NCBI GenBank assembly: GCA_011033025.1
Contig: WFMF01000027.1
Coordinates: 310,001 to 374,000, forward strand
Length of the DNA: 64,000 nt
Reading direction: 5' to 3'
Origin: Beroe forskalii
Lineage: Eukaryota; Ctenophora; Nuda; Beroida; Beroidae
In this document: one piece after another, positions 1 through 64,000 of the stretch
Numbering within the stretch: the first letter of the stretch is position 1
How the letters are laid out: every line of letters starts with the position of its first letter
Translations under genes and position numbers: made by a program
Notes under the pieces: model-generated
The model's database searches: none
Seen by the model: the letters and a program-made list of their open reading frames with translations, nothing else
What the model was told of the DNA's origin: nothing

Positions 1-13
1 TATTTCAGGTAAA

Positions 14-1457
14 ATGAGCGGCCTTGAAAACATCAACTGGACACTGGCTGTTTACTACGATGCACTGGACCTTCTCATAAAGAGCAACTGCATTCTGGTA
101 CGAAATACATTGCTTAATGTTCCTGATATATTACACAATCAATAACATTTTGTGTATTTCTTTGGTTTGCTGTTATTTTAATTAATTGGAGAAGAAATGA
201 ACTCTTTGTTTACCTAATCGCTCTGTTTACCTCTGTACCTCTGTACTGTGGTATGTAGGTTTACTGGAGCGGTTCGAACTGCAGTTTTGTGTGCGCGGCG
301 TAAGTTGGCGCGGCGTCAAAACCTGTTATTTGTATGTCTTTAAGCCGTGCAAACTTATGTGGCGCACACAAACCTGCAATTCCGACTGTCACCGTTATAT
401 TGTTACACAGGACATGTTTGTTCAGGACGTAGAGACGTTGCTACAGAAGCAGAAGCTGAGTATAAACCATATCTGCTGTGGTTTGTAGGTTTATTGTAAC
501 ACAGCACATGTTTGTTCAGGACGTAGAGACGTTGCTACAGAAGCAGAAGCTGAGTATAAACCATATTTACGGGGAGAAGACCCTGCTTTCTCTGTCAGTG
601 CACCACGGCAAACGGCGCATGACAGAAATGCTGCTGCGATACAGCCCTGACATCAACCAACAACTAGAGAAGGTACAGGACCGTTAAAAGGAGACAAGGG
701 AACATTCCATCCCAAAATTTCAGTAAACATCTCCGAAATAGGCCAAAGGGAACGTTACATTCCAAGATTTCAGTAAACATCTCCGAAATAGGCCAAAGGG
801 AACGTTACATCCCAAGATTTCATTAGAAAACTTCAATCACAAGTTATTATTAAGTCTTACTTTTATAATCAGAACGGATGGTGAACTATTGAGATAGGGA
901 AGGGGAGCTTCGATTTAAAAAAAGGGGAAGTTGGAAGTACGTTCTTGTCAAGTCTTGAATTGTGCTTTCCCACAGTGGGTTTTTAAGGGCACCAATGAAA
1001 TACCCTATTTATTTCATCTCGTTATACTATTTTTAATCGCTGACCTCACTTTTAGGGCCGGATAGCGCTTCATTTAGCAGCACAGTTGGGTCACACTGAG
1101 ATATGTGTCAGTCTTATCGAAGCGGGATCCCACGTCAACGCTAGAGATGGTTCGTTAAGAGTTCAAAACATCAAATACCTCAAATTCATTTAATTAAGTA
1201 ATTATGGAAAATGATAGTCATTGATTTCAAGAAAAATTACAAAAGCAATGAAAGCAATCACGCCTTGTTTTTCAGCTATCCTTGAAACCCCTCTGATGAA
1301 AGCAGCGCACAAAGGGCACCGCTCTACGGTTGAGATGCTGCTGGACTACGGTTCCAACTTCTCGCTGGTTAACGCCTCGTGTAAGACGGCCGAGGATCTG
1401 GCAAGGGAACACCAGCACGAGTTTCTAGCGCAGAAGATACACCACCATGCGGAGCAG
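14..1457 (+). pseudogene. Ankyrin-repeat gene, copy 1, lacking its last exon
   Basis: Paralogue of the complete gene at 9083-10886. Four exons with the same lengths and phases can be placed: 14-97, 505-672, 1056-1149 and 1276-1457, all with GT/AG borders (third donor GTTCGT, as in the other copy). They would encode about 175 residues with three ankyrin-type repeats; the best reads ALHLAAQLGHTEICVSLIEA in exon 3. The fifth exon, which encodes the 140-residue C-terminal domain in the other copy, is not seen anywhere up to 7.1 kb. The homologous intron is cut at about 2003 by a palindromic element. Read-through past exon 4 would add 16 residues and then stop. The four exons have no stops, so this is either a recent pseudogene or a shortened gene. 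The window begins only 13 bases before the first codon, so an upstream exon cannot be excluded. Confidence 0.75.
255..504. repeat. Hairpin insertion plus partial exon-2 duplication
   Basis: Compared with copy 2 (around 9300-9354), this intron holds about 150 extra bases with GC-rich, partly self-complementary ends (GGTTCGAACTGCAG near 272 and GCGCACACAAACC near 362). After it comes a truncated first copy of the start of exon 2 (about 400-478), followed by the full exon at 505. The two copies share about 60 nearly identical bases, beginning at the ACATGTTTGTTCAGG string. A related hairpin with CAGTTCGAACTG lies at 22855-22925. Confidence 0.55.
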
Positions 1458-1483
1458 GTAGGATGCGACCGGTTAACCGAAAT

Positions 1484-1569
1484 TATACCCCTCCCAAGCT
1501 TGTTTTAGCGACCGTGTAAGTTTGGTTATACCCCTCCCAAGCTTGTTTTAGCGACCGTGTAAGTTTGGT
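1484..1569. repeat. 43-bp tandem duplication
   Basis: Two identical 43-base units (1484-1526 and 1527-1569), beginning TATACCCCTCCCAAGCTTG, lie just after exon 4 of ankyrin copy 1. Copy 2 lacks them. From 1570 to 2002 the sequence is intron homologous in part to copy 2, with no other feature seen. Confidence 0.85.
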
Positions 1570-2002
1570 TTTACGGTCTTCATTGGATTAAAGTGCAAAA
1601 AAGCTTAAACTGAAATTTGATTTTATAAAGGAGCACTCAAATATCTACTTGAATCCGGACGAGGGTCGTCAGACCCGCGGAGTGGGAAGAAATACTGTTG
1701 TTTGGCCGTAGAATAGTTGGTCCCAGCTGTTTCCCGTTTCCGGTCGGGGTATAATCCAGTTCCATGATCTCAGCTGTGACCGTATACCTTCGATAATGGA
1801 CTCGGCACGCCTCGTCCAATATCCAACTTACACAGTCTCGGCTGTCGCCTCGACCATGTAAGTTGCGGTATACGGTCACCACTTCGACATGTAACCGCTT
1901 ATTACCCTATAAAAACCAACAATTAGAGTTATTTATTTGACCGTTATGCTATCAGATTCAACTCTCAATCCTAGATAATAATTTATTTCACGCCCATGTT
2001 TT

Positions 2003-4496
2003 TTATATACGGTAAATACACACTTGGGTGTGTAATTACCACATTAATTCCACGAGCTTGCGAGTGGAATTCATGCAATAAATGCACGAGCTTGCGAGTG
2101 CATTTATTGGAGTAATTGCACGAGCTTGCGAGTGCAATTACGATGGTAATTGACACACCCAAGTGTGTATTTACTGTATTATTACCCTGCCATATATGCA
2201 TCAATCAAAGTAGACGGTTTGAAACTTAGGTATTCGAACTCAATGTTTTATGAATAATGGGTACACTATTTCATAATTGAAACAGGCGAGAATTTTGGAC
2301 AAATTTGCCAGTGATTTGTAAAAGTCAGAATCACATCATCATCGTATCGGGGTCAATTCAGCGAATAAGTCCAAATGATACAACCAGCGCCCAGCATTGA
2401 TACATACTGTTAGTGTATGACACGTAGTGTATGAATATGTACTTAACAAAAATTTTGTTTTGATCTTTCATTGCCATAAACAAATGAACCATGAATGTTA
2501 AGTTCTCAATCGAAAAGAAAACAATTCACACCACAAACATTAATAACAACTGACTCGAGAGCTACAATCTTATGCGGTTCTCGTATAGAATCTGCCCTTA
2601 AAGAAAAACACTATCACATGTGAATGTAGTCAGCTGAATATTTAGGGTGCATCTAAATGTATGTATGTACTCCTCAGTTGAACAATAAGTTTTGTGCCAT
2701 AATCATTATCTTCATCCCGATGTATTATAAGTAACGAACACTGGCAGATAGAAATGACGGCGCACAGAAATAATGTAGTTGAATTTGATAAAACGGAGCA
2801 ATACACCCTATATATGGCGCCACAAGTCTGCGTTATATCTCTAAGACTTGATAAATAAACATTGAAACACAGATGGAGTTATCAAGCCCGTCTGGGTGGC
2901 GCCATTTAGGTGTATACGATAGTGTTCCTTCTATCTATTTTATCTTTATCTTGTGTTGCCCTATAAAATCGTTTAGATATATCGTATCTTATACATTGTC
3001 CTCATATTTACTTTATCTTGTGCTACCGAATGTGCCATTAAGAATATTATTACCCTGCAGTGTAATTACTTTTCGAATTTTTGAGCAATATTAATCATGT
3101 AATATCACCGTACCCAGCAGTTGAATTACTGTCAAGTGTGTAATTACTATACCTCAACTGTTGAATTACTATTCAAGTGTTGAATTACTATTCCCAACTG
3201 TTGAATTACTACTGTTGAATTACTACCAATTTTCTGAAACGGCCATTCGCACGAGTCTAACCTATTTGCTATCTCTGTGCGGATGTAAATAGGAGAATAA
3301 TAAGCTCCTGATATCTGTTATCGCACTTTTCATATTATAAAAACGATTCGATATAATCTATTCTTAACCGTATATATACTGTAAAACAAGATAAAATAGC
3401 GATAAGGAGCACATAATGTTCGGTACGATATATGTTATATTCTTGAATATGGCACATTCGGTAGCACAAGATAAAGTAAATATGAGCACAATGTATAAAA
3501 TACGATATATCTAAACGATTTTATAGGGCATCACAAGATAACGATAAAATAGATAGAAGGAACACTATCGTGTACACCTAAATGGCGCCATCCAGACGGG
3601 CTTGATAACTCCATCCGTGTTTCAATGTTTATTTATCTAGTCTTAGAGATATAACGCAGACTTGTGGCGCCATATAAAAGTATAAAGGGTGTATTGCTCC
3701 GTTTTATCAAATTCAACTACATTATTTCTGTGCGCCGTCATTTCTATCTGTCAGTGTTCGTTACTTATTTTAGATCGGGATGAAGATAATGATTATGGCG
3801 CAAAACTTATTGTTCAACTGAGGCGTACATACATTCATTTTGATGAACTCTAAAGATTTAGCTGACTACATTTATGTGATCGTGTTTATCTTTAAGGGCA
3901 GATTCTACGAGATCCGCATAAGATTGTAGCTCTCGAGTCAGTTGTTATTAATGTTTGTGGTGTGAATTGTTTTGTTTTCGATGGAGTACTTAACTTTCGT
4001 GGTTCATTTTTTATGGCAATGAAAGATCAAAACAAAATTTTTGTAAAGTACATATACTACGTCATGCACTAACAGTATGTATCAATGCTGGGGGCTGGTT
4101 GTATCATTTGGACTTCTGAACTTATTCGCTAAATTGACCCCGTTTCGATGATGATGTGATTCTGACTTTTACAAATCACTGGCAAATTTGTCCAAAATTC
4201 TCGCCTGTTTCAATTATGTTATTATGAAATAGTGTACCCATTATTCATAAAGCATTGAGTTCGAATACTTAAGTTGTAAACCATCTACTTTGATTGATGC
4301 GTATATGGCAGGGTAATAATATGTAGTAGATACACACTTGGGTGTGTAATTACCATCGTAATTGCACTCGCAAGCTCGTGCAATTACTCCAATAAATGCA
4401 CTCGCAAGCTCGTGCATTTATTGCATGAATTCCACTCGCAAGCTCGTGGAATTAATGTGGTAATTACACACCCAAGTGTGTATTTACCGTATATAA
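2003..4496. mobile_element. 2.5-kb fold-back (palindromic) element with branched hairpin ends
   Basis: The sequence from 2003 to about 3047 is repeated in inverted orientation from about 3440 to 4496, with scattered substitutions. The central 390 bases are rich in TTGAATTACT-type motifs. The outermost bases TTATATACGGTAAATAC are inverted at the right end. Inside each end a long outer stem encloses three hairpins that share the 10-base loop GAGCTTGCGA but have different stems. No convincing protein is encoded. The left edge falls in the last intron of ankyrin copy 1, judged by copy 2, but the sequence to the right does not resume that intron. Bases 4497-4541 are an inverted copy of about 3390-3439, so a nested or rearranged structure is likely. 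About 50 bases of the centre (3055-3105) recur inverted at 7040-7090. Confidence 0.8.
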
Positions 4497-4549
4497 CATA
4501 TATCGTACCGAACATTTTGTGCTCCTTATCGCTATTTTATCCGTAGATA

Positions 4550-5280
4550 CTAAAAGCAGGAACTAGCGAAACCACCCCGAAACAAGCCGAAACAAGCGGA
4601 ACGACCCGAAACCACCCCGAACCAACCCAAAAACCTTCCGAAACAAGCCGAAACAAGGCGAAACGAGCCCGAAACAACCCGAAACAGCCCGAAACAAGTG
4701 AAACAAGCAGAAACAACCCGAAACAAGCGAATCAGCCCGAAACAACCCGAAACAAGCAGTTTTGCATTTTCCACTTGTTTCGGCTTGTTTCAGCTTGTTT
4801 CAGGTTGTTTCGGGTTATTCAGTTTTTAGTAAAATTTGGCTTGATTCGGGGTTGTTTCGGGTTGTTTCGTGTTTTGCTGCCATATCAAGCGAAACAAGGC
4901 GAAACAAGCGAACCAACCCGAAACAAGGCGAATCAACCCGAAACCAACGGAAAATACAAAACTGCTTGTAGTTCATGTCGATTCGGCTTGATTCGGGTTG
5001 ATTCGCTTGTTTCGAGTTGATTCGCATGTTTCGGGTTGATTTGCCTTGTTTCGGGTTGTTGTGGGTTGATTCAACTTGTTTCGCCGAAACAAGCCGAAAC
5101 AAGCCGAAACAAGCGAATCAACCCGAAACAAGCGAATCAACCCGAAATTTCGCCTTGTTTCGGCGAAACAAGTTGAATCAACCCACAACAACCCGAAACA
5201 AGACAAATCAACCCGAAACAAGCGGAATCAACACAGAAAAAAGCAAATCAACCCCAAACAACCCGAATCAACACGATAAA
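4550..5280. repeat. GAAACAAG-type simple array in alternating orientation
   Basis: A degenerate array built from CGAAACAAG, CGAAACAACC and CGAATCAACC words. Blocks read purine-rich at about 4555-4760, 4885-4960 and 5085-5280, and as the complement (GTTTCGG, GATTCGG) at 4775-4875 and 4975-5085, so neighbouring blocks can pair. Open frames on both strands (FRLVSACFGLF-like) are by-products of the repeat. Confidence 0.85.
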
Positions 5281-6457
5281 CTGTGAATTCAAGGAAAGCC
5301 CATGGTAAAAGTTTGTATAACTGTAGTACTGTATTAGTAGCTTGACTTCCATCCTCCAGCATGTTGCAGAGTTGACACTGACATGGGCTATTTCACTTCT
5401 TGTGTGCAAGTTAGATTTAAATTCCTCATGGATATGTCTAGTGTCCACACTCCACGGCCCCGCTCAAATATAGCATCCCCAATCCATACGTGTATCAATT
5501 TATAATACCTGGAGGCGAATTTTGGGCAGATTTTCTATTCTGGGCAATTACTTCACTGCGATATATCCATTTAAATATTCATTCTCGGGAGCTTTTTTGA
5601 GAAATTTGCTCTTCTAGAAAGGAAATGTTGAAAGTTTGAGTGTAAATCTTCAAAGAATTTTAAAACGAACAGAAAGTTCTTGTGGCAAAAAATGACTATC
5701 CAATGCAAGAGCGGGGTTTGGAGAAATAACAGGCTGTTATTTCAGCACTATTATATCACTATTAACATGGATTGAACACTGAGTTCGACTTAAAATCGTA
5801 AATCAGGAACATGACATGTATTAATGACTTGTGGCAACTTGAGCTACGAAGTGCGAGCCCGACGGCCAAGTTCAAGCTCGTTACTGATATCATAGGGCAG
5901 AGGCATCAGATTGTAAGATAAGTTGAAAGTGCAAAAGAAAGAAAGATCCTCAGTGGCCGATTAATTGCATATATGGTGGTTTTAATCTACAAGAGAAATA
6001 GGGAAATAGGTAGTAAAAACATAAGAATTTGTTTATTCTTGTAGAGAAAATCCTCCAAACTGGGGCTACAGCCTACGGCAATCTACTTAAGGATATAGTA
6101 ACTCCAATCTTGTAGACATTATTAAACGCTGCCTTAATAAGAATAGCTTAGTTTTTCAAAAATATGCAATTTTAGATAACAGTACAATTTTAGATCAATT
6201 TGTTTAGGTATTGGCACGCGAGGTTCGTCACATTCTGTACTGGTTAGTTATGCAGCTTGTTGCTGACCTCAAATAACTTGCTGTATGATTAGCCTGGGAC
6301 TGAATGTGGGGCTGGACAGGCAGATACATAAACCTCCCTTTATTTCAACGCAAATTCAGGTTTTAATAGCTTTATATTAAGATATTCCACACGATTATAG
6401 CAATCGTGATCTTTCACATCTACTGAACTCTTTCTTTTCTACCCTTCCCTCTAAACT
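5281..6457. other. Non-coding stretch, nothing recognised
   Basis: AT-rich sequence without a convincing open frame, tandem repeat or RNA gene. I looked here for the missing fifth exon of ankyrin copy 1 and did not find it. Confidence 0.5.
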
Positions 6458-6563
6458 GTGTTGCTCAGGAATCCAGGTCCTGGGTGGCCCAGCCTTGCAG
6501 TTGTAAGCTGTGAGGGTACGTGGGCCGAAACCCCTCCGTTTCCCTTTTGTCACCTGGATGGTA

Positions 6564-6663
6564 NNNNNNNNNNNNNNNNNNNNNNNNNNNNNNNNNNNNN
6601 NNNNNNNNNNNNNNNNNNNNNNNNNNNNNNNNNNNNNNNNNNNNNNNNNNNNNNNNNNNNNNN
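6564..6663. other. Assembly gap (100 N)
   Basis: Exactly 100 unknown bases, the usual placeholder for a gap of unestimated size. Open frames running across it are meaningless. Confidence 0.99.
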
Positions 6664-6788
6664 ATGATGAAAACAGAGCTCAAACTCTATTCAAATCTGT
6701 CCTCAAATCTATTAAGACTAAGGAAAAGGTACTCCTCACAAATAAAGGCAAACCCTGCCTGTTAGAGAGCTATCAGCACAACTTTCAG
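6664..6788 (+). CDS. Possible exon fragment beside the gap
   Basis: One frame is open from the gap edge to a donor-like CAG|GTAACA at 6788/6789. It encodes about 41 residues with a lysine-rich helix-like stretch (including TLFKSVLKSIKTKEK). Left of the gap, a short open stretch at about 6470-6513 follows a CTCAG acceptor and ends at a GTACGT donor. Together they might be exons of a gene interrupted by the gap. I do not recognise the product. The frame stops shortly after 6788 if unspliced. Low confidence. Confidence 0.25.
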
Positions 6789-7184
6789 GTAACAACAATG
6801 GCCAATGCTGAGTAAGCAGGATGTGTGCATAGCATGAACTCTCTATCTTGGTGACCATAATATGTTTATTTTAGCTGCCCTCAATACTGCACAGCTCTTG
6901 ATTTTTATTGAATATGAGTGGAAGGATAATGGGAGCATAGTGGGAAGGATAATGGGAGCATAGTAGTTCATCGCTACCTCATAAGATATTTCTATTACTG
7001 TATTTTATATTGATGTGATCATAGATAAATGATATTACATGATTAATATTGCTCAAAAATTCGAAAAGTAATTACACTGCAGTGCAATACTACAAATTGA
7101 TGCACGCCTACAGCCCTACAAGTATCCTCAAAATTGGCTATCAAAAGAATTAATGTACGTCTATCATAAGTACGCCCATGACTG

Positions 7185-8336
7185 ATGTTGTGTGACCTGC
7201 CCTCTGAACTCCTGACTCACATTGCCTCCTACCTGCTGCCCTGTGACCTGCTCCCCCTGTCTGCAGTATGCAGACACCTCAACTCCTGGTCACGTGACAC
7301 AAGTCTCTGGGTTTCTGCTCTCTCACTTCATGCTCAGCACCATCCTCAGCACCTCAGAAATGCTGAGGTGGACCTACTACATGATATCTCTGTGGACTTC
7401 AAGACGTTTTATGTGCGGATCATTGAGAGGTACAAGGAATCTTGTGGACTTTACTGGAATAACAAAGAGAACCAGCTTCTCCAAGTTAGGATAGACTTCG
7501 CCATGCTTGGCATTGTGGGAGGAAAAATTCCGCTAGAGTATCATGAGAGTAGCAATCCTATAGAATCTGTATTGTTTATAGTTCCTATTGATGTGGAATC
7601 ATTTACGTGTGACTTCTGTAATGCTGAGTATGTCAGCGATCTGAGTGAGCAAGCCACTGTAAGGGTCATTTTTGAAGACAAAAGCATTTTCTTGACAGGA
7701 ATTCGCCCTAAGAAACAAACCTTATCTGAAAGATTGCTCCGGTTAAGTCAGAGAGAGCCACAAATCTGGGAGAGATTCGATGGTTTGATGACGTGCCCTT
7801 TTCCTGTTATCAAATCAGGGTTTTTTCAATGTAATGTTCTCCAAAAAGTAATGCTTCTCCAGTCTGATTCTAAGGGTAACTTATTCATCTGTTCGTTGAA
7901 TGGGGCTCCCAAAACGATCAAGGTCGTTACCAAAAAAGTGATCGACCTGGTAGCTTTATTACGGTACTTCATTTCCAACAAATATGACAATCGGAACCTT
8001 CGCATAACTTTTGATCTGGTCGTTAATTTTTGTCATGATAGCGATTTCTATGGAAATGCTAACCCTCCAGGAGCAAAAGACGTGTCAATTCTAAGAGATG
8101 AGTTCGAGAAGAATGGCATACTCCCTTCGGATGTTGGTCTGACTAATGAATATAAGTGTTTGGATGTGTTTTCTTGTACAATTTCTACAGCAGATTTAGG
8201 TGGGATGGATATAGGGTTGTGTGTGGTCACTTCGCTTGATGAGCTATTAATTCTGCAAGACAGACTCATCGGAGGACACAATATCCACTTCACCAGAATG
8301 ACCGATATTCAGGCAGAGTTTGCTATTGCTGATTGA
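7185..8336 (+). CDS. F-box protein, intronless
   Basis: 383 codons in one exon. Residues 3-43 fit the F-box closely: CDLPSELLTHIASYLLPCDL, then a VCRHLN motif and a terminal DTSLW. F-box proteins bring substrates to SCF (Skp1-Cullin-F-box) ubiquitin ligases by binding Skp1 through this segment; that role is inferred from the domain. The remaining 340 residues hold no WD, Kelch or leucine-rich repeats that I can see, so the substrate-binding part is unrecognised. There is a CDFCNAEY pair of cysteines near residue 142 but no full zinc-finger pattern. The ATG at 7185 is chosen because the F-box begins two residues later. The gene sits between the two ankyrin paralogues on the same strand. Confidence 0.85.
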   Translation: MLCDLPSELLTHIASYLLPCDLLPLSAVCRHLNSWSRDTSLWVSALSLHAQHHPQHLRNAEVDLLHDISVDFKTFYVRIIERYKESCGLYWNNKENQLLQVRIDFAMLGIVGGKIPLEYHESSNPIESVLFIVPIDVESFTCDFCNAEYVSDLSEQATVRVIFEDKSIFLTGIRPKKQTLSERLLRLSQREPQIWERFDGLMTCPFPVIKSGFFQCNVLQKVMLLQSDSKGNLFICSLNGAPKTIKVVTKKVIDLVALLRYFISNKYDNRNLRITFDLVVNFCHDSDFYGNANPPGAKDVSILRDEFEKNGILPSDVGLTNEYKCLDVFSCTISTADLGGMDIGLCVVTSLDELLILQDRLIGGHNIHFTRMTDIQAEFAIAD

Positions 8337-9060
8337 GATTGCGTGGTATTTCACAATATCATAGTCTTAGGTTATCCATTTTTTAATTCTTTAGTATTTA
8401 CTTATTTCAATCTTTAATTTAGGATTTGATAATGATCTCATGGTGGAGGAATTTCAAATGTCAGATAAATGGAATGCCTTGTCAAGGCCCTTATTTAACC
8501 AGCCCTTAAGGCTTTTTGGACTGAGCTGTAATTGGCTTTCGTGGCTATTATCGAGCAAAAAATTTCTTGGTTTGGCAACTGCTTGGCAACTTTGTGCAAG
8601 GGGCCTGTTAATATTTTAAATGGCTCAAAAATTATTTGATATTTGTTCATAGGGCTGGTTCAAAAAGGCCGGCTAAATCAAAGCCAATTAGGTATTGAAT
8701 AATTCCTTTTAGTAAATGTTTTAGTAACGACTCTTTTTATAATGTTAATTGATATGTCAATGAGTCAATGGATTGTTTTAATTCAGATAAATTATGTTCT
8801 TTTAAAGGTAATGACTATAATTGTGCATCTATTTATTGTTTTTGAAGCAAACTCAACTGTATTCATGTTCCTTTTTTTCAAAGATTTGTTGGCGTATCAA
8901 CAAATACCAAAAAATCTTGATCCTAATTATATAAAAGTGCTCATTACAATACAAATATACAAGCTAGTAGTTACTAGAAAGAAGTGATTACTGAGTAGAA
9001 GGTTACTCATTTGGCATACATGCTGTCCCTCTAAGCACCTTTCTTACTCCCAGTCACAAC
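8337..9060. other. Intergenic spacer with a dispersed-repeat fragment
   Basis: No gene seen. About 8500-8700 (words such as TGGCTCAAAAAT, AAAAAGGCC and GGCTAA, plus a GGTTTGGCAACT/GCTTGGCAACTT pair) resembles 51615-51700, so it is probably an old dispersed repeat. Confidence 0.5.
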
Positions 9061-9082
9061 TCCCTCCTATATTTCAGGTAAA

Positions 9083-10886
9083 ATGAGCGGCCTTGAAAAC
9101 ATCAACTGGACACTGGCTGTTTACTACGATGCACTGGACCTTCTCATAAAGAGCAACTGCATTCTGGTACGTAATACATTGCATAATCTCATAATTTTCC
9201 TGATATTACACAATCACTAACATTTTGTGTATTTCTTTGGTTTGCTGTTATTTCAATTAATTGGAGAAGAAATTAATGAACTCTTTGTTTACCTAAACGC
9301 TCTGTTTACCTCTGTACTGTGGTGCTGTGGTTTGTAGGTTTATTGTTACACAGCACACGTTTGTTCAGGACGTAGAGACGTTGCTACAGAAGCAGAAGCT
9401 GAGTATAAATCATATCTACGGTGAGAAGACCCTGCTTTCTCTGTCTGTGCACCACGGCAAACGGCGCATGACAGAGATGCTGCTGCGATATAGCCCTGAC
9501 ATCAACCAACAACTAGAGAAGGTACGAGATGGTCGAAAAAGGGAACATGAATCCAAAAGTTACATTAAAAACTCCAATCACTAGGTAGTTATTATTAAGT
9601 TTTACGTTTGTACAACGTTTTTTGAAACAACTTGTGCAATTTGAGGGGATGTTTAACTATTGAGAGAGGAAAGGGGAGTTACGAATGATCTTAAAAGCTA
9701 AATGGAAAGGGGAAGTTTAATAAAGTAAGTTATAGTGAACACTTGAATTATGTTTCTCTACTTTTCTGCCAGGTGTGATGTTTGAAAGCAGGGAACCACA
9801 GAAATACTCGACTATTCATGGAAAATCTCGCTGTGCTTTTATAAGTATTAATCGCTGACCTCTCTTTTAGGGCCGGATAGCACTACATTTAGCAGCACAG
9901 TTGGGTCACACCGAAATATGTGTCAGTCTCATTGAAGCAGGATCCCACGTCAACGCTAGAGACGGTTCGTTAGAGTTCAAAACATCAAATACCAACCTCA
10001 AAATAATTAAATTATTATGGAAAATGATAGTCAATGTTCTCGAGAAAAGTTACAAAAAGAAGTATGTATAGTATCATACCTCGGTTTTCAGCTATTGTAT
10101 TTTGAAAAACCCTTTTTAGCTATCCTTGAAACCCCTCTGATGAAAGCAGCGCACAAAGGGCACCGGTCTACGGTTGAGATGCTGCTGGACTACGGTTCCA
10201 ACTTCTCGCTGGTTAACGCCTCGTGTAAGACGGCCGAGGACCTGGCTCGGGAACACCAGCACGAGTTTCTAGCGCAGAAGATACACCACCACGCGGAGCA
10301 GGTAGGAAACGACCGGTTAACCGGAATTACCCAATGAAAACCAACAATTCTACGTCAGTTAGAGTTATGTATTTGACCTTTATGCTTTCAGATTCAACTC
10401 TCAATCCTAGATAATAATTAACTTCACGCTCATGTTTGGTAACGCCCTTGCTATCCCCGTCAGGTGGGGGATGCCTTTATCAACATCCACAAAGCAGGGA
10501 ACTGTCTGCTGAAGGAACAGCTGCTTCCCGTTCACACCATCTTCCCAGAGTTCAACTCAACCTTCACCCTCTGCTTCTCTACGGACCGTTACATCGCCTG
10601 TAAACTCATCATATCCAGACTTAGCATCAGGAAGGGCGACATAGGGAAACTCCTGGACCAGTCAGCTATCAAGTGTCAATGGATGAATGAGATTCTGTCG
10701 CTGGAATACCCTGGTTCAGTAGTGTTCCATCCACGGACAGGAATCAATACTTTAGTGCTCAACTTCAAGGATTATATCAAGAAGTTTGGTATTGAGCCCT
10801 TGTTAGTTTCAGCCTTTGAAGTGTTAGTGACTGCCCGGGAACCCCAGAATAACAGTACTAATCACCCTAATAGTAATAACACGTGA
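9083..10886 (+). CDS. Ankyrin-repeat protein, copy 2, five exons
   Basis: Exons 9083-9166, 9354-9521, 9871-9964, 10120-10301 and 10464-10886 join in frame (phases 0, 0, 1, 0) to 316 residues and a TGA stop. Residues 1-28 begin MSGLENINWTLAVYYDALDL. Ankyrin-type repeats occupy about 45-80, 85-115 (ALHLAAQLGHTEICVSLIEA) and 118-150 (TPLMKAAHKGHRSTVEMLLD). Residues 176-316 form a C-terminal domain that I do not recognise, ending in an asparagine-rich tail. Ankyrin repeats usually serve protein binding; the partner is unknown. Exon 3 uses a weak GTTCGT donor, which copy 1 shares. The sequence upstream of the ATG reads as an acceptor (ATTTCAG|GTAAAATG), so an upstream exon, possibly untranslated, is likely. 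Confidence 0.8.
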
Positions 10887-11776
10887 TACTTCTTGCAAAC
10901 TCAGCAGATATTGCCGTGTTATAGCCATCAGAGTCCCAGAATATCAAATCGATAATATTGTCAATACAAATCGATAATTGCCACAAATCTTCGGATTGCC
11001 TGAGGGGTAACAATTAGTTACAAGGAAATCAGAAAGTCGTGAGAATTGAGATCACTGGAAACCGTCGCTTTATTTTGACCAATGTTAATACTTCGATAGT
11101 TCGATTCCCAGACGAAATGATGTGTGTACTGTGTGCGCCAGTGTTTTATGGAAACGTTGAGTTGTTAATTCAGAGACACTAATTCAATGGCACGTTGCAA
11201 ACCAATCAATCAGGGTTGAACGGAAGATATGTTTTATTTTTTAGTTTATATGCCTTCATGAAATCCAAGTGCACATGAATCGATGATCGAAAGATCCGTC
11301 GAAAGAACGCATATATTACAATGCTTGTGCAATGCTGTAATTTGCTTTTCATTGAATTTTTGTCGAAATTTGCACGATCTTTCGACAGATCCGTCATTCC
11401 AAATTTGACATATAATCACTATCAATGAAATTTATTGTGTTTAACTATTTAAATTTTCGTTGGTTCACTTTATATGATTGATGAGTTGATGGATTGGTAT
11501 CACACTCGTTCTTTCTAATTGTAAATGAATTTTATTTATGAGTTTATACAAATGCCTTCGTATTATTTGATGCATCAGATTTTCTCCGTATTATAGTGAA
11601 TAAGGCACTGAGTAATTGCTTCACGATTCACGTATATCATCGGTACTATTTGTCCACTATGATGATTATTTGTGCATCACGCCATTACAAATGCATCGCA
11701 TGTTCTGTATGAACAGATTTTGAATTTACAATAATATGCATAGAATATCTTTCACTGTAAATTTGTCTTACTTTAG
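10887..11776. other. Intergenic region upstream of the glycosylase gene
   Basis: No open frame of note. The final bases (TACTTTAG just before 11777) form a 3' splice site, so a 5' untranslated exon of the downstream gene probably lies somewhere here. Related strings GATCCGTCGAAAG and CTTTCGACAGATCC at 11293 and 11379 are inverted and could pair. Confidence 0.4.
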
Positions 11777-11778
11777 GC

Positions 11779-12918
11779 ATGCCTGAAGGGCCTGAACTTT
11801 TCAAGGCAGCACAGTTCCTTAACAGAGTTGGATCTGATTTCTTATTCTCCAAAATCCGATATCTCAAGCCACCGTCAGAAAAGCTGCCAGCTATTCCATG
11901 GTCTAAGGATCTGTTCCGAATATCAGCTGAAGCCAGAGGCAAAGAAATCCGAATATCATTGGCAGAATCATCGGACAAAAACGATGCAAAATGCAGTAAT
12001 GCAGCCCCCGAAAAACTCAACATCCTTCTCACATTTGGTATGGCTGGAAGGTTCGCCTTCACAAAAACCAGTGAAACCCAGAAGCACTCGTTGCTGATGT
12101 TCGACACCACGGACCACCACACTTTCTCCTTCGTTGATACGCGCCACTTTGGTCGGTGGTACCTCACCGACGACTGGTCTCCGGCCTCTAAACGAGGTCC
12201 TAGCATTATCAGTGAGTACGAAGCATTCAGAAGTCACGTACTGAGCTCGCTGGAGCACAGTGCTTTTAATAAACCAATCTGTGAGGTGATGTTAGACCAG
12301 CGCTACTTCAGTTCCATAGGCAACTACCTGAGAGCAGAGATCCTGTATCGGCTCGATATCAACCCGTATCTTAGTGCTCGTTCTGTTCTGGAAGGCCTGC
12401 CAGCGGACTGTGACTCCAAACAGTCTGACATACTGAGAATGTGTCATGAGGTTTGCTGGGAGGTGATCGGGTTGAAGGGTTCCGGGAAACCTTACGACCC
12501 TGACCAGATATACGGAGATAGTGGGGTGTTTGAGGGGTGGTTGCAGTGTTACATGAAGCCTGGCATGGGGAATACTATCGACGATAAAGGGAGGACGATG
12601 TGGCATAGGACTAAATACGGGAAGGGTAAAGTTTCCCGGCATAAGGTAGCCAAGGTGAAGGTTAAGCAGGAAGATGGAAGTGATTCAGTGCCCGAATCTA
12701 AAACCTCGGCTAAGCGAAGAAAAACTTCGGGTGAGTTGATTAAATCTGAGGATTTGGTTAAATCCGAGAACACTGTTGATGGAACTGCAAAATCGGAAGT
12801 TGTAACAGAGAGTCATTTTTTCAGAAGGAGATCGGCTAGGCTTATTGAAGCAGCAAGAAATGAGGACAAAGAAAATAAAAACTTGACGAAAATTGAAAGC
12901 CCTTACTTTTCTAAATGA
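11779..12918 (+). CDS. NEIL1: NEIL1-type endonuclease VIII-like DNA glycosylase
   Basis: 379 residues in one coding exon. The protein begins MPEGPEL, the Fpg/Nei signature: after Met removal the N-terminal proline is the Schiff-base nucleophile, followed by the catalytic glutamate. The conserved lysine in ARGKE is at residue 55. The helix-two-turn-helix is at about 166-190 (LDQRYFSSIGNYLRAEILYR), and a finger-like segment without zinc cysteines is at about 254-284 (GRTMWHRTKYGKGK), as in vertebrate NEIL1. The enzyme excises oxidised pyrimidines and cuts the strand in nuclear base-excision repair. The tail (290-379) is basic and charged, with AKRRK as a likely nuclear signal and VKQE, IKSE and VKSE matches to the SUMO-site pattern. 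The coding exon starts two bases after a TTTAG acceptor, so only the 5' untranslated region is split. Length matches the family (human 390). Confidence 0.95.
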   Translation: MPEGPELFKAAQFLNRVGSDFLFSKIRYLKPPSEKLPAIPWSKDLFRISAEARGKEIRISLAESSDKNDAKCSNAAPEKLNILLTFGMAGRFAFTKTSETQKHSLLMFDTTDHHTFSFVDTRHFGRWYLTDDWSPASKRGPSIISEYEAFRSHVLSSLEHSAFNKPICEVMLDQRYFSSIGNYLRAEILYRLDINPYLSARSVLEGLPADCDSKQSDILRMCHEVCWEVIGLKGSGKPYDPDQIYGDSGVFEGWLQCYMKPGMGNTIDDKGRTMWHRTKYGKGKVSRHKVAKVKVKQEDGSDSVPESKTSAKRRKTSGELIKSEDLVKSENTVDGTAKSEVVTESHFFRRRSARLIEAARNEDKENKNLTKIESPYFSK

Positions 12919-14452
12919 TTCCATATGTGACAGTTTCATTGATATGACTTAGTTTTTAATGTTTGAATCAATCTTTAATATCCCTTCAATTTATTATCTG
13001 TTTCGTTGTTTTAAATACTTCATTGGTTATATTTTCAGTCTTTTTATAATACCGCTAAAGTTTCATTTCATTTCCTTTCAATTCGGAGTTGTCAATTGTT
13101 GTTTTCTATTGAAATTTAAGATATAACTGATGGAACGCTATTGATGCTCCATCAAAGGCATAAATCGAGTTCTCAAGTCTGTCAGAATTAACGAAATGCT
13201 TTCGTTAGTTCCTCCGATTTGTGACAAAAGTAAAATGTGGCGAGTAGATGTTCTAGCAGAATTGTCATGGAATCGTCATGATCTACATGGGGGTTCCTCT
13301 TCATTATTGTCATGGATTTCCCAGTAATCCGTGAATTAAAGTATCCTCTTTGTCTCCTTGTGCCTTACATTATGTCTGCTTGATATCACATCCTAAGTTT
13401 TAGGACGTAATTATCACAGAGTGAAGTCGGTAATAGATCATGCCGAGTCGCCTGCTTGATTGGTTGAAACCTTGCCCGTATCATGATCTCATTTGCAGAT
13501 ATTCTTGGAAAATAGTTGGAGCTTTTTGCGTTTCCTACGGCACGCGCGGCATGCTTTGTCGAGGATCATTAGGTGAATCCACATGTAGAATCATGACAAT
13601 TTTGGACTAGAACATCTACTGAATGTGGCAAAATGATAATTTTTGACGTAACGCGCGACACCATTTCTGTGTCCAAATATTATTTTTCACCACTTGTGTT
13701 TGCGCGCGACCGGCCCCGGCCGGCGCGGACGTGACCAGCCCGGGTCGCGCGCGGCACACAAAGTCGTCCTTGACCATTTAAAACATTTTAGGTAGTCAAA
13801 GTAAGTCATAAAACCATGATTTTGAACAAAAAATCGAGTTGTAGTCGAACAGAATACGGATTCTAACATCGACTAAAATTAGTGTCACATACAACATAGA
13901 ATGAAATAATCGTAAAATTTGTTTCCCATAACCATTCCTTTCTCTATTCGGCAGTCTTGTAGCTTTGTAGATGGCCCGATCGTTCATCGTTGGCAGCACT
14001 TGTTCCCTAGGACTAGGAGTAGACATGGAACTGAACCTGCTGAACTTGAGGGAAGTTGCACGGGATGTGATGCTTATTGTTCGAAATGGCACGGACTGCC
14101 GGGCTGGATAGTGGATTTGGATGGTTGAACCAATTACCGTGATCGTGATGGAGATATCAGTACTTGTTGATGGTCGGTGCGGAACCGTTCAGTAGAACTG
14201 TTTGGAAACGGGAGCAGGAGCAACACTCGCTGGAGGGGCGCACAGAAGTGTATTGTCATTTGTCATCCATGTTGTCACTTAGTCACTACTCACTTGTCAC
14301 TACTCACTACAGTCCTGAAAATGGAGTTATTGGGGTCGGGTACAGACTTTCGGGCGCAAGAGATGACGATTCATGTTCAATTTTTCTGTATCCTCGACCT
14401 AACCATCACCCTTACCAAAACCCTAACCTTAATCCTTATTTGACACATGTGA
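12919..14452. other. Intergenic region
   Basis: No gene recognised. It holds a short GC-rich block at about 13700-13760 with GCGCGCGAC and CCGGCC words, and an AT-rich remainder. Open frames here are short and lack family features. Confidence 0.5.
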
Positions 14453-15073
14453 CCTGTCATCTGTCACGAACCAGTATCTTACCCCCTCAGTACGTACACT
14501 ACATGTTCTGGGACCTGTTACCTGCCCAGTATCGTGACACGTACCCCCTCAGTACGTACACTACATGTTCTGGGACCTGTTACCTGCCCAGTATCTTGAC
14601 ACGTACCCCCTCAGTACGTACACTAAATGTTCTGAGACCTGTCACCTGCCCAGTATCTTGACACGTACACCCTCAGTACGTACACTACATGTTCTGGGAC
14701 CTGTCACCTGCCCAGTATCTCGACACGTACCCCTTCAGTAAGTACGCTACATGTTCTGGGACCTGTCACCTGCCCAGTATCTTGACACGTACCCCCTCAG
14801 TACGTACACTACATGTTCTGGGACCTGTCACCTGCCCAGTATCTTGACACGTACCCCCTCAGTAAGTACGCTACATGTTCTGGGACCTGTCACCTGCCCA
14901 GTATCTTGACACGTACCCCCTCAGTACGTACACTACATGTTCTGGGACCTGTTACCTGCCCAGTATCTCGACACGTACCGCCTCAGTACGTACACTACAT
15001 GTTCTGGGACCTGTCACCAGCCCAGTGTCTCGACACGTACCCCTTCAGTACGTACGCTACATGTTCTGAGACG
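14453..15073. repeat. 62-bp minisatellite, about 10 copies
   Basis: Head-to-tail units of 62 bases containing CAGTATCTTGACACGTACC, CTCAGTACGTACACTACATG and TTCTGGGACCTGTCACCTGC. Some units carry AAGTACGCTAC in place of ACGTACACTAC, roughly in alternation at first. Because 62 is not a multiple of 3, all frames are sampled in turn and the open frames here are not genes. Each unit contains the partly palindromic GTACGTAC. Confidence 0.95.
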
Positions 15074-15426
15074 TACACTTTTTACATCGTTATATGCAGA
15101 CACGAGGTCAATGGAATGAATCAGAACGTGATTTGACGATTCGTTACTCAGGATAAAGTTTCAACATCACCATCGTTAAAACAGCTGTCATTTTAGAATT
15201 TCAGAATTTAGATCATGGAATTGGAAAGTAATCGCACAATATATTTCATGTTTTGTATTCTGTGTTTAACAACTCGTGTTTTGTCGGCTTAGGAACTGAA
15301 ATCTGACACCAGTGCACGAGGTTCATGAGAGTGAGATAAGAAGACATCAGATAAGCATCGAGTATCACTTTCCAATTATACTGCATTCTACGTGCACGTA
15401 CATTTGCATTAGCTTTTGTTGTAAAA

Positions 15427-17738
15427 ATGTTTGGTTTGTTATTCGTGATAGCATTGGGAACAGCAGTAAGTTCTTTAGACTTGCTGGGAGATGAGATGAT
15501 CGATCTTCTCAACAGCAGTCCTAACATGACTTGGGTAGCAGGGAGAAACTTTGCTGTACGTAAGAGAAATATTAAATATCCTATTAGGAACCTCATTTTT
15601 CATTCCCCACAGAATAAAACGAAATTCCAATGTAAATCCTTAAATCTCTGGCTTTTTTCATGATCGGTCTGTACTCATCAATGATTAATTTAGACCATGT
15701 GATCGTCTGTACAAATATTCCAGTTAATTTATGAATGCTTTGAGTATGTTAAGATAATCGATACAAATACTGTGTTTTTATTTTACTTATACTCTAATAC
15801 TTGTACTCTTGAATGCCATATTGTCTTATTTTTGTAAGAAAAACTATGCAGTTAAAATGAATAACCCCCGACAGGGGCAGTCAGTTGGTGACGCAGTGAG
15901 ACTCCTTGGAGCTCGTCGCTCTGACTTCTGGAAGAGCAAGCTCCCCACCCTTCAGCACCGGGGTTCCAACCTGCGGGATATCCCAGAGAGCTTCGACTCC
16001 AGGACAGCGTGGCCGGAGTGCCCCTCTATCTCAGACATCCGGGACCAGGGAGAGTGCGGGAGCTGCTGGGCCTTCGGTGCCGTGGAGGCCATCAGTGACA
16101 GGATCTGCATCCACAGCCAGGGCAAAATACAGGTGAACATATCAGTGATACTAATTGGATAGCTGCCCAGTATTACATTCAAATAACCATATTTGGAGCT
16201 AATTTTAGGGTTTGAATTTGATGGGTAGTTACAAACTTAACCATAAAACTCGCAAAGCTTCAAATTTAATTGCGTCATATCAGACAATTGAAGTTTCAAA
16301 TACATACTTCTACTTCATGGAACTTCATAGGTACGTTAAAACCTATTATAGTAAGAATCCATATCCGAACTTCAGGTGAACATATCAGCTGAGAACATGT
16401 TGGCGTGTTGTGACAGCTGTGGTTTTGGGTGCAACGGAGGATTTCCCCCAGCCGCCTGGCATTACTGGGTTGGTAAGTACACTCCAGTACCACTCAGTAA
16501 ATATCTGAATATCTCAGTAAATTAATCTGAATTCATTAATTGATAAACTGATTGAATGATTGACTCGCTCACTAATTTGGCCTTCGGCAGGTACCAAAAT
16601 ATAACCATTCCAGCCATCCACACGAGCCGCCCTGCCGACGGACAAACTTACTGACTGACGGACTGAATGGTTGTATGACTTACCGATTACTGAATAACTA
16701 AATGAATAACTAAATGACTGACTCAGTATAATTGATCTGCTAGGGTATGACTGACTGACTTACAAATTGAAATAGGCAAACTGAATGAGAGACTGGCGGC
16801 TGACATTTTCCCATCTTCGCAGAGAAAGGTTTGGTTACGGGAGGGCAGCATGGCTCAGATTCAGGGTGTCAGCCGTACTCCTTCCGGCATTGCGAGCACC
16901 ACACTACCGGACCGTACGTGCCTTGCTCAGGAGATGGTCCCACACCAGAGTGCTCACACAAGTGCAGAGAGGGTAAGGGTATTCTGTAGTTCATCAGAGC
17001 ATTGCCTGAAACCTCAACGAGTTTATTGCGATCGAAAAGTATGATTGAAACCCACGGTGGGGTATGATCATTTCTTATCAATATCAGTCAGTGAAATGAT
17101 AAAAGGCCATTTCTCAACACACGTTCATTACCAAACCTTTAAAATGACCTTTTGTTTAAAAGGTCCATTAGGTAGGGAAAACATTCGCACACTCCCACTA
17201 CAGGGTACAGCATCAGCTACAAGCAGGACAAGCACAGGGGGAGGTCTGCGTATAACGTGGCTGGGGACGAGGCCACCATCCAGACAGAGATAATGAGGAA
17301 CGGACCCGTGGAGGGGGCCTTCTCAGTCTACTCTGACTTCCTGCTATACAAGAGCGGGGTGTACCAGCATGTCAAGGGTAGGTGCAATCAATACCCCCTG
17401 ATCCCTCCCAATTGCTCGATACCCCTTAACCCTTCTGCTTTGCTTAATATCCCCAAACCCCTCTCCTTTGTTCAATACACCCTAACCCCTCTCCTCTACT
17501 CAATACCCCCTAACCCCTCGCCATTTCAGGGGAGGAACTGGGAGGTCACGCTATCCGGGTGCTGGGCTGGGGCGTGGAGGACTCTGTGCCCTACTGGCTC
17601 GTTGCCAACTCCTGGAACCCCACCTGGGGAGACGAGGGGTACTTCAAGATCCTGCGGGGCTCCAACGAGTGCGGCATCGAGGGAGATATCGTGGGAGGTA
17701 TGCCACGGGAGAATAACGAGGTGGAGATGGAGTTCTAG
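15427..17738 (+). CDS. CTSB: Cathepsin B, six exons
   Basis: Exons 15427-15555, 15875-16132, 16376-16472, 16823-16972, 17204-17377 and 17530-17738 join in frame (phases 0, 0, 1, 1, 1) to 338 residues (human 339). Residues 1-16 are a signal peptide ([16 protein letters not shown]). A propeptide with an [10 protein letters not shown] motif follows. The mature papain-fold enzyme carries the catalytic cysteine in [11 protein letters not shown], histidine in [11 protein letters not shown] and asparagine in [10 protein letters not shown]. The occluding loop with its His-His pair ([13 protein letters not shown]) is present, which predicts dipeptidyl-carboxypeptidase as well as endopeptidase activity in lysosomes. 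Potential N-glycosylation sites are NMT and NIS. The start of exon 2 is the least certain border; I used CCCGACAG|GGGCAG because it keeps the frame and family length. An AATAAA signal lies at 17993. Confidence 0.95.
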
Positions 17739-17870
17739 ATCAGCCAAGAGCATCCGATGAGAGGAAGGAGAAATCAGGATTCCGGGTGTGAACTGTAGGA
17801 ATGATCCAGGGATAAGAAAGGGAGCATTTTGTAAAGCTTTTATCCTTTTATAGCACTTTTTAAGTGAAAC

Positions 17871-17893
17871 AAGTGGCATATTAAATGCCACTT
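17871..17893 (+). promoter_or_regulatory. Stem-loop in the cathepsin B 3' untranslated region
   Basis: AAGTGGCAT and ATGCCACTT form a 9-bp perfect stem with a 5-base loop (ATTAA). The word GTGGCAT or TGGCAT is repeated at about 17909, 17932 and 17952 before the polyadenylation signal. A regulatory role is inferred only from placement and repetition. Confidence 0.45.
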
Positions 17894-18147
17894 TTACACA
17901 CCAGTGGCATGTATAATACAGATCACTACCATTGGCATGTTTAAGTAAATGGGTGGCATTGAATTTGAGAGCAGCGAGGTGCAATGACTCGAAATAAATT
18001 TGTGAAGTTAGAAGTTTAAAATAACTTTCATGAAGTGATTTATTTTCGAAACAGGCTTTTCGGATATCTGCTTCTTCTTTTTAGTACCCTCTTAAAACTT
18101 TGAACAGGAGTAAAAGCTCTGAGAGTTCTCCTGGCCAGTTACCTAAT

Positions 18148-18360
18148 CTACACACAACAGATTAAAGGAATTTCCTCCAACCTTGCCTTGCACTTCTCCT
18201 TATCGCTGATAACAGGAAAATTATTATCGTTAACATATGAAAAGAGCACGTGACCAGAGAAATTTGATGCCTCAAAGAACAGAGAACCTTTCCTCCACAA
18301 CGCATTAAATTCTTTGTCCTCTACGGCGTACTGAAAATCAAACATCGGCTCTGACTCCAC
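18148..18360 (-). CDS. Small open frame, 70 codons, product unknown
   Basis: Starts MESEPMFDFQYAVEDKEF and ends ICCV on the minus strand. The composition is protein-like (mixed charged and aromatic residues, no simple repeat), unlike the other short frames nearby. CACGTG boxes lie within it and just upstream. It could be a small protein, the first exon of a minus-strand gene, or chance. I do not recognise it. Confidence 0.25.
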   Translation of the reverse strand: MESEPMFDFQYAVEDKEFNALWRKGSLFFEASNFSGHVLFSYVNDNNFPVISDKEKCKARLEEIPLICCV

Positions 18361-20450
18361 TACACGTGATTATATTTTCTAAATTTCCTGTTCTCAAGTT
18401 ACCCAGCCGGACTCAAAGTCAAAGTACCTGCCAATCCAGGGGGAGCCTCAGCTTATACGCGTACTCAACTATTCTACTATTGGAGCTAACGACAATCCCA
18501 ATCCTGACCCTTAACAAATGACAGTGGATTGAGATCACGGCGAAGTTTTCATAGATTTAAGTGGTAAGCTGATGACGCAGAACCAGCCATCTTCCACGCG
18601 CTGCACTGATTAGATTTACCCAGTTGTGGCGTAAGAGGATCCTAGCGACCCGAATCCTGATTCCTGGCAACGAGGATTCCCTGGATCATGTCATATATCA
18701 AATTTAAGCTCCTCAATTCTCCTAATTTCATAATAATTCCAGGTAATCCTCTGGGAAAACTTGAGCGATCACGTGATACATGAGCTGTATATTCTCTTTC
18801 AGGTCACGTGATTAGTTTCGTATCTATGGAAACTGGTCACGTGTATATAGTGATGTGACGGGGGTTTATGAATTGCTGCTTTTGCTACATTGAGCCAGAT
18901 AATTGGATATATACCTTGTCAAAACTGAAACAAAAAGTATGATCCTTAGGTTACTGCTAAGAACGAAATAAATCAAGCCACTGCCAGGTTGACAGGGATA
19001 AAAAAGTGTTAAAGCATAAAGCCATAAAGGATTATTCCCATTATTTCACTCCAATTACTATACCGTTTACAATTACTCGATAAGTTTACAATTCATACTT
19101 TATTTTAACAAAAAAGTACACACTAACGTTTACCCTGATAAATTATGATAAACTTATAGCAAACTTATGGTAAAATTATGGTATTGGTAAATTATGGTAA
19201 AATTATGGTAATATGGTTAACTTTCGGTGTGAACTGAAATTGTAAACTTATGGTAAAGCGGGTGTTAACTTTAGGTAAACTTAAGCAAGAACAGAATTTG
19301 CTAACTTAGATTGTAAACTTAATAATGGTCAAATAGTGGTCACCTATAGTAAAAAAGGCAGCAAGAAACTTCTGAGTAAACTTTTCCTCTACTATTAGTT
19401 TCTTTTTCTTTCAAAGCCATTATAGTTATGCGTACCCGACCGTGGGTTTTTCAACAAAAAAGTGGCCAAGGAGACTGAGTAGTCTCTTTTAATGGGGAAT
19501 ATGTTTGCTAACAAGTAAAATTTCTTGATAACAGGAGACCTTGAGAAAATCTTAAGTTATTGCTGTCACAGAATGTGGAGATTCTATTTATTTATTTACA
19601 GTAAGAGGTGGCATCGGTATAGCTATTAGCTTGTAAAAAGGAGAGATGCATGGGCAAATGTTTTTAAGCTTTCATGAATCCGATCTATAAATAAATATTA
19701 TATTCTTTGCTTGAACGCGGCAACGCATATCATGACGCATTGTTTTTGGCACCCGTGCTACGTTCCATTCTTCTGATCTCAGAATATCGCAATATGTGCG
19801 GAGACATTGTATCGACAAACTGGTAATTCTGCCGATGAGCATAGCACGATATTGACACGCAAATCAATTACGGGCCAACCTGGGAGCGATTTTGTAAGTA
19901 CGATAGCAGGACGTCACATTTTAATTTCCTTGTTATTCAAGTATTATGATTTATTTTACTTAAGTATGTAACAGCATCCGTTGCTACTCGACAGGTGGCG
20001 GAAAAGCATTCTAAATATTGACTGGCCAAGAATTAGAAAGAAATTCATTTTAAAATATGCGTTCAAATGTGTGAAGGAGCTCTGAAAGCAACACAATGGT
20101 TTATTGATTAGATGTCTATCTCTGTGTAGGAGTGCATGCACATACTACATGCTCTGCAATTGGTATGCTCCTTCAGAAATACAATTGAGATGCAATTGTC
20201 AGACTATAGCTCAACAAGTAGTAGATGCTTGACACACAAATAAAGCAGAGTCCGATGAATACTCGGTCTGGTCACGTGACATGGTCACGTGACAGTCAGC
20301 TGACGCTGTTCCCAATGTGCAACTATCTGTCGTCGGCCGTTGGTTTTTCGTCATCCACTACCGTTAAGATTAATGTCGTTAATGTGATTACTTTGAAATC
20401 TAGTCCCCTCTTGGATTACGGAGCGCAGCTCATTGCGAAGTCACGTGACT
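18246..20450. promoter_or_regulatory. Cluster of eight CACGTG boxes
   Basis: CACGTG occurs at 18247, 18363, 18770, 18805, 18838, 20273, 20286 and 20442. The sites at 20273 and 20286 sit in the 10-base palindrome GTCACGTGAC or nearly so, 12-13 bases apart, and that at 20442 in AGTCACGTGACT. The last three lie 110-280 bases before the zinc-finger start codon. GTCACGTGAC is the core of E-box/CLEAR sites bound by bHLH-zip factors such as USF and MITF/TFE; binding here is inferred. Confidence 0.5.
19085..19345. repeat. Low-complexity AT tract with TTATGGTAAA words
   Basis: Irregular repetition of AAACTTATGGTAAA and AAATTATGGTAA between cathepsin B and the zinc-finger gene. The rest of 18400-20220, apart from the CACGTG boxes, shows nothing I can name. 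Confidence 0.6.
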
Positions 20451-20553
20451 CAGCGCGAGCCAATCCCCGCTCTCCGTGCGTTAAGACGATCAGCAGCCGA
20501 ACCCGCTAACACCCGCTGAAGTGTTTACAGTTTGACCTATTAACTTTGTGCTG

Positions 20554-23500
20554 ATGGCCATCCCCCCGGACCCGTATGAAGTGGCGCCCCCTGTGGAGCA
20601 TGGCTGGGCCGCCCTACACACCATGCTCTCCAAGGACACCACATCCGAGGAGCTGAAGTCAGTGTGGACCACAGCCGCCCTTGTCCTCAAGGGCTACGAC
20701 GCAGTGCCCGTGGAGCTCAAGATCCTCCTGGATCGCCTGTTCGCCACCTACCACGAGAGTGTGCGGATGGAGCGCCGCCACAGACTCGCCTACCTGGGCT
20801 GGAGCGAGGAGGAGTACGAGAGAGGCTACAAGATAGTGGTGAGTCAGGGGGCCGGGTAGGGGCAGGGGGCTGCTCCTCCTTCAGGGGGCGGCCACCCCTC
20901 TCAGAGATACGCAGTGGGAGCAGGTAGCGAAGTAGTGAAAAATAGCAGGCGTGGTGGCCGATAGTAAGCTTTAATTTTAAAGCACAGCTCATCACGGTGG
21001 CAGTGCCTCATCAGCTGGCTTCTCCACACTTGGCATTCTCCAACACCAACTCTTGGGAACAGGTAGCTGGGTGCCCTAGTGGTGTGTCCAGGGAGCCATG
21101 GACTCAGCCTCCAGGGAGAAAAACAGGGAGCCGCCACTGTGCCACCCGACCTATTAATGCTTGATATCGCTCCACCCTGATCAGAATCAGTGTACTGCCG
21201 AGCTCCTGTTGGTGCTTTTAACTTCAATTATATCGGCCGATGCTTGCTATAAGCCACGTTAATTGCTATCTGTCTTTTGATAGATTTGAGTAGCTTTTCA
21301 CATTTTCACATGATTCTCGATGGCTACCCTGTTGCTTTCTCTTGTTTGAGGCGTTGTGCGAGATCTGAAATTCAATTCGTCGTTTTTTTTTGTGATTTTT
21401 TGCTGAATCACCATCTTCGCCTGAGCTAGTTTCGATAGGAAAATCCGAGAAACAACTATTACCAACCCGAGCATTTAATCTCACGACATTTCTCTCTCAG
21501 AGCGCTTCCTCTTATCTTAACCTTGGCTCGGAGTTGAAATGCTATTAGATGAAGTGATGTGAGATATGATGTGAGATATGTCCGTGCCAATATCAGATCT
21601 TTCACCATCAGCCTTTTCAAATTCTGAGCTTTCGGATTTCCAAGTTAGGATGGTCGCATTGGGGAATTTCTATTTAGCATTCTATTCTGCATTCCTACCT
21701 ACCTACCAATACCTACCTACCTTATTGGTCCTTATTTTACCGTCCCTTTAAGGACAAACAACACCGAGTTTTTTTGAAAGGGAAGGTTTGATAAAATGGA
21801 GTCGGTTGAATTGAAATCCAGTCAATTTGTGTCAAACGAGATTCGGAACTATCGTTCTATTGATGCAATATATTGCGTATAACTGAGTTTCAAGGTGGCT
21901 GCTTCAGATTATTCGATTTTTGTCCATAAAGAAAAAAAGGCGGGTTAAAATAGGTGGGTTAAAAGTCCAATATTACTCAAGGTATGCGTTTTTGTGTTTG
22001 ACCCAGAATTAGTTACGGAGCACTGGATCAGGGCGGAGTGTGGTATCATGATCAATTAGCTGATATCTTTAGATTATCACTATTGGGTTGGACATCCACA
22101 CACCAGATGGCATGTTACACAGATACTTTTGTCTTGATTGAAATGACCTGCTTGAAAGCTCACACCAAAGGCAAGTTGGGTCACAGGTGCATCTCCAATA
22201 GGCGATTAACTAATTCAAGTAAGGAGTGGCCTCTCATTTCTAACCATGGATAAGAGAAATACCTTATTCCTCAGTAGCTCAATCTCGTCACCCTAAACCA
22301 AGGAATTGATGCTGACTGCTCCCTGAAAAACTAATCAGTGACACATTAATATTTCTGTCCATCTCTTCAATATTACGTCAAATGCAGCCCCCCGTTAATT
22401 CAACTGATACCTTTATACCTGTCCATTTACCACTCAGGACAACACTGGACAGTGGACGGGAACTAAGTCAGATGAATAAACCTGTCCCTTCCCCAGGACA
22501 ACACTGGACGGGAACTATCCCGATGGAGCCGATGGCGGGAGCCGATAGAGACGATCAGGACGTTTGTGAAGTACCCGTGCACCCAGGAGATAGCCCTGAA
22601 TATGTTGGAGGAATTGGAGAGAAGGGATGAGGAACAGGACCAGCATCTAGAATACGGTAAGAGGGGGTTTCTTGTTCAGATTTATTCGGAAATCTTCTTC
22701 ATGCCCGTGAGATAATGTCAAAATATCTATATCACTTGTTTAATGTTAATACTTCAAATAAAAACTTTTCTATATATACGTCATCGTGACCGAACTAATA
22801 TATCAGTGTTCTTTCGCTAAAAACCAAACATTTTACACTGTTAACAGGGGCAATTCGAACTGCAGTTTGCGCGTCTTTTGTCTATACGCCGCGCACACAT
22901 AAGACGCGCAGTTCGAACTGTAACCATTATAAGAGCTTATCAATAAAACGTCAATCCGACCACAGGGCAAGCAGGTTCAAGTCGTAAGAGCTTATTGAAA
23001 TGGCTCAATACTCTGATAACACCCCTCACCTCCCGCAGGTCCAGCAGGTTCAAGTCGTAAGAGGTCCCGTAAGAAGCAGACCCGGACTGTACCATGTCCT
23101 GAGCCGGGGTGTACGCGGATGTGTAGGAGTCAGGCAGAGCTGGCCATACACCGCAACTCCCATACCAAGGTAAGAGGAACACGGGATGATAACTTACCCA
23201 TGGGTGTGCATATGCATCGGTTGATGGAAACGGTGCGCATTTTACAGTGCGCGCATTCTACTAATTTCGTTGATTTTCAGTCGAAATTACACGCGTTTTC
23301 ATCGATCGATGCATGCATGTACACACATAAGATATTGAAATGAGATCCAGTTGATTCTTCGCCAAAATATGAAAGCAGAAGAGTTGCAAAAATATTCCAC
23401 TCCTATAGAGCTGCTGTATTACAACAACATTTTTTGATTTTATGAATAAGATATTATTCTGAAATTTCTCCATGATTTTCAAGCTTTTTTTGAGTTGCTG

Positions 23501-26500
23501 TTTACAAAATAAAGTGTATTTGTCATGACACGCCTATACTTTTTACTGCATTTCTACATGTGACACGCACACAAACAAGATGTTGGCGACCTACAATGAC
23601 GTCAGCACCTTGCTTTAGCATGGAGCGTTGATGAGGTCACACTGTCTACTTTGTGTGCGCGGCTTATAATAGAAACCGGACATGTGACGGTAGTTTTTTC
23701 ATAAAAATATCCGCTGAATCTTTGTTTGAGTTGCCCTTAAATGCCTCATGGAACACGTATCAATTGTTTAAGCGTTCAATGATGAAAGTCTTTAATGTGC
23801 TATTCATTTGAAGGTAGGTACCTCATCCTTTAATGCATACTCAACGTTCAGTATAGGCGTCTCTAATAAAACCAAACTCCGAAAGCAACCAGATGGCGGC
23901 AGGTCATTTCTGCAATGTATCGAGTAGTCTGTCGCCGCCGCGCAACAATAGTACAAGAGTTTTCATAGAAATTGCTGAATTGTACCACGCCTAACCATTA
24001 TGAATCTTATCATTAAAAATCCCTCATTTTCGAAAAAGGGCCCAGCGGGTTTAATTTTATGTGTTTTGAAATACTCTCATTCCTCCCCTAACATCTATTT
24101 ACCCATCACACGGAGAGGTATGCCCTATAACGAGCTCTAAACTCCAGGATCTTCCCTCTCCCCCCCTCCCTCCGTCGTAGAGGTCGGCCGGAACAGACCC
24201 CACCTTTCAGGCACCAGCAGCCGAGTCAGAACTCCCCGCCTTCGCAGATACTGATCCACTTCACCACACCCCCCTCCGCCCTTCAGGTGAGATACAGAGG
24301 ACCACGGATGCCTTCCCCTAGGTGAGATACACTTCACCACTCCCTCCCCCGCCCTTTCAGGTGAGATACATAATCACTTTCACCACACCCTCCCCTGCCC
24401 TTCAGGTGAGATACGCGCGTCTTCATCGCTCCCCACCCTTCAGGTACGAGGATACGCTTCACCATCCTCCCCTGATTCTTCGTGAGAATATGAAACCACC
24501 CCCTCCCCACCTTCAGATAAGATGCACTAACACACCCCTTTGATTTTATGAGATACAGATACCACACCCCCTTCCCCCCGCCCTTCAGGTGAGATACGTG
24601 CCTACCACTTCTGGTTGCCCTTCAGGTGAGATACACTTCACCACACCCCTCCCCGTCCTTTTAGGTGATTTCTTCACTTCCTACCACCCCTACCCCTACC
24701 CTTCGGTGATTTTTGCACTTCACCAAACAACACCGAGCATGCCTTTGATAAAAAGGTCACCAATTGAAACCACAATTTGTGTCAAACACTTCGAACTTCG
24801 TTCATTGATGCAATATATTGCGTATAACTGAGCCTGTTTGCCCTTCAGGTGTCCAGAAAAACTTTACCATACCCCTTAAAGTCCCGCCCTTCAGGTGACC
24901 CAGAATTAGTTCACCACTCCGCCATTCCCTTATCATGATGAAATGATATCTTTTAGATTACCTATTGCTTGACCCACACCTTCAGATGGCTTCACCACAT
25001 ACTTTTGTCTTGATTGAAATGACCTTCACCACACACCAAAGGCAAGTTGGGTCCCATTCCCTTCAGGTGATTAACTAATTCAGTGGCCTCCTTTCTAACC
25101 AGGGATAAAGAAACCTTATTCCTCAGGTAGCTCAATCGTCACCCTCCCCAAAAATTGATGCTGACTGCTCCCTACAAACTTCACCATTCCCTTTCTGTCC
25201 ATCATTCAATATTACGTCAATTTATTGCCCACCTTTCAGATGATTTTATACCTGTCCACACCCCCGCAACACTGGACTTCAGGGAACTACAGATGAATAA
25301 ACCCTCCTTCCCAGGACCAGGACGAGATACTATCCACCACCTCCCCCGCCGATCAGGTTTGTGACCTTCACCTGGGGGGATAGCCCTGAATTGTTGGAAA
25401 TGAGAAAGGGATGAGGAACAGGACATCTAGAATACGCCTTTCTTGTTCAACTATTCACCACACCCCTCCCCCACCCGTGAGGTCGTCATACATTGCTATC
25501 ACCCTTTAATGCCCTTCAGGTGAAACACTTTCACCATACGTCTCCCCGAACCTTATATCAGTGTTCTTTCGCTAAAACCAAACCCTTTACACTGTTAACA
25601 GGGGAATTCGAACTGCAGTTTGCGCGTCTTTTCCCTCGCGCAAATAAGCAGTTCGAACTGTGAGATATAGAGCTTATCAATAAAACGTCAATCCACCACA
25701 GGCATACCGAGGTTCAAGTCGTACGCCTTATTGGTATGGCTCCAATAGGTGAGAACACCCTTCACCTCCCCCAGGTCCCGCCTTTTCAAGGGTGAAATAC
25801 AGACCCGACTGTACCATGTCCTGAGCCCCTTCGCGGTGAGGAGTCAGGCACAGCCCCATACCCCGCCTCCCATCCAAGGTAAGAGGAACACGGATGACAA
25901 CCTACCCCGCCCATCGTTGTGATTGATACACATTTTACAGTGCCATTCCCTAATTTCGGGTGATTTTCAGTCAAATTACACCACGCATCGATCGATGCAT
26001 GCATTCAGGTAAGATATTGACTTCACCACACCCCCCCCACGCCAAAATATGAAAGCAGAAGAGTTGCAAAATATTCCCCTCCTATAGAGTGAGCTGTATT
26101 ACAAACAACCTTTTTGATTTATGAATAAGATATTATTCTGAAATTTTCCATGATTTTCAAGCTTTTTTGAGTTGCTGTTTACCCCGCCCTTTGTATTTGT
26201 CATGACACGCCTATACTTTTACCACATTTCTAGATGTGACACGCAATAAACAAGATGTTGGCCTGCCTACAATGACGTCCAGATACGCTTTTAGTACCCT
26301 CCCCGTTGATGAGGTCACACTGTCTACTTTGTGTGCCCTCCCCTGCCCTTCATGTGAGATACACTTTTCATAAAAATATCCACTTCATGTGACGCTTTGT
26401 TTGCGTAGGAGCGGCCCTTTAAATGCCCGTGGAACACGTGTATAAGTGCCTTCGGAGATAAGTCTACGATGAAAAGTCACTACTCCGCCATTCATTTGAA

Positions 26501-29500
26501 GGTAGAAATAATATCCTTTTAATGCATAATTTACAACAACCACCCCCCCCCACCTTTCGAGGTAATTTCGGCGATGGTGACACCCCCCCCGCCTTTCATT
26601 CATTCCACTGCAACACCCCTCCCCGCCTTTCAGGTGAACAATACACTACACCACCCCCATAAAATAATAGTACAAGCTGAGATACACTTCACCACTATAC
26701 TTTTGCATGAATCTATATCATTCTTCAATACTCAAATCATTTTCGAAAAAAATGGAGACATTTATTACTTAATTTTATGTGTTTTGATCACTCTGCATTC
26801 CGTAAAGCTGACAATTATTTACCACACCCCCCCAATATCATTCCTCACCACCCCCCCCCGCCTTAGGTAACGAGCTCACCACTCCCCCCCACCCCCTCAA
26901 GTGAGAAGTGCCACTGCCCTCCCCGGCGTTCGGAACAGCGCGACCACCCCCACCCCCCCCCATTTCCAGTGAAACTTCACCACACCCCTCCCCTTCCCTT
27001 CAGGTGAGATACCACCACTACCCCTCCCCGCCCTTCAGGTGAGATACACTTCACCACTCCCCCTCCCCCTCCCTTCAGGTGAGATACACTTCACCACCCC
27101 CCCCCCCGCCCTTCAGGTGAGATACACTTCACCACACCCCCCTCCGCCCTTCAGGTGAGATACACTTCACCACACCCCCTCCCCCGCCCTTCAGGTGAGA
27201 TACACTTCACCACACCCCCTCCCCCACCCTTCAGGTGAGATACACTTCACCACACCCCCTCCCCCACCCTTCAGGTGAGATACACTTCACCACACCCCCT
27301 CCCCGCCCTTCAGGTGAGATACACTTCACCACACCCCCTCCCCCGCCCTTCAGGTGAGATACACTTCACCACACCCCCTCCCCTGCCCTTCAGGTGAGAT
27401 ACACTTCACCACACCCCCTCCCCCTTTCAGGTGAGATACACTTCACCACTCCCCCCGCCCTTCAGGTGAGATACACTTCACCCTTCAGGTGAGGTGAGAT
27501 ACACTTCACCACACCCCTCCCCCGCCCTTCAGGTGAGATACACTTCACCACACCCCCTCCCCACCCTTCAGGTGAGATACACCCCACCACACCCCTCCCC
27601 TGCCCTTCAGGGTGAGATCACCACTTCCCCCTCCCCGCCCTTCAGGTGAGATACCTCCCACCACCCCCCCCACCTTCAGGTGATACCCTTCACCACACCC
27701 CCTCCCCCGCCCTTCAGGTGAGATACACTTCACCACACCCCCTCCCCCTTTCAGGTGAGATACACTTCACCACTCCCCCTCCCCCGCCCTTCAGGTGAGA
27801 TACACTTCACCACACCCCCTCCCCCGCCCTTCAGGTGAGATACACTTCACCACACCCCTCCCCTGCCTTTCAGGTGAGATACACTTCACCACTCCCCCCC
27901 CCCCCCCTTTCAGGTGAGATACACTTCACCACACCCCTCCCCCGCCCTTCAGGTGAGATACACTTCACCACACCCCCTCCCCCGCCCTTCAGGTGAGATA
28001 CACTTCACCACACCCCCTCCCCCGCCCTTCAGGTGAGATACACTTCACCACCCCTCCCCCGCCCTTCAGGTGAGATACACTTCACCACCCCTCCCCGCCC
28101 TTCAGGTGAGATACACTTCACCCTCCCCTCCCGCCTTTCAGGTGAGATACACTTCACCACTCCCCCTCCCCCGCCTTTCAGGTGAGATACACTTCACCAC
28201 TCCCCCTCCCCTGCCTTTCAGGTGAGATACACTTCACCACACCCCCTCCCCGCCCTTCAGGTGAGATACACTTCACCACCCCCTCCCCACCCTTCAGGTG
28301 AGATACACTTCACCACACCCCCTCCCCGCCCTTCAGGTGAGATACACTTCACCACCCCTCCCCGCCCTTCAGGTGAGATACACTTCACCACCCCCTCCCC
28401 CGCCCTTCAGGTGAGATACACTTCACCACACCCCCTCCCCGCCTTCAGGTGAGATACACTTCACCACACCCCTCCCCCCGCCTTCAGGTGAGACTCACCA
28501 CACCCCCTCCCGCCCCCCAGGTGAGATACACTTCACCACCCCCTCCCCGCCCTTCAGGTGAGACACTACCACTTCCCACACTTTCAGGTGACCACTCCCC
28601 CCTCCTCCGCCCTTCAGGTGAGATACACTTCACCACTCCCTCTCCCCCACCTTTCAGGTGAGATACACTTCACCACTCCCCCTCCCTTCAGGTGAGATAC
28701 ACTTCACCACACCCCTCCCCCACCCTTCAGGTGAGATACACTTCACCACACCCCCTCCCCCGCCTTTCAGGTGAGATACACTTCACCACTCCCCCTCCCC
28801 CGCCCTTCAGGTGAGATACACTTCACCACACCCCCTCCCCCACCCTTCAGGTGAGATACACTTCACCACACCCCCTCCCCGCCCTTCAGGTGAGATACAC
28901 TTCACCACACCCCCCCCACCCCTTCAGGTGAGATACACTTCACCACACCCCTCCCCACCCTTCAGGTGAGATACACTTCACCACACCCCCTCCCCCGCCC
29001 TTCATGTGAGATACACTTCACCACACCCCCCCCCGCCCTTCAGGTGAGATACACTTCACCACTCCCCCTCCCCCGCCCTTCAGGTGAGATACACTTCACC
29101 ACACCCCCTCCCCCGCCCTTCAGGTGAGATACACTTCACCACACCCCTCCCCCGCCTTTCAGGTGAGATACACTTCACCACACCCCCCCCCGCCCTTCAG
29201 GTGAGATACACTTCACCACCCCTCCCCGCCTTTCAGGTGAGATACACTTCACCACACCCCCCCCCCGCCCTTTCAGGTGAGATACACTTCACCACTCCCC
29301 CTCCCCACCTTTCAGGTGAGATACACTTCACCACCCCCCTCCCCACCCTTCAGGTGAGACACCCCTCCCCCTTCACCACACCCCCACACCCCTCCCCCAC
29401 CTTTCAGGTGAGATACCTTCACCACCACCCCTCCCCCCGCCCTTCAGGTGAGATACACTTCACCACACCCCCTCCCCCGCCTTCAGATGATATACACTTC

Positions 29501-30608
29501 ACCACACCCCCTCCCCCGCCCTTCAGGTGAGATACACTTCACCACACCCCTCCCCGCCCTTCAGGTGAGATACACTTCACCACCCCCTCCCCCCCTTTCA
29601 GGTGAGATACACTTCACCACCACCCCCTCCCCCGCCCTTCAGGTGAGATACACTTCACCACACCCCCTCCCCATCCTTCAGGTGAGATACACTTCACCAC
29701 TCCCCCTCCCCCACCTTTCAGGTGAGATACACTTCACCACACCCCCTCCCCCGCCCTTCAGGTGAGATACACTTCACCACCCCCTCCCCCGCCCTTCAGG
29801 TGAGATACACTTCACCACACCCCCTCCCCCACCCTTCAGGTGAGATACACTTCACCACACCCCCTCCCCCGCCTTTCAGGTGAGATACACTTCACCACCC
29901 CTCCCCCGCCTTTCAGGTGAGATACACTTCACCACACCCCCTCCCCCACCTTTCAGGTGAGATACACTTCACCACCACTTTCACCCCCTCCCCACCCTTC
30001 AGGTGAGATACACTTCACCACTCCCCTCCCCCGCCTTTCAGGTGAGATACACTTCACCACACCCCCTCCCCGCCTTTCAGGTTAGATACACTTCACCACC
30101 CCCCCTCCCCCGCCCTTCAGGTGAGATACACTTCACCACTCCCCCTCCCCTTCCCTTCAGGTAAGATACACTTCACCCTCCCCCTCCCCCGCCCTTCAGA
30201 TGAGATACACTTCACCACACCCCCTCCCCCGCCTTTCAGGTGAGATACACTTCACCACGCCCCTCAAATCAGTGTTTTCCAAAATATGACGGGTGAATTT
30301 CTAATCGGGATCCAACGTGTATTGTGTAAGTGTGTAATAAAATTCTCCGGCGTTGCCCAATCACCTCACTTACCCCTAACACCTCTCACTAACCCCTTGC
30401 ACCTTTTTTTAGCTGCTACGACAGTTCGTTCCTGCCGCCCAACTACGTGGGGTTCAGCCCCTACCCCTCCTCCCTTCCCATGGGGGGCCCTGTGGACTGC
30501 AAGCCCCCCGTGGGGCAGCCCAACTCCACCACCGCTCTGCTCTACTCGGACTGCAAGCCCCCCGGCTCCTACAGCCCCGGCATCAACATGCCTCCCCACT
30601 GCGTGTGA
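20554..30608 (+). CDS. Single-C2H2 zinc-finger protein, five exons, giant repeat in last intron
   Basis: Exons 20554-20838, 22497-22656, 23039-23169, 24287-24321 and 30413-30608 join in frame (phases 0, 1, 0, 2) to 268 residues ending PPHCV. Residues 1-95 are an unrecognised helical-looking domain (YLGWSEEEYERGYKI near its end); 96-148 are charged (LNMLEELERRDEEQDQHLEY). Residues 155-161 (RKRSRKK) are a likely nuclear signal. Residues 168-190 form one C2H2 finger (C-X4-C-X12-H-X3-H). Exon 4 is a 35-nt microexon (VRYRGPRMPSP), and 204-268 are a Pro/Ser/Tyr/Gly-rich tail (CYDSSFLPPNYVGFSPYPSS) like an activation region. I infer a DNA-binding regulator; the family is not recognised. Exon 4 is the least certain: it was found because it alone restores phase between exon 3 and the final exon. 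The ATG is the first in frame after the CACGTG-rich promoter. Confidence 0.65.
24240..30260 (+). repeat. 40-bp minisatellite of fused acceptor-donor splice sites
   Basis: Head-to-tail units of about 40 bases (38-41) with consensus parts CACTTCACCACACCCCCTCC, CCCGCCCTTCAG and GTGAGATA. The uninterrupted part, about 26970-30260, holds roughly 80 units; looser units occur at 24240-24720, and the interval between is a chimera. On the gene strand each unit has TTCAC about 25 bases before CAG, a pyrimidine tract, CAG, and directly after it GTGAGA. The array fills most of the last intron of the zinc-finger gene and starts at its microexon. The MRYTSPHPLP-type open frames are by-products. The strand is C-rich one way and G-rich the other. 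Confidence 0.95.
24721..26965. other. Chimera of the minisatellite and a second copy of 21755-24250
   Basis: Short blocks (5-40 bases) of the unique sequence at 21755-24250 reappear here in the same order, alternating with pieces of the 40-bp unit. Matches include CAATATATTGCGTATAACTG (21867 and 24810), ACTTTTGTCTTGATTGAAAT (22125 and 25002), AGGGATGAGGAACAGGAC (22623 and 25408), TTCGAACTGCAGTTTGCGCG (22855 and 25607) and TAACGAGCTC (24127 and 26867). Copies of exons 2 and 3 are thereby scrambled and not usable. The pattern fits a consensus built from reads of two different sequences, or a real duplication that was badly polished. Confidence 0.85.
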
Positions 30609-33600
30609 AGGGGTGGTGTGATGTCATAGTGTGACGTCATCGTATTATATAACACATGAGAGAGGATGGAGCAGGAAGTCGCAGCGATTGGCAAGATGCC
30701 AGCGATGGAAAGATGCTGATCCTAGGATTTAAAGTTATCTAGGTGTTTACAATATAGTGGGTTGTGCGCCCGTGAAAATCACGGCCAAATGGTTCAATTA
30801 AAGAACAAAATTCAATTGAACGGACCTACCATTTCAAGCAAGTTATCACGGCATTGTTACCAGTGAACAATTCCATTTGTACACCACCCTTTATCAGCGG
30901 AAGTGATAACTAATTTGCTGCAATCTGTTAATTAATTATTATCCGAGTTGAGTTTTCGTCCATTAAATTCAGAATTATTCCGTCCTATGGATTATTGGAC
31001 ATGAACACTGGAAAATGGACGGGCCTTGCCACGGCCCTGCTGGAGTGCTGGATGCCCAAAATCACTGAAATAATCCTCAAATTTCTATCTCAGAATAAGC
31101 TTTTTGTAAGGTTATTTTCTTCATTTATAGAATTTTAGAGAATTATTCGCTGATTTATGAGAGACCGTTATGTACACAGCAGGAATAGAGGACAGATCAG
31201 CCTCAAATAGTTCGTGAAACTTGATAGTCTGTTTCCAAGACGAACTCGGTGTCTTAATTCTATTAGCATTCGCGGATTTTAAGAAATCATTTACTCATTT
31301 TACTGGTAGAGTAAAATGAGATGACCTTCGAATGGTTGAGAATTTATGCTAACCTGGTTTGCATATCTGATTATTTTAACTGCAGATGAGAGAAATGAGC
31401 ATAATACTATAATATTTATCATCAATTCTTAGGCACCTGATCATAAGTGGTTACAATATTGGAGGAACCATAGATTCATCAATTAAATATAAAACACTTA
31501 GTTTTTTGGGTGACAAACTTTTTGAAATCTTAGACCAAAGTTTCTTATTTTTGCACAAGCTTCTGGTTTTCTGGACCAATGAGAATAAATGAGAACTATA
31601 GTCTCTCAGTTTCAACAGCAATTTCTGTTTTGTGTTTATGTATCTGACATGCTATTTTAATAAACTAAAAATCATGAAAGAGTCATTTTGTTAAGTTCAT
31701 ATCAATTATTCCATGTTGAGTGTAATAGAAGTCTAGTAGATTAATAGAAGTACTAAATTAGTATCAGTGTGTGAACAAGGTACTCCGAACGTATTGAAAC
31801 GTTACTAATGTAATTGTTGTTTGATATTTCGCTATGAAATTTCTAACTTCTTACTTTGCCGTCTTATTCGCCTTCAAATCAGCTAAGTATCAGAATGTTC
31901 ATAGTCAAAAAGTGGGGTCTGGGGTGCAGCCCCCAGAGGCCAGACGTTTATGTAGAAAGAACTTCTGTTGCGATAGGGTTTTTTAAAATAGAATTCAAAA
32001 TTAATGGCTTAAATTTCTTAATTTCTTAGTACGTTTCAAATAGTCGATTTCTGGCAGATGAGCAATTGGCAATCTGAATCAGCGCAAAATCAACAACCGA
32101 CCATTTATGGTGCAACAAATGACCTCAAGGTAAGACAATTCACCCCAAGGTACGAACATTTACCTCAAAGTACGAAAATTCATCCCAAGCTACGACAGTT
32201 TACCTCAAGGTGCGACATTTCACATTTCACCTCACAAACCTAATTTCACCAGAAGTTGCGATAGATGACCACAACATAGTATGACCTTGGTACGACCTCT
32301 GATCGATATAACTGGGAAGGAAGGTCTTAATGGGACCACAGGATTTATTAACGTCATCTACCATAGAATAATTTTTTGAAGTTCCTCAAAAACTCACATT
32401 TACTCAGTTGATTACAGTTGATTACAGTGCAAACAATGTGTGATACATATTACCCTATTTAGCCCCATTCACACACTCATTACAATTGCATGAGTACATT
32501 GCACTAATGTTAGAGATTGATGCTCTGCAGTGACCATTCAATTATTATGATGTTGTACCTACTCTACGCTCCTCTCTTGAGTTCTACTTGAGCAACTTCA
32601 GTTTCACAAGCGCACTAGCTACGCCTTCCCGATGATCCTTCGAATTGAGGACTAAAAATGGTGATATTTCTCCCAAAAATAAAAAGGATTTGGTAGCGCT
32701 GGAACATTTCCTGTGACCGGGAAGACTTTTCTGACTGGAAAGATATCCTTTGTCTGGGAAAGTGTATGTTAGAAAATTGGAATCCTTATAATTGTATAAT
32801 TGTTAACATCTCCACGGATTCATGCATCTTACTTTCTGCTTTCGAAAAATTCATATTTTTGGAAAATTTGCCGATTAAATTCCCGGTAGTCTTGACTACC
32901 CAAAACTACATGTGGTTAATGACATGACATGTACATGAGTAAACGACGTGATATGAGTGGCGCTAATGTTACTGGGATTCATGCTCTGCTGTGACCACGG
33001 TAAGGCAAGGGGAAATAAAGTAATATGCTGCATTGGAATATGATGTTGTACCTACTCTAATTTCCTCTACTGTGTTCTACTTATGAAATTTCGATTTTGA
33101 GGAGAAATGTCGCGGCTTGTGGTCAATTGTCTTACCAAGTGAATTGCTGTTGTGTGAAGTGAATCCTCGTATCCTCGCATGTCCGAGGGTAAAAGTCGCC
33201 CTTTCATTTTCAATGATTTTATATTAAGATGCCAGATGTTTGAATTTTTGGACCTCAATTGTCGTACTCTTGAAAACAAATTTCTTGCAATTCCATAATA
33301 TTATGTGTCCGACTACCTTACGAAATAAATTTACATGGAACAATAATTCCAGGGATCGAAATTTTGGGGTTAAATAATTTTGGGATATTTTTCGGAATAT
33401 CACGCATGTTAACGTAATACGTATGATTATGACGTCATTTAAAGTTTTCTGGGGAATGAAAATATGGGGACTTTTAACGAAAAATCCCCAAATTTCGTAC
33501 CTTTTAAATTTGTCTCGTAAGGTATGTCTCTTGCAATCTCACGTCACAACATATTTTATTAGTGTAGTTTTACGATGAGTAATAATGTCGAGCTCCGAAG

Positions 33601-33697
33601 GTGCGAGTCATCTTACGAAGTATAATAACGTAATGCAACCAGTATTATTTTGATAAAATTTGTTCCGAATATTTTTTCCGAAAAAAACTGGTTTTAA

Positions 33698-33885
33698 GGG
33701 ATCGTTCACATATTACGTAATCAATTTTTGCCCGATTTTAACTCCCCCTTCCCCTCGTAATCAAGTTTACTGAAGAGTGAAGTTTTATTTGTTACAATAA
33801 CCAATATTTGTTACATGATAACATGTAACGTAATCATTCAGAACCCCCTCCCCCTATAGATGATTACGTAATATACAATGATCCC
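33698..33885. mobile_element. 188-bp MITE with TAA target duplication
   Basis: Ends are inverted: GGGATCGTTCACATATTACG at the left, and ACGTAATATACAATGATCCC at the right. TAA flanks both sides (33695 and 33886). A 3-bp TAA duplication with such termini fits the PIF/Harbinger group. The same element is at about 60077-60258 in duplication copy B, so it predates the duplication. Partial relatives flank 37618-38154. Confidence 0.65.
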
Positions 33886-34526
33886 TAAACAGCTTTGCAA
33901 CTATATCTCTATACGTCCTTGCAAGCAGTTGTAGTGTCAAGTAATTAACCCTCATCCGGTAATGGTGGTCCTCATTGAGTTTTGTGAACGGGCAGAACAA
34001 TTACACCTGAGATATACCCCGTGTATAATAGGCACTGAAGTTAATGTCGTTTATCCACGTTTTATTATTGAAGTGTGATTCTGTTAAGTTTAGGATTTTC
34101 CTCCGCTTGTTTCAATCCTTGAAATAGAAAATCGCGTTGCTGTAATTTCCTTACGTTTGCCATATATACCATACACATTTATAGATTTATTTTATATCAG
34201 TGCGCTGACAAGTGCCTCATACAGTGCAAGCCAGGGCTCTTCAGCAGCTGTCAATAGATCCGTATAGTCTTATGAGTCACGAAGTCTGTTTGGAATTATG
34301 CATATTTTAACGACGTAGGTATTAGGTGTCAACTGTCAAGTTTTTCTTCAACAACGTCAATTGACATGGCTTTAGTGTGTATATTATTTGAGTTTTAAGG
34401 CACCGACGGCTGGTAATTTATGATAGTTTAGTGATAACACGAATTTTGCAACTTTTCGAAGTTTAAATTATCATTTCTATCGATATTTGCTAGTCAAGAG
34501 CTTTCGGTAGTACTGACTACTGACAT

Positions 34527-34763
34527 ATGTTAGTGTTCAGGCAGATTGGCAACCGATCGGCGCCGAGTAAGAGGATGATGTTTGACAGGATTTTTTACTT
34601 TACGCAAGTGGATAAGGATGGTAGCATTTATATAGTGTTAGAGTTAGACGTGGAAACTCTGGTATCTGATATCCTGAAAATGGCTAAAAACCCAGCAACT
34701 CGACTCCCCCGACCCGCAATGTTGGAAAAATTCCACCGAGAAATTTTTGGTGCAATCAAATAG
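34527..34763 (+). CDS. Small open frame shared by both duplication copies
   Basis: 78 codons including DRIFYFTQVDKDGS, a glutamate/leucine-rich stretch and KNPATRLPRP. Copy B (60950-61177) keeps most of this frame (DRIFYFTQVDKSGS, LETLESDIL, KNPATRLPR) but shifts frame before FHREIF, which continues in the next frame at 61137. Conservation of the frame suggests it was once coding, perhaps an element-derived exon, but neutral similarity after recent duplication is equally possible. Function unknown. Confidence 0.3.
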   Translation: MLVFRQIGNRSAPSKRMMFDRIFYFTQVDKDGSIYIVLELDVETLVSDILKMAKNPATRLPRPAMLEKFHREIFGAIK

Positions 34764-35109
34764 AACTGCAGCGGTCTGGTGGAGTGCCAGCCATTCAGCC
34801 AAGGAATCGTCATGATTCCACGGAAAAAGTCCAGTGCGGACTTTTATAAGTTCCGAAAAACTTCCACCACGGAGTATTAGTCCGCCAGTAGACTCCTCTC
34901 GTTGACTCCACAGGCGGATTTAGATTCGCTGGCGGAGTCCACGGGCGGAATTTTCAGTTCACCAAAATAAGTCCAACAGCGGACTTAGCTTCTCACGCCG
35001 AGTAATCTGGCGGAATTTTTGCGAGGCGGAGGACTCTTCAAAATATGCAGCGAATTTTTTGTTGGAACCCACCAGTGGACTCTGGTGTACACTGACGCGT
35101 GTCAGAGTA

Positions 35110-36314
35110 ATAATAATAATAATAAAATTTTGGCCTCATGGCCAACTCAAAAATTCGATCATTGATACCCTTATTATCTCTACCCAGTTCCATTTCATAC
35201 AACATTATGTTGAAAAAGTTTGCATTAGGCAAAATTCACGACTTCTCGAAATTCCCTTCACATTTCAGTTAATAAAATCAACTGGGATTAGTTGAATTTT
35301 CATGGTGTTTATATCTGACCCTTCGATTGGGATTAATTTGATGCTATTTTCTTCCTCTGAGTCGTTGTCCTCACTTCTTGCTTCACTCTCCCTCCGCCTG
35401 AAAGGTCCACCGTCAACTACACTGTCCCCACTAATCTTCCAACGAGTTTCTGGATGACTGCGTATTCGTTCTTTGAGTACGGCAACAACAGCCTTCCTTT
35501 TGGCCCTTTCATCGGCTGTGAGATCTGCAGAGAGATATATGCCATGGTAGTCATCATTGTCCCTGAGCAGAGGCGCTCTATTCAGCATTTTCCTCGCATT
35601 ATATGACGACTTGAGACGCAGTCGCAGCGGTCTCTTTGTTTCAGACGAACCAGTTCCGATGTACTCACTGGATGTCATGACAACATCACTACAATCCATA
35701 CTCTCAATCAAGTCAGAACACCAATTAGATCTTGATCGGGAATCCATGGAACCAGGGGCTCCATAGATAATGATGTTTTCTTATCGTGTTTCAATAATAC
35801 TGTCTGAACAGTCGTGGAAACAACATCACCAACATCACTGCCCTTTCCTTTGCTGAACTACTTCCGAATACGTCCGTACATTGCTTATTTCAGAAGTTTG
35901 CTTTTCAATCTCACTTTTCATCATATTCAGATCGTCCATAACCTTCTGCTCTCTTTCATTCTGCAATGAAATTTTATCCTCGAGCACACTAAAATGAGCT
36001 GCGTGGATTTTCTCTAACCATTTTTGAGCATCAAGTAAACTGTTCATGAGATCCACACAATGATTTGCAAGTTCTTGTCTGGTGTTTTTCTTGTTAGATA
36101 AGATACTTTCCACTGTTCCTGGTCCGCCACATGTAACTTTCTCCAAGATTTTCGCTCTTCTAGACGTAGTTTTGCTTAGGAACTTTAAAGAAACCCGAGT
36201 TAGCGTAGCTCTTGTTTTCCATGGTTCGTGGTTTTTGTAATTTGATCGTACTTTAAGTACCAAGAGTCGCAAGCAGCTGACAGGTGTAACGAAAGATAAA
36301 GTGAAAAACGAGAA
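35110..36314 (-). mobile_element. Non-LTR retrotransposon ORF1-region fragment
   Basis: Present only in duplication copy A; copy B has the uninterrupted site (CAGAGTACTCCAGAG at 61526). On the minus strand a coiled-coil-like frame ends ...SEISNVRTYSEVVQQRKGQ (stop at 35835). A second frame, 35747-35265, contains YLSADLTADERAKRKAVVAV, a pattern typical of the C-terminal part of LINE ORF1 proteins. The minus-strand 3' end is a TTA microsatellite (35108-35127), as in CR1/L2-like tails. Poorly matched flanks (AGAGTA and AGAATA) may be the target duplication. It has no reverse transcriptase, so it is a truncated or non-autonomous copy. Confidence 0.65.
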
Positions 36315-36526
36315 TACTCCAGAGAATCTTGACTTATGCCAAGATTCCTTTCTACAAACATGGACTACAATGCTGATAAGTTTCATATCAAGTAAATTTC
36401 GCATACATGTATGCAATATGCATGTGCGGCACGATATGATTGATAGCGATCGAGCATTCGATCGAGCGCGCAACATTATCAATGCGCGCATATTCCAGTT
36501 TTTATTCCTCGCGGCGTACGTCAAGA

Positions 36527-36621
36527 TTGTCAGACGTTGTCTGACCCCTTCGCCTTCGGCGGGCGCGCGCGCGAAGCGCGCGCGTCCGCCGAAGGCGACA
36601 ACGTCTGACAACGTCTGACAA
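36527..36621. mobile_element. 95-bp palindromic mini-element with 8-bp target duplication
   Basis: Flanked by CGTCAAGA at 36519-36526 and 36622-36629; copy B has a single CGTCAAGA at the same place. The ends are inverted (TTGTCAGACGTTGTC and GACAACGTCTGACAA) and the middle is a near-perfect GC hairpin of CCTTCGGCGG and alternating GC (GCGCGCGCGAAGCGCGCGCG). Almost the whole element folds on itself. An 8-bp duplication is what hAT-type transposases make, but the end sequence alone does not prove the family. Confidence 0.75.
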
Positions 36622-36654
36622 CGTCAAGACTGGGAAATCGAACCGAGTGGGCCA

Positions 36655-37225
36655 TTTTTGACACACTTCAATCTTTCAATTGTATCAATATTGGCTGCAA
36701 CTTTGACAACAGAGTGCAAATGCAGTCATTACCTGTGAACCGATGAATTGAAAGCGGTTTCAGACATATTATTATTGATTCAAAATCTATAATTTCACTT
36801 CCTCAGTGCAATTTCCCTTCGATTGGACCAGTGTAATACATCAGTGATTGCCAATGAGGGCGTTACAAACCCGCCTTGTACGTCATACTTTTGCAATCAA
36901 TAATATAAATAGTGGTGAGACTTGACACTAAGCGTTAGTGTACAAGTGTTACAGGGAACGTTCGTTCTTCAGACTTCAGCTGTCAAATCATTGGATCACT
37001 GCACATTAGTACATTAGTGAGGAGAAGGCATACGACTTTTCAACTTACCAAGACGTCATTGAGCTATCTAAGGTTGATATCCTACTGTTGCCTTTGTATC
37101 ATCTGCACCGCTTTGGTTACTGCTCCTGAAAGGTAGGTGTCAATAGGAATTACACTTTAACCCCCCCCCCCTCCTTTAAAAACAATTATTACCAGCACAG
37201 AGTGCTGCGGACCGCCACTATTTAT
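36655..37225. repeat. Segment repeated in inverted orientation at 51.8 and 56 kb
   Basis: 36655-36890 matches the complement of about 55946-56205, and 37018-37225 matches the complement of about 51760-51945. The two halves are 130 bases apart here but 4 kb apart in the other copy, where the receptor gene lies between them. An AATATAAATAG box near 36903 and a GAAAG|GTAGGT donor at 37132 suggest a promoter and an untranslated first exon, but this is speculative. Confidence 0.65.
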
Positions 37226-37617
37226 AATACCAGTCCTGGGGTATATACAGTTCAAAAAGGCGCAGTACAAGTGGTTATTCGGCTCAGCCCCGAGTACTGG
37301 GGCAAAGGACAAAAAGGTAAATATCCAATAATAGACGGAAATTAATTATATGGACCATTTCAGAATTTTACGTGCAATTCATTTTGCACACTAATTTGAG
37401 ACATGGTGCAAATCAATACCAATAACGGGCACTGGTCCATTGCAATCCATTCAGAGTTCAAACCCCGCGAAATTCTTGCGTATTTTTTGTTAATAAGATT
37501 GGGCTTTTGAAATGTTTGATCGTTCAATTTAGTACAATGTACTTTAAATGTGTTCGTCTGTAGAAAATTTAAGTTTGGGATCGTTCACATAGTTCTACGT
37601 TATCAGCTAGGTAATTA

Positions 37618-38154
37618 CCGGGTGTTCACGGCAGTTGTTCCTAACTTTGAGCGACGATTGTGGGAGAACCAAAGCAGATAGGCTTACCAAACTTTGAAAA
37701 ATGGTTCAAAATGGCTATAAAATAGTGACTAGCTATCCCAGCTGAATTTTTTTGATGATTTTGTCCCCGTTCACCTAGAGCCTTGTTGTTTATGTTTTGT
37801 TGTTACTTGTGCTGCAGTAAGCGTACGGCGTGTTTATGCTGTTTACATAATTGATCATAAAATCAAAACGACTTATTGCATCTTTCTGAAATTTTTACAC
37901 GGTGTTAATAAGATGTCAGAGTTCATCCAACCAAAATTTCAAGGCCCTAGGTGACCGGGAACATGTCGAACTTCTTACGTCCAGTATGGCATTTTTGAAA
38001 AAAAAATCATCAAAAAAATCAGCTGGGATAGCTGGTCACTATTTTATAGTCATTTTGAACCATTTTTTAAAGTTTGGTAAGCCTATCTGCTTTGGTTCTC
38101 CCACAATCGTCGCTCAAAGTTAGGAACAACTGGTCAACTGCCGTGAACACCCGG
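37618..38154. mobile_element. Fold-back element, TA flanked
   Basis: The arms (37618-37790 and about 37950-38154) are near-perfect inverted copies: CCGGGTGTTCACGGCAGTTG at the left end, and ACTGCCGTGAACACCCGG at the right. The spacer is about 160-190 bases. TA lies on both sides, compatible with a Tc1/mariner-type target but too short to be firm. No transposase is encoded. Confidence 0.7.
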
Positions 38155-39930
38155 TAGGTAGAGAGAGGAGATTTGTAAATGATTACGTTTGACTACGGTG
38201 AGGGGGGGTTCAGTGGTTTATTAGTCCGGAATTAAAATTTCCAATTTTCCACGCAATTTTTGAAATTTTTGGCTCAAAACCTTCGTCACATAAAGACAAG
38301 CTGATATAACATCAGATTGTAAATAAAATAGTACTATGTGAGCATCAATTTTCAAACGCAAGGAAACATTTCCATTCGACAGAGGGTTTAAATACAACTT
38401 TCGCTGTAGCAATGAATGCTAAGTAACTAACCATGGCGATTGTTGAAATCAGTAGAGATCCTGAGTTGAATCCTCGGTGGAGACGGTGGAATCAAAACTG
38501 AGGAGCTCTGGTGAGCTGTGCTTCAGGGTTGGTCTTCCATCTCATCTCTCACATTTAAAACTAGATTATGAAACATCAGATTAAAAATAAAATACTTTTA
38601 GTACTGTGTGAGCATCAATTATCAAGATAAACAGTTCACATCCTTCAGAAATACTGCTTGTAATATCTATAACGAATGCAGGCACACCAAGAATAGGACT
38701 TAAGAGTTTGAAATCATTATATCAAGGTTTTAGGAACTATGCTTCTACTACCTTTGCTGTTAAGCTTTTTAGAGATGAGCACACATAGCAGTAAGAAATT
38801 AAACAATATGCATAATTATGCATATGTTTTATTTAATAGGTACTTACTTAATTGAAGCTTCAATGTCAGTGATTTGCAATGAGTATTACCAAAGTGAAGG
38901 AGATGAATTATATTTCACTTTATCCCAGGGAATCACAGGCTTGGATCATCCTATTAAACTATTTGACATGCGTCGGTATGATTACAATTAGAGATTTTCA
39001 AAATAACGGAAGTAAGATAAATGAAATATATTCAGTCACGTTTTAATGCATGCATCAACTAGGAAGTTTCATATCACCTTTGATCATGTTTATAAATTCA
39101 TTAATCATAAATACTTTGACCAGGAAATTTCAGGATCATTAATTATACGGAGTACCAAGTGATGTACTTCTCAATAGCTGAGAAAGCTCCAGTTGTTCAT
39201 AACAACTGGACTACCATTACAATTTCAATGATGTCAGACTATGAATTACGTCACCAATAAATTTTAAGAATACAAAATTGCAATAAATTAATTAAAAATC
39301 TCAGGTATCAAGTCATCCACCTGAAAATGAACAAAAAATTGAGGATCCCAATAACCTGAATCAAAACAAATATAGCCATAGGAATGATCTTCAAGTCCTT
39401 TTCAGCTAACTTTGGGATAGTATTCATGAAACCAGAAATAACTAATAATGATAAACTTAGAAGCTTGCAGCTATGGGGATGAGGTTGAAAGCTGATGTAC
39501 CCTACCCAAAGTCTATTTTTTGTATACAGGTCCTCTCACTCCTCTGATGACTAAGGATACTTCTGAGGACAGCATACCTTATCCTTGGGTGGTACAGAGG
39601 TGTTGCCACTTCGAGAAATGAGAACAATTCAGAAATTTCCGATCACAGGGGGCCATATACGTATGTGTTCATATATTGTTGAATCAGTAGCATGTAGGTA
39701 CATACGAATGGCAGTTTTGTGGAAATTTCAGACACCAATCTCAGATGTGATGACACCGCTGTAATGCATAACTTAGGAAACTCTAATTTCTTTATTGAAG
39801 AGAAACCCAAAACTTATTAGGCAGAGTCCTTATTGTATAAGGCATTTTCCTTATGCCTAAGGCAATTGATTTAAGTATAAGGGAATCAGAGTGAATTCAT
39901 ATATTATTAATCAAATTACATCTGAATTAG
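38155..39930. other. AT-rich non-coding stretch
   Basis: No gene seen. A short duplication pairs 38310-38352 with 38570-38628 (shared word TGTGAGCATCAATT). Otherwise nothing recognised. Confidence 0.45.
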
Positions 39931-39934
39931 TTGT

Positions 39935-40265
39935 TACTGGGGTTTGCTATGAGTTGATAGGGGTGGGTTATGAGTTGATAGGGGTGGGTTATGAGTTGAT
40001 AGGGGAGTGTTATAAGTTGATATGGGTATGTTATGAGTTGACTGGGGTGTGTTATGAGTTGGTAGGGTTAGGTTATCAGTTGATAGGGTTGGGTTATGAG
40101 TTGATAGGGGTGTGTTATAAGTTGATATGGGTATGTTATGAGTTGGCTTGGGTGTGTTATGAGTTGATAGGGGTGTGTTATGAGCTAATATGGGTTCGCA
40201 ATGATTTGGGTTTGTTATGAGTTGACTTGGGTGTGTTATGAGTAGATAGGGGTATGCTACGAGTT
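39935..40265 (+). repeat. 21-bp minisatellite, open in frame
   Basis: About 15 units of roughly 21 bases (GTTATGAGTTGATAGGGGTG and variants). Because 21 is a multiple of 3, one frame stays open and reads as repeated VCYELIG/VGYELIG heptads (frame 39891-40220). There is no signal of a surrounding gene, and it ends in low-complexity sequence, so I treat the peptide as a by-product. Confidence 0.85.
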
Positions 40266-40926
40266 TAAAGGGGTAGATTGATTATGACTCGGATACAGAC
40301 AATATAGCACATTTCCATAGCCTGCTCAACCCCATGCTCATCAGGGGACCCTGCCTAAAACACAATTTAGTCCAACTCCAAGTGAATTTTCTGGAAAAAT
40401 CTGAATGTTGCAGGGTTACTGACTGTTTTTACAAAAGAAAGGATACCTGCACCAGTGGTTTTGTTCAGAAAAACTGCAAATCCTAATTTCAGGTCTTTGA
40501 AAGTTAAAATTGGTCTTTGTTAAGCTGAAATAGTGGCCAGGTGTGTGGCCTCAATATACCTCACTATAATAGATCTAATAAGGGGCCATCCATAATTACT
40601 TTGTCACTGTCAATTGCCAGGATCCACAACACTTTAATGAGACACACCAGCCATCCATAATTAATTAATTAATTAGTTCTCATAATAAAGTGTGTCATAC
40701 TCATTAACTGCCTACATTAACCACCTACATAACCTAAAAACAATAACAAAATATGAGTGTACTTTAAACCAAATAATAAATTTACTATAATAACTTATGC
40801 AACCTCTAAAAACCACTGACACACTTGCCTCTATTTGTAGGCAAAAATGAGATATTTCATATTATGAAAAAATCTGATACTGTCTCTAAATTATTAAGAG
40901 TTAATTCAGATGAATAGACAGTGTTC

Positions 40927-42250
40927 TCACAAACATTGCTGATGAGTGCAATCCAGACTGAAGATTTTAGCTATGAGTAACTGGTCTGAAAAGGAACTCT
41001 TTCCACAAATAAACTGATCTTGCTTGCAAAAGCTGTCTCTTAAAGCAGATGCATCTGTATAAATAACATCATTGCAATTGTACCCAATGGTCTGCAAGGT
41101 TGCTGAAAGAGTTTCATCCTCAATTCTGTTGAACAAGATTATGGAAATATTATGGAAATTCATTTCATATCTTTCAGCATCATCCAAAATGTAATTTCTG
41201 TATGAAGATTCGAAAGAGCAACATTCCATGACTTGATGATGTGATGAATCTGGAAGCACACCACATTCAATGCAAGTAGGAACAAACTTTGGTAAAAGTG
41301 TCACAAGAGTTGTGATTTTTGTCCAATGGATCCATTGGATCCATCATGTCCAATGGACATGTCCAATGGACGTGCATTGGACATCCATTGGACAATGGAC
41401 ATCCATTGAACATGATGTCCATCGGTAAAAACGTCCAATGGTGTTCAATGGATCCAATGGATCCATTGGATCCATTTTTGATGTTCAATGGACATGTTCA
41501 ATGGATCCAATGGATGTTCAATGGAGCATTGGATCCATCTGAGTGTATCCAAGTCCAATGGACACAATCACCGAACATGGTTTGGTAGATGGACCTCAGT
41601 CTGGTTTTTTTTGTTCAATGGATCCATTGTGTCCATTGGATCCAATGGATCCATTGTGTCCATTTAACACCATTGAACATGTCCATTGGATCCATTGGAT
41701 CCATTGTATTTGGTGTCCATTGGATCCATTGTGTCCAATGGATCCATTGTGTCAATGGACAAAATGGATCCATTGGATCCAATGGACACAATGTTCAATG
41801 GATCAATGGATCCAATGGGCTTGTCCAATGGTGTTCAATGGACACAATGGATCCATTGGATCCAATGGACACAATGGATCAATGAACAAAATACCAGTCT
41901 GATGTCCATCTACCAAACCATGTTTGGTGATTGTGTCCATTGGATCCCTCAGATGGATCCATTGAACATCCATTGGATCCATTGAACATGTCCATTGAAC
42001 ATCAAAAATGGATCAATGGATCCATTGGATCCATTGAACACCATTGGACGTTTTTACCGATGGACGTCATGTTCAATGGATGTCCAATGGATGTCCAATG
42101 GACGTCCATTGGACATGTCCATTGGACATGATGGATCCAATGGATCCATTGGACAAAAATCACAACTCTTGTGACACTTTTACCCAAACTTTGATTTATC
42201 AGCCATAAAGGACATCCACAAAATTTTGGCTATTTCATACCCCTCCTTCC
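40927..42250 (-). pseudogene. Retroelement ORF tail, split by a palindromic element
   Basis: The minus-strand frame from about 42250 down to 42185 (WKEGYEIAKILWMSF and on) continues in frame, once the inserted element and one copy of the target duplication are removed, into 41290-40927. That second part contains a cysteine/histidine cluster (CIECGVLPDSSHHQVMEC) like the knuckle found C-terminal to reverse transcriptases in many LINEs. Family assignment is inferred from this motif only; no reverse transcriptase domain is present here. Confidence 0.5.
41291..42184. mobile_element. 894-bp nested palindrome rich in GGATCC, with 8-bp target duplication
   Basis: Flanked by CAAACTTT at 41283-41290 and 42185-42192. 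Ends are inverted: GGTAAAAGTGTCACAAGAG at the left, CTCTTGTGACACTTTTACC at the right. Almost the whole interior is made of the self-complementary words TCCATTGGATCCAATGGA, TTGGACATGTCCAA and variants, so it is a palindrome built from small palindromes. Open frames of the IHWIQWIHW type are by-products. No transposase. Confidence 0.9.
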
Positions 42251-42259
42251 ACCTTCTCT

Positions 42260-43410
42260 GCAAACGTCTGCAACCTGAAATACCCCCTCCTGGCATCCAC
42301 ATTTTCATTCAAAACATTTTGAGTTATCATTTTATGCTTTTTTTTCTAAATATGGTGACAAAATCAGCTTCATTACTTGACTCAATGTCAAAAATCTAAG
42401 TCCAAATTCTATTTTCAAGAGAAAAACTAGTCGGGTTGACCAAAATCTCCATAAATGGAGACATCTACATTTTGCCAAACACCCCCTCCCCAACGTCCAC
42501 ATGAACAGATGATCAGCCGTCAGCCGACAGCCAGGCTCCCCCTACCGCTTCTTTGAGGACATCCTTTATCGATGGCTGCCATAGTACTTTGCTATTTAAC
42601 AAATCATAAAGTATTATGAAACGGCGACAGTGACATAGTATAGTGTGCCATGCGATTATGTTATCTGTTTTGGACACACAATAAAAACAGCATGGATTAT
42701 GGGTAAAACTGTTTCGTTATTACTTTCTCAGCCTATAATTGGAGGGAATAAATAAATAGGACAATATTTACCGAGAGCATAAATTACAAAAAATCTAACA
42801 ATTCATATTCGTCAATTCAACAAGACTGAAGACCAATGAAAAATCTGGAAATTATCTTTCAAGTACAATTCTTAAATTCTATTTAAACCCTAGATTTCTG
42901 AATGTAATTTGGTGGAGTTGCTTAACTTAACTTAGCTTAAAGACATGAAAATCAAAAAAATTTCTTGAGTAAATAACGGATCTGACTAGCTGATGCAATT
43001 TCGATTTTACGTGTAAAGTGTCCGTGCGCGGCTCAGAAGCGCAAGCGCGCGGCGGCTAGGCTTAAATTGGGTCATTATGTAAATTTAATCTCATTTTTAT
43101 GCTAAAAATAATAAATCATCGTCTTTTCGCAATTTTTTTCACATAAGATACTGTTCAAAACTAAAATAATGATTGGTACTATAAAATTTCAGATTTTTGG
43201 CCGGCACGCGCCGCGCACAAAAGTTGCGATTTTACTCTACGCGCACGTAAGTGTTACAATATCAAATATTGGAGCGCTAGGTAAAAATATTTGTTGGAGA
43301 TGTGCATAAAATTGATTTTTATGTCAATGCCAATGACTATAACAGTTTACAGTAGGTATGCTTTATTTTGGTCTCATTTCATTATTTAATAATATCAATG
43401 GCTGCACTTA
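42260..43410. other. Non-coding stretch
   Basis: No gene recognised. It has a GC-rich block at about 43020-43060 and another near 43200-43255 (CGCGCACAAAAGTTGCG). Confidence 0.45.
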
Positions 43411-43411
43411 C

Positions 43412-43680
43412 GGTATTAGCAAGGTCTTATCTTTCATTGTTGCTTTGGTAATTAAGTATTTACTATAATCAACATTTTCATTTTTGTATATGAGGAAACT
43501 TTTTATTTTTATTTATAATTTCATAACAGTACTATTAATCTCTGACTGTTCTTTAATTTATTTGAATAATTTAATTTATTAATTCTCAAGTATTTATTTT
43601 TATGCATGCTCATGGTAAAGCTTTTTAACTTTTTATAATTTCATAAGTTTGTGAGTTCCATAATGAATTGTTTTGAAGTT
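43412..43680 (+). repeat. LINE 3'-end segment lying upstream of LINE ORF1
   Basis: About 270 bases match 49947-50196 in direct orientation, including the last few codons of ORF2 and the 3' untranslated words ATTGTTGCTTTGGTAATTAAG and GCATGCTCATGGTAAA. It is either the 3' end of another truncated LINE copy joined head to tail, or a terminal direct repeat of this LINE. Confidence 0.75.
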
Positions 43681-43852
43681 TTGAAGTTTTGTTTTGGTTG
43701 CTATCATGGACCTGACACCCTCCAAGTCTGATTCAGATTTACAAAAAGCATCAATTAATGTTGACGATGATATATTCAAAGCACCTGGAGACCGTGCTCC
43801 TAAACGCCTATATCAACAAACTTATGAATATAAGTCTCATTCTTCAAAACCT

Positions 43853-45690
43853 CAGAGGCGTGCCGTGGGGGTGTTGGGGTGTCCATGTACACTGCCGCTT
43901 TTTCAAAACAGGGGGTAACTCCAAAAAATCGAAAATCACAAATTTGGTATCATCGTGATCAGCTCACTGAGCTGCACAAGATAAAATAATTCTCGTATCG
44001 TAATTTTACTGTTTCAGTTTCACTTTAGGGGGTAATTCCACCTATCTGGGAGATTTTTCTGCATTTTCTACACCAATTGTCTCAGAAAATGAAGTAACTC
44101 CACAGTTACCCCCTTTTTCTGAGAGAAATGGAGTTACCCCCTGATCAGATTTCATTATTTTGGGGATGATGGTACAGTTACCTCCTTTCTTGAGCTAACA
44201 TGACAACAAATATTCATCATACTGGGGGTAAATCCAAAAATAAACACACAAACCATTTCACATCCTATTTAAGTTTAATTGAAAAATGTGGATTTACCCC
44301 CAGATATCTAGATCTTCAGTCACTTTTCTCTCAAGAAAGGAGGTAAGTGTATGCTTTTCTGAGAATAGAGGGTAAGTCAAGGTGCAAATTAAAATTTAGC
44401 AGAAATTCCCTACGAAAATTCATTTTTTAATGATATTTGTGTTCATCTTATCAAGTTGAAATTGGTACTAAAATTTAAGTCTAAGTTTCAGCTAGCATTA
44501 TTCCTAAAATTAAAGAAAATTTGGTGGAATTAAAAGTTCTTAAATATTACAAACACAAAAGTTGTAATATCTCAAAAACATGTCGATGGCACTTACCCCC
44601 TCTTTTGAAAAAGCGGCAGTACACCCCGCTAAAATTAAGAAAATCAAATTTTATTTTTATCATTTCCGTGATCGCACGCGCGATCATTGCCCTAGCGTCC
44701 ATCGCTGAATGCCCCGTTTAGTCAACGTTGCGCCGCGCATTTTGTCATTTATCTTACTGAATTCTCCTCCGCAAAACTAGCGCGCGCAATTGTTGCGCGC
44801 GCTGCGCGTCGTAAAACTCTCATACACCCCGTACTACTGTAAAATTGCAATCTCCCTAGGCGTGCCGTGAAATCGGGGTGCCTACTGTATTTTAATTGCG
44901 CGGGGGTGCCCGTGACACCCCCGATTTTCAGTTTCGCGCATTCAGTTTGCAGTGCACACGTACCATTTCCAACATTGTCTTTTAGATTTCGCGGTCACTT
45001 TTTACTCGTCTCGAATGTTTTGCGACTGATTTTTTCTTTCTTGTGACGGATTTCTAAGATTCAAGACGGAACAAATATAGTGACAAATGAAATAAGTTTT
45101 AATTAACGTATTAATTGTTGATTTTTCCCGTTTTCTCGATTTAATGATCCGACATTCCGACGTACCTGTGTTCTGATGTTCAAGTGTTCTTGATCTAATG
45201 ATCCGATGTATCTGTGACCCAAGATGTAGTGCTCTAATGTTTCAGTGTTCTCGATCTAATGATCCGACGTACCTGTGTTCCATGATGTAATGATCCGATG
45301 TTCCAGTGTTCTCGATCTAATGATCCGATGTACCTGTGTCCCATAATCTTGTGTTGTGACGTTCCAGTCATGTTCTCGATCCAGTGATCTGATGTAAATG
45401 TGTCCAATGATCTCGTGTAGAAGTGTTATACCTACGTCCTTGTATTCGCGATCTTTGAATAATGAATTTCGTACATCAACATGATATGAGCATTTAAAAT
45501 TTTGCAAAAAATACAACTTTTGAAACATAGTATAATTTGTAAAAAGAGACTTGTTTTAGGCACTTTTTGAGTGCTTCTTTCAGCTATTTTCCAGAGGTTT
45601 CGCCTGCGGCGCATAGCCCCCAAACCCCCTGAGTCAGTCGGTACCGTACACCCCAAATATGCTGACTAGACCCTCCACGGCACGCCTCTG
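43853..45690. mobile_element. Non-autonomous hAT-like element inside LINE ORF1
   Basis: Terminal inverted repeats CAGAGGCGTGCCGTGG (left) and CCACGGCACGCCTCTG (right), 1838 bp apart end to end, with CAAAACCT / CAAAACGT (8 bp, one mismatch) on either side. CAGAG-type ends and 8-bp duplications are characteristic of hAT elements. The interior has no transposase. It holds an inverted pair around GTACACTGCCGCTTTTTC (43890 and 44610), runs of TTACCCCC words at 43910-44360, a GC-rich block at 44670-44820, and a loose tandem repeat at 45120-45425. Confidence 0.75.
45120..45425. repeat. Irregular tandem repeat with TTCTCGATCTAATGATCCGA
   Basis: Four to five degenerate units of about 60-70 bases sharing TCTAATGATCCGATGTACC and GTTCCAGTGTTCTCGAT words. 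It is part of the hAT-like element. Confidence 0.7.
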
Positions 45691-46576
45691 CAAAACGTCC
45701 ATGTCCTAAGAAACCTTATGGAGGTTCCAAGGATATGTGTCCTTGTCTGACCAATGTACCAGAATCTACATGGGTCAAGTGTGCAAAGTGTGATCAGTCA
45801 TTCCACTGTGCTTGTGTGGGGCTTGTTGGACTACGGCAAAACGGAGTGGAACAAATTCCAACTTGGAACTGTTATGTCTGCTTCCAACCAGCATTCCTGT
45901 GTGAGACTGTCATTCCAACCAAAGAAAGTGTTCGTAGAATTGTTCGTGAAGAGTTCTGTGACGTAAGGAATCAAATTGATGACATTGTAAGGAATGCTGT
46001 TTCTAAGAGCTCAAGTCCTAAAGGTTGTACCAAGGAGCAAGTTTCTGAAATTGTTGCTACCTATGCTGAAGTCACTGAGAAGAATCAGAAGAAGGTCATG
46101 GAAAATGTGGTTGAAACCCAGAAGAAGGCTCTGGAGGAAATTAGTGCAGCACAAACTGCACAAGAAGTAGTAGAGAAAGTTGCAAGAAAAGTTGATGCAG
46201 ATAATGTTGAAAGGGAAAAAAGAAAATCCAATGTAATTGTCATGAATGTTCCTGAAAGTAAAGAGAAGTCTGGTAAAGAAAAGACAGAAGCAGACATGAA
46301 GTTTTGCTTTGAAGAGTTGGGCATGGTCAAGAGTGACATTGTGACCCACTGGAGAGCTGGTAAGAAGGATATCAATAAACCAGACTTTAACAGACCATTG
46401 ATAGTTCAATTAAAATCAACTGAGTGTGTCAATAGCTTTACCAATAATGGCAGAGGAAAGAGGACTGATTCAGGGTTTTGGATAAACAGAGATCTCTGTG
46501 CTGTAGATAGAGCTGCAAATTTTTTTGCCAGACAGCAGAAAAGAGAGAGAATGAAGTCAGCAGAAACCAGCCCATA

Positions 46577-49500
46577 AATTCTCTAAAGCTCTTATATACA
46601 AATGCTGATGGGCTGTGCAATAAACTTGATGAGCTACGAATGATGATCAAACAAAAATGTGTTGACATAATCTGTGTAACTGAATCTCATTTTCATGCTG
46701 ATATCCTGGAAGCTGAGGTTCAACTGGAGGGCTTTACTCTCTATAGAAAAGACAGAGATTTCAAGATAAATGATGAAAGCTCAAAAGAAGTTAGTGGGAA
46801 AGGTGGATCAGTAATCTATGTCAAAAATGATTTACCACAAGAAAAAGATGAACTATTCTTGAATGCACCTGACTCTGTGGCTGTCAAGATTGGAACTGAT
46901 AAAGGTACAGTTTGTGTTGCTTGTGTCTATAGGTCTCAAGCACTGTCAGAGAATCAATGAAACAATAAATTTAATGAAACAATAAATTTATATTTTTACA
47001 GCAATTAATCCAAAGCATTTTACACTGATTATTTGCATTACCAATCAATAGAAATAGGTTTCATGCTTTGTTAAGTTTTAGCAGAAGAACCTGAAAATGA
47101 ATACAGCAAACATTATAAAGAACATAATAAATAGAAAACTAAAAATATGAATAGGTAAAAACAACTGTATCGATGACTGTTATTGTGGGTTCAAGATTTT
47201 CAAGATTTTGATAACAGGATTCCAAGATTAGTCTGATCTTAATAACTTAATAATCAAAATCATCAACTGATTGAATGTATAAATAGTGTATGCCATGAGT
47301 CTAATCCTTGTGAAACTATTGTTGTTGGGGACTTTAATCTTCCTGATGTGTGTTGGAACAATTCCATTAGCCTTCCAGCTGGTATGGATTCAAATAACAA
47401 ACTTCTTGTGCAGCAAGCTCAATTTGTTAGTTGCTTTAATGATCTTGGACTGTCATGGGTGTTAACCTCTGAAATCACACGTAGAAGATTAGTGGGAGGA
47501 GTTCTTCAAGAAAGTTCACTAGATCAAATTTTAATGAACAATGAGGGATTGGTTAATGGACATAAAATCTTTTCTCCCCTTGGAAAATCAGATCATTCTA
47601 GTATATTGGTTCATCTGGGAGTTTCAAGATGCAATGAACTCAAAAATGAGATTATCCAGAAGAAATCTTGGAGTAAGATTTCAGCTGAGGAAATCTTAGA
47701 CTTCAGTGCTGAGAACATTGAATGGGAATATTCTTGTGATGATCTAGATGTTGAGGATATGGCGAATGAGCTCAATTCAAAATTGCAAAAAATTGAAGAT
47801 AAAATACCAACTGATAGATTTTATGAAAACAATGTCCCAATAAAATCACCTTGGTCAAACTCAGCATTGAAAAGAAAACTGAAGCTTAAGAATGATGCCT
47901 GGACAAAGTTTGACTGCAATCCATCTTCAGAAGCTTTTAGTTATGCTGTGTCTAGACAGCAAATATATGAAAATGAAAATTTAAGGTTGAAGCTCAACTA
48001 TGAGAAAAAACTTGCTTATCATGTTAAGGACAATTCTAAGGCATTTTATAGTTACCTGCGGAACAAACGTTTGCTCAAATCAAGTGTTCCAAATTTGGAG
48101 TGCCAAGATGGTTCATTGACCAATAATGCTACTGAGGCAGCAGAAGAATTAGCTGAAGCATTCAGTTCTGTATACACACAGGAACCTGCTGGACCCCTGC
48201 CAGAGATTGTAAAACACAATGGATGCAGAGACAATATCAATGATATTAATGAGTCTGAAGAATTTCAGTTATCTAATATAACTATTTCATCTGAAGAAGT
48301 TGCTGCTGAACTTGCTAAATTGAATGTTTTAAAGAGTATGGGCCCTGATAGAGTACATCCAAAGCTTCTTAATGCACTGTCTGGTGACATGTCTTTTGTT
48401 AATGCAATATGCAAACTTTTTCAGAAATGCATTGATACAGGCATGTTGCCTGAAGTGTGGAAAACTGCAACTGTTGTGGCACTGTTTAAATCAGGATCGA
48501 AATCTCAGCCCTTGAACTATAGGCCAGTATCGTTAACGTGTATCATATGTAAAGTGTTTGAACAGATTATACGGAAACAAATAATTTCATTCTTAGAAAA
48601 CAGAATTACTAAACAGCAGCATGGGTTTATCAATAACAGGAGTTGTTTGACAAATTTATTAGAAACATTTGACACTATCATTAATATTCTTGAAGAAGGA
48701 GAGGCTGTTGATGTATTTTATCTCGATTTTCTTAAGGCCTTTGATACAGTACCACATTTTAGACTTCTAAGGAAACTGGAGAATTTGGGTATAACAGGTA
48801 AACTTCTTGAGCTGTTGAGGAGTTTTCTTAGTGATAGAAGTATGAGAGTTTATGTGAATGGAAAGTACTCTTCAGTCAGGAAAGTTTTGTCAGGGGTACC
48901 ACAAGGGTCAGTTCTAGGCCCTTTATTGTTCATTCTATTTATCAACGATTTGGCTGAAAATATAATTAATACTGTTAAATTGTTTGCGGATGATTTAAAA
49001 TTGATTGGCAGGGCAAACAGTGTTAAGACAATTAATGATGATTTGAGACAATTAGAAAGATGGGAAAACTTATGGCTTTTGAACTTCAATGCATCCAAAT
49101 GTAAAGTTATGCATTTAAACTACAATAATAATCCAATGAATAGTTATAGTTTGAATGGTGAAATTATGGAAATATCTCATCAGGAAAAAGATTTGGGAGT
49201 TCTCATCTCAGACTCCCTTCTTTGGAATGACGAGATAAAAAAGTCTATTAGTAAAGCTAATCAAATGTTGAATTGGATTATTAGAAATTTTACTCTTCGA
49301 GAAAAGAATGTTATGCTTAAGATATACAAAGCTTTGATAAGACCACATCTTGAGTATGGAGTTCAGCTGTGGTGCCCATCTCCTGAGCATGGAAACTGGT
49401 CTCTGATTCTTGGACTTGAAGGTGTCCAGAGGCGTTTCACACGCCTCATTGATGGGATGGGCCACCTCCCTTACTCAGAGAGACTTGGGTGTCTACAGCT

Positions 49501-49957
49501 GACAACTCTTGCTGAGCGCCGTTTCCGTGGTGATCTTATATTGAAACTTTTAAGGCTTATAATGATATAAATGGGTTGAAGCACATTTTTAAGTTCAGTA
49601 GTCATAGAAGTAAGATTGTTTCCTGTTTAAAAACAAGCAATAATGTTTCCAATGGTGTCAAAAAGTTACATAGAAGGTTTCTAACAGAGAGTAAGAGAAC
49701 TTTGGAACAAATTACCCTCATATGTCCGTTGTTTGTCAGATTCAGTGATCAAGTTTAAATGTAACCTAGAATTGTTTAAATCCATTTGTTTGAGTGAAGG
49801 CATTTCCTCTGAAGGGTATTATTGGAATGTTTCAAATGAGTTATCTAAGATTGAAACTCCTGGGTATTTGTTGAGTAGATCTAGACAGGTTGATTTTTTA
49901 AGAGAACATCCATTCATTGCAGAAGAAAGTATTTCCAACTTATACATTAGTAAGGTC
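46577..49957 (+). pseudogene. LINE ORF2: endonuclease and reverse transcriptase, broken
   Basis: The endonuclease begins around 46575 (LLYTNADGLCNKLDEL, then VDIICVTESHF) and stops at 46960 after VYRSQALSENQ. It resumes at about 47265 with VVGDFNLPD. The 300 bases between are foreign and begin with a duplicated AATGAAACAATAAATTT. The reverse transcriptase in 47348-49570 is open for 740 codons, with YRPVSLT, FYLDFLKAFDTVPH, SGVPQGSVLGPLLFILFIND and the catalytic FADD (48983-48994). Normal family members mostly read YADD or FADD, so the active site looks intact. Frameshifts near 49550 and 49690 separate the C-terminal part (WNKLPSYVRCLSDSVIKFK), which ends close to 49957-49999. Confidence 0.85.
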
Positions 49958-50520
49958 TATCTTTTCATTGTTGCTTTGGTAATTAAGTATTTACTATAAT
50001 CGTATTTTTTCATTTTTTGTATATGAGGCAAACTTTTTATTTTTATTTATAATTTCATAAGAGTACTATTAATCTCTGACTGCTTTTTAATCTATTGGAT
50101 TAATTTAATTTATTAATTCTCATGTGTTATTTTTTTTATGCATGCTCATGGTAAAAACTTTTAATTTTATAATTTCATAAGTTTGTGAGTTCCATAGAAT
50201 CTGGTACTTTTGTTAGCTGTAGAACTTGCCTTTTTTTCCTAATGTTAATTTTCTATGTGGTCTGGAAGATCCAGTTTAATGCCTAGTGAATCATAGAAAC
50301 AGTTGTGTGAAATTTGTTGATGTAATATCAAAATTGTTTATTTTATTTTATTTTATTTTGAATCTGGTACTTTTGTTAGCTGTAGGCTTGCCTTTTTTCC
50401 TAATGTTAATTTTCTATACTTAATGTGGTCTAAACTAAACTAATGCCTAGTGAATCATAGAAACAGTTGTGTGAAATTTGTTGATGTAATATCATTATTT
50501 TATTTTATTTTACTGTTTTA

Positions 50521-51755
50521 AGGGAATAAATCCAATATCAAATATGGGCTTGATGATCTCTACTTTCAGTTAAATGTGATATACAATAAATTTACTAAGC
50601 TGCTATACTCTTAGTAAAATTTGCAGCTGCTTTGAGTGCTCATCGGTCAAAAAGCAAAATAGTAACAAACGGTTGAACATTCCCGTGATATTATCTGAGT
50701 AGGAAACACACTGATTTCCTGAGCAAGAGAGTTATTGTGTGCAGAGGTGTAATATAACCTCGGTTAGGGTTGTGTTGAAACTTTCAAACAGGCTAAGCTA
50801 TAAAATCACAATAGGATAATTAAAATATACACAAAATTCATATGTAATGAACTATTAAAAATAAAACTCATAAGAAAACATGCTACTTGGCACAATCCCC
50901 TCTAACAACGAAAATTTTCACTCAGAGTATGCGACATGGTAACACTATTCTTCTTTCTTCGAAATGGTCAATTCCTCTGGCCTAAGTCTAAGTTGGTAAC
51001 GAATCTGCATGTAATCAGTTCAAACATCAACAATCAACATCCATTAAAGCATGAATATGCAACTGCCTAACATATGGATGGGATCCTGCACTTCAGTCTT
51101 CGAAAGCTTGAGGTAAGCAAATACATGATTATCTTGTATCTGTTGTGACCTTGGCCAGACCCCATCGTTTGCGTGGTGGGAGTTGAAAAATCCGTTCCCC
51201 AACTGTTACATTTATAATTTACTGAATCTCAGTATTATTATGATTATTGATCATTATCAATCAAAATGTGGACATCATTATCGCTATTCATAAAGTATAT
51301 TTTGTCTTTTTCATTTTATTTCATGCTGAAGAATCCCACAGGAACCAAACTTTTCATTTCATGACAATTGACTTCATGCCACTTTATCTCTCTGCCCTGT
51401 CCATGACTCTAACAGTTGAGAAATTGAAGTGTCGTGTAGTCAAATGTCTGTTCCCAATCTTATATTGTACAAAATTTAAAAGTAACTCTTTCTTTGTCTT
51501 GCAGGATGCTGTATAGAGCAGATGAATGCTTGTAGAGAGAACTTGGATTGGACAGCATAGTTCTCGACAGTTGTAAACAATCTGTGGCAGCTTGTCAGGT
51601 GAGGAGGGGGGGGGGTAAATGGCTCAAAAATGATTTGATGATTTCCTGACCATAGGGGCGCTTAAAAAAGGCCAGCTAAACAAAGGCTAACAAGGAATGC
51701 AAATACTGTCCCTTGTTGGGATGTATATATCTATGACCCCAAGTTTTATATATAG
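50521..51755. other. Non-coding stretch
   Basis: No gene recognised. It contains a G-run (51602-51616) and, at 51615-51700, the dispersed repeat also seen near 8600. Confidence 0.45.
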
Positions 51756-51950
51756 TGGAGGTCCGCAGCACCCTGTGCTGGTAATAATTGTTTTTAAAAG
51801 AAGTTTAAAAGTCTAATTCTATTGACTTACCTTTCAGGAGCAGTAACCAAAGCGGTGCAGATGATACAAAGGCAACAGTAGGATATCAACCTTAGATAGC
51901 TCAGTGACGACTCGGTAAGTTAAAAAGTCGTATGCCTTCTCCTCACTTGC
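51756..51950. repeat. Inverted copy of 37018-37225
   Basis: The complement of this segment matches 37018-37225 almost throughout (shared words include GGAGAAGGCATACGACTTTT and CACCGCTTTGGTTACTGCTC, read on the other strand). Homology ends abruptly near 51946. Confidence 0.8.
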
Positions 51951-52635
51951 CAGCCAGAGTAGTGAGATAAATTTTGACACATTCAAAAGTTTCAAGTCCA
52001 AGATTAACAACATGATAATATGTTGAAATATTTATTTTTTCCTTGTGGATAGTTTGAAATTTATTAATGTCAGGATTTCAGCTAGGTAATGATTTCACAT
52101 ACCTTACCCTCGTACTTTCTATATCAATGTCCAGTCTGTGTGCTATTAACGCACCACCACCATTTTCACGGTATTTTTGGGGTTTTGAGGATTCCATGGA
52201 TTAGTTTTGCCGGATCTGTCGGTTCTATAAATTTTATATTAATCAGGAGGTAAAACTTCATTGTCTATAATGGATTTTTTGAGCCAAGTTTCATTTAAGA
52301 TGATGATTTCCAGTTTATAGTCAGATAAGATAAAGCTGTGCTGAATGCTGATGTAGGGTGTTGCTGAATATAATATTGATGAATTATTTTTGGCCTTTTA
52401 CAGTCTTATTACCCTCTCGCAGGCCTCAAACGGCCGTATCAAACACTTCCATAGTGGCGGGGTGTCACTGTCCTAAACTGAAAAGTGAATTGGGGCAGGG
52501 ACAATTTCACAAATGTGACAATTGGGACAAATAGGACAGAGAAAATGGAACAAATGGGACTCAAAAGAAGAATGCTGACTGGGACAATTGTGACCAATGG
52601 GACATTTGTGACAATTGGGACAGAAGTGACTGCAG

Positions 52636-53829
52636 TCAAGCGGCAGTTTCAGCAGTTATTGGAGCGGCTCTGGAGGACTTGATGCCATGTCCTGCCCTCC
52701 CCTCACTCGCTGCTCTCTGCCTCCTCTCACTGCGCTTTGAGGGACTCTTCAGCTTGAACTTCCTCCTCAGGAAGGAGTTGACGTTGTGACTCCGGAGCGT
52801 CAGGATGAGGGGATTGAGGGCTGCGTTGAGGAACATGGCCATGTAGCCGCACACATACGACACGAGGTAGGAGGACTGGCCCAGACCGTGCACTTTGTCT
52901 GGGATACACTCCCAGATGGGTTGGATCAGCATGATGGTGCTGCACAGGACGAAGGCCAGGGTGATCATGATGATTGTAACACCGATTGTAATCTTCTCTT
53001 TCCGCGCCTCTGTCGTGTTGGTGTCACTCTCAGGAGCTCGGAGGTAGATGATCTGTATGATGCACCCGATCAGGGCGATAACTGCTGGAACAAAGGTGGG
53101 GAGTCCGGTTAGGAACATCGACATAAAGCACTCGGCCTCATCCGTATATATAGCCCTCAACTCAGTGAGGATATGGTTGAAACTTCCTGAATTGTAGAAA
53201 TTCCTTCTCATGAAAGAGACGGAACTAGTATTCCCTTCAGCGATTAGTAAGCCAAGTTCTGCAACCAGAACGATGCTCCAAAGACAACCATAAGCAGCCA
53301 CAGACAAGCAGACGGCGTCTCTGTTGACCCCTCTGAAGGGGTTGGTGATGTTGATTGTGCGGATGATTGAGAAGAGCATGCTAACGAAGGCTGAGAGTCT
53401 GAAACAGATGATAGTGATGAAGTAGCCAAAGAGACACAACCAGAAAAGTAGGGCAGACTCCCCTCCCTTGAGGAAGAGCATCATGAAGAAGACCGCGGCA
53501 TGGAACAGAGCACAGAAACCGGTGCACAGATCACTGAGTCCAAGGGTTATGTAGATGAAGGGCACTATTTCCTTGAAGTTTTTCCAGTAGAAACTGATCA
53601 CGATGAGGTTGAGACTGATCCCCATCGCGGCCAGAATGAAGTTTGTGGCACAGATTAGCGATGTGGTGCCAGGTCCGAGGAAGTGGAAGTTTGGCACGGC
53701 ATTTGTCAAGGCCTTCGAACTGTCATTAAACAATGACCAGTACTCTGAAGTGGTGGCATCTGCTTGGGCCATGGCCTCTGTGAATCCGGGAACACTCATT
53801 GCTATGCTGAAAATAATTATTCGCCACAA
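52636..53829 (-). CDS. Orphan class A (rhodopsin-like) receptor, intronless
   Basis: 397 residues with seven hydrophobic segments at about 58-80, 88-118, 126-155, 172-196, 236-262, 280-306 and 320-346. Class A landmarks: N74 in helix 1 (GISLN), D100 in helix 2 (LGLSD), W184 in helix 4, P248 in helix 5, and N339-P340 in helix 7. Departures: the DRY position reads I-I-R-T (R157 kept, aspartate lost), and NPxxY reads NPLIL. An N-terminal NDS sequon (N35) and a basic tail (RRKFKLKSPSKRSERRQR) follow the usual topology. It should act in the plasma membrane through G proteins; the ligand is unknown. It may be a lineage-specific orphan. Codon use looks normal and the frame is intact, unlike the mobile DNA on both sides. 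Confidence 0.9.
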   Translation of the reverse strand: MWRIIIFSIAMSVPGFTEAMAQADATTSEYWSLFNDSSKALTNAVPNFHFLGPGTTSLICATNFILAAMGISLNLIVISFYWKNFKEIVPFIYITLGLSDLCTGFCALFHAAVFFMMLFLKGGESALLFWLCLFGYFITIICFRLSAFVSMLFSIIRTINITNPFRGVNRDAVCLSVAAYGCLWSIVLVAELGLLIAEGNTSSVSFMRRNFYNSGSFNHILTELRAIYTDEAECFMSMFLTGLPTFVPAVIALIGCIIQIIYLRAPESDTNTTEARKEKITIGVTIIMITLAFVLCSTIMLIQPIWECIPDKVHGLGQSSYLVSYVCGYMAMFLNAALNPLILTLRSHNVNSFLRRKFKLKSPSKRSERRQRAASEGRAGHGIKSSRAAPITAETAA

Positions 53830-55019
53830 TGTTACGCGCTATTATTATTTCAAAACAATTTTGGGTAGTATGTAAGTCGTGGTTTGGAGTCTGCTGATTA
53901 ATAGCTTCATGTGGCCAAATTAATTGACGTGCTTTGATCAAATTCAATGAAGCACTAAACGATGAATTTATATCAGAAATATTTGGAATCTAAATCTTTG
54001 TCTCAATAATAAATAATTATATTAGAAAATCGGTTAATGACGTAGCAAAAGATTATTACATACACGAATGACCCGTAGTAATGAACATGAGGATTTTTCA
54101 CACTGGTATTTTGGAATCCCTGGACGAAGTCTGCCCAAAAATTAAAGTCACACACAAGTCTAAACTATCATGGTCAAAAACACTTGTCGAAAAGAATAAA
54201 CGGCAAAAAGGGCCAAAATAACATGATAAAAGCCCAAACTAACAAAAATCTTCGATAAGACCCAAGAAACAACGCTCCATAGTTTTCAATAGGCCCCCTC
54301 TAGAAAAAATTTTATTGAGGGGGAGGCCTTGGCCCTGCCTAGGATTTTCTCATAAATTTGAAAATCGAATGGAAGTTTAAGATTAAGTTCAGTTACACAG
54401 GAATGTTCCTGAAATTCACCTTTTTTAAGTTAAATGAGTCAATAAAACATGATTTTAGTTGTATTTTCATGCAAAATAATAAAAATTAGGGCTATGAAAA
54501 ATGAAAATTTGCCTTTGTAAATTTCGGCCCCCTTAGTTCTCAAAACTTCAATAGGCCTCCCAAGAGATCTACCGTATGAACAACACACTAAAGGGAAGAA
54601 ATAAAATAGGAAAGGGCTGCCGGCCTCGTGTCCACCTTTGTGGGGGATCTGCCGACCCAACATGCTAGCCGAGGAGTATGTTGAGTGGGAGCATTTCAAA
54701 AGCCCTCCGTAGAAGAACCAGTAACTCAGATCCATTTGAAACACAGGAAGAAGCAGACATAGACTTTCCAACGATAGCTGCCTGGGATGGTGGGATGTTT
54801 ATTCCAACAATGTCCCTCCTGTACACACTTTCCTAGACAATGAAAAATCAGCAAAGGTATAATTATAGTCTTTATCATCGAGGTTCCAGGGGGTTAATCG
54901 CTCAATTATCATCGAGAGCCGAATTTTAGCATTATCTTCCCTCACAACATATTATATGAGAAATAACATGTCAGTTCCAATGCAACAACAGCTGCTGCTT
55001 TTCAATGTTTACATATAAG
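53830..55019. other. Receptor upstream region, nothing firm
   Basis: No gene accepted. A 110-codon minus-strand frame at 54439-54771 has no family feature. GGCCCCCTC and GGGGGAGGCC (54292 and 54318) are inverted and may pair. Confidence 0.4.
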
Positions 55020-55711
55020 TTAAGGGGAGGGGGTTCGACCCTAATTTTTGGAAAACACGTTTCTGAGATAATGGTTGACCCTAAAAGATATGCCCCACAG
55101 ACCTTTTTGCCAAAATTTTTGGCGCTTTTGGCACCAAATTTTTTTTTGAAGGCCTAACTCAAAAACTGAGTCCATTTGTTTCTGATAAATTTAGTCTAGT
55201 TTCACGTAACAACTAGAATTATGCAAAATATCAATCGTAGCCGAAGTTATAAGCGTTTTGAGTGAAGTTCACTTTGGAAAAACGCAAACTGAGAAAATGG
55301 CGATTTTATTGGTTTTTAGAGGTTTTGGACCTCAAATCTCCGTTTTAGCAGCAATCAACCCCAAACTTGCAGCGAATGCGTAATCCAACGCTATTTGATG
55401 AATAAAGCTGGTTTCATTGGAAAATATTGATATTTAGCTACGCTATGGGCTAAATAAGCTTGCGCAACACGCGTATGCCCATTTTCGGCCATAACTCGGT
55501 CATTTTTGAGTTATCGACTTCAATTTTTTATGGTAATTCAGGGGACCATTATCTATCGATTGCACACCTCAGATTCAGCCTAAGTCGCTTCTGAAAAATG
55601 CGCCCATTTTGGGTGCACTTTGGTGCCAGTGGGTCTGGGGGGTTTCCGTGGGTCTGGGGGTACCCCAGAAATGTGTTTTCCAAAAAAATAGGATGGACCC
55701 CCCTCCCTTAA
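55020..55711. mobile_element. TTAA-flanked MITE, piggyBac-like
   Basis: TTAA at 55020-55023 and 55708-55711. The ends are inverted for about 45 bases (GGGGAGGGGGTTCGACC, TTGGAAAACACGTTTCTG at the left; CAGAAATGTGTTTTCCAA, GGACCCCCCTCCC at the right). A TTAA target is the hallmark of piggyBac elements. No transposase. Confidence 0.75.
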
Positions 55712-56204
55712 ACTCTAAATCATCATAAATTACTCAGAATAGAAGAGTAGTATGGTTTAGTTGTATGGATATAAATTTCGGGCAAAATAGCCAGAAATTA
55801 TTTGAATGATAAAAAGCTGGGGATCAATTTTTCCCATTTTTATTTGTCCCAATTGTCCCAGTTGTCCCAAATGTCTCAAATGACAGCCTCTTTCGTATAA
55901 AGTAAATTGGGACAGGGAAAATTAGGACAGTGACATTCCCCCATCGTACAAGGCGGTAACTTTGTTTACAGCTTTGTTAAAGCTTTAAGTTCATTGGCAA
56001 TCACTGATTTATTACACTGGTCCAATCGAAGGGAAAATGCACTGAGGAAGCGAAATTATACGTTTTGAATCAATAATAATTTGTCTGAAACCGCTGTCAA
56101 TTCATCGGTTCACATGTGATGACTGCATTTGCACTCTGTTGTCAAAAACTGCTGGTCAATACATGATAAAATTAAAGTGTGTCAAAAATGGACCACTCGG
56201 GAGT

Positions 56205-57467
56205 CGGACCTAAGTGTACCAACTGTACCAAATGCATTATCTTGGTACAACGGGTCATATCTCCGAATTCCTTCGTCATAATTTCATGAAACTTTGCAAT
56301 CCATTTGAGAGTGGTCCTAAGAAGGGAAAAACGTCAAAAAATCGAAACTCAACGTGCTAGTTTTTCCGCTACGGTCAAACACAAGGATTTATTTTGATTT
56401 TACGAAGGTCGACTTGGTACAAGGGTCATATCTCCAATTCCTTCGTCATAATTTCATGAAACTTTGGTAATCCATTTGAGAGTGGTCCCAAGAAGGGAAA
56501 AACGTCAAAAATCGAAACTCCACGTGCTAGGTTTTTCCGCTACAGTCAAACACAAGGATTTATTTTGATTTTACGAAGGTCGACTTGGTACAAGGGTCAT
56601 ATCTCCGAATTCCTTCGTCATAATTTCATGAAACTTTGCAATCCATTCGAAAGTTATCCTAAGAATGGAAAACGTCAAAAAATCGAAACTCGTGCTAGTT
56701 TCACCGCTACAGTCAAACACAAGGATTTATTTTGATTTTACGAAGGTCGACTTGGTACAAGGGTCATATCTCCGAATTCCTTCGTCATAATTTCATGAAA
56801 CTTTTAAATCCATTCGAGAGTGATCCTAAGAAGGGAAAAACGTCAAAAAATCGAAACTCCACGTGCTAGTTTTACGCTACAGTCAAACACAAGGATTTAT
56901 TTTGATTTTGATCAGGTCGACTTGGTACGAGGTCATATCTCGAATTCCTTCGTCATGTTCATGAAACTTTGCAATTCATTCGAAGTGATCCTAAGAGGGA
57001 AAACGTCAAAAAATCGAAACTCCGTGCTAGTTTTACCGCTACAGTCAAACACAAAATTTTGATTTTACGATCAGGTCGACTTGGTACAAGGGTCATATCT
57101 CGAATTCCTTCGTCATGAATTTCATGAAACTTTGCAATTCATTGAGTGATCCTAAGAAGGAAAAACGTCAAAAATCGAAACTCCACGTTAGTTTCACCAC
57201 AGTCAAACACAAGTTTATTTTGATTTTACGAGTCGATGATACAGTCATATCTCATTCTTGTCATAATTTCTAAATTTGCAATCCATTAGAGTGATCCTAA
57301 GAAGGGAAAAACGTCAAAATCGAAACTCAGTGTAGTTTACCGCTACAGTCAAACACGGATTTCTTTTGATTTCGAAGGTCGACGTACAAGGGTCATTCCG
57401 AACCGTCATAATTTCATGAAACTTTGACTTCGAGAGTTATCCTAAGAAAAATCGAAACTCACTGCAT
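56205..57467. repeat. Satellite of about 170 bp, decaying rightward
   Basis: About seven head-to-tail units with CATATCTCCGAATTCCTTCG, TTCATGAAACTTTGCAATCC and CGCTACAGTCAAACACAAGG. The first units (56250-56900) are nearly uniform. From about 56930 each unit loses more short pieces until the array meets duplication copy B at 57468. Confidence 0.9.
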
Positions 57468-60400
57468 GTTGAGTTTTCGTCCATTAAATTCAGAATTATT
57501 CCGTCCTATGGATTATTGACATGAACACTGGAGAATGGACCGACCTTGCCACGGCCCCTGCTGGATGCCCAAAATCACTGATATAATCCTCTAATTTCTA
57601 TCTCAGGAGTAAGCTTTTGTATTTTCTTCATTTATAAAATTTTAGAGAAATATTCGCTGATTTATAAGAGACCGTTAAATGTACACAGCAGGAATAGAGG
57701 ACAGATAAGCCTCAAATAGTTCGTGAAACTTGATAGTCTGTTTCCAAGACGAACTCAGTGTCTTGATTTTATTAGCATTCGCGGAATTTAAGAAATCATT
57801 TACTCATTTTACTGGTCGAGTAAAATGAGATGACCTCCGAATGGTTGAGAATTTATGCTAACCTGGTTTGCGAATTTGATTATTTTAACTGCAGATGAGA
57901 AATGAGCATAATGCTATTATAATATTTATCATCAATTCTTAGGCACCTGATCATAAGTGGTTACAATAATGGAGTGGCAATAGATTCATCAGTTAAAAAT
58001 ATAAAACACTCAGTTTTTTTGGTAACAAACTTTTCGAAATTTCAGACTGAAGTTTCTTATTTTTGCACAACCTTCTGGTTTTCTGGACCTATGAGAATAA
58101 CTAAAGTCTCTCAGTCTTAACAGCAATTTCTGTTTTGTGTTTTTGTATCTGACATGTTATTTTAATAAACTGAAAATCATGAAAGAATCATTTTGTTAAG
58201 TTCATATTCAATTACCCATGTTGAGTAATAAATCAGTAGTTAATAGAAGTACTAAATAATATCAAGTTGTGCTGGTACTCGAATATTAAAACGTTACTAA
58301 TGTAATTGTTGTTTGATATTCGCTATGAAATTTCTAACTTCTTACTTTGCCGTCTTATTCGCCTTCAAATCAGCTAAGTATCAGAATGTTCATAGTCAAA
58401 AAGTGGGGTCTGGGGTGCAGCCCCCAGAGGCGACACGTTTATGTTGAAAGAACTTTTTTTGTTGCGATAGGGTTATTTAATTCAAAATTAATGGCAATCT
58501 GAATCATCGCAAAATCTACAACCGACCATTTAGGGTGCAACAAATGACCTCAAGGTAAGACAATTCACCCTAAGGTACGAACATTTACCTCAAAGTACGA
58601 AAATTCATCTCAAGCTACGACAATTTACCTCAAGGTGCGACATTTCACCTCACAAACCTAATTTCACCAGAAGGTGCGATAGATGACCACAACATATGAC
58701 CTCTTGGTACGACCTCTGATCGATATAACTGGGAAGGAAGGTCTAAACGGGACGACATTATCACAGGATTTATTAACGTCATCTACCATAGAATACTTTT
58801 TTGAAGTTCTTCAAAAACTCACATTTACTCAGTTGATTACAGTCCAAACAATGTGTGATACATATTACCCTATTTAGCCCCATTCACACACTCATTACAA
58901 TTGCAATTGCATGAGTACATTGCACTAATGTTAGAGATTGATGCTCTCAGTGACCATTCAATTATATGATATTGTACCTACTCTACGCTCCTCCCTTGTG
59001 TTCTACTTGAGCAACTTCAGTTTCACACGCGCGCTCATGAAGCTTTCCGATGATCCTTCAAATTGAGGACTAAAAATGGTGATATTATTCCCAAAAACAA
59101 AAAGGATTTGGTAGCGCTGGAACATTTCCTGTGACCGGGAAGACTTTTCTGACTGGAAAGATATCCTTGTTAACATATCCACGGATTCATGGATGTTACT
59201 TTCTGCTTTCGAAAAATTCAGATTTTTGGAAAATCTCCCGGCAAATTAAATTCCCGGTGGTCTTGACTACCCAAACCTACATGTGGTGCCAATGACATGG
59301 CATGTACATGAGTAAATGACGTGATATGAGTGGCGCTAATGTTACTGGGATTCATGCTCTGCTGTAGTCACTGTAAGGCAAGGGGAAATAAAGTAATATG
59401 CTGCATTGGAATATGATGTTGTACCTACTCTAATTTCCTCTACTGTGTTCTACTTATGAAATTTCGATTTTGAGGAGAAATGTCGCGGCTTGTGGTCAAT
59501 TGTCTTACCAAGTGAATTGCTGTTGTGTGAAATGAATCCTCGTATCATCGCACGTCCGAGGGTAAAAGTCCCCCTTTCATTTTCAATGATTTTATATTAA
59601 GATGCCAGATGTTTGAATTTTTGGACCTCAATTGTCGTACTCTTGAAAACAAATTTCTTGCAATTCCATAATATTATGTGTCCGACTACCTTGCTTACGA
59701 AATAAATTTACATGGAACAATAATTACAGGGGTCGAAATTTTGGGGGTACAAAATTTTGGGATATTTTTCGGAATATCACGCATATTAACGAATACGTAT
59801 GATTATGACGTCATTTAAAGTTTTCTGGGGAATGAAAATTTGGGGATTTTTACGAAAAATCCCCAAATTTCGTACCTTATAAATTTGTCTCGTAAGGTAT
59901 GTTTCTTGCAATCTCACGTCACAACATATTTTATTAGTGTAGTTATACGATGAGTAATAATGTTGAGCCCCGAAGGGGCGAGCCATTCTAACGAAGTAAA
60001 ATTACGTACTGCAACCACTATTATTTTGATAAAGTTTGTTTCGATTTTTTTTTGCGAAAAAAAAAACTAGTTTTAATGGATCGTTCACATATTACGTAAT
60101 CAATTTTTGGCCGATATCAACTCCCCCTTCCCCTCGTAATCAAGATTACAGAAGTTTTATTAGATACAATAACCAATATTTGTTACATGATGACATGTAA
60201 CGTAATCATTCCGAACCCCCCTCCCCCTATAGGTGATTACGTAATATATAATGATCCCTAAACAGCTTTGCAACTATATCTCAATATGTACGCCCTTGCA
60301 AGCAGTTGTAGTGTCAAGTAATTAACCCTCATCTGGCAATGGTAGGTCCTCATTGAGTTCTGTGAACGGGCAGAACAATTATAACACCTGAGATATACCC

Positions 60401-61779
60401 CGTGTATAATAGGCACTGAAGTTAATGTCGTTTATCCACGTTTTATTATTAAAGTGTGATCTGTTAAGTTTAGGATTTTTCCTCCGCATGTATCAATCCT
60501 TGAAATAGAAAATCGCGTTTAAGTAATTTCCTTATGTTTGCCATGTACCATACACCTTTATAGATCCTTTTTATATCAGTGCGCTGACAAGCGCCTCATA
60601 CAGTGCAAGCCAGAGCTCTTCAGCAGCTGTCAATAGATCAGTATAGTCTTATGAGTCACGAGGTCCGTTTGGAATTATGCATACTTTCACGATGTAGTTA
60701 TTAGGTGTCAACTGTCAACTGTCAAGTTTTTATTCAAAAACTTTTATTGACATGGCTTTAGTGTATATTATTTGAGTTTTGAGGCACCGACGGCTGGTAA
60801 ATGATAGTTTAGTGATAACACGAATTTTGCAACTTTTCGAAGTTTAAATTATTATTTCTAGGTTAATGCAGATAATTTGATTATCGATATTTGCTTGTCA
60901 AGGGCTTTCGGTAGAACTGACTACTGACTTATGTTAGTGTTCAGGCAATTTGCCGAATTGCCGACTCGGCACTGATAGACGACCGATCGGCGCCGAGGGG
61001 ATTATGGTTGACAGGATTTTCTACTTTACGCAAGTGGATAAGAGTGGTAGCATTATAGTTTTAGACCTGGAAACTCTGGAATCTGATATCCTGAATACGG
61101 CTAAGAACCCAGCAACTCGACTCCCCCGGGTCCGCAATGTCAGAAAAATTCCACCGAGAAATTTTTGGTGGAATTAATTATTTAATTAGAACTGCAGCGG
61201 ACTCTTTGAGAGTCCGCCGCAGTCTGGTGGAAAGCTTGCCACAGAATCGTCAAAGATTCTACGGAAAAAGTCCACCGCGGACTTTAATAAGTTCCGAAAA
61301 ACTTCCACCGCTGGTGGACTCCTCTTGTGGACTCCACAGGCGGATTTTGATTCGCTGGCGGAGTCCACGTACGGAATTTTCAGTTCACCAAAATAAGTCC
61401 AACAGCGGACTTCTCACGCCGAGTAATCTGGCGGAATTTTTGCGAGGACTCTTCAAAATATGCAGCAGATTTTTGTTGGAACCCACCAGTGGAGGTGGAC
61501 TCTGGTGTACACTGCAGACGCGTGTCAGAGTACTCCAGAGAATCTTGACTTATGTCAAGATTCCTTTCTACAAATATGCACTACAATGCTGATAGGTTTC
61601 ATATGAAGTAAATTTCGCCGTGTACAGCATACATGCATGCATGTGCGGCACGATATGATTGATAGCGATCGAGCATGCATTCGATCGAGCGCGTAACATT
61701 TTCAATGCGCGCATATTCCAGTTTTTATTTCTCGCGGCGTACGTCAAGACGAGAAAATCGACCGAGTGGGCCATTTTTG
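57468..61779. repeat. Segmental duplication, copy B
   Basis: Direct repeat of 30947-36660 without the 1.2-kb retroelement fragment and the 95-bp palindrome. Contents in order: TACGA-word run (about 58550-58660), MITE (60077-60258), the small open frame (60950-61177, frameshifted), and a CCGC/GGAC-rich block (61190-61500) including the hairpin GCGGACTCTTTGAGAGTCCGC at 61197. Confidence 0.9.
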
Positions 61780-61989
61780 CAGTAGGACTTTCTCCATTTT
61801 TGCACGTATTCATATTCGGGAAATCGGGCATTTCGGCTTATTGACATAGAATTCGAGTGAACAAGAAATGGCCTAATTCATCAACCAAATCTTGTAATCG
61901 GCTGAAACTTACCAGTTCTGCTCATCAGGCATAGATGAACATTCCTCAGGAGTTTTAGGCTCATCATAAGAGCAATGTTCATTTTAAAC

Positions 61990-64000
61990 GCAAGGAAAAA
62001 TTCCAAACTTCAAAAATCGAAAAAGTCGAATAATTAAAAAAGTGGCAATTAGAAATTGATGAAACTTGCCAAATTTACTTATCAGACATTGACAAACATT
62101 CCTGTGGAGTTTTATAAAAATCAAAGGAGCTGTTTTTATTTAAAACACAAGGAAAGTTTTCAAAAATGCAAAAATCGAAAAAGTCCAATAGTTCAAAAAC
62201 TGGCACTTAGTAATTGATGAAACTTGCCAAATTTACTTATCAGACATTGATAAACATTCCTGTGGAGTTTTATGAAAATCAACGGAGCCGTCTTTATTTT
62301 AAACGCAAGGAAAGTTTTCAAAAAATCAAAAAATCGAAAAAGTCGAATAATTCAAAAACTGGCACTTAGAAATTGATAAAACTTTCCAAGTTTACTTATC
62401 AGACATTGATTAACATTCCTGCGGAGTTTTATAAAAATCAACGGAGCCGTTTTCATTTTATTAAACACAAGGAAAGTTTTCAAAAAATCGAAAAAGTCGA
62501 ATAATTCAAAAACTGGCACTTAGAAATTGATGAAACTTGCCAAATTTACTTATCAGACATTTATAAACATTCCTATGGAGTTTTATGAAAATCAACGGAG
62601 CCGTTTTTATTTTAAACGCAAGGAAAGTTTTCAAAAATGTATACCGTGCAAAAAATCGAAAAAGTCGAATAATTCAAAAACTGGCACTTAGAAATTGATG
62701 AAACTTGCCAAATTTACTTATCAGACATTGATAAACATTCCTGTGGAGTTTTATGAAAATCAACGGAGCCGTTTTTATTTTAAACGCAAGGAAAATTTTC
62801 AAAAATGTATACCGTGCAAAAAATCGAAAAAGTCGAATAATTCAAAAACTGGCACTTAGAAATTGATGAAACTTGCCAAATTTACTTATCAGACATTGAT
62901 TAACATTCCTGTGGAGTTTTATGAAAATCAACGGAGCCGTTTTTATTTTAAACGCAAGGAAAGTTTTCAAAAATGTATACCGTGCCAGTTTTTGAATTAT
63001 TCGACTTTTTCGATTTTTGATTTTTTGAAAACTTTCCTTGCGTTTAAAATAAAGACGGCTCCGTTGATTTTCATAAAACTCCACAGGAATGTTTATCAAT
63101 GTCTGATAAGTAAATTTGGCAAGTTTCATCAATTTCTAAGTGCCAGTTTTGAATTATTCGACTTTTTTTCGATTTTTGCACGGTATAAATTTTGAAAATT
63201 TTCCTTGCGTTTAAAATAAAAACGGCACCGTTGGATTTTTATAAAACTCCCCAGGAATGTTTATCAATATCTGATAAGTAAATTTGGCAAGTTTCATCAA
63301 TTTCTAAGAGCCAGTTTTTGAATTATTCGACTTTTTCGATTTTTTGCACGGTATACATTTTGAAAACTTTCCTTGAGTTTAAAATAAAACGGCTCCGTTG
63401 ATTTTCATAAAACTCACAGGAATGTTTATCAATGTCTGATAAGTAAATTTGGCAAGTTTCATCAATTTCTAAGTGCCAGTTTTTGAATTATTCGACTTTT
63501 TCGATTTTTTGCACGGTATACATTTTTGAAAAATTTCCTTGCATTTAAAATAAAAACGGCTCCGTTGATTTTTATAAAACTCCACAGGAATGTTTATCAA
63601 TGTCTGATAAGTAAATTTGGCAAGTTTCATCAATTTCTAAGTGCCAGTTTTTGAATTATTCGACTTTTTCGATTTTTGATTTTTTGAAAACTTTCCTTGT
63701 GTTTAAAATGAAAACGGCTCCGTTGATTTTTATAAAACTCCGCAGGAATGTTTATCAATGTCTGATAAGTAAATTTGGAAAGTTTTATCAATTTCTAAGT
63801 GCCAGTTTTTGAATTATTCGACTTTTTCAATTTTTTGCACGGTATACATTTTTGAAAACTTTCCTTGCGTTTAAAATAAAAACGGCTCCGTTGATTTTCA
63901 TCAAACTCCACAGGAATGTTTATCAATGTCTGATAAGTAAATTTGGCAAGTTTCATCAATTTCTAAGTGCCAGTTTTTGAATTATTCGACTTTTTCGATT
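61990..64000. repeat. Satellite of 150-170 bp with an orientation switch
   Basis: Units contain AACTGGCACTTAGAAATTGA, CTTATCAGACATTGATAAAC, ATTCCTGTGGAGTTTTATG and AACGGAGCCGTTTTTATTTT. Six to seven units run forward to about 62985. From about 62990 the same unit runs in reverse complement to the end of the window. As a result the plus frame 62863-63195 and the minus frame 63132-62842 encode almost the same peptide (MMKLAKFTYQTLINIPVEF). The segment 61780-61990 before it shows only weak similarity to the unit. Confidence 0.95.

Follow-up and report, generated by a model that had tools for sequence, protein, structure and literature searches.

A tandem array in a basonuclin-2-like gene of the ctenophore Beroe forskalii is best read as a minisatellite of an exon/intron border

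We have found in Beroe forskalii a tandem array of at least 84 units which is very probably a minisatellite of an exon/intron border. Its first donor would define the penultimate exon of a gene, and the stretch that precedes the clean array would be an assembly collage. The array lies in a window of 64,000 nucleotides, the whole stretch of DNA that was analysed (contig WFMF01000027.1, positions 310,001 to 374,000). The exons, the flank, the collage and the array are on its + strand. From their letters and translation, the units are most plausibly duplicates of a genuine border and not intronic ratchet points, which was the proposal of the sequence-only reading.

Judged by its protein similarity, the gene which hosts the 40-bp array is basonuclin-2-like, with orthologues in Mnemiopsis and Bolinopsis (three proteins from two genera). 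A search for further orthologues of the C-terminal part returned the same three proteins only. Pfam gave a weak C2H2 match on the gene and nothing else; searches for homologues of the last exon alone and for relatives in viral contigs gave none. The exons are placed by tblastn of the Bolinopsis protein P0003. The coding part of exon 1 (MAIPPDPYEV...YKIV) is found at 20554..20838 with 86% identity, also by a search in the genome of the species itself, and has the donor GTG|GTGAGT. Exon 2 (DNTGRELSRW...LEYG; 22497..22656, 83%) has the donor ACG|GTAAGA and exon 3, which contains the first zinc finger (...AIHRNSHTK; 23039..23169, 88%), the donor AAG|GTAAGA. Exon 4, with the second zinc finger ERPFKCPWNTCISAFGDKSTMKSHYSAIHLK, is intact in the collage copy only (26409..26501, 97%). 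At 24173..24286 there is a garbled remnant of the end of exon 5 (HQQ..SQI.IHFTTPP), with the first unit adjoining it and the donor of this unit; the tblastn match covers 24173-24274 (38%, E 0.012). An intact exon 5 was searched for genome-wide and found nowhere. The last exon, of phase 2 (S|CYDSSFLPPNYVGF...MPPHCV and a stop), is located at 30413..30608 by tblastn and by alignment. Ahead of it is the remainder of the last intron (30264..30412), in whose sequence we find a T-rich acceptor, CCTTTTTTTAG. The sense orientation of the array within the last intron, ahead of the last exon, had been noticed from the letters and is borne out by tblastn.

The clean array occupies 26974..30263, with a period of 40 and 84.4 copies according to TRF. 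It had first been given as 24240 to 30260, which holds for the clean part; the stretch 24240-26973 is a collage with the flank and has 6 CAGGTRAG motifs, compared with 78 in the clean part. Successive AGGT(A/G)AGA motifs delimit 77 intervals, 71 of which start with GTGAGA, contain TTCAC and end in CAG. The tract following TTCAC has a mean of 87% pyrimidine, and the A of TTCAC sits 21-25 bases ahead of the final G of CAG in 62 of the 73 intervals that have it. These counts agree with the layout and spacing described in the sequence-only reading. Its statement that every unit has 40 bp does not hold: the length is exactly 40 bp in 27 of the 77 intervals and 35-41 bp in 65. Donor scoring on both strands, which it had set as a check, gives 78 GT sites with at least 8/9 agreement to CAGGTRAGT in the array and 0 in its antisense; the window outside 24240-30300 (57,939 bases) has 6 on each strand. 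The donor of the array agrees with the consensus in 8/9 positions, the other four donors of the gene in 5-7/9. When two consensus units were used as a query on the genome, at least 45 matches were obtained; all those listed are on this contig.

The nature of the units is apparent when they are translated. A unit reads CAC TTC ACC ACA CCC CCT CCC CCG CCC TTC AG|GTGAGATA and gives HFTTPPPPPF(S); the orthologues have HFNSPPPPPFS. These residues stand in the orthologues immediately ahead of Ser-Cys-Tyr, which corresponds to the start of the last exon. The translation also falls in the phase which the last exon requires: this exon opens with C|TGC TAC, and AG plus C forms the Ser of FS-CYESS in the orthologues. 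In phase 2 the unit (IHFTTPPPPPF) has a score of 58 with LHFNSPPPPPF of Mnemiopsis and Bolinopsis; the other phases have 3 and 6. This score was matched by none of 20000 letter shuffles (best 49) and by none of 5000 dinucleotide shuffles (best 50). The match of HFTTPPPPPF with HFNSPPPPPF is short and proline-rich. The displayed alignment of the unit translation was placed by hand and does not count as independent evidence for the border, and an intron of the orthologues at this place, within PPPPPFSCYESS, is deduced from the protein only.

On this comparison the donor half of the unit is the donor of the penultimate exon itself. The acceptor-like half is coding sequence of an exon end, so that its "pyrimidine tract" consists of proline codons and its "branch point" of His-Phe-Thr codons. 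Since the codons (His-Phe-Thr-Thr-Pro5-Phe) account for branch point, tract and CAG, these need no selection for an acceptor.

A recursive or dual-specific array, in which the intron is removed stepwise and each unit serves as acceptor and then as donor, must be weighed at this point. The acceptor-then-donor order is present in the 71 intervals mentioned, as in the recursive splice sites of long introns, and identical units would restore the same junction at every step. The tract of the unit is 94% pyrimidine, more than in all eight acceptors of the window which we placed by eye (0.41-0.88). Its T content of 0.18 is within their range (0.12-0.47, two of the eight being lower), so that base content is no argument against acceptor use. 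However, the exon-end codons already explain the acceptor-like features, and the units are in tandem in a last intron of only a few kb. Ratchet points are described in introns far longer than that. We consider stepwise removal very unlikely. As the acceptor half of a unit codes for residues that close the exon in the orthologues, the units are a copied exon end, not intronic in origin, and we reject them as ratchet points; of the recursive-site-like units first proposed, the lettering stands and the intronic origin does not. Dual-specific use does have a published example: PMC10809524 describes two-way AG|GT sites and a tandem array in human UBC. The AGGT repeats of UBC and VCX3A, like our array, have in each tandem unit one AG|GT which might act as donor or as acceptor (PMC10809524). 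The UBC units are coding and used in RNA, whereas the ctenophore unit of 40 bp is not a multiple of 3 and in the consensus frame meets a stop at the first donor.

The stretch 24240..26973 has a different character. By alignment it is collinear with the upstream flank (first copy, 21300..24239), with pieces of the array interleaved. The 11-mers that it shares with the first copy have an offset of 2969 which falls to about 2665, and lies at 2688-2719 near the array. Array 11-mers cover 609 of its 2734 bases, compared with 32 of 2940 in the first copy, where none fall in 21300-23815. The controls cover 178 bases of the 2734 with the reversed array, 0 with the complement and 12 with the reverse complement. 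Within 24760-26973 they cover 33% of the bases that differ from the first copy, compared with 12.5% of the matching ones (13% and 4% with the reversed array 11-mers). Some of this coverage is due to composition, since the reversed array, equally rich in C, also covers part. Such a collage is expected if the assembly merged array copies that differ in length, or reads that had slipped in register. Both the start of the array at 24240 and the donor at 24321, as first given, rest on this collage.

If the 5' part of the gene had truly been duplicated, with divergence and invasion by pieces of the array, this would agree with the continuity of 24240-26973 in the contig and with its intact exon 4. 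But the stretch changes between array and flank at intervals of single bases to tens of bases, neither copy has the full set of exons, and exon 5 is intact in neither. We reject such a duplication as extremely improbable, and keep the collage. As assembled, the first copy carries damaged versions of exons 4 and 5 of this conserved gene, according to tblastn and, for exon 4 (about 23725-23812), also to the alignment of both copies. Because both copies of exon 5 are garbled, neither shows what the real first unit looks like. Array letters do not account for the damage near exon 4. A comparison with the sequence lying another 2.7 kb upstream produced no outlier, and a shift of the register by about -1.03 kb ranks second and is weakly suggested (z 2.8, compared with 2.0 for the next unrelated offset). 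The two registers of the collage, about 2.7 kb and perhaps 1.03 kb, could be due to read slippage rather than to alleles.

The identity and position of the units suggest how the border minisatellite may have originated. A tandem duplication of the last 32 bases of the penultimate exon and the first 8 bases of the intron would have started it, and slippage or unequal exchange may then have increased it to at least 84 units. The first donor, beside the rest of the exon, could define the exon, and all that follows would leave with the last intron, which would explain why the array is tolerated. The later donors would act as near-identical decoys. If a donor further on were used, or the intron retained, translation in the consensus frame would meet a stop after HFTTPPPPPFR. 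Both events would give this same short end, with the loss of 64 C-terminal residues, and the mRNA would perhaps be sent to decay. Of 75 starts in the assembled array, 36 run straight to the expected stop; the rest do not, since unit lengths vary.

The array might even be used, if its length sets the frequency with which decoy donors are chosen and hence how much of a truncated or decay-targeted zinc-finger form is made. Its donors agree with the consensus better than the others of the gene, a later donor would in the consensus frame run into the stop that lies at the first border, and the collage offsets hint at variation in length. But these offsets may be register errors of the reads, and the lancelet Adh and TnC arrays are reported without aberrant mRNAs (PMC3902484). 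We regard such a use as unlikely. It is highly improbable that the array is a bank of dual-specific sites with many silent steps, every one of which restores an identical exon end, and that its length tunes full-length against truncated protein, with similar banks in hundreds of other genes.

Similar border arrays are likely to be present in other genes of this genome, as their frames and homologies indicate. Among the matches listed there are at least nine arrays with three AGGTRAG motifs, of which seven were fetched. An open frame meets AG|GT in six of the seven, as judged by eye and with any frames open by chance included. Homology gives clear support in two. In the iPGM array a PDB match (E 2.6e-13) extends to the last whole residue ahead of the donor; in the TRIP12/HECT array (E 1.3e-14) the frame is open into the array. 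Of two other places viewed, L003 lacks arrayed donor motifs, while L004 is made of 34-bp units in tandem and has an open frame that is short. We take the unit of C248 to be kinase-like, and the names NEIL1 and cathepsin B are likewise our assumption.

We also studied a sample of 264 kb, formed by the window and 200 kb of other stretches (20 of 100 stretches, at random positions); it is not uniform over the genome, since the stretches come from contigs already seen. It contains 92 arrays, so the genome is rich in minisatellites, and no clear excess of splice-like units was found among them: AGGTRAG occurs in 3 of the 92 (one is the focal array) compared with a mean of 1.5 after shuffling, YAGGTRAG in 2 compared with 0.5, and GGTRAGT in 0 compared with 1.1. 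These figures would fit a plain intronic minisatellite which resembles splice sites by chance. But protein, phase and position agree with the exon end of the orthologues, and the same anatomy is found at iPGM and TRIP12/HECT. Pure chance is rejected on these grounds, and we give it almost no credit. The loose three-donor pattern has 6848 hits (4461 in the reversed control) and the strict one 182 (13 in the control); the figures count hits rather than arrays and are dominated by a small number of long arrays. A rough extrapolation from at least 7-9 arrays on 2.97 Mb gives about 500-650 three-AGGTRAG arrays in the genome, whether they are at borders or not.

The closest known systems are the "mirages" of lancelets. 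Their minisatellite units duplicate exon/intron borders, many with AG/GT (PMC3087553), and the ctenophore unit, judged against the orthologues, also spans a border with AG/GT. Mirages occur at 5' and 3' borders, with unit numbers that differ between haplotypes, and one of them was misassembled in the draft genome (PMC3087553, PMC3902484). They are found in Adh3, the globins BflGb6 and BflGb9, TnC and PGBD5. The haplotypes of BflGb6 have 6 and 3 units, whereas the ctenophore array has at least 84; the units have 10-72 bp in Adh3 and 150-160 bp in the globins, compared with 40 bp. Lancelets belong to another phylum. In other work, human tandem repeats at exon-intron boundaries can also create alternative or new introns by growth, with an average of four 30-bp units (PMC2812944); intron gain in potato involves a tandem duplication and not a long array (PMC4974935); the intronic minisatellites of earthworm metallothionein genes are not border duplications (PMC12783039). 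Among the matches listed in the open-licence literature, judged by title and start of the abstract, none concerns border minisatellites in ctenophores; "mirages" in this sense appear for lancelets only, and the term is also used in pine work.

The array would extend border-duplicating minisatellites, known from lancelets, to a ctenophore. It is also a warning that assembly over such arrays can wreck gene models. Duplicated borders have been proposed as raw material for intron gain (PMC3087553, PMC10809524). The Beroe array would provide a natural test of how the spliceosome chooses one donor among at least 80 that are near-identical and in tandem.

The tandem 40-bp repeat lies on the plus strand, before the last exon of a gene whose array-flanking exons match the 'zinc finger protein basonuclin-2-like' of Bolinopsis microptera and a hypothetical protein of Mnemiopsis leidyi (E 2.5e-105 to 6.0e-105, identity 80–86%); two further proteins are nearer to the first exon, with 98% and 93% identity. 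Exon 1 (20554–20838), exon 2 (22497–22656), exon 3 (23039–23169) and the last exon (30413–30608), which starts C|TGC TAC, all read without interruption on the plus strand. The array is found at 26974–30263, with 84.4 copies of a 40-bp unit (TRF), and the 45 matches listed for a query of two consensus units all fall within this contig. As the sequence-only reading had described, its units start with GTGAGA, contain TTCAC and end in CAG: this is the case for 71 of 77 intervals from one AGGT(A/G)AGA to the next. The period of 40 bp agrees with the TRF unit, but not with every unit: 27 of the 77 intervals have exactly this length and 65 measure 35–41 bp. Scoring of donors on both strands, which had been proposed as a check, gave 78 sites of at least 8 of 9 in the array and none in its antisense; in the window outside 24240–30300 there are six on each strand.

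With two bases (AG) kept for the next exon, the unit translates as IHFTTPPPPPF; the orthologues have LHFNSPPPPPF immediately N-terminal to S-C-Y-E-S-S. The score of unit against orthologue is 58 in this phase and 3 and 6 in the other two; no shuffle reached it, whether of letters (20000, best 49) or of dinucleotides (5000, best 50). The match is weakened by being short and proline-rich, with orthologues that are three proteins from two genera. Since three features agree, namely the phase which the last exon needs, the split serine and the AG|GT border, the unit is best taken as the tail of the penultimate exon joined to the beginning of its intron. The letters taken for a branch point, a pyrimidine tract and a donor are indeed present, and the donor is GTGAGATA, but TTCAC is best read as part of His-Phe-Thr codons and the tract as proline codons.

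Such a unit resembles the mirages of lancelets, minisatellites which duplicate an exon/intron border, in that it holds this border with AG|GT. Excerpts of PMC3087553 describe mirages as tandemly duplicated intron/exon borders, many of them with AG/GT in their units, with length instability and aberrant draft assembly; in one globin gene the two haplotypes differ, with 6 units against 3. In excerpts of PMC3902484 the Adh and TnC mirages yield no aberrant mRNAs and the same is suggested for PGBD5, while excerpts of PMC10809524 report AGGT sites serving both ways and a UBC array. For the Beroe array the sequence hints that the real exon border may lie in the outermost unit and that array length may vary. 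It differs from ratchet points in one tested feature, intronic origin: the unit is best read as a copied exon end rather than as an intronic recursive splice site. It may still work like them: the tract is no less pyrimidine-rich than those of eight acceptors placed in the window.

Beyond the first donor the consensus reads HFTTPPPPPFR and then a stop, so that the protein would be truncated identically, by its last 64 residues, whether a later donor is used or the intron is retained. Of 75 starts in the array in its assembled form, 36 give this reading; the others deviate because unit lengths vary. Messengers with such a truncated frame might be subject to decay.

The region 24240–26973 had been included in the regular array, which is not what we find. 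It aligns throughout its length with 21300–24240, with pieces of array mixed in: a collage. The 11-mers common to both copies have offsets that fall from 2969 to about 2665, with 2688–2719 close to the array start. Array 11-mers cover 609 of the 2734 bases of the collage (controls: reversed array, as C-rich, 178; complement 0; reverse complement 12) and 32 of 2940 bases in the first copy. In 24760–26973 they cover 33% of the bases unlike the first copy vs 12.5% of the matching ones; the reversed array covers 13% vs 4%. A merged consensus produces just such alternation of array and flank every few bases: the alternation would arise from two alleles with arrays about 68 units apart in length, or equally from reads slipped in register. 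The collage retains exon 4 in intact form (26409–26501, 97%) and has exons 2 and 3 garbled; in the first copy exon 4 is garbled and exon 5 damaged, and a protein search of the genome did not find an intact exon 5. Garbling of the first copy near exon 4 may reflect another register, of about 1.03 kb, a lead only (z 2.8; next unrelated offset 2.0). Damage to the exons of a conserved gene is a concern for any user of the contig.

Other repeats are scattered in the window. A 62-bp minisatellite (14480–15072) has 9.6 copies with 94% match. The region 17380–17529, which we take to be an intron of a cathepsin-B-like gene (borders by eye), is mostly a C-rich 28-bp repeat with 4.7 copies. The 20-bp unit ACCTCAAGGTACGACAATTC is common to two separate short arrays (32122–32223 and 58547–58652), and numerous short arrays of TCCAATGGA/ATCCATTGT type occur in both orientations at 41345–42126. 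Satellite-like arrays of about 168–171 bp are found at 56241–57448 and 62481–64000; the latter reaches the window end and has units in both orientations.

We also searched the whole assembly (1134 contigs, 216 Mb), of which the window is C325:310001–374000. A loose pattern, three AGGTRAG with gaps of 15–45, gave 6848 matches (reversed control 4461), and its strict version, CAGGTAAGT, gave 182 (control 13); matches come mostly from long arrays. Among those listed, in contig C1 and the first 443 kb of C2, we count at least nine distinct arrays. Seven were fetched, and in six of them (by eye, with no control) a same-strand open frame meets the array at AG|GT, at an exon end in L044, L045, L047, L049 and L050 and at an exon start in L046; L048 is ambiguous. 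Two are clearly supported by homology. L049 (C2:25400–28000; about 24 copies, 36 bp) adjoins an iPGM exon (PDB 5kgn, E 2.6e-13; Pfam Metalloenzyme, 1.7e-9), and the match to 5kgn extends up to the last whole residue preceding the donor. L044 (C1:309000–311700; units of 30/36 bp) adjoins a TRIP12/HECT exon (E 1.3e-14; Pfam 9.6e-7). Both might be partly coding, because units of 30 or 36 bp preserve the frame. L050 has a Sushi match under the Pfam cut-off (E 0.014). For L045, L046 and L047, which have no Pfam match, the open frame is the sole evidence; L046 has no significant match in PDB either. Another locus, L001, with two 139-bp copies, has an open frame but lacks any Pfam match. On the minus strand, L004 has a 34-bp array of about 10.6 copies with CACAG|GTGAGTA-type units and a short open frame upstream, a further candidate border array. 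Among the listed matches of the strict pattern there are also two arrays with one common unit, 12 kb apart on one contig (C248:400078–401127 and 412219–414832); they may be one more assembly duplication flanking a variable array. The unit reads YCEGGDLHTWLSA ahead of GTAAG, presumably kinase-like.

Of 92 minisatellites in the window and 20 stretches of 10 kb (264 kb in all), 3 carry AGGTRAG in their unit, the focal array included, vs 1.5 in shuffles. By a rough estimate from gene numbers, randomly born 40-bp repeats would cover exon borders at a rate of a few per cent. Both figures count against a special role; chance birth and tolerance may be enough. The array is real, and is best explained as copies of an exon border of a comb jelly gene, preceded by an assembly fault. 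Arrays that duplicate borders are a kind already known, which seems to recur within this genome, and the row of donors is a striking natural case.
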